Assembly (NCBI GenBank): GCA_003559235.1
Contig: PWME01000082.1
Span: 1-44,430, forward strand
From: Mollicutes bacterium
GTDB lineage: Bacteria > Bacillota_I > Bacilli_A > Izemoplasmatales > Izemoplasmataceae
DNA length: 44,430 nt
Reading direction: 5' to 3'
Each line of letters begins with the position of its first letter. Position 1 is the stretch's first letter. Both the position numbers and the translations under genes were made by a program. Positions 1 to 44,430 of this stretch are shown here, piece by piece. A model generated the notes under the pieces. The model ran no database searches and was not told where the DNA came from. It worked only from the letters and a program-made list of their open reading frames with translations.

Positions 1-470
1 AATGCTTTATATTGCAAGTAATGCGGATCATCTAAATACATATTCAATTCTTCAGTAATAATATTCTTTTCTTTTTCAACACCAGCGGCACTAAACTTCG
101 GATAAAACACCATCGAAATTAATCGTTTAATATTGTCGATAATGTGATTGGTCGCATTGAATAAATACGTGGTTCGGTTATGTTCTGTAAAGGCGTTAAT
201 TTGTGCTTCATGCATCGAAAATAGGCGTGATATATCCATCCCGTCTTGCTCGAAAATTTTATGTTCTAAAAAATGCGCAACCCCAGCAGGGACATCATAA
301 TGAACGTCTTGTTTATCGAGGATTCCGCGATGAATACTACCAAGTGGGGTTGTAATTGATACATAGGTTTTATGAAAATTTGGTTTTTCCACAATTACCG
401 CTTCTAATCTTCCTTCTATTTTGAATGTATGCACGGTTTCATTAAATTGTTTATAGTGACGACTTTTCAT
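1..470 (-). CDS. ymfH: YmfH-like M16 zinc peptidase (partial, C-terminal part missing)
   Basis: N-terminal 156 codons of an M16 (pitrilysin/insulinase-type) metallopeptidase that runs off the left edge of the window. The inverted zinc motif HxxEH is seen as HFLEH at about residues 66-70, inside the family signature GVAHFLEHKIFE. A further acidic stretch (EKEKNIITEEL) about 75 residues on is where the third zinc ligand normally lies. This is therefore the catalytically competent partner of the next gene. Its ATG overlaps the TGA stop of the upstream gene (ATGA), which implies translational coupling and one transcript. In Firmicutes this pair occurs as ymfF-ymfH. The natural substrate is unsettled, and processing of small peptides is the usual suggestion. 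Confidence 0.9.
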   Translation of the reverse strand, partial: MKSRHYKQFNETVHTFKIEGRLEAVIVEKPNFHKTYVSITTPLGSIHRGILDKQDVHYDVPAGVAHFLEHKIFEQDGMDISRLFSMHEAQINAFTEHNRTTYLFNATNHIIDNIKRLISMVFYPKFSAAGVEKEKNIITEELNMYLDDPHYLQYKA

Positions 471-1705
471 GATGCACCCCCAAGTTCATACCGGAAAATT
501 GGGCGCAACCGCTTTGCAATTTGTATAACAGCGTTACGCTGAACATTGCTAATGGCTTCAATAATGGCATCTTCCTTAAACGGCACGTTAAAGAGCGCAC
601 TTCTTAACGCTTTGATGCTTAAGTTTCCTGGCATGTCATAACTTTGTTTGATTTGTTGGATTAAGGCGGTTTTTGCCAATGCTAAATCTTCATCACTAAA
701 CGCGCCTTCGCGAACTGTATCCAAACATGCGTGCATCGTTTCATACGCTTGTTCAACGTGTTTACCATCAACCCCAGAAGTCATCGTCACAATACCTGTA
801 AAGGGAGAATAACTGGCATGAACATAATACGCAAGCGCTTTTTCTTCCCGCACGGTTTTAAACAAAATCGAATCACTGCCTTCACCAAACAAAGCATTGA
901 ATACCAGCATGTCAAAGTAGTGCGCATCACGATAAAAAATATCACTTTTTAGTGCTGAAAAAATACGATGTTGCGTCACATCATACGTCTCTTTGAGCGC
1001 AGGCAATTCCGCAAACGTATACGGTTGGATAATCGGCTCTTTGAGTGGCACACTTTTTAATGGCAACAACGCTTGAATCTTAGCATGGGTCTCATCTACC
1101 TCAACATCACCAACAACCGAAATATATACACTGCTTTCATGCAGCATCGCTGCATGCGATGCTTTAATATCAGCCATGCGAACATCATCTACATCATCAC
1201 TTTCACCGAGTGGGTGAATGCCATGAGGATGATTTTTCATTAAATGTTTTGTATACCGCTTGGTGGCATAACGGGTTTTATTCGCGTATTCACTCTTGAA
1301 GAAATCTTTTAGAAACTGTTTTTCTTCTTGTAAAGTTTGTTCATCAAAATCGGGTTCAAAAAGCGCATGGCGTAAAAACGTTAAAGCGTCTTCAAAAAGT
1401 GGGGTAACTACGTAGTGATCATCAACCACAACAAGCGTAAACGCAAGCACATGTTTATTGCCAATTTTCGATGGACTTGCCGCAAATACAGTATCATACA
1501 AACGTTCTAAGTGACGAGATTGTTTTAGGCGGCTATTTGTCATACGGTTTTTAGCCTTAAGCATCGCCAGCATTAAACTGCGTGCGGTTACAGTGTTTTT
1601 ATCAATATCCGACAAAAAGCGGATTGTGACAATCCGCGTTTTAAATTGCTTTGTCGTAATGTAATGACACGTCGTCGTATCAATGGTACGCGTAAATAAT
1701 TTCAT
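467..1705 (-). CDS. ymfF: YmfF-like M16 family protein, zinc site absent
   Basis: A 412-residue M16-family protein, a normal length for YmfF. Where an active member would carry HxxEH (about residues 45-75), this protein reads RSLMLAMLKAKNR and then RHLERLYDTVF, with no zinc-binding motif, so it is predicted to be inactive. The C-terminal half keeps the substrate-binding half of the fold (for example YYVHASYSPFTGIVTMTSG). By analogy with other two-chain M16 enzymes it probably forms a heterodimer with the downstream active YmfH (inference). GGAGG lies just before its ATG, and the gap to deoD upstream is 18 bases, so it is probably in the same transcript as deoD and deoC. Confidence 0.88.
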   Translation of the reverse strand: MKLFTRTIDTTTCHYITTKQFKTRIVTIRFLSDIDKNTVTARSLMLAMLKAKNRMTNSRLKQSRHLERLYDTVFAASPSKIGNKHVLAFTLVVVDDHYVVTPLFEDALTFLRHALFEPDFDEQTLQEEKQFLKDFFKSEYANKTRYATKRYTKHLMKNHPHGIHPLGESDDVDDVRMADIKASHAAMLHESSVYISVVGDVEVDETHAKIQALLPLKSVPLKEPIIQPYTFAELPALKETYDVTQHRIFSALKSDIFYRDAHYFDMLVFNALFGEGSDSILFKTVREEKALAYYVHASYSPFTGIVTMTSGVDGKHVEQAYETMHACLDTVREGAFSDEDLALAKTALIQQIKQSYDMPGNLSIKALRSALFNVPFKEDAIIEAISNVQRNAVIQIAKRLRPIFRYELGGAS

Positions 1706-1723
1706 AGAACCTCCAGCAAGGAC

Positions 1724-2440
1724 TCATTCAGCAAGCGATAAAGCAATCTCCATCATCTTAGTGAATGCATTTTGACGTGCTTCACTGCTTGTCGCTTCTT
1801 TGGTCACAAGCGAATCAGAAACGGTAAGCAAACATGCCGCATGTTTATGTGTGATGCGTGCATTGTGAAATAGCGCGAACGCTTCCATCTCAACGGCAAT
1901 CGCACCATGTTCATCACGAATCGTTTTAAAGTCATCAAAGTTTTCACGATAAAATACGTCGGACGAATGAATCGTCCCTTTTGTGATTGGGATTTTTAAT
2001 GCTTGTGCGCTTGCTTCAAGTTTCGCATTTAACGCGTCACTTGGGTATGTATAAGCGTCATCGTAATCTCCCGATTGCGTTTTTGCATACGAAGACTCAC
2101 TGTAAGCACGTGTTGTAAGCAATACATCATACAGTTTAAGTGCCGCATCATACGCACCACAAGAACCAACGCGAACAATATTTTCTACATCATAAAAGTT
2201 ATACAGTTCATAAGAATAAATGCCAATACTTGGCATACCCATACCACTACCCATAACACTAATTCGTTTGCCTTTGTATGTCCCAGTGTAGCCAAACATA
2301 TTACGCACGGTATTGAACCGTTTCACGTTTTCTAAATACGTATCCGCAATAAACTTTGCACGCAAAGGATCTCCTGGCATTAATACCGTTTTTGCAATGT
2401 CGCCTTTTTTTGCTTCAATATGCGGGGTTGGTACACTCAT
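1724..2440 (-). CDS. deoD: Purine-nucleoside phosphorylase, DeoD type
   Basis: A 238-residue cytoplasmic purine nucleoside phosphorylase of the hexameric family-1 type. It splits purine (deoxy)nucleosides with phosphate to give the base and (deoxy)ribose-1-phosphate. Visible family signatures are MSVPTPHIEAKKGDIAKTVL at the N terminus, MPGDPLRAKFIA (phosphate site), GSGMGMPSIGIYSYEL near residues 64-79, VEMEAFALF (nucleoside site), and TVSDSL with the catalytic Asp near residue 208. The length is typical for the family. AAGGAG precedes the ATG. It lies 32 bases downstream of deoC, so the purine and deoxyribose-phosphate steps are co-transcribed. DeoB, which links the two reactions, is encoded at 20257-21444. 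Confidence 0.96.
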   Translation of the reverse strand: MSVPTPHIEAKKGDIAKTVLMPGDPLRAKFIADTYLENVKRFNTVRNMFGYTGTYKGKRISVMGSGMGMPSIGIYSYELYNFYDVENIVRVGSCGAYDAALKLYDVLLTTRAYSESSYAKTQSGDYDDAYTYPSDALNAKLEASAQALKIPITKGTIHSSDVFYRENFDDFKTIRDEHGAIAVEMEAFALFHNARITHKHAACLLTVSDSLVTKEATSSEARQNAFTKMMEIALSLAE

Positions 2441-2472
2441 TGTGTCACACTCCTTATCGATTCAATTGTCGT

Positions 2473-3132
2473 TTAGTAGCTGTCTTCTCCTGTTTCACCT
2501 TTCATCAGGGCAACACCACTGCTTGTCCCAATTCGTGTTGCGCCTGCTTCAACCATCATATCTAAATCTTCGCGGGTTTTTACACCACCACTAGCTTTTA
2601 CCCCAGCTTGATTGGCTACGGATGCCATCGCTTTAACATCGTTCACCGTTGCACCACCAGTTCCAAAGCCAGTACTTGTTTTAATGAAGTCTGCACCACC
2701 ATCAATCGCAGCTTTCGAAGTGGCCACGATTTCATCATCGGTTAGATAACACGTTTCTAAAATGACTTTTAATGTCGTCATGCCACACGCCTGCTTAATC
2801 GCGGCAACTTCTTTTTCAATCGCATCATACTGGTGCGCCTTTGCCCAACCAACATTGACAACCATATCGATTTCATCAGCACCATTTTTTAAGGCGTCTT
2901 CAGTTTCATACACTTTTGTTTCGGTAGTGTTTGCGCCAAGCGGGAATCCAACAACGGTACACACAAGCACATCAGAGCGTTTTAACCCCTCTGCGGCATA
3001 GGCAACCCACGTTGGATTAATGCAAACACTTTTAAAGTCATACTCAATCGCTTCTTCTAACAATGCATCAATGTCTTCTTTTGTTCCAAATGCTTTTAAA
3101 TACGTGTGATCAATCAACTTGTTTAGTTTCAT
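2473..3132 (-). CDS. deoC: Deoxyribose-phosphate aldolase (internal start)
   Basis: A complete 219-residue class I aldolase that cleaves 2-deoxyribose-5-phosphate to acetaldehyde and glyceraldehyde-3-phosphate. The start at 3132 has a perfect AGGAGG six bases upstream, and the length matches free-standing DeoC. Catalytic residues are all present: Schiff-base Lys151 in DFIKTSTGFGTGG, Asp89 in EIDMVVNV, and Lys179 in VKASGGVKT. This frame is also the C-terminal half of the larger reading frame that begins at 3759. Free DeoC made from the internal start is the conservative reading. deoD follows 32 bases downstream, consistent with a deoxynucleoside catabolic operon. Confidence 0.93.
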   Translation of the reverse strand: MKLNKLIDHTYLKAFGTKEDIDALLEEAIEYDFKSVCINPTWVAYAAEGLKRSDVLVCTVVGFPLGANTTETKVYETEDALKNGADEIDMVVNVGWAKAHQYDAIEKEVAAIKQACGMTTLKVILETCYLTDDEIVATSKAAIDGGADFIKTSTGFGTGGATVNDVKAMASVANQAGVKASGGVKTREDLDMMVEAGATRIGTSSGVALMKGETGEDSY

Positions 3133-3759
3133 AGTAAACCTCCTAATAATCGTTAAATAACGTTGCAAAAGCGGTCCAACACCAACAACGAATAATACGG
3201 TACCGATGTTTAACGTGCCAAGATTTTGGTTAATCGATAGCGTTAGCACAACCGCTAGCAACACAACAAAACCGTCAAGTGCAATCCGCACACGAATCAA
3301 TTTTGTCGTCTTAAATAGTTTCATCAAACCCACCATCAGTTCATCAAAAACCGCGGCTGGATAGGTTGATGCCAAAAGCAACGCCCCACCAAGTGGCATC
3401 ATAAGCAAAGCGCTAAAAAAGAGTAAAGTGCGAATGACGATGTGTTCAGGATGAAACGATGCAAAGACAATAAGGTCAAAAAAATCAATCATCACACCAA
3501 CAAAAACAATCGGCAATCCCATTAACACAAAGCGCCAGTGCTTTTGTAAAATAACAACCAGCCCCGTCGCCACAACCGCCACAAGAATCGCCGATGTTCC
3601 AATGGTCATCGGTGTCGTATTTGCGAGCGCAACATGCAATGTATCCCATGCGCTTGTGCCTAAATGACTCCTTACCACAAGGGCAACACCAATGGCGATA
3701 AAGAAACATCCAGCAAAATAGAAGATGGTGTTGCGTAAGGAGAAATTAACGTGTTGCAT
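2473..3759 (-). CDS. YczE-like membrane protein fused in frame to deoxyribose-phosphate aldolase
   Basis: One uninterrupted frame of 428 residues. Residues 1 to about 209 are a YczE/YitT-like integral membrane domain with about five hydrophobic segments and the family motif RSHLGTSAWDTLH. Residues 210-428 are a complete DeoC. No stop codon separates them, and the junction reads RYLTIIRRFTMKLNKL. The start chosen is the ATG at 3759, because GGAGG lies five bases before it; an ATG at 3774 has no such site. The codons for RR at the junction are themselves AGGAGG, correctly spaced before a DeoC ATG at 3132, so two proteins may be made: a fusion, and free DeoC. A membrane protein fused to this aldolase is unusual. 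A lost stop codon, real or from a sequencing error, is the simplest origin. The membrane part may be a permease, but its substrate is unknown. Confidence 0.75.
   Translation of the reverse strand: MQHVNFSLRNTIFYFAGCFFIAIGVALVVRSHLGTSAWDTLHVALANTTPMTIGTSAILVAVVATGLVVILQKHWRFVLMGLPIVFVGVMIDFFDLIVFASFHPEHIVIRTLLFFSALLMMPLGGALLLASTYPAAVFDELMVGLMKLFKTTKLIRVRIALDGFVVLLAVVLTLSINQNLGTLNIGTVLFVVGVGPLLQRYLTIIRRFTMKLNKLIDHTYLKAFGTKEDIDALLEEAIEYDFKSVCINPTWVAYAAEGLKRSDVLVCTVVGFPLGANTTETKVYETEDALKNGADEIDMVVNVGWAKAHQYDAIEKEVAAIKQACGMTTLKVILETCYLTDDEIVATSKAAIDGGADFIKTSTGFGTGGATVNDVKAMASVANQAGVKASGGVKTREDLDMMVEAGATRIGTSSGVALMKGETGEDSY
3133..3146 (-). promoter_or_regulatory. Internal AGGAGG ribosome site for deoC inside the upstream reading frame
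   Basis: On the minus strand the bases just before the DeoC ATG read ATTAGGAGGTTTACT, a full-strength Shine-Dalgarno site with six-base spacing. It is read through in frame as the codons Ile-Arg-Arg-Phe-Thr. Such a strong internal site argues that DeoC was, and probably still is, initiated separately. Confidence 0.8.
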
Positions 3760-3794
3760 GAGGCCCTCCATCATATAAAGCTTTAACGCTTCTT

Positions 3795-3823
3795 ATTGTA
3801 CTAAAAATTGTCGTTCGTTGCAA
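3795..3823 (-). promoter_or_regulatory. Sigma-A type promoter of the yczE/deoC-deoD-ymfFH unit
   Basis: On the minus strand, TTGCAA (3818-3823) and TACAAT (3795-3800) are separated by exactly 17 bases, upstream of the ATG at 3759. The promoter lies immediately after the ileS stop codon, with no clear terminator hairpin between them, so some read-through from ileS is possible. Confidence 0.7.
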
Positions 3824-3834
3824 TCGTCTACCCA

Positions 3835-6552
3835 TTATGCAAGCACATGCGTGCAGCGTGTGCACAACTCAGTTTCTTCATCAATCTCACCAACATGCCA
3901 ACACCGTGCACACGTTTTTCCTGAAGCGGCTTCAACATCAATCGATAACCCATCAAATGTGTATTGACCTTTGCCTTCGGCAATCACCGCTTCGCTCACA
4001 ATGAATAGTTTGTGCAAACGATCAACCCGGTTTAAAAGGGCTTTGGTTTTGTCATCAGGATACAGCGTTAGTTTAGCCTGTAAGCTTTTGCCAATCACTT
4101 TCGCATCTCGCGCAGTTTCTAATGCTTTTAACACATGATCGCGTACTTTCATAAATTGTTCATATGATGTCAATAAAGCTTCATCACGCGGATAAAGTGG
4201 CTTCGGCATATTTTCTAAGTAAACACTATCCTTTTTCGCACCCGGTAACACTTGATACGCTTCTTCTGTGGTATGAGGGATCAATGGTGTAAGCACTCTC
4301 AAGAGTACATCAAGCGCACGTCGAATGACCGTTTGTGCACTTCTTCGCAACGGATCGTTCGCTTTTTCGATATAAAGAATATCCTTGGCATAATCTAAAT
4401 AAAAGGCACTCAAATCACGCGTCACAAAATTACTCGCTAAACGGGTCACATCGTCAAATTGATACGACGCGTAAGCGCGGTCAATCTTTTGCATTAAATC
4501 ATCGGTTTTTAACATCATGAAGCGTTCTAATTCAGCCATATTTTCGTAGTCTATTGCATCCTTATTAGCGTCGAAATCGCCAAGGGTTCCAAGCATAAAG
4601 CGGAACGTATTACGGATTTTTCGGTAATGTTCACTCACTTGCTTAATCATGTTGTTGCTTATTCTAACGTCAGCTTGATAATCAACACTTGCCACCCATA
4701 ACCTTAAAATATCAGCACCAAGTTGATGCATAACCTTAATAGGGTCAACGACATTCCCCATTGATTTTGACATTTTACGGCCGTCTTCATCCAACACAAA
4801 GCCGTGCGTTAAACACGCTTTGTAAGGCGCCTTGCCTTTTGATGCAATGCCGGTTGATAAACTCGAATTAAACCAACCGCGGTATTGATCAGACCCTTCT
4901 AAGTATAAATCCGCTGGATACGGCATACCGAAGTCTACCATACCACCTTGATGTGAGGTTCCTGAATCAAACCATACATCTAAAATATCAGTTTCTTTCG
5001 TGAAGTTCCCCTTAGGACTACGCGTTTTATCTTCGTAGCCTTCTGGTAATAACGCTTTTGCATCCCATGTAAACCAAATATTGGACCCGTGCTCTGCAAA
5101 AAGCTTTGCGACATGACGAATCACATCGGCATCTAAAATAGGCGAACCATCTTCATGGTAAAAGACTGGAATCGGGACACCCCAAGTACGCTGACGGCTT
5201 ATACACCAAGAATCGCGGTCACGCACCATATTTTCCATGCGCACTTCACCCCAAGAGGGGATCCAGTCGATGGCTTTAATCGCCTCAAGCATTTTATTCT
5301 TTAAAGACTCAATCGAGGCAAACCACTGGTCAGTTGCCCGGAAAATAACGGGTTGTTTTGTCCGCCAGTCATGCGGATAACTATGCGTATACCATTCCAT
5401 TTTTAATAACGCATCCGCTTTTTCTAAATCTTTGACAACCGCCTTTGAACATTGTTCAACAAACAACCCTTCATAAGGGCCCGCTTCTTTTGTCATATGA
5501 CCGCGTCCATCAACAGGACACAAAACTGCTAAGTTATTTTGTTTACCGATAATAAAGTCATCTTCTCCGTGTCCTGGTGCGATGTGAACCAAACCAGTTC
5601 CCGATTCAATGGTGACGTGATGGCCAGACACAATCGGACTTTCACGGTTATAAAGCGGATGATGATACGTCACGCCAAGCAGTTCTGAACCCTTTACACG
5701 CTTGATAACAGTAAAGGACCTTTCAAGTTTTTCTTCTAATGTTTTATGCAACGCTTCCGCAAACACATAGGTTACACCATCATTTTCTGCAAACACATAA
5801 TCGAGATGCTCACTAACCGCTACGGCTAAGTTACCAGGAATTGTCCATGGTGTCGTCGTCCAAATTAAAAACGTAAACGGTTGATCAAAATGTTTGGTAT
5901 TTAAAGCATCAAACGCAAAGTAAATCGATGGCGATTTTTTATCTTGGTATTCAATCTCAGCTTCAGCCAGTGCGGTTTCACTTGATGGTGACCAAAGCAC
6001 AGGTTTTAAGCCTTTAAAAATTAAGCCTTGTTCAACCATGTCCGCAAAAACTTTTAACTGACTTGATTCATACTGTTTATCAAGCGTAACATACGGATTA
6101 TCCCATTCACCTAAAATACCAAGGCGCTTAAACTGTTTGCGTTGAATATCGACTTGCCGTAAAGCATAATCTTCACACAAACGACGAAATTCAACCGTAG
6201 ATAGTGCCTTGCGGTCTACTTTTTCTTTTTTGGTTAAAGCACTTTCAATCGGCAATCCATGTGTGTCCCACCCCGGCACGTAACGGGTATAAAACCCACG
6301 CATATTTTTCTCACGCACAATAATATCTTTAAGCACTTTGTTTAAGGCGTGTCCAATGTGGATATCCCCATTCGCATAAGGCGGGCCATCTGGCAACACA
6401 AAGGGTGTGTTATCTTTATTGATGGTTAATCTTGCTTCATAAACGTTTTTGTCTTCCCAAAGCGATTGACGCGTTGGTTCATTATTACCGAGATTGCCAC
6501 GCATTGGAAATGTCGTTTTCGGCATCAATAATGTGTCTTTGTAATCTTTCAT
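3835..6552 (-). CDS. ileS: Isoleucine--tRNA ligase
   Basis: A 905-residue cytoplasmic class I aminoacyl-tRNA synthetase that charges tRNA-Ile. The nucleotide-binding motifs are GDIHIGHALNK near residue 66 (HIGH) and GRKMSKSMGNVV near residue 593 (KMSKS). The CP1 editing domain lies between them (for example FLIWTTTPWTIPGNLA). The C-terminal zinc finger is complete (CARCWHVGE then CTRC near residues 880-900), as in the bacterial type-1 enzyme. The length is close to that of Bacillus IleS (about 920). The start at 6552 follows TTAGGAG with nine-base spacing. Transcription is controlled by the T-box leader directly upstream. Confidence 0.98.
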   Translation of the reverse strand: MKDYKDTLLMPKTTFPMRGNLGNNEPTRQSLWEDKNVYEARLTINKDNTPFVLPDGPPYANGDIHIGHALNKVLKDIIVREKNMRGFYTRYVPGWDTHGLPIESALTKKEKVDRKALSTVEFRRLCEDYALRQVDIQRKQFKRLGILGEWDNPYVTLDKQYESSQLKVFADMVEQGLIFKGLKPVLWSPSSETALAEAEIEYQDKKSPSIYFAFDALNTKHFDQPFTFLIWTTTPWTIPGNLAVAVSEHLDYVFAENDGVTYVFAEALHKTLEEKLERSFTVIKRVKGSELLGVTYHHPLYNRESPIVSGHHVTIESGTGLVHIAPGHGEDDFIIGKQNNLAVLCPVDGRGHMTKEAGPYEGLFVEQCSKAVVKDLEKADALLKMEWYTHSYPHDWRTKQPVIFRATDQWFASIESLKNKMLEAIKAIDWIPSWGEVRMENMVRDRDSWCISRQRTWGVPIPVFYHEDGSPILDADVIRHVAKLFAEHGSNIWFTWDAKALLPEGYEDKTRSPKGNFTKETDILDVWFDSGTSHQGGMVDFGMPYPADLYLEGSDQYRGWFNSSLSTGIASKGKAPYKACLTHGFVLDEDGRKMSKSMGNVVDPIKVMHQLGADILRLWVASVDYQADVRISNNMIKQVSEHYRKIRNTFRFMLGTLGDFDANKDAIDYENMAELERFMMLKTDDLMQKIDRAYASYQFDDVTRLASNFVTRDLSAFYLDYAKDILYIEKANDPLRRSAQTVIRRALDVLLRVLTPLIPHTTEEAYQVLPGAKKDSVYLENMPKPLYPRDEALLTSYEQFMKVRDHVLKALETARDAKVIGKSLQAKLTLYPDDKTKALLNRVDRLHKLFIVSEAVIAEGKGQYTFDGLSIDVEAASGKTCARCWHVGEIDEETELCTRCTHVLA

Positions 6553-6572
6553 GTTATCACGCTCCTAAAATA

Positions 6573-6599
6573 TAAAAAACGTCCTTAAAAATAAGGACG
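6573..6599 (-). terminator. T-box intrinsic terminator
   Basis: On the minus strand, an 8-bp stem CGTCCTTA / TAAGGACG with a 4-base T loop is followed by TTTTTT. It lies between the T-box sequence and the ileS ribosome site. Its 5' side would compete with the antiterminator that pairs around the T-box sequence. Confidence 0.9.
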
Positions 6600-6795
6600 A
6601 ATAAATCCGCGGTACCACCTTAATTCCGGCAAACGCCGGCGCTTAAAACCGTTAACGCTGGTCAGCGTATGAGCCTACCTATCGACCCATCTCTCCGCGG
6701 TGATCAAATGGCGCGTTGTTTCCAAGTTTTCAGCACCCCTTGGTCTCTGTTAAACGTTCGCCTTCCATTCGGTGTCCGCATCGACGATTTCTTGC
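6573..6795 (-). promoter_or_regulatory. T-box riboswitch leader of ileS (isoleucine)
   Basis: The leader reads uncharged tRNA-Ile and decides between termination and antitermination. On the minus strand the hallmark T-box sequence TGGTACCGCG is at 6608-6617, followed by an intrinsic terminator. Upstream lies a GC-rich paired region (Stem I and the stems after it). A candidate specifier codon ATC (Ile) followed by the expected purine is at 6702-6704, in the sequence TTGATCACC. The T-box identity is certain from the motif, the terminator and the downstream ileS. The exact specifier position was judged by eye, without folding. Confidence 0.93.
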
Positions 6796-6799
6796 CATT

Positions 6800-6827
6800 A
6801 TTATACCAAATCCAGTTGTTTAAGCAA
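6800..6827 (-). promoter_or_regulatory. Promoter of the ileS T-box leader
   Basis: On the minus strand, TTGCTT (6822-6827) and a perfect TATAAT (6800-6805) are 16 bases apart. The predicted start near 6793 places the whole T-box in the transcript. Confidence 0.8.
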
Positions 6828-6847
6828 GCAAAAACATTCGGTATGGG

Positions 6848-7627
6848 TTATTCAGAAATGTCACCACTGTTCGCTTCATCGTAAAACATCGTGTTTTGTT
6901 CACTAAACGTAAAAGATCCCACAAATGTTTGATCAACGCGATCGTGGTTTTCTAACGCTTTTAATACACACGATTTCATAAACTCATTCGCTTCACTAAG
7001 ATCCGCTTTAAGTTTTTCTTCATCAAGTGGATCTTCATTCAATACACTCGCGATACTTTTTAAAATATAATAAATTGAATAAGGATTGTTTTCAACATAC
7101 TCACGATTCTCAGGTTTTAAATTCGCAACTTCTTTATCCACTTCCGCTAAGTTTTGTGAAAACAGCGTTTGATCACCTTCAAAAAGGGGAATGAGCGTAT
7201 CAATTAACGTTTCAGAAAAACGGTTTGATGATTGCGTCGCAGGAATTTCACTTGAAATTTCTTTAAACTCATCGCGGAGCACTTTAGCACGTGCATAATC
7301 CCCCGCAAAAATCGCAGCCATAATTAAATTTTGAAGTTTCACTGCGTAAAATGCTTGATTTTTTTTGGGCGCCTTCTTCGCCAATTTTGCGACAGCATCG
7401 TGATACGCACGCGCATCGGCATCAATAAACAGTAGCTGATGAATTTGACGATAATGTTGGCTAGCAACACGCCGCATAATAAAACTAATGACAATGACAA
7501 AGAGTAACGATACCGCAATAACGGTAAACAAACCCCCATCTTGTCGCAAGACAAACATGTTTAAAGCAAACAATAAAATAATCCCGACAACAAAAATGAT
7601 ACGGTTAACTTTAAAATCAAATACCAT
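6848..7627 (-). CDS. Membrane-anchored protein of unknown function
   Basis: A 259-residue protein I do not recognise. Two adjacent hydrophobic segments (about residues 9-27 and 33-51) are followed by RRVASQHYRQ and a long, mostly helical, charged cytoplasmic domain. That domain could be a TPR-like helical repeat (DARAYHDAVAKLAKKAP, then FYAVKLQNLIMAAIFAGDYA), but no repeat consensus is clear. The C terminus is acidic. AGAGGTG precedes the ATG. It is the last gene of the yggS-sepF-yggT unit, 20 bases after yggT, so a cell-envelope or division-linked role is possible from context only. Confidence 0.75.
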   Translation of the reverse strand: MVFDFKVNRIIFVVGIILLFALNMFVLRQDGGLFTVIAVSLLFVIVISFIMRRVASQHYRQIHQLLFIDADARAYHDAVAKLAKKAPKKNQAFYAVKLQNLIMAAIFAGDYARAKVLRDEFKEISSEIPATQSSNRFSETLIDTLIPLFEGDQTLFSQNLAEVDKEVANLKPENREYVENNPYSIYYILKSIASVLNEDPLDEEKLKADLSEANEFMKSCVLKALENHDRVDQTFVGSFTFSEQNTMFYDEANSGDISE

Positions 7628-7647
7628 GAAAACACCTCTTTAATAAA

Positions 7648-7905
7648 TTAAAACGATTGGATAAACTGCCATAATGCACTTAAACCGATTCTAAACAGCA
7701 AAAAACCGACAATCGGCGTAAAATCAAATTGGCCAAACACTAACAACCCACGGAAAATACGCATGTAAGGATCGGCGATTTGATGCAAAACCTGATAAAA
7801 CCGGGTTTGTTGGAGTTCAGGGACCCAACTGAATAAAATATACGCAATCAGCATATAAAAATACACCGTTAAAAGATAATATATAATTTCAAGCAAAACA
7901 ATCAT
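7648..7905 (-). CDS. YggT family membrane protein
   Basis: An 85-residue integral membrane protein with two hydrophobic segments (about residues 3-25 and 58-80) and the family signature FSWVPELQQTRFYQVLHQIADPYMRIFRGLL. This is the standard YggT/YlmG size. Members in Firmicutes lie in the ylmE-sepF-ylmG cluster next to ftsZ, and the same order is kept here. Its ribosome site AAGGAG overlaps the last codons of sepF, so translation is coupled. The molecular role is not settled; links to division-site or chloroplast nucleoid organisation are reported for the family. Confidence 0.93.
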   Translation of the reverse strand: MIVLLEIIYYLLTVYFYMLIAYILFSWVPELQQTRFYQVLHQIADPYMRIFRGLLVFGQFDFTPIVGFLLFRIGLSALWQFIQSF

Positions 7906-7910
7906 GCCGT

Positions 7911-8201
7911 TTACTCCTTATGCTTCTTAATAAACTTACGCAAACTTTTGTCTTTTAGATCTTCTTTGGTCGCAAATACCAACACTTTTTCTCGAATAAC
8001 CTCGACATTGCCATCAATGGCATAGACAATGCCACTTAAAAAAGTAATCACTTGATTGCTTTTTACCGCATGGTAATCTTCAAAATTGATAATCAACGGT
8101 TGTCTAAGCATAAGCATATCGGCGAGATCGAAAGCATCAATATCGTCTGTCATTGCGATAAAACGGGTGCGCTCATACGCGCTTTTATTCGTGCGTGCCA
8201 T
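7911..8201 (-). CDS. sepF: SepF-like cell division protein, core domain only
   Basis: A 96-residue protein matching the SepF/YlmF core. The strand QPLIINFEDYHAV and the signature ITFLSGIVYAIDGNV keep the glycine needed for dimer assembly in the family. SepF bundles FtsZ and, in Bacillus, tethers it to the membrane. Here the usual N-terminal amphipathic membrane helix and linker (about 55-60 residues in Bacillus) are missing. The ATG at 8201 is chosen because GGGGAGG lies just upstream; a TTG five codons earlier sits on that site. The start lies inside yggS (17-base overlap). Loss of the membrane anchor would require another FtsZ tether, and no FtsA is encoded in the window. Confidence 0.87.
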   Translation of the reverse strand: MARTNKSAYERTRFIAMTDDIDAFDLADMLMLRQPLIINFEDYHAVKSNQVITFLSGIVYAIDGNVEVIREKVLVFATKEDLKDKSLRKFIKKHKE

Positions 8202-8838
8202 AAGACCCCTCCCCAAGTAATACTCGTCCCAATCTTAACACAGTCGCACCACATTCTAAAGCGATGTGATAATCCTCGCTCATGCCCATCGACAATGCTT
8301 TAATATTAGGATAAGTTTTTGAGAGTTTTTCTTGTAATGTTTTTAATGTCATAAATTGTTTACGGATGGTAGATGCATCAACATGTGCAGCCGCCATACC
8401 CATCAATCCGATAACACGGATATTGTTAAGCGGCGCAAGCGAGCGCAAAAATGCGGACACTTCATCAGGGTGCACCCCGTGTTTTTGTGTTTCATGTGAA
8501 ATATTTACCTGAATGAAACACGCAAGCGGACTTTTTCTACGTTTATCGATTTCTCGCGCAAGTTTAAGCCGGTCAAGTGCGTGCAAGCACTCAATATGAT
8601 CAATAACCTTTTTCACTTTTTTGGTTTGTAAAGTACCAATAAAATGCATTGATACTGGCAATGCTTCAATAAAGGACAATTTTTCTAATAATGCTTCTAC
8701 ACGGCTTTCACCAAAGGTGTCAACCCCCGCCTCAATCGCAGCTTCAAAATCGTTTTTTGTCGTTAAGTATTTACTAGCCATCACGATATCGACATTTGGG
8801 TGCTGCTTCTTTAAAGTGTTGATTAATGCTTTATTCAC
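8185..8838 (-). CDS. YggS/YlmE family PLP-binding protein
   Basis: A 217-residue cytoplasmic protein of the pyridoxal-phosphate homeostasis family (alanine-racemase-like TIM barrel fold, no known catalysis). The PLP lysine is Lys23 in DIVMASKYL. Other family blocks are HFIGTLQTKKVK, CFIQVNISHETQKHGV and SMGMSEDYHIALECGATVLRLGR near the C terminus. The GTG at 8838 is chosen because AGGAGG lies seven bases upstream; an in-frame ATG 14 codons earlier lacks such a site. It heads the unit with sepF and yggT, the usual Firmicutes order beside ftsZ. Confidence 0.94.
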   Translation of the reverse strand: MNKALINTLKKQHPNVDIVMASKYLTTKNDFEAAIEAGVDTFGESRVEALLEKLSFIEALPVSMHFIGTLQTKKVKKVIDHIECLHALDRLKLAREIDKRRKSPLACFIQVNISHETQKHGVHPDEVSAFLRSLAPLNNIRVIGLMGMAAAHVDASTIRKQFMTLKTLQEKLSKTYPNIKALSMGMSEDYHIALECGATVLRLGRVLLGEGSYGTHE

Positions 8839-8889
8839 GGTGACGCCTCCTACTAAACAAAAGAAAAATACTCCCCACAAACCAATACC

Positions 8890-8897
8890 ATTATATC
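8890..8897 (-). promoter_or_regulatory. Extended -10 promoter for yggS-sepF-yggT
   Basis: On the minus strand, TGATATAAT gives a perfect TATAAT at 8890-8895 preceded by a TG at the extended -10 position. No convincing -35 is seen 17 bases upstream, where the ftsZ terminator sits. The unit can therefore be transcribed independently of ftsZ. Confidence 0.6.
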
Positions 8898-8901
8898 ACA
8901 A

Positions 8902-8932
8902 AGAAAAAAGTATGCGCGCATACTTTTTCTTT
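8902..8932 (-). terminator. Terminator of ftsZ
   Basis: A long palindrome, AAGTATGCGCGCATACTT, is extended by A/T pairs on both sides and followed on the minus strand by TTTTTTCTTT. It begins a few bases after the ftsZ stop at 8937. Confidence 0.82.
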
Positions 8933-8936
8933 TCGA

Positions 8937-10112
8937 TTACTTGAATCGGCTCTTCAGCCACGATGGTATGCTAGTTTTTGACGGTTCGTCTTCTTCTGTC
9001 TTTTCTGTGGGTTCAACGTCTGGGGTTTTATCTTTTTTCTTCTTCTTTTTCTTCTTTTTCTTTGACGGTTTGTCGGCGTGATCATCGTCGTCATTTGATT
9101 TTGTTGATTCATGCGGAACGAACGTTTTTGTGCCTAACGTTTCAAGCTCGATTTTGCGGTTTTCATCAAACCCTGCCGCAATGACTGTGACGATGACTTC
9201 ACTTTCGATTTCTTCATTGATTGATGTACCATAAATCACATTAATTTCAGTTTCAGAAGCCGCTTGAATCGCTTCAATCGCTTCTGTTATTTCCCATAAG
9301 GCAATTTTAGAATCGCTTGTCACGTTGACAATCGCATCGGTAGCACCATCAATGTTTGCATCAAGGAGTGGTGAGTGAATGGCTTTTTTCGCCGCTTCTA
9401 CAGCGCGGTTATCGCCATCGGCAATCCCGATGCCCATGAGCGCTGTCCCTTTATCTTTCATAACGGTTTTTACATCCGCAAAATCCAAATTGATTAATCC
9501 AGGTACAGTAATGACTTCGGCAATGCCTTGAACCCCTTGTCGCAGCACATTATCCGCTTCACGGAACGCTTCTAACATTGACGTATTGCGATCAGTCACA
9601 TGCAACAGCCGATCATTTGGCACAATAATTAGTGTATCAACATACGGTTTCAAAGCATCTAAGCCTTCTAATGCGGTCGCCACGCGGCGACGGCCTTCAA
9701 ACTTAAATGGTTTCGTCACAATACCAACGGTAAGGCATCCTGCTTCCCGCGATATTCTCGCAATCACAGGGGCCGCACCCGTTCCGGTGCCACCGCCCAT
9801 ACCAGCCGTAATAAAAACCATATCGGTATCTTGCAACATCTCGCGCACCTCATCTTCACTTTCAAGGGCTGCCCGCCGGCCAATCTCAGGATCGGCCCCA
9901 GCACCGAGTCCGCGCGTTAACAGTTTACCGATTTGTAAGCGGATATTTGCTTTGGATTGACGCAATACTTGCGCATCCGTATTAATGGCGACGAATTCGA
10001 CGCCTTGCACTTCGTTTTCAATCATCCGGTTGACAGCGTTACCACCACCACCACCAACACCGATGACTTTTATGGAAGGTTTTTGACTAAAATGGTCGTT
10101 TTGTTCAAACAT
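8937..10112 (-). CDS. ftsZ: Cell division protein FtsZ, with lysine-rich linker
   Basis: A 391-residue tubulin-like GTPase that forms the cytokinetic ring. Visible are the N-terminal [14 protein letters not shown], the tubulin signature GGGTGTG at residues 106-112, the switch region VTKPFKFEG, and the catalytic T7 loop [11 protein letters not shown]. The C-terminal conserved peptide is IPSWLKSRF (382-390), the site for FtsA/SepF/ZapD-type partners. The linker is unusual: an acidic patch, a run of ten lysines (351-360), then an acidic Glu/Asp/Thr stretch. FtsZ is flanked by its own promoter and terminator, and ftsA is not adjacent. GGGGG lies before the ATG. Confidence 0.98.
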
Positions 10113-10141
10113 AGTATGACCCCCATATAGACTTTAGATTT

Positions 10142-10170
10142 ATTATAACGTAAATGCCCTCATATTGAAA
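10142..10170 (-). promoter_or_regulatory. Promoter of ftsZ
   Basis: On the minus strand, a perfect TATAAT (10142-10147) lies 17 bases after a weak TTTCAA (10165-10170), 30 bases before the ATG at 10112. The hexamer quality of the -35 is only fair. Confidence 0.6.
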
Positions 10171-10179
10171 GCGGTATTT

Positions 10180-12560
<2,381 letters not shown>

Positions 12561-12568
<8 letters not shown>

Positions 12569-15506
12569 GGTCCACCTCCTGCATCGTTGAGAGTAAACTT
12601 CTTAACCGGATGGTGACCGCACCAAGATTAGAAATTTCATCAATCTTAATTTGTGTGTAAAGCTTTTGGTGGCTTTCTAAAATATCCTTTACTTCATCGG
12701 TTGTAATAGCATCAAGCCCACACCCAAAACTGACAAGTTGGACCATATTGACATTGTCAAGCTTGGTAATATACCGCGCAACATCGTAAAGCCTTGTATG
12801 GTACGTCCATTGATTTAACACACTGACTTTATCTTGCGCCGCCAAATGGTTCAACGCATCTTCACTCAATACAACCACATTTAATGAACGAATCATTTTT
12901 GGGATCCCGTGATTGACTTCAGGGTCAATATGATACGGGCGACCCGCGAGTACAATGGCTGGCAAGCCGTGTTGTTTTGCGTACGCAAGGGCACGCTCGC
13001 CTTCTTTTTGCACATCCTCACGAAACTTAAGATAGTGATCCATCCCAATCGCAAAAGCTTTACGAATCGCTCGTTTACGTACTTTCATGTATGGTCTAAG
13101 CATGCCAACCATCGTATCACTAAATTTTTGCGCATCGTTTAAGGTTAAATACGGTTGCATAAAGTACTGCATGTCTAAATGATCCATGTTGCCTTCAACC
13201 ACTTCTGGGTAATGCGCAACCACCGGACAGTTATAATGATTGTCGGCATGGTCTTTTTCTAAAAAGTTAAAAGGCAAATTGGGATAAAAGATGAAATCAA
13301 CGGCTTTTTCATACAGTGATTCAACATGACCATGCACAAGCTTCGCTGGATAACAAATCGTATCAGAAGGAATGGTGTCTTGGCCTTTTTCATACAACGC
13401 TTTGTTTGAGCGGTCACTTAAAATGACTTTCGCACCAAGCGCATTGAAAAACGGTTGCCAAAAGGGTAAGTTTTCATACATGTTTAAGACCAGCGGTATG
13501 CCAACTTTCACCGACCCATTTTGTCTTGCATTGGCATAATCTAACACTTTATCGTATTTATACAAGTATAAGTTTGGAATGTCCTCATAAGACGCATCAA
13601 GCCCAGCGCCTTTTTCACAACGGTTTCCACTGATATACCGTTTCCCATTAGAAAAGGTGTTCACTGTTAACGCACAATGATTCAAACAACGACGACACGT
13701 CGTACGCTTGCGCATAAAACTAAAACCTTTGAGTTTATCCGTTTTCATGATGGTGCTTTCGTGTTCATCATCACGACTGCGCGCAATAAGCGCCGCCCCA
13801 AAAGCACCCATGAGCCCTGCGATAACTGGCCGCGTGACTTCTATGCCCGTTTCTTTTTCAAAGGCACGCAAGACGGCATAGTTATTAAACGTCCCACCTT
13901 GAACGATAATATTTTTGCCGTATTCAGCTTCTACATCGTGCGCGCGAATCACTTTATAAAGCGCATTTTTTACCACACTCACCGCGAGTCCTGCCGATAT
14001 ATCTTTACTGCTTGCGGCTTCTGATTGGGCTTGTTTGACAGATGAATTCATAAACACCGTACAACGGCTTCCTAAATCAACCGGATGTTTCGATTCAAGC
14101 GCCATTTCAGAAAATTGTTCAATGCTATGGCCAAGCGATTCTGCGAACGTTTCAATAAATGACCCACATCCGCTTGAACACGCTTCATTAAGCACAATCG
14201 ATGTAATAATGCCGTGATCGATTTTAAAACACTTCATGTCTTGCCCACCAATGTCAATGACAAACGATGCATTTGGGTCAAAGTGTTTGGCGGCTTCTAA
14301 ATGACAAATCGTTTCAACCTCACCACCATCTAAGGTAAAGCCATTTTTAATCAACGCTTCACCATACCCAGTCGCGTACGCTTTTTTGATTTTAATCGCA
14401 TCGGGCAAGTGTTCATACATCGCAAGCAAGGCGTTTTTCACCACTTCCACAGGATTCCCACGATTGTGGGCGTAAAAACTATGTAAAAGCTCTAAATTTT
14501 CTCCAATTAAAACCAATTTCGTTGTCGTACTACCTGCATCAATGCCTATATACGCATCCCCTTGGTAATCTTTTAGCGCAACGCGTTTTAAGTCGGATTG
14601 ATTATGACGCTTTTTAAACGCGTCATACGCAGCATCACTTTCAAAAAGTGGTGCCATGGTTTTGCGCATGGTGTCTTTATATTGCTTTCTGTATTCTAAA
14701 ATTTTCGTTCGAACCGCTTCAATAGATTGCGGGGGATTGGTTGATTCAAGCGCTGCCCCAAACGCCACAAACACTTCACCGTTTTTAGGAATAAAAACAT
14801 CTTCTAAATCCAAAAACTCTATAAACCGTTTTCTCAGTTCACTCGAAAATGTGAGTGGTCCGCCTAAAAAGGCAACTTTGCCTTGGATTTTCCTTCCTTG
14901 TGATAAACCACCAATCGTTTGATTCACGATGGCTTGATAAATCGATGCGGCAATATCGTTTTTCTTTGCGCCTTGATTGAGCAAAGGCTGTATATCAGAT
15001 TTTGCAAAAACACCACACCGTGAGGCAACATCATACAGTTTATCGTAAGATTTTGCGAGTTCATTTACCCCTTCTGCATCGGTATCCAACAAAGATGCCA
15101 TTTGGTCGATGAAAGCACCGGTGCCGCCCGCGCATGATCCGTTCATACGCATTTCAACGTTGACACCATCAAAAAACATAATCTTTGCGTCTTCACCACC
15201 GAGTTCAACGCATACATCAATGCCTTCGATGTGATGCCTTAAAGCACTGGTTGCACTAATAACTTCTTGGGTAAACTGTGCGCCGATATGTTTGGCGAGT
15301 CTTAACCCAGCACTTCCGGTAAAATTAAACGATAGTTCAACGTCGCCAAGCACATCGCTTAACTCATCTAAAAGTGCATGCAAAGAACGCGACACACTAC
15401 TCATATGCCGTTTATACAGTTTATGGACAATGGTGTCATCTTGATCGATGACAACCACTTTAATGGTTGTACTTCCAATATCAATGCCAGCTCGTAACGG
15501 TTTCAT
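12561..15506 (-). CDS. Two-domain 2-hydroxyacyl-CoA dehydratase activase with DUF2229 region
   Basis: A 981-residue fusion. Two ASKHA (actin/HSP70-like) ATPase domains, each opening with a phosphate loop (AGIDIGSTTIKVVVID near residue 4; IGIDAGSTTTKLVLI near residue 320), are followed by a cysteine-rich CRRCLNHC...RCEKG and a DUF2229-type region (SDTICYPAKLVHGHV). In family members one [4Fe-4S] cluster is held between two subunits by two cysteines each. Here both domains keep both positions (NGSCAGGTGAF and SRCGVFAKSD; EACSSGCGSF and SRCTVFMNSS), so one chain could hold a complete cluster. The expected job is ATP-driven electron transfer to the partner encoded next. The ATG at 15506 is preferred because AGGTGA precedes it. 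Confidence 0.88.
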
Positions 15507-15537
15507 TGTGTCACCTGATTTCCATGGTTTCTTCATT

Positions 15538-15543
15538 ATTATA
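15538..15543 (-). promoter_or_regulatory. Possible -10 element of the activase operon
   Basis: On the minus strand, TATAAT lies 32 bases before the activase ATG. No good -35 is found at 16-18 bases, so this is a weak assignment. Confidence 0.35.
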
Positions 15544-15594
15544 TAGTAAAGCGGATAAAAATGCTACCAACTCGACTATGAATTGGCTACCCCT

Positions 15595-15690
15595 AATTAT
15601 AAATTAAAACCATGGTACTTTTATATTAATATTGATTTTTTTAATTTTAATATATATTTATTTAATTTTTTAATATATTATATTGACTAT
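15595..15690. other. Very A/T-rich tract between divergent operons
   Basis: About 95 bases are almost pure A/T (runs such as TTTTTTAATTTTAATATA) and end in the -35 of the plus-strand promoter at 15683. An UP-element or DNA-bending role is possible. No gene or clear inverted repeat was found in the 237-base gap between the divergent operons. Confidence 0.5.
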
Positions 15691-15710
15691 TTTTAATTTC
15701 ATGATAAACT
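15683..15710 (+). promoter_or_regulatory. Promoter of the SHOCT/DUF2089/MFS operon
   Basis: TTGACT (15683-15688) and TAAACT (15705-15710) are 16 bases apart, 33 bases before the first ATG. The sequence upstream is extremely A/T-rich, which would strengthen the promoter. Confidence 0.6.
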
Positions 15711-15743
15711 ATAGACAGTTAGTCATAGACAGGATGTGAAACC

Positions 15744-16124
15744 ATGGATCACTTAGAAACCCTTGAGCGTTTGCATGCGGGCGACATCAGTCTTGATGAA
15801 GCGCACCACATGATCACGCCAAAAGTAAAAAAACCCCCTGGTTTAAAACGGGCGCGCTATGCAAAAATGCGCATTAAGTTGAACAAAGAAGAATCACGCT
15901 TTGCGCGCATTCTACTGCGTGTTCTCTTCGCCTTACCCTTGCCAATGTTTTTGGTTCGCTTCGGGCTTAATATCGCCATGAAACGCATGCCTTCAAACGC
16001 AAAAGCAAGCGTTGAAGAAGCCATTGGCGATGTCGAAATGCTTAAGATGTTCGTGAAATATTCACGGGGTACGACCATTACCATCCAATCAGATGATGCA
16101 GATATAAAGATTAAAATACGATAA
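15744..16124 (+). CDS. Small SHOCT-like domain protein (paralogue 1)
   Basis: A 126-residue protein of unknown function. Residues 3-20 (LETLERLHAGDISLDEAHHM) match the short helical hairpin found at the N terminus of YvlB/SHOCT-like proteins. A basic linker follows, then KMRIKLN, a hydrophobic stretch (LLRVLFALPLPMFLVRFGL, about 55-73) and a C-terminal strand pair (TTITIQSDDADIKIKI). The order of parts is the same as in the protein at 16521, so the two look like diverged paralogues. The hydrophobic stretch could be a buried segment or a membrane contact. AGGATGTG lies before the ATG. It is the first gene of a four-gene operon. Confidence 0.75.
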   Translation: MDHLETLERLHAGDISLDEAHHMITPKVKKPPGLKRARYAKMRIKLNKEESRFARILLRVLFALPLPMFLVRFGLNIAMKRMPSNAKASVEEAIGDVEMLKMFVKYSRGTTITIQSDDADIKIKIR

Positions 16125-16139
16125 TGAGGAGTGTCTTTT

Positions 16140-16508
16140 ATGCAAAAACATGTTATTGGGGAATGCCCAATCTGTAAACACGATCTATTTGTCACAAAAC
16201 TCGAGTGTTCACATTGTCACACCGAAATCAGTGGACAATTTCAGCTATCAAAATTCAACTATCTTTCAAAAGAACATTTATACTTTATTGAGTTGTTTAT
16301 CAAAAACAAAGGCAGCATTAAACAACTCGAAAAAGAATTAAAAGTATCTTACCCAACCGTTAAAAAAATGCTTGATGAGGTCATCATAAGTTTAGGCTAC
16401 AAAGTTACCGACGACGATGACACAAATGATACCAATAAAGACGAAATTTTACAAAAGCTCGCCGATGGGGAAATTTCCTCTGAGGAAGCCTTGAAATTGC
16501 TCAAGTGA
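16140..16508 (+). CDS. DUF2089-type zinc-ribbon/HTH protein with SHOCT-like tail
   Basis: A 122-residue likely transcription regulator. An N-terminal zinc ribbon (CPICKHDL at residues 10-17, then CSHCHTEI at 24-31) is followed by a DUF2089-like helix-turn-helix (IKNKGSIKQLEKELKVSYPTVKKMLDEVI). A short acidic linker (DDDDTNDTNKDE) leads to a C-terminal SHOCT-like hairpin (LQKLADGEISSEEALKLL). That tail resembles the N-terminal hairpin of both flanking proteins, suggesting they bind each other (inference). The ATG at 16140 is chosen because GAGGAG lies eight bases upstream; a GTG at 16131 sits on that site. Confidence 0.85.
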   Translation: MQKHVIGECPICKHDLFVTKLECSHCHTEISGQFQLSKFNYLSKEHLYFIELFIKNKGSIKQLEKELKVSYPTVKKMLDEVIISLGYKVTDDDDTNDTNKDEILQKLADGEISSEEALKLLK

Positions 16509-16520
16509 GGAGGGTAACCA

Positions 16521-16907
16521 ATGGCTGATGAAAAAATGAAGATTTTGGAGATGATCCAAAACAAAGTTATCACCCCTAAAGAAGGCGCAGATTTGTTAAA
16601 AGCGCTTGAAAAGGAAGAGAAAATTGGTGAAGGCCCAACACGTAAAGAAGCCTTTAAAATGTTTAAGATCAAAATCTTAAGCAACGATGGTGACCGTGTA
16701 AATGTTCAAATCCCACTCGAGTTTGCGAAAGTGGCATTAAAAGGTGGCAAAAAAGGCAAAGGCATCATGAAAATGGATAAAATCCAAGACATGGATGTTG
16801 ATATCGACTTCGATATGATTTTAGACATGATAGAAAGCGGAACGATTGGCAAGATTGTTGACATCGAAAGTGGTGATGGAGACAAGGTTGAAATCGTCAT
16901 CGAGTAA
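16521..16907 (+). CDS. Small SHOCT-like domain protein (paralogue 2)
   Basis: A 128-residue protein of a family common in Firmicutes beside DUF2089 genes. It has the SHOCT-like hairpin ILEMIQNKVITPKEGADLLK at residues 8-27 and the central block KIKILSNDGDRVNVQIPLE. The glycine/lysine-rich GGKKGKG is followed by the C-terminal strand IGKIVDIESGDGDKVEIVI. GGAGG precedes the ATG, 12 bases after the DUF2089 gene. Function is unknown. An adaptor that modulates the neighbouring regulator, or senses an envelope signal, is a reasonable guess from context only. Confidence 0.8.
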   Translation: MADEKMKILEMIQNKVITPKEGADLLKALEKEEKIGEGPTRKEAFKMFKIKILSNDGDRVNVQIPLEFAKVALKGGKKGKGIMKMDKIQDMDVDIDFDMILDMIESGTIGKIVDIESGDGDKVEIVIE

Positions 16908-16912
16908 CCATC

Positions 16913-18175
16913 ATGTTTGCGATGCTTAAACAGCGTAATTTTGCGTTGCTATTTGCTGGAAACGCCGTTTCTCGCATTGGCAGCGCATTTTATAACTTCG
17001 CCATTGGGTGGTACATTTTAACCATTACCGCTTCACCGCTTGCTATGGGCCTATATATAGCGGTTGGCGTTCTCGTTGAACTCATTATTTCACCCATTGC
17101 TGGGGTCTTTATCGACCGATTAAATAAAGTACGCATTTTATATATTACCGATTTTATACGCGGCATAGCCGTTTTAATCGGTGCCATGTTCATTTTTTTA
17201 CTCGATGTTGAAATTGGCCTGCTTGCCGTTTTGTATGGCGTCACCATTATCCTTGGTATTAACAACGCCTTCTTTTTCCCAGCAACCCAAGCGCTATTAC
17301 CAGAAATCGTAGATGATGAACGGTTAAATAGAGCGAATGCATTTTTCAGTTTAATCAACAGTGTTCAAGCCATTATAGGGGTTTTGCTTGCTGGCATTTT
17401 ATATGCCATACTCGGCATTGAATGGATTTTTGTCATTAACGCCTTAACCTTCATTGTAAGTGGTATTAGTGAAATGTTTATTGAAGCGCCTGAGAACGGG
17501 GTAGAACGTGATACAACGATGGCGCCAAATTTCAAAGGCGATTTAATCGATGGGTTTCGCTACATTAGAGATAAAACTGGGTTACTTGCGTTCATGTTAT
17601 GCGCACTCATGCTCAACTTCGCGGCCGCACCTTTGTTTGCGAATGCACTTCCCTATGTTTACAACTTGGTCTTGGGACGAGAAGCCATTGACCTTTCAAT
17701 TGCGAATGTTACCTTCTCAGTTGGAATGTTAATTGGCGGCTTAGTGATTGGTGCATTGGGAACCAAAGTTATTGTCAAACGTGCCATTAGACAAGGCCTT
17801 GCCATGACTGCTACGATGATGTATATAATGGGATTATTGCTCTATCTTGTGACGTCTGAGCGCATTGTATATGGGCTGTTTGTCGGATTGCTTTTGCCGA
17901 CCTTATTCATTCTCGCATTTAGTCAAATATGGCTGAATGTTCCATTCAACACAGGCATCTTACGCGCCGTCGATGCCAACAAGCGGGGACGGGTACTGTC
18001 AATCTTAAATACCATAAGTGCCGCGCTGATGCCTTTATCGTTTGCACTTGGTGGTGTTGTGTTGGAATTTATTGGCTTACCGTTTATGGTCATCAGTGTG
18101 TTTATCATTTCTTTTATACCATTACTCATTATGCTATTTGGTAAACAAGTGACTCTACTCTTAGAACAAATGTAA
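16913..18175 (+). CDS. MFS efflux transporter
   Basis: A 420-residue major facilitator with about twelve membrane segments, of the macrolide-efflux/EntS-like (MFS_3) type. The N-terminal RNFALLFAGNAVSRIGSAFYNFAIGWY and the loop motif GVFIDRLNKVRILYITDFIRG (motif A) are typical, and FFFPATQALLPEIV is the family's helix-4 signature. It starts five bases after the preceding stop with no strong ribosome site, so translation is probably coupled. It is the last gene of the SHOCT/DUF2089 operon and may be its effector, exporting a toxic or signalling small molecule. The substrate cannot be told. Confidence 0.9.
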   Translation: MFAMLKQRNFALLFAGNAVSRIGSAFYNFAIGWYILTITASPLAMGLYIAVGVLVELIISPIAGVFIDRLNKVRILYITDFIRGIAVLIGAMFIFLLDVEIGLLAVLYGVTIILGINNAFFFPATQALLPEIVDDERLNRANAFFSLINSVQAIIGVLLAGILYAILGIEWIFVINALTFIVSGISEMFIEAPENGVERDTTMAPNFKGDLIDGFRYIRDKTGLLAFMLCALMLNFAAAPLFANALPYVYNLVLGREAIDLSIANVTFSVGMLIGGLVIGALGTKVIVKRAIRQGLAMTATMMYIMGLLLYLVTSERIVYGLFVGLLLPTLFILAFSQIWLNVPFNTGILRAVDANKRGRVLSILNTISAALMPLSFALGGVVLEFIGLPFMVISVFIISFIPLLIMLFGKQVTLLLEQM

Positions 18176-18178
18176 AAA

Positions 18179-18213
18179 ATGCCTTTGACTGTGATGTCAA
18201 GGGCATTTATTTT
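18179..18213. terminator. Bidirectional terminator between the MFS gene and queA
   Basis: An 11-bp stem, ATGCCTTTGAC / GTCAAGGGCAT with one G-U pair and a 6-base loop, has A residues before it and TTATTTTTT after it. It can end transcription of both convergent operons. Confidence 0.88.
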
Positions 18214-19241
18214 TTAAGATCAGTTAAAAACATTGCATCGCCAAATGAAAAGAATCGGTACGCATGCTTAATAGCATGATGATATGCATTAAAAATATAT
18301 TCACGCGATGCAAACGCACTCACAAGCATAAGCAAGGTTGATTTTGGTAAATGAAAATTCGTTAACAGAGCATCCACAACCTGAAACCTGAAACCCGGGG
18401 TTATAAAAATATCACTCATCCCACTTTGGGCTTTAACCCCGTTTTCAAAAGCACACGTTTCAAGGGTTCGCATCGATGTGGTCCCTACCGCAACAATCCG
18501 GCGGTTTTCTTGTTTTGCTTGATTGATGATGGCAGCTGTTTCATTTGGCATGGTATAGTACTCACCATGCATCGTATGGTCTTCAACTTTTTCAACGCTT
18601 ACTGGTCTAAATGTTCCAAGGCCAACGTGTAATGTGACGGGTACAATAACGACGCCTTTCTCACGTATTTTTTGTAAATAGTTTTGCGTAAAATGTAACC
18701 CTGCCGTCGGTGCTGCAGCACTCCCAGCATGCTTTGAATAAACCGTTTGATAGCGCTCTGGTTCATCAAGTTTTGCTTTAATGTAAGGAGGCAGTGGCAT
18801 CGTTCCAAGTTGATCGAGTAAGGTAAGCAACACGCCTTCATAGTGAAGTTTCATAATGCGAATGCCTTCATCGCATACTTCAACACACTCGGCAATTAAC
18901 GCACCATCTCCAAATGTAACGCGCGTTCCCTCGCGCACCGTGCGCGCCTTTTTTACGAGCGTTTCATAGTATTGATTACCTAAATCACGGAGTAATACCA
19001 TTTCTATGGCGCCACCGGTTTCTATTTTACTGCCAAACAAGCGGGCGGGAATGACTTTTGAGTCATTGAGAACCAACACATCCCCTGGATGTAAATAATC
19101 GATAAATTGGGTAAACATTTCATCGCGTATGTCACCCGTTGTGCGATCCAATACCAATAATCTTGAAGCGGTTCGGTCTTTAAGCGGATGTTGGGCAATT
19201 AAATGCTCTGGCAGATGATAATCAAAATCTTTCACATTCAT
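18207..19241 (-). CDS. queA: S-adenosylmethionine:tRNA ribosyltransferase-isomerase
   Basis: A 344-residue cytoplasmic enzyme that transfers and rearranges the ribosyl part of SAM onto preQ1 in tRNA to give epoxyqueuosine. It is full length, with family blocks [63 protein letters not shown] and [20 protein letters not shown]. The start overlaps the ruvB stop (ATGA). It is the last gene of the lepA operon, and the terminator begins right at its stop codon. With Tgt, encoded at 10180, two consecutive queuosine steps are present in the window. Confidence 0.97.
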
Positions 19242-20245
19242 TTAAACAAACCGCCTTGAAACGGTTTATTTAAATGTTTATACGCTTTTTCTGTTGCAAC
19301 GCGTCCGCGTGGGGTGCGTTGAATAAAGCCTAGTTTAAGCAAAAACGGTTCATACACGTCTTCAATCGTTGTCACTTCTTCACTTATTGAGGACGCTAAA
19401 CTTTCAACCCCAACAGGACCCCCGTTATAATTATCGATTAAGCCCCGTAAATAATCATAATCTTTTTGGTCTAACCCAAGCGGATCAATCCCCAACTTGT
19501 CAAGCGCAAGCTTGGTTATTTTTATACTGATAACCCCATCGTTTAACACATCGGCAAAATCACGAATGCGTCGAAACAAACGGTTGGTAATACGTGGCGT
19601 GCCTCGCGAACGCCGCGCGACTTCAACAATACTAGCTTTTTCAATTTCAGCGTCATAAATGCGCGCCGTGCGCGCACAAATTTTTTCTAAGGCGTCTTGG
19701 TCATAATATTCAAGCTTATGAACAACCCCAAACCGTTCTCGCAGTGGCGATGTTAAATCACCAAAACGTGTGGTTGCACCGATTAAAGTAAACGGCGGTA
19801 ACTCCACACGAATCGAACGGCTGGTTTCATCTTTTCCAACAATTAAATCAATCGCAAAGTCTTCCATGGCGGGATAAAGAACCTCTTCAACCACCCGTGG
19901 CAAACGATGGATTTCATCAATAAACAAAATGTCTCCAGGTTCTAAGCCCGTTAATAACACCGCAAGATCGCCACTTTTTTCAATGCTTGGTCCACTTGAT
20001 ATTTTAATGTTTGCGCCGATTTCATTCGCGACAATATTGGCAAGTGTCGTCTTTCCTAATCCAGGCGGACCATAGAGCAATACATGGTCTAAACTTTCAT
20101 GTCGATTTTTTGCCGCACGAATAAAAATGTCCATCATTTCTTTAACATGGTCTTGGCCTATATATTCATCAAGCGTTTGCGGTCTTAAACTCGGCGTTTC
20201 AACATCTTCATCGAGTTGATCAGCTGCAACAATACGTTCACTCAT
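19238..20245 (-). CDS. ruvB: Holliday junction branch migration ATPase RuvB
   Basis: A 335-residue AAA+ motor that drives branch migration with RuvA. Walker A is [11 protein letters not shown] near residues 61-71, Walker B is [10 protein letters not shown], sensor-1 is IGATTRFG, and the arginine finger region is [12 protein letters not shown]. The C-terminal winged helix ends with [12 protein letters not shown]. It is full length. ruvA, normally next to ruvB, is absent here; deoB lies upstream. A short acidic N-terminal lead ([23 protein letters not shown]) is typical. Confidence 0.97.
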
Positions 20246-20256
20246 AACTTCACCTC

Positions 20257-21444
20257 TTATCGCGAGCGTTTAGACACTTCTTTTAAAAACGAAGTGCCGT
20301 TTTCAGGACGTTTCACATCAAAATTATCGGCAATGGTAGCCGCAACATCCGCAAATGTTTTGCGCATTTGAATCGGCCCAAAACCAACCTGTGGGCCCGT
20401 CATGAGCAACGGTACATACTCACGCGTATGGTCAGTGCCATGGTGGGTTGGGTCATTGCCATGATCTGCAGTCACCATCAATATATCGTTTTGTCTCAGT
20501 TCGTTGATTAATGTGTTAAGTTGTTTATCAAACTGTTCAAGGGCATTTTTATACCCTTCAGGGTCACGGCGATGGCCATACTTTGCATCAAAGTCTACTA
20601 AGTTTAAAAAGGCAAGGCCTGTAAAGTCTTGTTTGGCATAATTAATATAATTATTCATCCCTGTTTCGTTGTCAGGTTGTTTGATGGATTCGGTAATGCC
20701 TTCACCATCAAAAATATCATGAATTTTCCCAAATCCAACAACGTCATACCCCTCATCTTCTAACGCATTTAAAACCGTTGGTGCATACGGTTTAAGGGCA
20801 TAATCTTTACGGTTTGCGGTGCGTTCAAACGCACCCTTTTTATCACCAATAAATGGCCTAGCAATAACGCGTCCAACTTTATACTTATCTTCTAACGTTA
20901 ATTCACGAGCGATGGAACACGCCTTATAAAGCGTCTCAAGCCCAACTTTTTCTTCATGGGCAGAGATTTGTAAAACACTATCAGCACTGGTATAAACAAT
21001 CAAATCGCCTGTTTTCAATTGGTGTTCACCGAGCTCATCTAAAATATCGGTCCCACTCGCAGCTTTATTACCGACAATTTTGCGCCCCGTTTTTTTCTCT
21101 AGCGTTTTAATGAGTGATTCAGGGAAGCCGTTTTCAGTGAAAGTTTGGAAAGGTTTGGTGACCCGTAATCCCATTAACTCCCAATGGCCTGTCATGGTGT
21201 CTTTCCCAACACTCATCTCAGCCATTTTCGTGTAATGTCCATTGACGTTATCACTTGGTTCAACCCCTTTGATCGTGGTCAAATGCCCAAGCCCAAGACG
21301 GTTCATAACGGGTAAATTCAGTCCTCCCGTTGCGTTTGCCGTATTGCCAATCGTATTGGCGCCTTCATCACCATAAAGGCCTGCATCTGGCATGGCACCA
21401 ACCCCAACACTATCAATGACAATCAAAAAGATCCGTTTAAACAT
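20257..21444 (-). CDS. deoB: Phosphopentomutase
   Basis: A 395-residue manganese enzyme of the alkaline phosphatase superfamily that converts (deoxy)ribose-1-phosphate to the 5-phosphate. Metal and phosphate residues are seen in [12 protein letters not shown] near the start, in the phosphorylated-Thr region [10 protein letters not shown], and in [23 protein letters not shown]. The ATG at 21444 is chosen because AAGGAG lies eight bases upstream; a GTG nine bases earlier overlaps that site. It lies five bases after xerD, the order xerD-deoB known from Bacillus. It links DeoD to DeoC, both encoded near the left end. Confidence 0.97.
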
Positions 21445-21449
21445 ATGCT

Positions 21450-22346
21450 TCACTCCTTCTTCGCATGTGGATGATAAGCATCATACACATCGATTAATTG
21501 TTGGTTACTTATATGCGTATATCGCTCGGTTGTCGCAACATCACTATGCCCGAGCAACTCTTGGACAAAACGTAAATCCACACCGCGCTCTAAAAGGTGT
21601 GTCGCGAAACTATGGCGCAATGTATGCGGGCTAACGTCTTTATCAATGCCCGCTGCTTTGGCAATGTCTTTTAATACTTTGTAAAAACCAATCCGCGAAA
21701 TAGGTGCCCCAAACCGGTTTAAAAAGACATGAGGTGTCGGCGCTTTTTGCAAGGCAAGCCTTCCCTTTTCTAAATACTTTTTTAAAGCGCGCGCCGCTGC
21801 ATTCCCAATGGGGACAATGCGCTCTTTATTCCCTTTCCCATGCACATTGATAAACCCACTGTTAATGTGCAAAGCATCGGTTTTCAAGGCCAACAGTTCA
21901 CTAATGCGCAACCCGCTACCATAAAGCAACTCAATCATGGCTTTATTGCGATAAGCAAGAGGGGTGTCACCTTCTGTCGCATCGAGCATTGCCTCAATAT
22001 CGGTTAAATTCAAAACTTTAGGCAATGGTTTACGCGTTTTAGGTCTGCGGACGCCATTGACTATATTAGACGCAACCAACCGTTCATCAACCATAAATCC
22101 ATGGAACTTTTTAATCGCACTCAACTTTCGACTTACTGTCGTTGCGGCACGATGCTTTTTGCGAAGCGTCATTAAATATTGCTTTAACACTTTTTCATCG
22201 ATTAAGGAAGGTTCATGGATGCCTTTATTTTGTAAGTACGCAATGTATGCTTCTAAATCCGATATGTACGCTTGCATAGATGCAGCGCTTAATTGATGCG
22301 ACGCTTTGAGTTCATATTCAAATTCTTTTAAAAGTTGTTTAAACAT
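21450..22346 (-). CDS. xerD: Tyrosine recombinase XerD-like
   Basis: A 298-residue site-specific recombinase that, with a XerC partner, resolves chromosome dimers at dif. The SAM-like N-terminal domain is followed by the catalytic domain with the full set of residues: Arg147 ([10 protein letters not shown]), Lys171 ([10 protein letters not shown]), His241 and Arg244 ([11 protein letters not shown]), His267 (LGHSDVATT) and nucleophile Tyr276 (ERYTHIS). The ATG at 22346 is supported by GAGGTG. The placement before deoB supports XerD (RipX) rather than XerC or an integrase, and no phage genes are nearby. Confidence 0.94.
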
Positions 22347-22354
22347 TATCCACC

Positions 22355-23449
22355 TCAAAAGATTTCGAAGACTAAGTTCCCAAGCAAACGTCCTCGGTTT
22401 GAAAGCATCAAGCGATTGTTTTCAAAGACTAAAAGCCCTTCAGTCATTTTTTGTTTAATCGCGGGATACGCTTTGAAAAGATTTGTATGGTATTTCTTAT
22501 TAAGGGTTGGCACGTGCACCCCTTCATTTAAGCGTAACCCCATAATCATTGCATCGCGTATGCCTTCATGTTTTTCAGTGAAGGCACGGGGACTTTCGTT
22601 ATTATCAATGGCGTTGATATAGCCTTCAATTGAGCGCGTATTACCATAACGCGTGTTACCCACTTTAGAATGCGCGCCCGCCCCAACGCCTATATAATCT
22701 TCATCTTGCCACACCAAAAGATTGTGCAGTGAGACGTGATCATCTTTTGCAAAATTGCTTATTTCATAGTGTTTATATGATGCTTCTGTTAATGTTTCAA
22801 CAATCATTTCATACATTTGTGCAGCCGCGTCTTGATCGGTTGGATTCACACGACCACGTTGATAGTTATAGTATAACACTGTATGCGGTTCAAAAATCAA
22901 CTCATACGTTGAAATATGACGCGGCGCAAGTTCAATCAATTGATGCAAATCCACTTTAAGATCCTCAAGGGTTTGACCCGGCAACGCAAAGATTAAATCC
23001 ACCGCAATATTGTCAAGACCAACGGAACGTAAAATAGAAAACGCGCTTTTAACATCAGCGCTTTGATGACTGCGATTTAATGCCTTTAACTGTCTGCCAT
23101 TAAAGGTTTGAACCCCAAGGGTAACCCGGTTAATGCCTAAAGTTTTAAACATCTCAGCTTTTTCAATGGTAATATCATTGGGATTACATTCAATCGCAAC
23201 CTCTTTAGGATGCTTAGCTACCTTAATCGCGGTTTCAATAACTCGGCCCAATAATGCATGATCCAAACAACTCGGGGTGCCCCCACCAATATGTACGGTG
23301 TCAAACGTTTGTGCTTCAATTTTATTTAGTGCTTTAATCAAGGCATCAACATAACGACGCTTTTTATTCTCTCGCGCCATGGTTTTCACAAAATCACAAT
23401 ACGTACATATATGCGTGCAAAACGGTATGTGGATGTAGAGTCCTTGCAT
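22355..23449 (-). CDS. hemW: HemW-like radical SAM protein
   Basis: A 364-residue radical-SAM protein. The cluster motif CxxxCxxC is C11-C15-C18 in PFCTHICTYCDF, followed by TVHIGGGTPSCL (SAM site) and DLIFALPGQTLEDLKVDL. The C-terminal HemN-like domain includes MIMGLRLNEGV. In this position after lepA the family is HemW, a heme-binding protein often mis-annotated as coproporphyrinogen dehydrogenase; the single-domain length also fits HemW. No heme biosynthesis genes are in the window. The ATG at 23449 follows GAGGAG; a longer reading from 23509 would have no such support. Confidence 0.93.
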   Translation of the reverse strand: MQGLYIHIPFCTHICTYCDFVKTMARENKKRRYVDALIKALNKIEAQTFDTVHIGGGTPSCLDHALLGRVIETAIKVAKHPKEVAIECNPNDITIEKAEMFKTLGINRVTLGVQTFNGRQLKALNRSHQSADVKSAFSILRSVGLDNIAVDLIFALPGQTLEDLKVDLHQLIELAPRHISTYELIFEPHTVLYYNYQRGRVNPTDQDAAAQMYEMIVETLTEASYKHYEISNFAKDDHVSLHNLLVWQDEDYIGVGAGAHSKVGNTRYGNTRSIEGYINAIDNNESPRAFTEKHEGIRDAMIMGLRLNEGVHVPTLNKKYHTNLFKAYPAIKQKMTEGLLVFENNRLMLSNRGRLLGNLVFEIF

Positions 23450-23505
23450 GATGAGCCTCTCCTCTTTCTCGTCAATTGTGTTGAAAAGACACGCAACGAG
23501 GCGTG

Positions 23506-25338
23506 TCAATCATCAAGCGATAGGACCGAAAGAAACGCCTCTTGTGGCACATCAACATTTCCAACGCTCTTCATACGGCGCTTTCCTTCTTTTTGTTTTT
23601 CTAGTAGTTTTTTCTTACGGCTAACATCGCCACCATAACATTTTGCCAAGACGTTTTTACGAAGCGCTCGCACAGTGCTACGGGCGATAATTTTATTACT
23701 GAGTGCGGCTTGAATCGGCACTTCAAACATGTGACGCGGAATCAAATCTTTGAGTTTTTCACAAATCGCTTTCCCGCGATGATACGCAAAGTCGCGATGG
23801 GCAATCACACTTAAGGCATCAACCGTTTCACCATTAATCAAAATATCCATTTTAACAAGCTTGCTTTCACGGTACCCATCAAATGTATAATCTAACGATG
23901 CGTATCCTTTTGAATGGGATTTCAGTTTATCAAAGAAATCATACACAATTTCAAGCAATGGAATATGATACACCACTTGAACCCGTGTTTCACCGATATA
24001 GTTCATGGTCTTAAACTCACCACGTTTTTGTTGGCACAGTTCCATGATGTTGCCGACATACTCTTTCGGCGTCATCAAGGTCGCCTCTACATAAGGCTCT
24101 TCAATGCTTTCAATGTCTTGGACTTCTGGCATGTTCACCGGGTTATCAACTTTGATCATGGTGCCATCATTTTTATGCACGTGATAAATGACCGATGGTG
24201 CCGTCGCGATTAACCCAATATCAAACTCACGGTCAATACGCGCTTGCATAATTTCCATATGCAGCATACCTAAAAAGCCACAACGAAACCCAAATCCTAA
24301 GGCTTGAGAATTTTCCGGTTCAAAAATTAAGCTCGCATCGTTAAGCTGCAGTTTTTCTAAAGCTTCACGCAAGTCAGGGTAATCATCAGAATCAATTGGA
24401 AATAGTCCACAAAACACCATAGGATTGAGTTTGCGGTATCCTGGAAGTGGCGCAGTTGCACTTGGGCTTTTGCGCGTAATCGTATCCCCAACGCGGACAT
24501 CGGTCGCATTTTTGATTGACGCAACCAAGTACCCAACATCCCCTGGTCCTAAGTAATCGCGCGGTTCACGCTTTGGGGTTGTAACACCAATTTCATTGAC
24601 TTCAAATGTTTTACCACTTGACATCATTTTAATGATATCGCCGTTTTGTAAGGTCCCCTCAACAATCCGTATCGATGGAATAATGCCACGATATGGATCA
24701 TAAAATGAATCAAAAACAAGCGCTTGAAGCGGGGCGCTTGGGTCCCCTTTAGGCGCTGGAACTTTTTCAACAATTTGGTTCATAACTTCTTCGATGCCAA
24801 GCCCTTCTTTGGCGCTGATTAGTACCGCATCTTCAGTATCCAATCCAATAATATCTTCAATATCTTTTTTTACTTTATCAACATCTGCACTCGGCAAATC
24901 AATTTTATTGATGACAGGAATAATTTCTAAATCGTTATCCAAAGCCAAATACACATTCGCTAGCGTTTGCGCTTCAATACCTTGTGCAGCGTCAACGACC
25001 AAAAGTGCGCCTTCACACGCGGCTAAGCTACGTGACACTTCATACGTGAAATCGACATGACCCGGCGTATCAATTAAATGGAATATATAGGTTTCACCAT
25101 CGGTATGTTCATGATGAATTTCAACGGCATTCAATTTAATGGTAATGCCACGTTCACGCTCAAGATCCATTGAATCAAGCAGCTGCTCGCGCATCTCTCG
25201 CGCGGTAATCGATTTTGTGTATTCTAAAATACGATCCGCTAACGTACTTTTCCCATGGTCAATATGGGCAATGATTGAGAAGTTACGGATTCGCTTTTGT
25301 CTACTTTCAATGGCTTTCATATTCATGCTTTTATTCAT
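23506..25338 (-). CDS. lepA: Elongation factor 4 (back-translocase LepA)
   Basis: A 610-residue ribosome-associated GTPase. Walker A is [13 protein letters not shown], the G2/G3 region is GITIKLNAV and [12 protein letters not shown], and G4 is [10 protein letters not shown]. The LepA-specific C-terminal domain ends with [25 protein letters not shown]. Length and domains are complete. The ATG at 25338 is chosen over one at 25344 because AAAGGA then has proper spacing. It heads the operon lepA-hemW-xerD-deoB-ruvB-queA and has its own promoter just downstream of rnpB. Confidence 0.98.
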
Positions 25339-25367
25339 CGGCATAATTCCTTTCGAGCGCTCTAAAT

Positions 25368-25396
25368 ATTTTACAACAAATCCCTTCGTTTTTCAA
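25368..25396 (-). promoter_or_regulatory. Promoter of the lepA operon
   Basis: On the minus strand, TTGAAA (25391-25396) and TAAAAT (25368-25373) are exactly 17 bases apart, 30 bases before the lepA ATG and immediately after the rnpB terminator. Confidence 0.8.
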
Positions 25397-25407
25397 TTGA
25401 TGGCGAT

Positions 25408-25440
25408 AAAAAAAGACGCATAACCATATACGTCTTTTTT
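25408..25440 (-). terminator. Terminator of rnpB
   Basis: On the minus strand, an imperfect stem AAAAAGACGTATA / TATGCGTCTTTTT with a TGGT loop and a run of T residues lies at the 3' end of the RNase P RNA. Confidence 0.85.
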
Positions 25441-25800
25441 AGTCGTTCGCATTCTTGTAAGCCATGTTCTGTACCGTTTCCGGTGACAATCATTTATCTG
25501 CGGCGAACACCGCCTTCATTGAGGTTCATTTCCCTCGTTGAAGTGCCCCTACCATCGTTTGGGTTTCTGGCTTGTGGGGTTTACCCGTTCCACCCCGCAA
25601 GTTGCCTTGCGGGCTCGTCTCTGTGGCACTTTTAAAGATACTAACACCCTAGTGGGTGCGTTCTCAGCCGTCACCAATATTGGTGCGCAGCGTTATGGTT
25701 TCCGCTGCCACAATCACTACAAGCATCTCAGCTTGTGCCAGCATGGACTTTCCTAACCTATCAAATAGGCTCGATTGTCCAGAATGCGAAACATATTTAC
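25441..25800 (-). ncRNA. rnpB: RNase P RNA
   Basis: The catalytic RNA of RNase P, about 355 nucleotides, which matures tRNA 5' ends. Conserved cores are read directly on the minus strand: TTAGGAAAGTCCATGCTGG (CR-I), CAGATAAATGATTGTC (CR-IV/V region), and ACAGAACATGGCTTAC near the 3' end. Helix P1 is visible as a perfect 10-bp pairing between TTCGCATTCT at the 5' side (25781-25790) and AGAATGCGAA at the 3' side (25446-25455), which fixes the two ends. A promoter and terminator bracket it. It lies between pnp and lepA. Exact ends are uncertain by a few bases. Confidence 0.96.
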
Positions 25801-25806
25801 AGTTCT

Positions 25807-25835
25807 ATTATACCAAATTTATGGGTTTCAAACAA
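25807..25835 (-). promoter_or_regulatory. Promoter of rnpB
   Basis: On the minus strand, TTGTTT (25830-25835) and TATAAT (25807-25812) are 17 bases apart. The -35 box begins only two bases after the pnp stop codon, so pnp transcription must run through or compete with this promoter. Confidence 0.8.
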
Positions 25836-25837
25836 TC

Positions 25838-28009
25838 TTACTCTTTTGGCTTTTGGGTTGGTTTACGCGTCGGTTTTTGCTTTTTGTCAGTTGGCTTGTA
25901 TTCTGGTTTTGGGAGAACCGCTTTGCGTGATAAATCAATGCGTCCCCGCTCATCAATACCAATAACCTTAACATCAATCATGTCGCCATACTTAACCACA
26001 TCTTCAACTTTATTGATGCGCTCATGCGCAAGCTTTGAAATATGGCATAACCCATCGGTACCATTCCACAGTTCGACAAAGCATCCGAACTTTTCAATCC
26101 GAACCACTTTACCACGGTACACTTCACCGACTTTAGCAACCCGCACGATTTCTTCAATGCGTTTAACAGCCTTATCAATCGGTGGAATTTTTGTATGCAT
26201 AATTGTGACGCGACCATCTTGTTCAATATCAATTTTTACATCGTCACAATCTTCAATGATTTGTGAGATTTGTTTACCACCTGGGCCAATCACATCACGA
26301 ATCTTATCTGGATCGATGACCATAATTTTAACTTTCGGTGCATATTTAGATACTTCTTTGCGAGGCTCAGGAATCGCTTCAAGCATGTTATTTAAAATAT
26401 GTATGCGTCCTTCACGCGCTTGGTTCAGCGCAATTTCAAGAATTTCTTTAGAAAGCCCGGCAATTTTAATATCCATTTGCAAGGCGGTAATACCATCTTT
26501 CGTACCCGCAACTTTAAAGTCCATATCACCAATATGGTCTTCAAGCCCTTGAATATCGCTTAAGACACGGTACGTATCACCTTCCATAATGAGTCCCATC
26601 GCAATCCCAGCAACTGGCGCTTGAAGCGGAACCCCTGCGGCCATTAAGCTCATACACCCTGCACAAATTGACGCTTGTGAGGTTGACCCATTGCTTTCCA
26701 AAATTTCCGAAACGATTCGCACGGTATACGGGAAGTCTTCTTCGTTCGGCAATACAGGATAAAGCGCACGTTCACCAAGTACCCCATGACCGATCTCGCG
26801 GCGACCTGGTGGCCCGTAGCGACGGTTCTCACCGACGCTGTATGGTGGGAAGTTATAATGAAGCATAAACCGTTTATAATCTTCTACACCAAGCCCATCG
26901 ATGATTTGATGTTCCCCGAGTGCACCGAGGGTTGTAATCGATAGCGCCTGGGTTTGACCACGGGTAAACATCGCACTACCATGGGTCCGTTCAAACAAAT
27001 CAATTTTCGATTCAAGTTCACGAATCTCTTCTAAACTGCGACCATCAGGACGCACTTTCTCTTCAACAATACGGCGGCGCACTTCATTTTTAACGATGTC
27101 ATCCATCATCGATTTGGCTGCTTTTTTAATGTCTTCGAGTTCTTCATCACTTAAGTCTGCAAACTTTTTTTCAAGCCCTTCTTCAATCACCGTTTGAACC
27201 GCCGCAACCGCATCGCCGCGATCTTTGCGATCATTTAAGCGTGCCGCTTGCAATAAGTTCTCTTTAGCATGTGCCTTAACATAATCGAGTAAATCTGCAT
27301 CATGTGTACTCTCAAACGGAGTTTTCTCTTGTCCAACTTCTGCCACAATCACTTCTTGAAACGCCACAAGTTTCTTAATCCATTCATGCCCAAACATCAT
27401 CGCATCGAGCATGACATCTTCAGGCACTTGAAAGGCTGAGGCTTCAACCATGTTTATGGCATCTTTTGTGCCGGCAATAATTAAATCAATGTCTGATGAT
27501 TCTAACTCCGCTTCACTTGGATTAAGCACAAATTCACCATCGATACGCCCAACCGTTACCCCAGCAATCGGCCCGTCAAATGGCATCGGACTTAAGGCAA
27601 GCGTTAGACTGCTTCCAAACATTGCCGTCATTGACGGTGAATGTTCAGTGTTGGCGCTTAACACGGTGTTAATAATCTGGATGTCGTTTTTGAATCCTTC
27701 TGGAAACAATGGACGCAAGGGGCGGTCGATTAACCGCGCGGTTAATGTTTCCTTCTCTGAAGGACGTCCTTCGCGTTTGAAGAAACCACCCGGGATTTTA
27801 CCCGCAGCATACAGTTTCTCCGTGTACATGACCATCAAAGGGAAAAAGGGTAAATCAGACGGTTCATTAGACGCTTGAGTTACGCTTAAAACCGCTGTGT
27901 CTTCATAGCGTATGATGGCGGCGGCTGTCGCTTGTTTTGCCACTTCACCATATTCTACAACCAATTTTCTTCCATCGAGGTCGAGTGTGAATACCTTCGC
28001 TTCACGCAT
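25838..28009 (-). CDS. pnp: Polyribonucleotide nucleotidyltransferase (PNPase)
   Basis: A 723-residue phosphorolytic 3'-5' exoribonuclease. Two RNase PH domains flank an alpha-helical linker; the second includes the active-site region [23 protein letters not shown] domain ([13 protein letters not shown], near residue 565) and an S1 domain ([21 protein letters not shown]) follow. A short Lys/Pro-rich tail ends the protein. It is full length. It is often next to rpsO in Firmicutes; here three genes lie between them. A promoter is seen upstream. Confidence 0.98.
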
Positions 28010-28049
28010 TTTTTATTCCTCTTCTCTTATCGTTTTTCTACAATTTTTC

Positions 28050-28078
28050 ATGATACCATATTTTTGCCTATTTGTATA
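28050..28078 (-). promoter_or_regulatory. Candidate promoter of pnp
   Basis: On the minus strand, TATACA (28073-28078) and TATCAT (28050-28055) are 17 bases apart, 40 bases before the pnp ATG. Both boxes are imperfect. Confidence 0.5.
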
Positions 28079-28103
28079 GTTTTTAACCATGTATAAATGT
28101 GTA

Positions 28104-28130
28104 AAACAAAGGAACCGTTCAACCGGTCCC
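28104..28130 (-). terminator. Probable terminator after the UPF0316 gene
   Basis: On the minus strand, a 7-bp stem GGGACCG / CGGTTCC with a 6-base loop is followed by TTTGTTTT. The stem touches the stop codon of the upstream gene. The T run is interrupted, so strength is uncertain. Confidence 0.6.
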
Positions 28131-28681
28131 TATTTTCGTAAAATCCCATGCCCACCATAAATGGGGCGGATATCGTTTATGGTAATGACTACGTCTTCTT
28201 GAAAGGCACGAATGACTTGAATGGTTTCTTCAGTGCGTCTTCTTGGTACATGCATGACCAACACTTCTTTACGGTCATCGCGTCCATACGCATCAAGTGC
28301 GGTTACCGCAAAGCCCATTGAGCGTAGTGCAATGGAAAGTTTTTTCCCATAAACCTTTTTTACGATGGCTTCAACTTTAACCGTTCCAAGTGCCATTTTA
28401 TTTTCGACATAACTTCCTAAGTAGTTCCCTATCGCAAAGGCAAGTGAGTAAATAATGACTTTCCATGGGTCATTGGTAACATCAGTCAATACGGTTGCCG
28501 CTAAAACAACCCAAATGACCACTTCAAAAAACCCGATGATTGAGCCTTTCAGTTTTTCACCTTTGGTAATCAATACAATGCGTACCGTTGCCATGGCCAC
28601 TTCGATGATTTTAACAAAAAATATAAAACTATAAATAACTAATGGATGAAATCGCTCAAGGATTTCAGCTAAATCTGGCAT
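28130..28681 (-). CDS. UPF0316 family membrane protein (DUF2179)
   Basis: A 183-residue protein with three to four hydrophobic segments in the first 95 residues (VIYSFIFFVKIIEVAMATVR; FFEVVIWVVLAATV; VIIYSLAFAIGNYLGSYVE) and a cytoplasmic C-terminal DUF2179-type domain (RKEVLVMHVPRRRTEETIQV). This is the size and layout of UPF0316/YebE proteins, whose function is unknown. GGAGG precedes the ATG, one base after the amidohydrolase stop. It is the last gene of its three-gene unit. Confidence 0.9.
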   Translation of the reverse strand: MPDLAEILERFHPLVIYSFIFFVKIIEVAMATVRIVLITKGEKLKGSIIGFFEVVIWVVLAATVLTDVTNDPWKVIIYSLAFAIGNYLGSYVENKMALGTVKVEAIVKKVYGKKLSIALRSMGFAVTALDAYGRDDRKEVLVMHVPRRRTEETIQVIRAFQEDVVITINDIRPIYGGHGILRK

Positions 28682-28682
28682 G

Positions 28683-29852
28683 TTACGTTGCCTCCGAAAT
28701 AATCACGCCATCAATCATCACAAGATGCGTGCGTGTCATAATATTAAATAGATCGCCATCCCACAAAACAAGGTCAGCATCTTTCCCAACTTTTAACGAC
28801 CCAACGCGGTCATCAATTTTATTCAACCGTGCGGCATCAATCGTTAACGCTTCTAAAGCCCGCTGTCTCGATAGCCCAGCCTTCACATACAGTGCCGCTT
28901 GCACTAAGGTATTGTCAAGGGTTACGACGGGATGGTCCGTCATAATCGCAAACGGAATCGAATGTTTTTCAAGGACCGCGGCGGTTTCAAACGTCCGATT
29001 AACCGTTTCATACTTTGTGCTCGCCCCGAGTGTCGGTCCTAAAATAAGTGGCACTTCACTTTGCTTCACCGTTTCAACAAGCAAATGCGATTCGGTACCA
29101 TGGTCAATCGTTGCCTCAAGATTAAATTCTTTGGTAATGCGAATCGCGGTCATGATATCATCGCTACGATGCGCATGAATTTTAACCGGCATGCCTTCAA
29201 AGACGCGTTTTAAACTATGGAGTTTCATATCAAAGGCAGGCTTTCTTGCATCCGTCTGATTGGCTTCATAGCGATCAAGTGCTTCTTTATATTCTTTTGC
29301 GCGCATCAACCATTCACGTATTAAAGCCGCCGATGCCATCCGTGTTGATGGGCTTTTTTGTTGTTTTGAGTAGGTCCGCTTCGGATTTTCCCCAAGCGCC
29401 ATCTTCATGCACACTTCTGGTTTAATAACCATTGCATCAACGGTATTCCCAACCGTTTTAATCGCCGTAAATGTTCCCCCAATTACATTGGCACTTCCAG
29501 GTCCACTCACAACGCTTGTGACACCACTTTTTGCGGCATACTTAAAGGAAATATCATGAGGATATAGCGCATCAATAGCGCGCAATTCAGGATACACAGG
29601 ATTGGTAATTTCGTTGTGATCCATTCCTTCAAACTGGATGCCTTCTTCCATCACACCGATATGACAGTGCGGATCAACAAGCCCAGGCGTTAACACCATG
29701 CCTTTTGCGTCGATAATGTGCGCGTCTTTATATAAAGGATCTTCTAAGTCAATATCAACCCCGGCAATCAATCCATCTTGAATTGCCAGTGCACCCACAA
29801 AATCTCCCGCTGAATCCATCGTATGGATATGGGCATTTTTTATGACAATCAT
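28683..29852 (-). CDS. Metal-dependent amidohydrolase
   Basis: A 389-residue cytoplasmic hydrolase of the imidazolonepropionase-like amidohydrolase superfamily. The first metal pair is H62 and H64 in PGLVDPHCHIG. Later ligands are probably in KIHAHRSDD, ATIDHGTESH, and the catalytic Asp in IMTDHPVV. The C terminus has the typical returning beta domain (VGSLKVGKDADLVLWDGD). The real substrate is unknown: cyclic amide, imine or dipeptide hydrolysis are all possible. It overlaps the upstream AI-2E-family gene by ATGA. Confidence 0.9.
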   Translation of the reverse strand: MIVIKNAHIHTMDSAGDFVGALAIQDGLIAGVDIDLEDPLYKDAHIIDAKGMVLTPGLVDPHCHIGVMEEGIQFEGMDHNEITNPVYPELRAIDALYPHDISFKYAAKSGVTSVVSGPGSANVIGGTFTAIKTVGNTVDAMVIKPEVCMKMALGENPKRTYSKQQKSPSTRMASAALIREWLMRAKEYKEALDRYEANQTDARKPAFDMKLHSLKRVFEGMPVKIHAHRSDDIMTAIRITKEFNLEATIDHGTESHLLVETVKQSEVPLILGPTLGASTKYETVNRTFETAAVLEKHSIPFAIMTDHPVVTLDNTLVQAALYVKAGLSRQRALEALTIDAARLNKIDDRVGSLKVGKDADLVLWDGDLFNIMTRTHLVMIDGVIISEAT

Positions 29853-30973
29853 TGTGCATCCTCCTGTATTTTTTCGCGTTCTGATTCGTTTAAAGTAACC
29901 CGGTCATCATGACGTTCTTTTATATAAGACACCGTCGTTTTTATCATACCTGTAATAGGAATCGCCAAAATTAACCCAACAACTCCCAATAAATATCCAA
30001 AGAACACAAACGCACTTAATACAAGCAACGGATGGATTTTGGTTTCTTTCCCCATAATAAGCGGTTGTGCCACATTATTTTGAATCATTTGCCCAATAAC
30101 ATTGGCAATTAAAATTGCAACAGGCGCAAATTGTCCAAACAATAAATCGGGTTCGGTTAAGCTGTATAAAACCGGTAAAATAATCGCAATAAACGGCCCA
30201 ACATATGGCACAATATCAAAGAACCCTAACATAAATCCAAATAAAACCGCGCGCTCTTTAAACCCTAAAATTAGCAACAGCGCCGTAAAAAACACCGCCA
30301 TCACCAACATCGTTAAAAACCGACCGTTGAAATAACTTTCTACCACGCGGTGCGCGCGTTTAGCCAGTTCAATAACATGCGTGCGCCATTTCGGCGGGAA
30401 CAATACGACAAAGCCTTCAAAAATACGTTTGCGATCATTTAAAATAAAAAACAAAAAGACCGGAACCAGCACGATGGTCAACACAACCGTCGTAACACTG
30501 CGTAAAATCGCAAACAAATCAAGCGTGATGCGTTCGGTATCGCCAATTTGGAACCATTCGGTAAACCAAACATAGGCTTGTTCAAACATCGTGCCTTCCC
30601 CAAAACGCGCTTCAAATATTTCTACAATCCTTGGCCAATCGTTTTCAACGAAGGCAACCCCTTGTTCATAAATGAGCACACCGGCAAAGCGACCAAAGAA
30701 AAAGAGTAAAACACCAATTCCAACAAAAACGATGACAGTGTTCATCAGTCGATACTTAAATCTAAGCCGTCTTTCAAGCAATTGAAAAACGGGTGCAACC
30801 AAATAACTAATAAATAAAGCAATCGAAAACGGCAATAAAATCGCTGTAAACGCCGTCATAAACAATCCTATGGCATTGCCAAACAACTCTCTAACAAGCA
30901 ACATAACAATAAGCAATACGGCTATAATGCTTATATTGATGAGTAATGTAATGCGTTTATCTTTTGCGAACAT
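29849..30973 (-). CDS. AI-2E/PerM family membrane transporter
   Basis: A 374-residue integral membrane protein with about seven hydrophobic segments. Family signatures are YLVAPVFQLLERR, VFLFFILNDRKRIFEGF and GFFDIVPYVGPFIAIILPV. The C-terminal part NNVAQPLIMGKETKIHPLLVL is diagnostic of the family. Members export or exchange solutes or ions (autoinducer-2 in one case, Na+/H+ in others), so the substrate is open. The charged C-terminal tail is cytoplasmic. AAAGGAG precedes the ATG. Confidence 0.93.
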   Translation of the reverse strand: MFAKDKRITLLINISIIAVLLIVMLLVRELFGNAIGLFMTAFTAILLPFSIALFISYLVAPVFQLLERRLRFKYRLMNTVIVFVGIGVLLFFFGRFAGVLIYEQGVAFVENDWPRIVEIFEARFGEGTMFEQAYVWFTEWFQIGDTERITLDLFAILRSVTTVVLTIVLVPVFLFFILNDRKRIFEGFVVLFPPKWRTHVIELAKRAHRVVESYFNGRFLTMLVMAVFFTALLLILGFKERAVLFGFMLGFFDIVPYVGPFIAIILPVLYSLTEPDLLFGQFAPVAILIANVIGQMIQNNVAQPLIMGKETKIHPLLVLSAFVFFGYLLGVVGLILAIPITGMIKTTVSYIKERHDDRVTLNESEREKIQEDAQ

Positions 30974-31003
30974 GGCAATCTCCTTTAAGACAATCTAAGG
31001 TTC

Positions 31004-31032
31004 ATTATAATGCATCCTTTTGAATATATAAA
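31004..31032 (-). promoter_or_regulatory. Candidate promoter of the AI-2E/amidohydrolase/UPF0316 unit
   Basis: On the minus strand, a perfect TATAAT (31004-31009) lies 17 bases after a weak TTTATA (31027-31032), and 30 bases before the ATG. Confidence 0.55.
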
Positions 31033-31053
31033 GCCTAAGCACGGAATTTAAGA

Positions 31054-31082
31054 CAAAAAAACACGGCGCCATTACGCCGTGT
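31054..31082 (-). terminator. Terminator of rpsO
   Basis: On the minus strand, a perfect 8-bp stem ACACGGCG / CGCCGTGT with a TAATGG loop is followed by TTTTTTT. It lies just after the rpsO stop. Confidence 0.93.
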
Positions 31083-31089
31083 GAAAAGC

Positions 31090-31359
31090 TTATCGTCTTA
31101 AACCGAGCTTTTTAATCAATGTTTGATAACGTTCAACATATTTTTTCGCAAGATATTTAAGCAAATTGCGACGATGTCCAACTTTTTTCATGAGGCCAAG
31201 CCGTGAATGGTAGTCGTGCTTGTGCGTTTTTAAGTGCGCGTTCAAATCCTTAATTTCTTTCGTAAGTATTGCGATTTGAACTTCTGGACTACCTGTATCG
31301 CCATCTTTCACGCGATACGCTTCAACAATTTCCTTTTTTTCTTCTTTTGTAAGTGCCAT
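31090..31359 (-). CDS. rpsO: 30S ribosomal protein S15
   Basis: An 89-residue ribosomal protein that binds the central domain of 16S rRNA. Signatures are [47 protein letters not shown] and the C-terminal LIKKLGLRR. The length is exactly that of the family when the ATG at 31359 is used, which has AAGGAGG upstream; a longer upstream reading would add a non-conserved extension. It is monocistronic, with its own promoter, leader hairpin and terminator. Confidence 0.98.
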
Positions 31360-31438
31360 GGTTTCCTCCTTAATGGTTTTATGACCCCTAGATCTCAGTC
31401 TATCGCCGGAGTTGCGAATAGACCGTGACACAGGCGCG
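31360..31438 (-). promoter_or_regulatory. Possible S15 autoregulatory leader
   Basis: The approximately 79-base leader contains a hairpin of 9 pairs with one bulged base (31398-31406 with 31414-31423), followed by TAGGGG and the AAGGAGG ribosome site. S15 represses its own mRNA through leader structures in several bacterial lineages. That this one is such an element is inference. Confidence 0.45.
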
Positions 31439-31444
31439 ATTATG

Positions 31445-31472
31445 ATTATAGCACGTTTTTATGAAAACGCAA
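31445..31472 (-). promoter_or_regulatory. Promoter of rpsO
   Basis: On the minus strand, TTGCGT (31467-31472) and TATAAT (31445-31450) are 16 bases apart. The start would be near 31438. Confidence 0.8.
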
Positions 31473-31481
31473 GTTTCATCA

Positions 31482-32381
31482 TTAGATTTTAAACAATTTT
31501 TTGGTTGCAATGGCATCGCGACCGATTTGCTTAATGAGCGCTTCTGGCGAATCAAATGCCATTTCATTGCGTAACCACTTTACAAAACGAATTTCAATGG
31601 TTTTACCATAAATATTTTGGTCAAAATCAAAGATATAACTTTCAACACTCAAGCGATTGGCTTTATTGAGCGTTGGATTAAACCCAATCGACGCCATGGA
31701 TTCATGCCATATATCATCAACACGCGTCAAAGCTGCATAGACACCCGTTTTTGGCACCAAGTATTCTCCTGTATCAATATTAGCCGTTGGGTACCCAATT
31801 TTTTTGCCTTGCTTTTCACCGTGTATAACCTTGCCACGAATTGAATAATATTCGCCTAACATCGGTTTAAGGGTATCCACACGTCCTTCTAAAATCCGTT
31901 TACGAATTTGTGTGCTACCAATTTTTTCACCGTCATGAGTCATTTCTTCTACGACATAACTTTCAAATTGCCCATGTTCTTTTAAGGTTGAAACCGTCCC
32001 GTTTGCTTTATTCCCAAACCGAAAATCAAAACCACACACAATCACCTCGAAATGATTTAAGTACGTCTCAATAAACGCTTGCGGCGGTGTTGTCGCTTTT
32101 TGTTCGTCGAATGCAATCAAATAAAGGGTTTCGATATCGTGATTGCGGATACACTCAATTTTATGTTCAAGCGGTGTAATATACCGATAATCAACATCGA
32201 GCAATACACTCCTTGGATGAACATCAAACGTAATCACTGCCGTATGCAATCCACGCGCCTTTGCGATGGTTTTCATCGACTCTAATAATCGATGATGCGC
32301 ACGATGGACACCGTCGAAAAAACCGATGGCCGCGATGGTCTTCGGTTTAATGGCGTTGCCGTTTAAACGAATAATTTCCAT
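31482..32381 (-). CDS. ribF: Bifunctional riboflavin kinase/FAD synthetase
   Basis: A 299-residue enzyme that makes FMN from riboflavin and FAD from FMN. The N-terminal nucleotidyltransferase domain has GFFDGVHRAHH near residue 20 and VCGFDFRFGNKANG; the loop IGSTQIRKRI completes it. The C-terminal riboflavin kinase domain has GKKIGYPTANID. It is full length. The ATG at 32381 follows GAGGG; another ATG at 32393 lies right after the truB stop but has no spaced ribosome site. The truB-ribF order is the classic one. Its products could feed the flavin proteins encoded at 37047-37942. Confidence 0.96.
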   Translation of the reverse strand: MEIIRLNGNAIKPKTIAAIGFFDGVHRAHHRLLESMKTIAKARGLHTAVITFDVHPRSVLLDVDYRYITPLEHKIECIRNHDIETLYLIAFDEQKATTPPQAFIETYLNHFEVIVCGFDFRFGNKANGTVSTLKEHGQFESYVVEEMTHDGEKIGSTQIRKRILEGRVDTLKPMLGEYYSIRGKVIHGEKQGKKIGYPTANIDTGEYLVPKTGVYAALTRVDDIWHESMASIGFNPTLNKANRLSVESYIFDFDQNIYGKTIEIRFVKWLRNEMAFDSPEALIKQIGRDAIATKKLFKI

Positions 32382-32393
32382 AATTTCCCTCAT

Positions 32394-33260
32394 TTATGTC
32401 AATACATTTTTTGCCGTATAATGGTTGCCATCTTTTTCATAAATCGCCAGCAATCGACCCGATTCATCAAGACATTTTACAATTGGGGCATTGAGCGGTA
32501 GTGATAAAGGACGACCGTTTTCTAAATACTGTCGCTTTTTTTTAGTGATTGTCACAGAAGGCAAGCTAGCGAGTGACGCATTCATAGAAATAAGCGGTAA
32601 GGCAGCATGCACACGTTCAAGGGGAACGGCTTGTTCAATCGTAAAATCCCCAGCCTTCAAGCGACGGATTACACTGGTGTGTGCCACTGTATTCACCATC
32701 GATGCTAAATCTTCTGCAAGTTTTCTTACATAAAGCCCTTTTGTCGCTTCAACCTCAAAGTCAGCTTCCACGGTGCCATCTGCTTTTTGTACAAAGGGGC
32801 TAATACGCGCAAAGCGTTTAATTGTGAGATCACGCGATGCCACATCAGGAATCGCTTCACCCTTTCGCGCATATTCATAAAGCTTTTTGCCTTGCACTTT
32901 AACGGCCGAATACGCTGGAGGTTTTTGCGCATAGTCAGATGGAAACTGTGCGATGGCTTGATCAATTTTTTCGTTTGATGGCACAGCTTTTTTCGCACTT
33001 ATCGTGCCTGTATGATCGAGCGTATCAGTGCTCACACCAAACACAATACGAAAGCGATACATTTTATCGTCTTGATTCAAATAATTCAACAGCTTCGTCG
33101 CTTTATTGATAGCCAAAACAAGCACACCAGACGCCTCAACATCAAGCGTTCCACTATGCCCAACTTTTTTTGTGTTGAACACATGCCGAACCGTACGAAC
33201 GCAATCATGCGAACTAATACGCAACGGCTTGTCGATAATGAGTATACCACTTTTCATCAT
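32394..33260 (-). CDS. truB: tRNA pseudouridine-55 synthase
   Basis: A 288-residue enzyme that makes pseudouridine 55 in the T-loop of tRNAs. The catalytic Asp40 is in GHSGTLDVEASGVL; most relatives have GTLDPMATGVL, so the residues just after Asp differ but the Asp is kept. Other blocks are KPPAYSAVKVQGKKLYEYAR and TKGLYVRKLAEDL, and a C-terminal PUA-like part follows. AGGAG supports the ATG at 33260. It is followed directly by ribF. Confidence 0.95.
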   Translation of the reverse strand: MMKSGILIIDKPLRISSHDCVRTVRHVFNTKKVGHSGTLDVEASGVLVLAINKATKLLNYLNQDDKMYRFRIVFGVSTDTLDHTGTISAKKAVPSNEKIDQAIAQFPSDYAQKPPAYSAVKVQGKKLYEYARKGEAIPDVASRDLTIKRFARISPFVQKADGTVEADFEVEATKGLYVRKLAEDLASMVNTVAHTSVIRRLKAGDFTIEQAVPLERVHAALPLISMNASLASLPSVTITKKKRQYLENGRPLSLPLNAPIVKCLDESGRLLAIYEKDGNHYTAKNVLT

Positions 33261-33306
33261 AACCACCGCTCCTATTATACATCATTTAAACGGATTTTGA
33301 GACAAG

Positions 33307-33334
33307 AAAAAAGCCTATCGAGTAGGCTTTTTAT
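33307..33334 (-). terminator. Terminator of trxA
   Basis: On the minus strand, the stem AAAAAGCCTA / TAGGCTTTTT with a 5-base loop and a T run lies just after the trxA stop. Confidence 0.88.
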
Positions 33335-33336
33335 CA

Positions 33337-33651
33337 TTATGCAGTTTGGACCCAATTAATGAGGTCATCTTTGGTCATAAATCCAGCTTTTTGTGAGACG
33401 ACTTCGCCTTCTTTGAGCACAAAGAGCGCTGGAATCCCTTGTACACCATATTTTTGGGCAAGGCCGATGTTTTCATCTACGTTGACTTTTACAACTTTTA
33501 CATCTGGTAATTCGTCAGCGATTTGTTCTAAAAGTGGGCCGATCATCTTGCATGGTCCACACCAATCCGCATAAAAATCGAGAAGCACTCTTGGTTCATC
33601 CTTGACGATTTCATCAAGGTTCGAGTTGTCCGCATGGACGACTTTTGACAT
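33337..33651 (-). CDS. trxA: Thioredoxin
   Basis: A 104-residue cytoplasmic disulfide reductase. The active site is DWCGPCKM with Cys31 and Cys34. The cis-proline loop GIPALFVL and the ending LINWVQTA are typical, as is the length. The ATG at 33651 has AGGAGG six bases upstream. It stands alone between its own promoter and terminator. The reductase partner is not in this window. Confidence 0.97.
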   Translation of the reverse strand: MSKVVHADNSNLDEIVKDEPRVLLDFYADWCGPCKMIGPLLEQIADELPDVKVVKVNVDENIGLAQKYGVQGIPALFVLKEGEVVSQKAGFMTKDDLINWVQTA

Positions 33652-33681
33652 ATTCATCCTCCTAAGATTGTTTTCACCCCT

Positions 33682-33710
33682 ATTATACAAAGGGTTAAGA
33701 ACAATTACAA
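33682..33710 (-). promoter_or_regulatory. Promoter of trxA
   Basis: On the minus strand, TTGTAA (33705-33710) and TATAAT (33682-33687) are 17 bases apart, between mutS2 and trxA. Confidence 0.78.
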
Positions 33711-33729
33711 CCAAATTGCTTAATTGCCT

Positions 33730-36048
33730 TTATTTAAAATAGACAACGCTTACTCCTTTACCGCCTTCATTACCTTCACCGTCGCGATAACGTTCAATTA
33801 AAGGGTGTGATGCTAAGGTTTCATGAACCATTTTTCTAAGCGCTAATGTTCCAAATCCATGAATGATTGTGGTGAATGGGGTTGAGGCCATGGCACAGTC
33901 ATCTAGGTGTTTTGCCAAAGCATCTTTGGCTTCTAAGACGCGCATACCACGTAAATCTAATGGTTTAGGGGTTGATTTCTTTGGACTTTGTGGGAGATGT
34001 TCTTGTTTTTTTACATCCGTTTTTTGCTTTTCTGCTAACTCAAGGGCATCATCTTTAAAAACACTGCTTAAGCTGCCCATTTTGACTTCCCACGAACCAT
34101 CTTTACGTTTTTTGAGCAGCTCACCATAACGGTTAAACTTACGAATGTATACCGTATCACCCTTTTTAAGGGCCCGACTAGCCGTAGGTGTTTCACTATC
34201 CGATTCAATCCCAAGCTGGCGGATTTTATACTTCAACGACGCAAGTTCATGAGGTTTAACCGCTTTATCTTTTAATGATTCAAGTTCATGGATTAAACGG
34301 GATGCTTCTTCTTTCAGTTTAACCATGGCGCGTTGGTTTTCTTTGTTTAAGCGCTCTTTAATCGTTTCACGTTCTTTTTGCACGTGACGCCGATGTTTTT
34401 CTAAATCCTCACGTAAAGAAGCATTTTCTTCGATTAAGCGCTCATACTTTTGAATCATTGCATCAAGGCGTTTGCTTTCTTTGCGTAAATTTTCAATCAA
34501 ACGGCTGATTTCGGTTTTATTTTCATGACTGTTTGCGGCGGCTGTGTCAATAATCGTTTCGTTTAAACCAAGGCGTTTTGCGATTAAAAACGCATGCGAC
34601 TCACCCGGGGTTCTAAGCAACAAACGATACGTCGGTTGTAAGGATTTTTCATCAAAAGCAACGGATGCATTCACAATCGCTTCATCACTATAGGCAAAAG
34701 CTTTTAACTCAGGATAATGGGTTGTGGCCATAACCGTGACATCACGCTTCAATAAATACGATAAAATACTCATTGCCAAGGCGGCGCCTTCTTTAGGATC
34801 GGTCCCTACACCAAGTTCATCAAGCAATATAAGCGCACCCGCTTCTAAGTTATTAAGCATGTTCACGATATTTTTCATATGCGAAGAAAATGTAGAAAGC
34901 GATTGTTCAATCGATTGTTCATCACCAATATCCGCACGCACTTGACGGAAAACAGGCATTGTACTGCCTAATGAAACCGGCAACAAACACCCACTTTGCA
35001 TAAGCAATGCACATAAACCAACCGTTTTTAACGTTACTGTTTTTCCACCTGTATTTGACCCTGTAACAAGCATTGCTTTAATGGCATCATCAAAAGTAAT
35101 GGTATTGGCAACGACTTCTTGTGAAGGAATCAATGGATGACGCGCTTTTATAAGATGAATCGACGTTCCAATTTCTGGTTTGGTTGCTTCAATGGTATGC
35201 GCATAATGCGCTTTGGCAAAAAGGTGATCAAGGCTTTTTAGTACCGTTTGATTGGCTTCTAGACTGTCACTATCTTCTGCCACTGCACTGCTTAACATAT
35301 AGAGCAACCGTTCAATTTCACGTTGTTCTTCGGTTTCAAGTTGCAGTTTTTTTGCGGTTAACGTGCGAACCCCATCGGGCTCAACATACGCGGTTTCACC
35401 GCTCGCCGAATAATCGACAACGGTTCCTTTAATGGTATTTTTTTCCGTCGCTTTAACGGGAATAACATAACGATCGCGGCGGAACGTCACCAACTGTTCA
35501 CTAAGCCGTTTAGCGTATTTTCGCACCAAATCTTCTAACGTTGTTTTGATGCGCTTTTCAGTCACATCACGCTCACGACGAATCCGTTTTAATGTATCCG
35601 ATGCACTGTCGACAATCTCGCCATGGTCATTGATAACGTGCGTTATTGCTTTGCGCAACGAATCGTGAACGCTTAACATCTCTGCATAGCTCTCAATCGC
35701 AATGGGTTGTTCAATCAACACAGACAACTTTTTCATATCGCGTTTAATCCGCTTAGTAGCATCCACTGTCGCCACAACATTCAGTAACTCACCTATGGAT
35801 AAAACACCTTGAATACGGCAGCGTTTCAAGGTATCGAGGAGGTCATAAACACCACTAAAAGAAGGGGCTAAGCCTTCTTGCACATACATGAGCGCTTCAG
35901 ACGTTTCTTCTAGCATTGAGGTGATGGTTGCTTCATTCGTCGAAGGCGCCATAGAAAAGACCGCATCCTTCCCAAACGTTGTTTCAGCAAATGCAGCAAT
36001 TTTTTGACGTATTTTATCAAATTCTAAAATAGTTAGATCAAATGCCAT
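33730..36048 (-). CDS. mutS2: Endonuclease MutS2
   Basis: A 772-residue MutS paralogue without mismatch-recognition domains. Walker A is VTGSNTGGKTVTLKT, Walker B is ALILLDELGVGTDPKEG, and ATTHYPELKAFAY follows. A long charged coiled coil (about residues 505-600) leads to a KOW-like patch (GDTVYIRKFNRYGELL). The Smr nuclease domain is at the C terminus (LDLRGMRVLEAKDAL then IIHGFGTLALRKMV). Known roles are suppression of recombination and rescue of collided ribosomes. It is full length and divergent from rnhC, its usual Firmicutes neighbour. Confidence 0.96.
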   Translation of the reverse strand: MAFDLTILEFDKIRQKIAAFAETTFGKDAVFSMAPSTNEATITSMLEETSEALMYVQEGLAPSFSGVYDLLDTLKRCRIQGVLSIGELLNVVATVDATKRIKRDMKKLSVLIEQPIAIESYAEMLSVHDSLRKAITHVINDHGEIVDSASDTLKRIRRERDVTEKRIKTTLEDLVRKYAKRLSEQLVTFRRDRYVIPVKATEKNTIKGTVVDYSASGETAYVEPDGVRTLTAKKLQLETEEQREIERLLYMLSSAVAEDSDSLEANQTVLKSLDHLFAKAHYAHTIEATKPEIGTSIHLIKARHPLIPSQEVVANTITFDDAIKAMLVTGSNTGGKTVTLKTVGLCALLMQSGCLLPVSLGSTMPVFRQVRADIGDEQSIEQSLSTFSSHMKNIVNMLNNLEAGALILLDELGVGTDPKEGAALAMSILSYLLKRDVTVMATTHYPELKAFAYSDEAIVNASVAFDEKSLQPTYRLLLRTPGESHAFLIAKRLGLNETIIDTAAANSHENKTEISRLIENLRKESKRLDAMIQKYERLIEENASLREDLEKHRRHVQKERETIKERLNKENQRAMVKLKEEASRLIHELESLKDKAVKPHELASLKYKIRQLGIESDSETPTASRALKKGDTVYIRKFNRYGELLKKRKDGSWEVKMGSLSSVFKDDALELAEKQKTDVKKQEHLPQSPKKSTPKPLDLRGMRVLEAKDALAKHLDDCAMASTPFTTIIHGFGTLALRKMVHETLASHPLIERYRDGEGNEGGKGVSVVYFK

Positions 36049-36116
36049 GAAAACCCTCCTATCCGCATACCATTTTACACGATTTCGTGCTAAAATACAG
36101 TATAGGACGTGAAATT

Positions 36117-37034
36117 ATGAACTTTGTGTGCACATTAAACCAAAAACAGATTGATGCCATGCTAGCCTTTTACGGGCCCTACGTCAAACTCGCCGACGCA
36201 CAGCATATCATAGCGACCATTAAAACCGACCATGCAACCATCAGTATCTACAAATCTGGTAAAGTGATGTTTCAAGGTCGTGAAGCGGAGCGCGAGTTTT
36301 TGTATTGGGTGGATGTTTTTGCATTACCCGTTGACCAAGAAAGTCCAGAAGATGCGATTAAAGAAGACTTTTATACACCCTCCATTGGCAGTGATGAATC
36401 TGGGGTTGGCGATTACTTCGGACCGTTAACGGTATGCGCCGTTTATATAAGCAAACGCGATATGCCTCGCTTACGCACACTCAATATTCGTGACTCTAAA
36501 ACCATCTCGGATGCAGAAATCGTAAAGATTGCACCACAACTTGCCAAAACATTTCAATATTCATTACTCGTGTTAGAAAACGCAAAGTACAACGCATTAA
36601 CCGATAAAGGCTATAATGCCCATCAATTAAAAGCCTCAATGCATGCACAATGCCACAAACACCTCTTAGAAAAAATCCGCGAACAGCCAAAAATTATTGT
36701 GGATCAATTTTGTACGCGAGCGCATTACACCAAATACACCAAAAACATTCATGATGTCCCCCGCGTCGATAGATTTATAACCAAAGCCGAAACTTACTAC
36801 GCAAGTGTCGCAGCCGCAAGCATTATCGCTCGCTACAGTTTCTTATCACACATGCAACGCTTATCAGATGCGATTGGTGAGCCGCTCAAAAAAGGCGCGT
36901 CTGAAGCCGTCACCGAACAAGCCGCAAAACTTTTAAAACGCAAAGGCTCACAAGCACTTAGAAACATTGCCAAAATTCACTTTGCGACAACCGACAAAGC
37001 CCGCAACTTGTTAAAAACACCCGAACCTTCCTGA
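36117..37034 (+). CDS. rnhC: Ribonuclease HIII
   Basis: A 305-residue enzyme that removes RNA from RNA/DNA hybrids. An N-terminal TBP-like substrate domain (residues 1 to about 85) precedes the RNase H fold. The HIII signature GSDESGVGDYFGPL supplies the first Asp-Glu pair; RDSKTISD and IIVDQF give further acidic residues, and SVAAASIIARYSFL is conserved. The ATG at 36117 has AGGA upstream. It is one of the few plus-strand genes, divergent from mutS2. Its stop codon lies within the loop of the terminator. Confidence 0.95.
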   Translation: MNFVCTLNQKQIDAMLAFYGPYVKLADAQHIIATIKTDHATISIYKSGKVMFQGREAEREFLYWVDVFALPVDQESPEDAIKEDFYTPSIGSDESGVGDYFGPLTVCAVYISKRDMPRLRTLNIRDSKTISDAEIVKIAPQLAKTFQYSLLVLENAKYNALTDKGYNAHQLKASMHAQCHKHLLEKIREQPKIIVDQFCTRAHYTKYTKNIHDVPRVDRFITKAETYYASVAAASIIARYSFLSHMQRLSDAIGEPLKKGASEAVTEQAAKLLKRKGSQALRNIAKIHFATTDKARNLLKTPEPS

Positions 37035-37048
37035 CGTTCGGGTGTTTT
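37013..37048. terminator. Bidirectional terminator between rnhC and the flavin operon
   Basis: A perfect 10-bp stem ACACCCGAAC / GTTCGGGTGT (37017-37026 and 37036-37045) has AAAAA on one side and TTTT on the other. It contains the rnhC stop codon in its loop and touches the stop of the convergent gene. Confidence 0.9.
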
Positions 37049-37460
37049 ATTCATTAGGTTCACCTTTTAATGCGTCTTCAATCGCACGCAAATACGCAAC
37101 ACTCGACACCGTTGACCCTGCAACCACATCAACTTCATTAAGCTGTTCAGCGGCTTTTACATTCTCAAACAAATGGTAAGCCACTTCTTGCAGTCGAAGC
37201 GTATGATCTTCAACAATCACAATCTTTACGATTTCGCCATTCTCAACATGCACTTGCAGCGTTGAAGCCCAGCGATACCCATCGTAACTACCTTCATAAA
37301 TCCCATCGTCTAAATCAACAAAAACAATCGGTTCAAGCCGTGTTGCGACAACTTGAGTTTGCCCGCGCATTAAATAAAGCGCTAAACCACCAAGCACAAT
37401 GAGAATAACAGCCCCAAAAATCATCAAGGCCCCCACAATGCGCTTTGTGTTCTCATTCAC
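37047..37460 (-). CDS. Membrane-anchored FMN-binding domain protein
   Basis: A 137-residue protein with a single N-terminal membrane helix (about residues 8-30) and an extracytoplasmic FMN_bind domain: DDGIYEGSYDGYRW, LQVHVENGEIVKIVIVED, then DVVAGSTVSSVAYLRAIEDAL. The block D111-x-x-A-G-S-T117 resembles the Dxx(S/T)GAT motif whose threonine receives FMN from ApbE in NqrC, RnfG and similar proteins. Covalent flavinylation is therefore likely but not proven, and ApbE is not encoded here. Translation starts at a GTG that overlaps the flavodoxin stop (GTGA). It is the last gene of the 42979-37047 run. Confidence 0.87.
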   Translation of the reverse strand: MNENTKRIVGALMIFGAVILIVLGGLALYLMRGQTQVVATRLEPIVFVDLDDGIYEGSYDGYRWASTLQVHVENGEIVKIVIVEDHTLRLQEVAYHLFENVKAAEQLNEVDVVAGSTVSSVAYLRAIEDALKGEPNE

Positions 37461-37942
37461 AGCGTATCAACCGCTTCAATCAAACGTTTAATCGCTTGTT
37501 CATTGATTGTAGGTTCGCTAGCATCATCACGGTTTTTTTGAACCGCTCTAATAAGCCAACGTGTCAACGGTTTCATCCGCTCATAACGGAACTGCCCGCC
37601 AGTATGCAATACACGGGAGGCATGGTCTTGAATGTTTTTCGGCATAGAGATCTCAAGGACATCGTCTAAATTTTCTTCGGGCTCACCAGCACACACATAC
37701 ATAAGCAACGGTTTTTCAAGCAACCGTGATGCGTGGCGTTTCATAAAGCTGCGCATGTTTCGGTGCAATTTCCCAATATAAACACCCGCCCCTAAAACAA
37801 AGGCCTCCGCTTTCATGAGTTGTTCGTTTGTGCACGCTTTAACACTAACAACATCAAGCGACTGTTTACACGAATCTTTAAGACGCTTAGCGATGTCTTC
37901 GGTAACCCCGGTTTTCGTTGCATAAACCACTAATACATTCAT
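37457..37942 (-). CDS. Flavodoxin-domain protein (HemG-like type)
   Basis: A 161-residue cytoplasmic flavodoxin-like protein. The FMN phosphate loop is YATKTGVTEDIAKRL near the N terminus, and the following region VLGAGVYIGKLHRNMRSFMKRH resembles the flavodoxin_5/HemG group. The sequence MYVCAGEPEENLD corresponds to the second flavin loop. HemG activity (protoporphyrinogen oxidation) is possible, but nothing else of heme synthesis is here, so an electron carrier for the co-encoded FMN-binding membrane protein is an alternative. The ATG at 37942 is chosen as the family start. Confidence 0.87.
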   Translation of the reverse strand: MNVLVVYATKTGVTEDIAKRLKDSCKQSLDVVSVKACTNEQLMKAEAFVLGAGVYIGKLHRNMRSFMKRHASRLLEKPLLMYVCAGEPEENLDDVLEISMPKNIQDHASRVLHTGGQFRYERMKPLTRWLIRAVQKNRDDASEPTINEQAIKRLIEAVDTL

Positions 37943-37963
37943 CCTTGCCACCCCATTATCAAA

Positions 37964-38320
37964 TTAATGTTTCTTTAAGTAAGGATTCTTTCTTGTAATA
38001 ATGATACTATGATGCCCATTTTCTTCCTCTATTTTTGCATCATCAACAAGCGACCCAACAATTTCAAGTTCACTTTTTTGATCAAGGTCGCCAACCAATT
38101 GCCACCCATAGGTTTCTATTTCAATTTCACGCGCGCGGTTCAACTTCTCAAGCATCGTATTTTTGGTTTTTTCATCAAGTGTTTTAACCTTAACCCGAAA
38201 TGTCGTTAAGGTTTTTTCTTTATCGGTTTCAATCGAAAACTGTTCATACCCATGCAACATCAAAAACATACTAAGCTCACGAATGATTTTTGTAATAAGT
38301 TTGACTTCAGGTGTACTCAT
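37964..38320 (-). CDS. Small protein of unknown function, DUF1576-linked
   Basis: A 118-residue soluble, charged protein I do not recognise. It has a predicted helix (residues 5-22), then alternating strands (TLTTFRVKVKTLDEKT), a helix with LNRAREIEIETYGW and a final strand HSIIITRKNPYL. No cysteines, signal peptide or membrane segment are present. Its start overlaps the DUF1576 gene stop (ATGA) and GAGGAGG lies upstream, so the two are made together. It may be a cytoplasmic regulator of that membrane protein (inference). Confidence 0.75.
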   Translation of the reverse strand: MSTPEVKLITKIIRELSMFLMLHGYEQFSIETDKEKTLTTFRVKVKTLDEKTKNTMLEKLNRAREIEIETYGWQLVGDLDQKSELEIVGSLVDDAKIEEENGHHSIIITRKNPYLKKH

Positions 38321-39600
38321 ACGCCTTCGGCCTCCTCACCATTATTTTTACGCAGCGCTTCAAAAATTGGGACCAGTATTGCGGCCACAAATCCTGCCGC
38401 AAAACCATTATTGTATAAATCAAAACCGCCTTGAAACTGCAAAGTAAGTGGCAATAACATCACGTGAATAAAGCCTGCAAAGATGCCTAAGAAAACCCCG
38501 AATCGTCCCGCGATCGGTGCAACCGCCGTCACGAATAAAACCGCAATCGCAATGCCAACACCAACATCACCATCATTTGTCATGTATAGGATACCATACC
38601 AAAACGCTGCACCAAGCATAACAGGCACTGCATTTTTCGGATGCTTCCCAAAAGCTCCAAATCCCATTACCGTTAAAATACCACCCATGACAGCCCCGCT
38701 AATATCAATATTTAAGGCCACCACAAACAAAGCAGAAATAATCCCCATCACACCGACATTAATCATCGCGATATCCATACCATGATCACGCACAAAATCA
38801 CTTACAAGTCGCCCGGTGCTTTTAAGCAACTTCGGATACTTCTTTAATACCTGCGTATTGGCAATAAATCCCCACGCAATAAAAATCGCACTTAACACCA
38901 GCGTCAAAAAGAGTAATTCATTATGGAATGCTTCACTTGTTTCATCGGAGCGAAACGGTTCCAACTCAAAACCAAATACCATACCCAAAATCGCTGTATA
39001 AAGCATTGATAAAACACCCATCGCAAAGCCGATGTTGTATAAGTTATACCCTTTATGGAACCGAATGGTATGCGCACTAAACGCCGGTAAAATAAACCCC
39101 GTTAACATCCCAACCAAAATCCCCGCAGGAATTGAGGCGGCATAAGACCACCCCGTCCCAAAAATTAAAAAACTCACAATCGGGGAAATACCCGTTGAAA
39201 AGAGTACCACAATAATGAATGACTTGAACTCTAAGTTTTGCATCCTAGCGTACAAGTAAATACCAATGTAAATAGGAATCGTATTAAAAATGTTTTTCCC
39301 AAAAAACGAAAACCCAGCAATCGTTAATAGCCCTGCAAATATCGGGCCTGTCATCTTTAAACGGAGCACCTCTAGCATAACGATATTAATGAGCATAATC
39401 GACGCAACATTAAAAAGTGTTGCACCAAGCCCAGCAATATATAAGTAATCACTAATTAAAACGCCAGGACTTTGTAAAATTTCAAGATAACCTTCATAAA
39501 TATTTTGTGGACTATCCAAGACAAACGCCATCGCAAACATTACAAATAATGCCGTAATAATCGCAATCCGTTTTTTAAGGTACGCAAAGATTTTATGCAT
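38317..39600 (-). CDS. DUF1576 family membrane protein with internal duplication
   Basis: A 427-residue polytopic membrane protein with about ten to twelve hydrophobic segments. It recognisably belongs to the DUF1576 family, whose function is unknown. The two halves repeat: GFSFFGKNIFNTIPIYIG (96-113) and GFGAFGKHPKNAVPVMLG (313-330); GYNLYNIGFAMG (184-195) and GFDLYNNGFAAG (392-403). The offset is about 210 residues, so it arose by gene duplication, the hallmark of many channels and transporters with pseudo-two-fold symmetry. GGGAG precedes the ATG. Confidence 0.87.
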   Translation of the reverse strand: MHKIFAYLKKRIAIITALFVMFAMAFVLDSPQNIYEGYLEILQSPGVLISDYLYIAGLGATLFNVASIMLINIVMLEVLRLKMTGPIFAGLLTIAGFSFFGKNIFNTIPIYIGIYLYARMQNLEFKSFIIVVLFSTGISPIVSFLIFGTGWSYAASIPAGILVGMLTGFILPAFSAHTIRFHKGYNLYNIGFAMGVLSMLYTAILGMVFGFELEPFRSDETSEAFHNELLFLTLVLSAIFIAWGFIANTQVLKKYPKLLKSTGRLVSDFVRDHGMDIAMINVGVMGIISALFVVALNIDISGAVMGGILTVMGFGAFGKHPKNAVPVMLGAAFWYGILYMTNDGDVGVGIAIAVLFVTAVAPIAGRFGVFLGIFAGFIHVMLLPLTLQFQGGFDLYNNGFAAGFVAAILVPIFEALRKNNGEEAEGV

Positions 39601-39631
39601 GGTGCATGTCTCCCATCTAGTAGATTAAAGA

Positions 39632-41236
39632 TTAAAGCAACGTGAAAACAACCGTTAGTATAACGATATAAACAATAAACAAAAAATTGGCATGTTGAAA
39701 GACCAACGTAAATTTACGCAACGCACGAACCGGTGCATAATCTTTACGAATGAAAACATAATACACACCAAACGCAAGGGCGAGGGTAATACCATAATCC
39801 AAGACTGCGCGAAGATTAAACGGGTTTATATGCGTCATATTAACCCCAAATAACCCTTCAAGAATCGGTCTATAAAAAATCCCAAGCAACAAACACCCAA
39901 TCGCAAGCATCCCTAAACTAATGTTTTCTGGCCACTTACGCATCGGATAACTAACGGGTTTTTTCCCAAAAAACATCGTTGCCATTTTTACAAACAACGT
40001 CGCCGTCAATATATTAGACACAAACAAAACCCAATACTGCACTGTATCAAATCCATAAAAAATCGCCGATTTAGATATAAACCCATTGAGCATAGGCGCC
40101 CCTGTAATCGCAAGCATACCAATAATCATAAAAATACTCATCACTGGCAACGCCTTAAATACCCCATGTAACTGATCAACATTTTTCGTTTGGTAAACCT
40201 TAATAATGACCCCGGCACTCAAAAACAATAACGCTTTAAAAAGCGCATGGTTGAAAATATGATAAACCCCACCGGTAAAAACCAGTGCATTACTACTGCT
40301 TAACCCGATGATAATCAACCCAACTTGTGAAACCGTAGAATACGCAAGCATTTGTTTAAGGTCGCGTTGACTAATCGCAAAAATGATACCAACAAACGCG
40401 GTCACAACCCCAATCACAAAGAAAAACGAATCGATATGAAACGATGCATCTTCAAACATAGTGGTGATGCGAATAAACAAATAGACGCCACCCTTAACAA
40501 TCAATCCACTAAGCAGCGCACTAATCGGTGACTTCGCCGCACCGTGCGCTTTTGGTAACCATGTAAAGACAGGAAATAGTGCTGCTTTAACACTAATACC
40601 TGCCATCATTAACGTAAACGCAAACCGTACCGCACGTTCATCTTGTAAACCACCAACACCATCTTGGATGACATCGATGTTAATCGTTCCAAACGTATTG
40701 TATAAAAAGATAATCCCAATTAAAAACAACAATACACCGCTTGTATTTAAAAGCAAATAATACAGTCCGGCACGAAACGATTTGCCGGTTTTATTGTATG
40801 CGATTAAAATCGTCACAATAATCGTCGTTAATTCCACAAACACAAACATATTAAACAAGTCATTGGTTTGGATAATGCCGAAAAATACACCTTGTAAAAA
40901 CGTTAAATAAAACAACAAATTATAATCCGTTTTACGGGCATCAAACAAATAAATGAGCACTGCCCACCACACAAACAATGTCAAAAAGATAAATGCCATC
41001 GCAAGCGCATCAACGCGCAAACTAATCGCAATTTCTCTTCGCCAGCCGCCAAGTTCAATCACCGGTGCGCTAAATCCACTGCCCTCAAAATGCACAAAAA
41101 AGTATGCTATTGCGGCAACACTTAACACAGCTTGGGTCACAAAAACGAGCTTATTCACCCGCTGCGACTTAAATAAGTAAATAACCAATCCCGTCAAGAT
41201 TGGTGCGACAATAAGTAAAATCGGAATAAAAATCAT
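39632..41236 (-). CDS. Orphan antiporter-like (MrpD/NuoN-type) membrane subunit
   Basis: A 534-residue membrane protein of the Complex I / Mrp antiporter subunit family (proton_antipo_M), about 14 segments. Key ion-path residues are kept: Glu135 in FVFVELTTII, Lys217 in SVKAALFPVFTWLPKAH, then Lys229 and Lys248 (LIVKGG). In Mrp, group-4 hydrogenases and Complex I such a subunit lies among several others; here no MrpA, B, C, E, F or G homologue is adjacent. It may work with proteins encoded elsewhere or with DUF1576. The ATG at 41236 follows AAGGTG. Confidence 0.92.
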   Translation of the reverse strand: MIFIPILLIVAPILTGLVIYLFKSQRVNKLVFVTQAVLSVAAIAYFFVHFEGSGFSAPVIELGGWRREIAISLRVDALAMAFIFLTLFVWWAVLIYLFDARKTDYNLLFYLTFLQGVFFGIIQTNDLFNMFVFVELTTIIVTILIAYNKTGKSFRAGLYYLLLNTSGVLLFLIGIIFLYNTFGTINIDVIQDGVGGLQDERAVRFAFTLMMAGISVKAALFPVFTWLPKAHGAAKSPISALLSGLIVKGGVYLFIRITTMFEDASFHIDSFFFVIGVVTAFVGIIFAISQRDLKQMLAYSTVSQVGLIIIGLSSSNALVFTGGVYHIFNHALFKALLFLSAGVIIKVYQTKNVDQLHGVFKALPVMSIFMIIGMLAITGAPMLNGFISKSAIFYGFDTVQYWVLFVSNILTATLFVKMATMFFGKKPVSYPMRKWPENISLGMLAIGCLLLGIFYRPILEGLFGVNMTHINPFNLRAVLDYGITLALAFGVYYVFIRKDYAPVRALRKFTLVFQHANFLFIVYIVILTVVFTLL

Positions 41237-41306
41237 ATGAGACACCTTCTTAGCCGCAAATTCATCATGTCAATAATACACGATTAATCCTTGAAGCACA
41301 AGCACC

Positions 41307-42275
41307 CTATTCAGCATCTACTGCATAAATATGAACATAAACCGTTTGCTTAACATCATTCATCTCAACGGTGAAAGGATAATCTTCCCATGAAGATGAT
41401 GGGCTATTAAAATCTACATCAGACGTATCAAGACTGACTTTTCCGCACGCACTTAAATCTAAGTCATGATACGCACAAAAGCTTGATTTGAAAGCAGATT
41501 CAAACGATATGTGATTGTTCTCACCTTGATCAATATGCCGCAAATCCATCGGCACATCTGCATCAAACGGTTTCACACGGTCATCCCCTTTTGGCACAAC
41601 AGACAATGTCATAACCTCACTCAAACTTCCTGGAGGATTGGCATAATATTGCTTATTGGTCTCTTGATTGCGTAGCGCAGCACTAAAACGCACACGCACC
41701 TCACCAATCTCACCGGTGAAATCATCGAGAAACGTGATGACTGGTTGCATCGTATTAAGCGCATCATCACCATATATATACGCATAAAAAGCATCAAGCT
41801 CTCTAAGTAAATCCGCTTCATCAAACCCTATTTCACGGTATTCTATGCTTGAAGGAAATAGTGGGGTTTGCGGAATGCGCACAAAATACACATAAGCAGG
41901 CAACCGTTCAACGGTTAATGGCCCTTCAAAAAACATCTCAAAGTGTGTCATGGTTAACCCCTCACGATAAAAAAGATGAAAGGATTCATCATCACAATAG
42001 GCAACAAACGCCCCAATCGGCGTTTCCTCTAATAACGCGCGTTCATCACACGTCGCAAACATTTGATCATACACACGCCATTCATCAATCGTTTCAGCGC
42101 GGTAATATAAGGACCCATCGAAAATTTTCAACGTCCCAACCATAAAAAGGACACCCGCAACAACGACTAAAAGCGCGGCCAAAACACCACCGATAATCGG
42201 ATACTTTTTCCAGTTTATTTTTTGCGATGCGCGGCGCTTCTTTTTTGAAAGGTATCGTTTGCGCGATTTCGCCAC
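41307..42275 (-). CDS. Single-pass membrane protein with large outside domain, unknown function
   Basis: A 322-residue protein with a very basic cytoplasmic N terminus (residues 1-24, rich in Lys/Arg), one membrane helix (about 26-48) and an acidic extracytoplasmic domain of about 270 residues. That domain holds four cysteines in two pairs (76 and 94; 267 and 277), suitable for two disulfides. No family is recognised. Translation starts at a GTG with AGGGGG upstream, 61 bases inside the preceding gene in another frame. Confidence 0.75.
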   Translation of the reverse strand: MAKSRKRYLSKKKRRASQKINWKKYPIIGGVLAALLVVVAGVLFMVGTLKIFDGSLYYRAETIDEWRVYDQMFATCDERALLEETPIGAFVAYCDDESFHLFYREGLTMTHFEMFFEGPLTVERLPAYVYFVRIPQTPLFPSSIEYREIGFDEADLLRELDAFYAYIYGDDALNTMQPVITFLDDFTGEIGEVRVRFSAALRNQETNKQYYANPPGSLSEVMTLSVVPKGDDRVKPFDADVPMDLRHIDQGENNHISFESAFKSSFCAYHDLDLSACGKVSLDTSDVDFNSPSSSWEDYPFTVEMNDVKQTVYVHIYAVDAE

Positions 42276-42979
42276 GGCAATTCCCCCTTCATATGTCGCA
42301 TTTCAAAACGGAACATCGCAAGCAATGACCCAGCGAAAATTAAATACAGTGTCCCAACGAATTGATCAAACAACCCAAATATGAAAAACACAACAAACGG
42401 TATACCATATTTTACGATAATAACATGAATTGATTCAAGCCCTTTTATCGATAGGATACTCATAACAATCGATAGGATGAATAACCCAGCAATAACGACA
42501 TGTGCCATAGTACTAGACAAACCAATAAAATTGACCACAAACCCAAAGCCATAAAAGAAGGCCAAAAGCATAACTTGTAAAGGTTGAATCACATAAAAAC
42601 GGCGCGTTTTTTTATACGGTGTAATGCCACCTTGTTTTACCATGCGTCGTTCTAACCAAAACCAAAATGCTTGTGAAATGCCAAAAAGAATCGCAAATGA
42701 TCCTATGAGGAGTGTAGCCCCTTGATCGGCACCGATAAGCATAGCAATCAATAAAAAAGCAACAAATAAAAAAATCAACGCCCCAAAGCAATATTTAATG
42801 AGTTGCAGTTCGAAACTATCTAACCACGCAAACTGTACGGTCGCAATGCCAAGCCAAACCAATCCCAAAAAGAAAAACAATCCGAATAAATACGGGGAGT
42901 AAAAGATCAAGCCAACCATCAATCCAAGCAAGAAAAACTGGAGTGCTGGTGCTACCAATGTCAGCCGTTTTATCATCAT
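42215..42979 (-). CDS. Polytopic membrane protein of unknown function
   Basis: A 254-residue protein with about eight hydrophobic segments (for example FFLLGLMVGLIFYSPYLFG and VVIAGLFILSIVMSILS) and a basic cytoplasmic tail. A short positive loop between segments (RRMVKQGGITPYKKTRRFY) fits a positive-inside topology. No domain family is recognised. TTGGAGG precedes the ATG. It is the first gene of the seven-gene minus-strand run; a TACAAT-like -10 is seen upstream at about 43013-43018, but no good -35 accompanies it. Confidence 0.75.
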   Translation of the reverse strand: MMIKRLTLVAPALQFFLLGLMVGLIFYSPYLFGLFFFLGLVWLGIATVQFAWLDSFELQLIKYCFGALIFLFVAFLLIAMLIGADQGATLLIGSFAILFGISQAFWFWLERRMVKQGGITPYKKTRRFYVIQPLQVMLLAFFYGFGFVVNFIGLSSTMAHVVIAGLFILSIVMSILSIKGLESIHVIIVKYGIPFVVFFIFGLFDQFVGTLYLIFAGSLLAMFRFEMRHMKGELPWRNRANDTFQKRSAAHRKK

Positions 42980-43080
42980 GATTTATTCCTCCAAAGAAAT
43001 TGTCACACCCATTGTATCATGCTTTAAAGCCAGCAAGGCATCGAAGATAAAAACATCCCAAAAAACCCACACAATGTTAT

Positions 43081-43113
43081 ATTACAAATTATTTTTTCGT
43101 AATACAAATTATT
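43081..43113 (+). repeat. Tandem direct repeat at the nuoE promoter
   Basis: ATTACAAATTATT (43081-43093) and AATACAAATTATT (43101-43113) differ at one base, start 20 bases apart (about two helical turns), and the second runs into the -35 box. This is the layout of a regulator binding site, but no protein can be named. Confidence 0.7.
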
Positions 43114-43140
43114 GACAAAAGAACATAATCCCTTTATACT
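43112..43140 (+). promoter_or_regulatory. Strong sigma-A promoter of nuoE-nuoF
   Basis: TTGACA (43112-43117) and TATACT (43135-43140) are exactly 17 bases apart. The start would be near 43147, giving a leader of about 87 bases. Confidence 0.88.
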
Positions 43141-43162
43141 GTTTTTAGTGCAGAAACGCGTG

Positions 43163-43209
43163 AGCATCATGACATACATGTGGAAGATTTGTCATGATGC
43201 TTTGTTAAT
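43163..43209 (+). promoter_or_regulatory. Leader hairpin before nuoE
   Basis: A perfect 12-bp inverted repeat (43163-43174 with 43190-43201; arms AGCATCATGACA and TGTCATGATGCT) with a 15-base loop is followed by TTGTTAATTTT. It lies inside the leader between promoter and ribosome site, so it could be a leaky terminator/attenuator, an mRNA stabiliser or an operator. Confidence 0.65.
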
Positions 43210-43233
43210 TTTACACAAAAAGGAGAATGGTCG

Positions 43234-43695
43234 ATGACGACGCAATCTATTTTAAAAAAGTTTCCCAAACAAGAAGACTATTTAATTGAGATTTTGCTTG
43301 CTTTACAAGCCAAACAAGCAACACAATCATTGTCTGAATCGGTTTTACAAGAAGTCGCAACCTACTTAAACATCCCAGAAAGTAGGGTATCTAGCGTTAT
43401 GTCATTTTATACCATGCTTTCAACCAAACCGCGTGGACACTATATCATCCAAATTTGTGAAGATGTTCCTTGCATGGTAGAAGATACCTTCAGTGTGCAT
43501 GACGTTTTGCAAAAAGTCCTTGGCATTACATTTGATGAAACGACAGAGGATAAAATGTTCACCATTGAACACAGTAGCTGCTTAGGCCATTGCGAACAAG
43601 CCCCTGTCATGCGCATTAACGAAAAAACCTACACGAATTTAACCCCAAACAAAATAAAAGCCATTATTGCCGAATATAGGGGGAAATCGTCGTGA
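43234..43695 (+). CDS. nuoE: NuoE/HndA-like [2Fe-2S] subunit
   Basis: A 153-residue thioredoxin-fold ferredoxin subunit of NADH dehydrogenases and NAD(P)-linked hydrogenases. The four cluster cysteines are present: CEDVPC and CLGHC, in the family contexts HYIIQICEDVPCMV and IEHSSCLGHCEQAPVM. The N-terminal helical part includes VATYLNIPESRVSSVMSFYTML. AAGGAG precedes the ATG. Whether it belongs to Complex I, an electron-bifurcating hydrogenase or a formate dehydrogenase depends on genes beyond the window. Confidence 0.93.
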   Translation: MTTQSILKKFPKQEDYLIEILLALQAKQATQSLSESVLQEVATYLNIPESRVSSVMSFYTMLSTKPRGHYIIQICEDVPCMVEDTFSVHDVLQKVLGITFDETTEDKMFTIEHSSCLGHCEQAPVMRINEKTYTNLTPNKIKAIIAEYRGKSS

Positions 43696-44430
43696 TAGAA
43701 AAAAAACTTTTAACCAAACGCTTTGATCACGTTGACCCCCTCTCAATCGATAGCGCCATAAACCTTGGTGCTTATGAAACGTTTAAACACGCTATAAAAG
43801 AAGAACGGATTGACGTAATTCAAGCAATCGAAGACTCAAGAATTCGTGGTCGTGGTGGCGCTGGTTTTCCTGCGGCTGTAAAAATGATGGCACTCGCAAA
43901 AGAAACGTCTCACCCAAAATATATTGTCTGCAACGCTGATGAAGGTGAACCCGGTAACTTTAAAGATCGCTATTTAATGGAAAAAGATCCCCATCAAATC
44001 CTTGAAGGCATACTCATTGCGGCCTATGCAACAGGGGCCACAAAAGGCTATATTTATGTCCGTGGGGAATATACAAAAGCCATGAATATTTTAAGACATG
44101 CGATCAAAGAAGCGACTGAAAAAGGGTTATTGGGTCAATCCATTGTCAATACATCCATGGATTTTTCCATTGAGGTCCGCTCCGGTGCAGGCTCCTATGT
44201 TTGCGGGGAAGAATTCGCATTGCTTGAATCGCTTGAAGGTAAAGCGGGAAGAACACGGGTTAAACCACCGTTCCCGACGTCTAAAGGATTATTCGACAAA
44301 CCAACCCTCATCAATAATGTTGAAACCTTTGCGGCATTTCCACACATTATCAAGATGGGTGGAAAAGCGTACGCTAAAATTGGCACCACTTCTTCTACAG
44401 GCACCAAACTTATTTCTCTTTCAGGCAATG
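43692..44430 (+). CDS. nuoF: NuoF/HndC-like NADH-binding flavoprotein subunit (partial)
   Basis: The first 246 codons of the 51-kDa-type subunit, which runs off the right edge. FMN and NADH site motifs are visible: RGRGGAGFPAAVKMM, VCNADEGEPGNFKDR and GAGSYVCGEEFALLESLEG, then VKPPFPTSKGLF. The C-terminal [4Fe-4S] cysteines are outside the window. Translation starts at a GTG overlapping the nuoE stop (GTGA), so the two subunits are made together. Most relatives read CGEETALL where this one has CGEEFALL, a small deviation near the nucleotide site. Confidence 0.93.
   Translation, partial: MIEKKLLTKRFDHVDPLSIDSAINLGAYETFKHAIKEERIDVIQAIEDSRIRGRGGAGFPAAVKMMALAKETSHPKYIVCNADEGEPGNFKDRYLMEKDPHQILEGILIAAYATGATKGYIYVRGEYTKAMNILRHAIKEATEKGLLGQSIVNTSMDFSIEVRSGAGSYVCGEEFALLESLEGKAGRTRVKPPFPTSKGLFDKPTLINNVETFAAFPHIIKMGGKAYAKIGTTSSTGTKLISLSGN

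Follow-up and report, generated by a model that had tools for sequence, protein, structure and literature searches.

The window, the whole stretch of 44,430 nucleotides that was analysed, belongs to a 1.7-Mb genome in 261 contigs (90% complete) whose closest named relatives are Candidatus Izimaplasma MAGs. It contains a run of seven genes on the minus strand (42979-37047), which encode in this order A254, B322, an MrpD-type subunit, DUF1576, E118, Flavodoxin_5 and an FMN_bind protein. All seven ORFs listed in the first-pass annotation were confirmed (Table 1). The translational coupling it had proposed between the flavodoxin and the FMN_bind gene is visible as a 4-nt overlap (GTGA); the DUF1576 and E118 ORFs also share a 4-nt overlap (ATGA). 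The flavodoxin likely starts at the ATG at 37942, and the MrpD-like protein probably at the ATG at 41236, which gives 534 aa.

Table 1. Features of the seven-gene run, with positions in the window
Feature	Position	Strand	Basis
Probable terminator (inverted repeat and T-run) between the FMN_bind gene and the convergent rnhC	37010..37046	.	read in the sequence; terminator-like match 37030-37042
FMN_bind protein, 137 aa, N-terminal anchor, ApbE-type motif DVVAGST	37047..37460	-	PF04205, 1.9e-07
Flavodoxin (Flavodoxin_5), cytosolic	37457..37951	-	PF12724, 3.1e-22; aligned with relatives
E118, small soluble partner of DUF1576, 118 aa	37964..38320	-	AlphaFold pLDDT 85.5
DUF1576 membrane protein, two homologous halves	38317..39600	-	PF07613 twice, 1.2e-99
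Orphan MrpD-type antiporter-like subunit, 534 aa	39632..41236	-	PF00361 (Proton_antipo_M), 1.1e-60
B322, single TM segment near the N-terminus, without family, outside the conserved set, overlapping A254	41307..42275	-	
A254, membrane protein without family, outside the conserved set	42215..42979	-	several hydrophobic segments

Beyond the run, NuoE- and NuoF-like genes start divergently and run off the contig (43234-44430); they probably encode a module of a bifurcating hydrogenase or an NADH dehydrogenase. The divergent region before them (43163-43201) contains an inverted repeat whose 12-nt arms, AGCATCATGACA/TGTCATGATGCT, match perfectly and lie 15 nt apart. The core of this repeat is found once in the genome, and the repeat is possibly an operator.

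Pfam gave nothing above the cut-off for A254, B322 or E118, and NCBIfam gave nothing for A254. No full-length relatives of A254 or B322 were found in 90 genomes of the order; A254 had weak partial matches in four other genomes and B322 a single one. Because these two proteins are without full-length relatives, the seven-gene order, which the first-pass annotation had suggested testing in related genomes, is unique to the genome of the window. A254 and B322 would represent two lineage-specific proteins.

The third gene encodes an Mrp-type subunit that, as had been noted, is without its usual partners; no other Mrp gene lies within the run. The first-pass annotation had also raised the case of a separate full Mrp operon that accounts for this subunit. 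A standalone Mrp operon, with its own MrpD, is present on another contig (C125) in the order E-F-G-(A C-terminal)-B-C-D, where the subunits were assigned from order and resemblance. The window protein is 54% identical to the MrpD of this operon, but it sits in a separate clade. In a tree of 14 orphans (from 14 genomes) and 13 MrpDs from Mrp operons the two groups are split by a branch with a support of 100/99. The orphan clade is family-wide and includes members that have no DUF1576 gene nearby. Residues E138, K220, K251, K337 and K392 (numbering according to the alignment of the 537-aa ORF) are invariant in orphans and operon MrpDs, so that the ion-pathway residues are kept. In four loci of relatives (L038, L039, L042 and L043) the orphan MrpD is separated from DUF1576 by two membrane genes on the opposite strand (about 133-169 and 263-300 aa). 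The standalone Mrp operon in locus L034 (6822-11725) has one antiporter-like subunit and an Mbh-like order, and such operons occur in many genomes of the family.

The Mrp operon of the genome encodes a single antiporter-like subunit, and the solitary paralogue probably serves the Mrp antiporter, with which it would assemble, as an alternative or a second subunit for ion translocation. One explicit form of this idea is that the orphan supplies the second antiporter-like subunit that the Mrp complex is missing, taking the place of the N-terminal part of MrpA although it is encoded apart. The single antiporter-like subunit in the Mrp operons of these genomes, the presence of operon and orphan together in at least ten genomes, and the similarity to the operon MrpD with retention of the catalytic residues are all consistent with this explanation. 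However, an orphan of the MrpD clade was not found in two genomes that have the operon (G048 and G075), and single-antiporter modules such as Mbh function without a second antiporter-like subunit. We consider the explanation a tentative one, somewhat short of an even chance.

The FMN_bind domain at the other end of the run scores 32 bits versus a Pfam cut-off of 22. Its DVVAGST, described earlier as close to the ApbE target motif, does align with the DxxSGAT of the orthologues. It fits the pattern D..(S/T/A)G(A)(T/S); the window copy has S at the A position, whereas most orthologues show the canonical SGAT. Each of the 16 members in the alignment matches FMN_bind and keeps D..[SAT][GE][AGS][TS]. 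The proposal that this protein sits outside the membrane is based on one N-terminal TM segment. In the orthologues the N-terminal side of this segment is the more positively charged, which favours a C-terminus outside, but in the window copy the charge is equivocal. In the flavodoxin sequence a TKTGVT phosphate-binding loop is visible.

Small anchored FMN_bind proteins are found in many lineages among the 395 genomes of the class that were searched. Away from DUF1576, a flavodoxin adjoins FMN_bind, in either order, in about 26 of about 42 loci; this count is uncorrected for relatedness and misses at least one diverged flavodoxin, which was seen by eye in L244. The flavinylation papers covered by our literature search do not describe such a pair. 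As judged from sequence, the flavodoxin and the FMN_bind protein probably form a genuine, flavinylated redox pair. It is conceivable that the two proteins serve in flavin handling or stress defence, e.g. in the reduction of quinone-like compounds, and not in energy metabolism. The TetR or MarR genes that often accompany FMN_bind-flavodoxin loci in other lineages would fit such a role, as would the best NCBIfam match of the flavodoxin, which is HemG-like and far under the cut-off. The window copy, however, is without an adjacent regulator, and we regard a role of this kind as rather unlikely.

The apbE gene for which the first-pass annotation had suggested a search is present in the genome (contig C191; E 2.7e-45, 154 bits), where it adjoins the genes for an FMN_bind lipoprotein with DVIAGVT and for a NusG_II protein. 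Since Nqr-type and Rnf-type subunits are encoded elsewhere in the genome, ApbE would be expected even without the window protein; it likely has other substrates here, namely Nqr, Rnf and the lipoprotein FMN_bind. The presence of ApbE together with the canonical D..SGAT motifs in the orthologues makes flavinylation of the FMN_bind protein likely. In locus L035 the ApbE, FMN_bind lipoprotein (DVIAGVT) and NusG_II genes make up an EET-like set.

From these data we infer a first module, in which a cytosolic flavodoxin is combined with an FMN_bind domain that would lie outside, anchored to the membrane. ApbE would covalently flavinylate the Thr of DVVAGST, and the FMN_bind domain would then pass electrons to an outside acceptor. 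Candidates for the transmembrane electron route are the Rnf, Nqr or EET-type (NusG_II/Gx) systems encoded elsewhere.

The internal duplication described for the DUF1576 protein is evident from a comparison of the two halves (29% identity, E 3.8e-28). Its AlphaFold model (pLDDT 86, pTM 0.87) had no fold match in the PDB below E 0.001, and a sequence search of the PDB also gave no match. The idea that DUF1576 is a urea-transporter-fold relative of NqrB/RnfD was discarded; the best fold comparison (UT-B) had a TM of about 0.33, and profile comparison revealed no relation to RnfD/NqrB. A literature search returned no paper that mentions the family. E118 is predicted to have a degenerate GHKL/HATPase-like fold. 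Foldseek matches of its model were consistently to histidine-kinase ATPase domains (best E 2e-3, TM about 0.5), HATPase_c matches were weak and limited to 2 of 54 members, and a sequence search of the PDB found nothing significant. By eye, none of the N, G1 and G2 ATP-binding motifs was seen in the alignment.

E118 adjoins DUF1576 on the same strand in 64 of the 80 genome_contigs loci and in 25 of the 30 class loci (both uncorrected for relatedness). Among the 14 further short loci that came from a phylum search, however, it lies beside DUF1576 in only 4 and is diverged or absent in the rest. An FMN_bind gene was found by profile search within 8 kb of DUF1576 in only 5 of the 80 loci, all from Izimaplasma (relatedness uncorrected); outside the Izimaplasma-type family the profiles used detected no FMN_bind or flavodoxin partner within this distance. 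ApbE occurs within 8 kb of DUF1576 in three loci (L089, L091 and L092). These were set aside as support for a link, as ApbE there belongs to a NusG_II and Gx set of the EET type without an adjacent FMN_bind gene. In Anaeroplasmataceae (L083, L085-L092 and L095) the DUF1576-E118 pair lies between genes for BacA/UppP and PAP2; hence a link to undecaprenyl phosphate handling is conceivable. Neighbours with DVLAGVS in this group, which had been considered as FMN_bind proteins, turned out to be PAP2 phosphatases. As a guess from architecture, the duplicated DUF1576 protein would probably act as a transporter or channel in the membrane, with E118 as its cytosolic, GHKL-like and probably non-ATP-binding regulator.

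The genes of the run are neither wholly scattered nor wholly conserved in relatives, so the scattering of orthologues that had been considered is found only in part. The order DUF1576-E118-Fld-FMN_bind occurs in the window and in L042, L224 and L220, which represent four genera, and in two of these, the window and L224, MrpD directly precedes it. DUF1576-E118-FMN_bind is present in ten genomes in total, six of which are without Fld, while three loci of family members (L036, L037 and L041) carry only DUF1576-E118 at this position. Several loci duplicate one another, as the genome was retrieved by two routes, e.g. L057/L224 and L058/L042. The flanking genes rnhC, mutS2, trxA and truB are conserved equally; the shared gene order is therefore weak evidence. 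Beyond the two nearest families FMN_bind and DUF1576 co-occur 6 times versus about 2 expected (Fisher p 0.015, uncorrected for relatedness).

Taken together, we favour with some confidence the view that the interval is a mosaic of separable modules and not one complex. The DUF1576-E118 and FMN_bind-flavodoxin pairs come together only in certain genera of the Izimaplasma type, and the other genes of the run probably have functions of their own. The single membrane redox system proposed in the first-pass annotation receives partial support, from ApbE, the motif, the recurring FMN_bind-flavodoxin pair and the gene order kept in four genera. Counting against a mosaic are the like order of four genes in four genera and of five in two, the single strand and the 4-nt overlaps; this order and these overlaps could reflect real cooperation within the Izimaplasma-type family. 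We do not favour a joint, ion-coupled system, although it is possible. In such a system electrons would pass from the flavodoxin along a membrane path in DUF1576 to the flavinylated FMN_bind domain outside, and the MrpD paralogue would couple ion flow. The gene orders shared with L224, L042 and L220 and the ten genomes with DUF1576-E118-FMN_bind speak for it. On the other hand, the adjacent housekeeping genes are just as conserved, DUF1576-E118 occurs elsewhere without flavin genes and FMN_bind-Fld without DUF1576, and DUF1576 has neither an ApbE motif nor a profile resemblance to RnfD/NqrB. Nothing was found to indicate that DUF1576 or the MrpD paralogue carries electrons, and we judge the joint system improbable. 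Slightly less probable still is that flavinylated extracytosolic proteins have in DUF1576-E118 a membrane partner of a new class, which in Izimaplasma-type bacteria would act with a flavodoxin and the orphan MrpD in ion-coupled, flavin-based electron transfer.

The main value of the finding is that the modules can be told apart. Most worth pursuing are the pair of flavodoxin and flavinylated anchor, and DUF1576-E118, a membrane family none of whose relatives has a solved structure. The recurrence of the former without an obvious membrane carrier would raise the question of how electrons cross the membrane. The latter is widespread and unstudied and has a conserved small partner; a function found for it would therefore extend to many Firmicutes and Mollicutes-related lineages.

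The modules can be compared with known systems. The MrpD-type subunit resembles Mrp in its PF00361 domain and the invariant Glu/Lys residues; it differs in that its gene is solitary, forms its own clade and lies apart from the Mrp operon. The DUF1576 protein is a full-length member of its family (PF07613) with two repeats and the E118 partner, whereas most other lineages showed neither a flavodoxin nor an FMN_bind gene near DUF1576. With subunit G/C of Rnf/Nqr the FMN_bind protein shares the domain, a single N-terminal anchor and the flavinylation motif. It is, however, shorter (137 aa), its matches to RnfG are weak (0.015 and 0.069), and neither RnfD/NqrB nor other Rnf/Nqr subunits are encoded next to it in the run. 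Finally, the FMN_bind domain is like the ApbE-flavinylated extracytosolic systems (PMC8238504; PMC11334425) in its probable position outside the membrane, in the D..(S/A)G.T motif and in the presence of ApbE in the genome. Five membrane electron carriers are known from these systems, i.e. NapH-, MsrQ-, PepSY-, DsbD- and RNF/NQR-like (PMC8238504). In contrast, none of the five is encoded beside the FMN_bind gene of the window, which neighbours the gene for a cytosolic Flavodoxin_5 partner.
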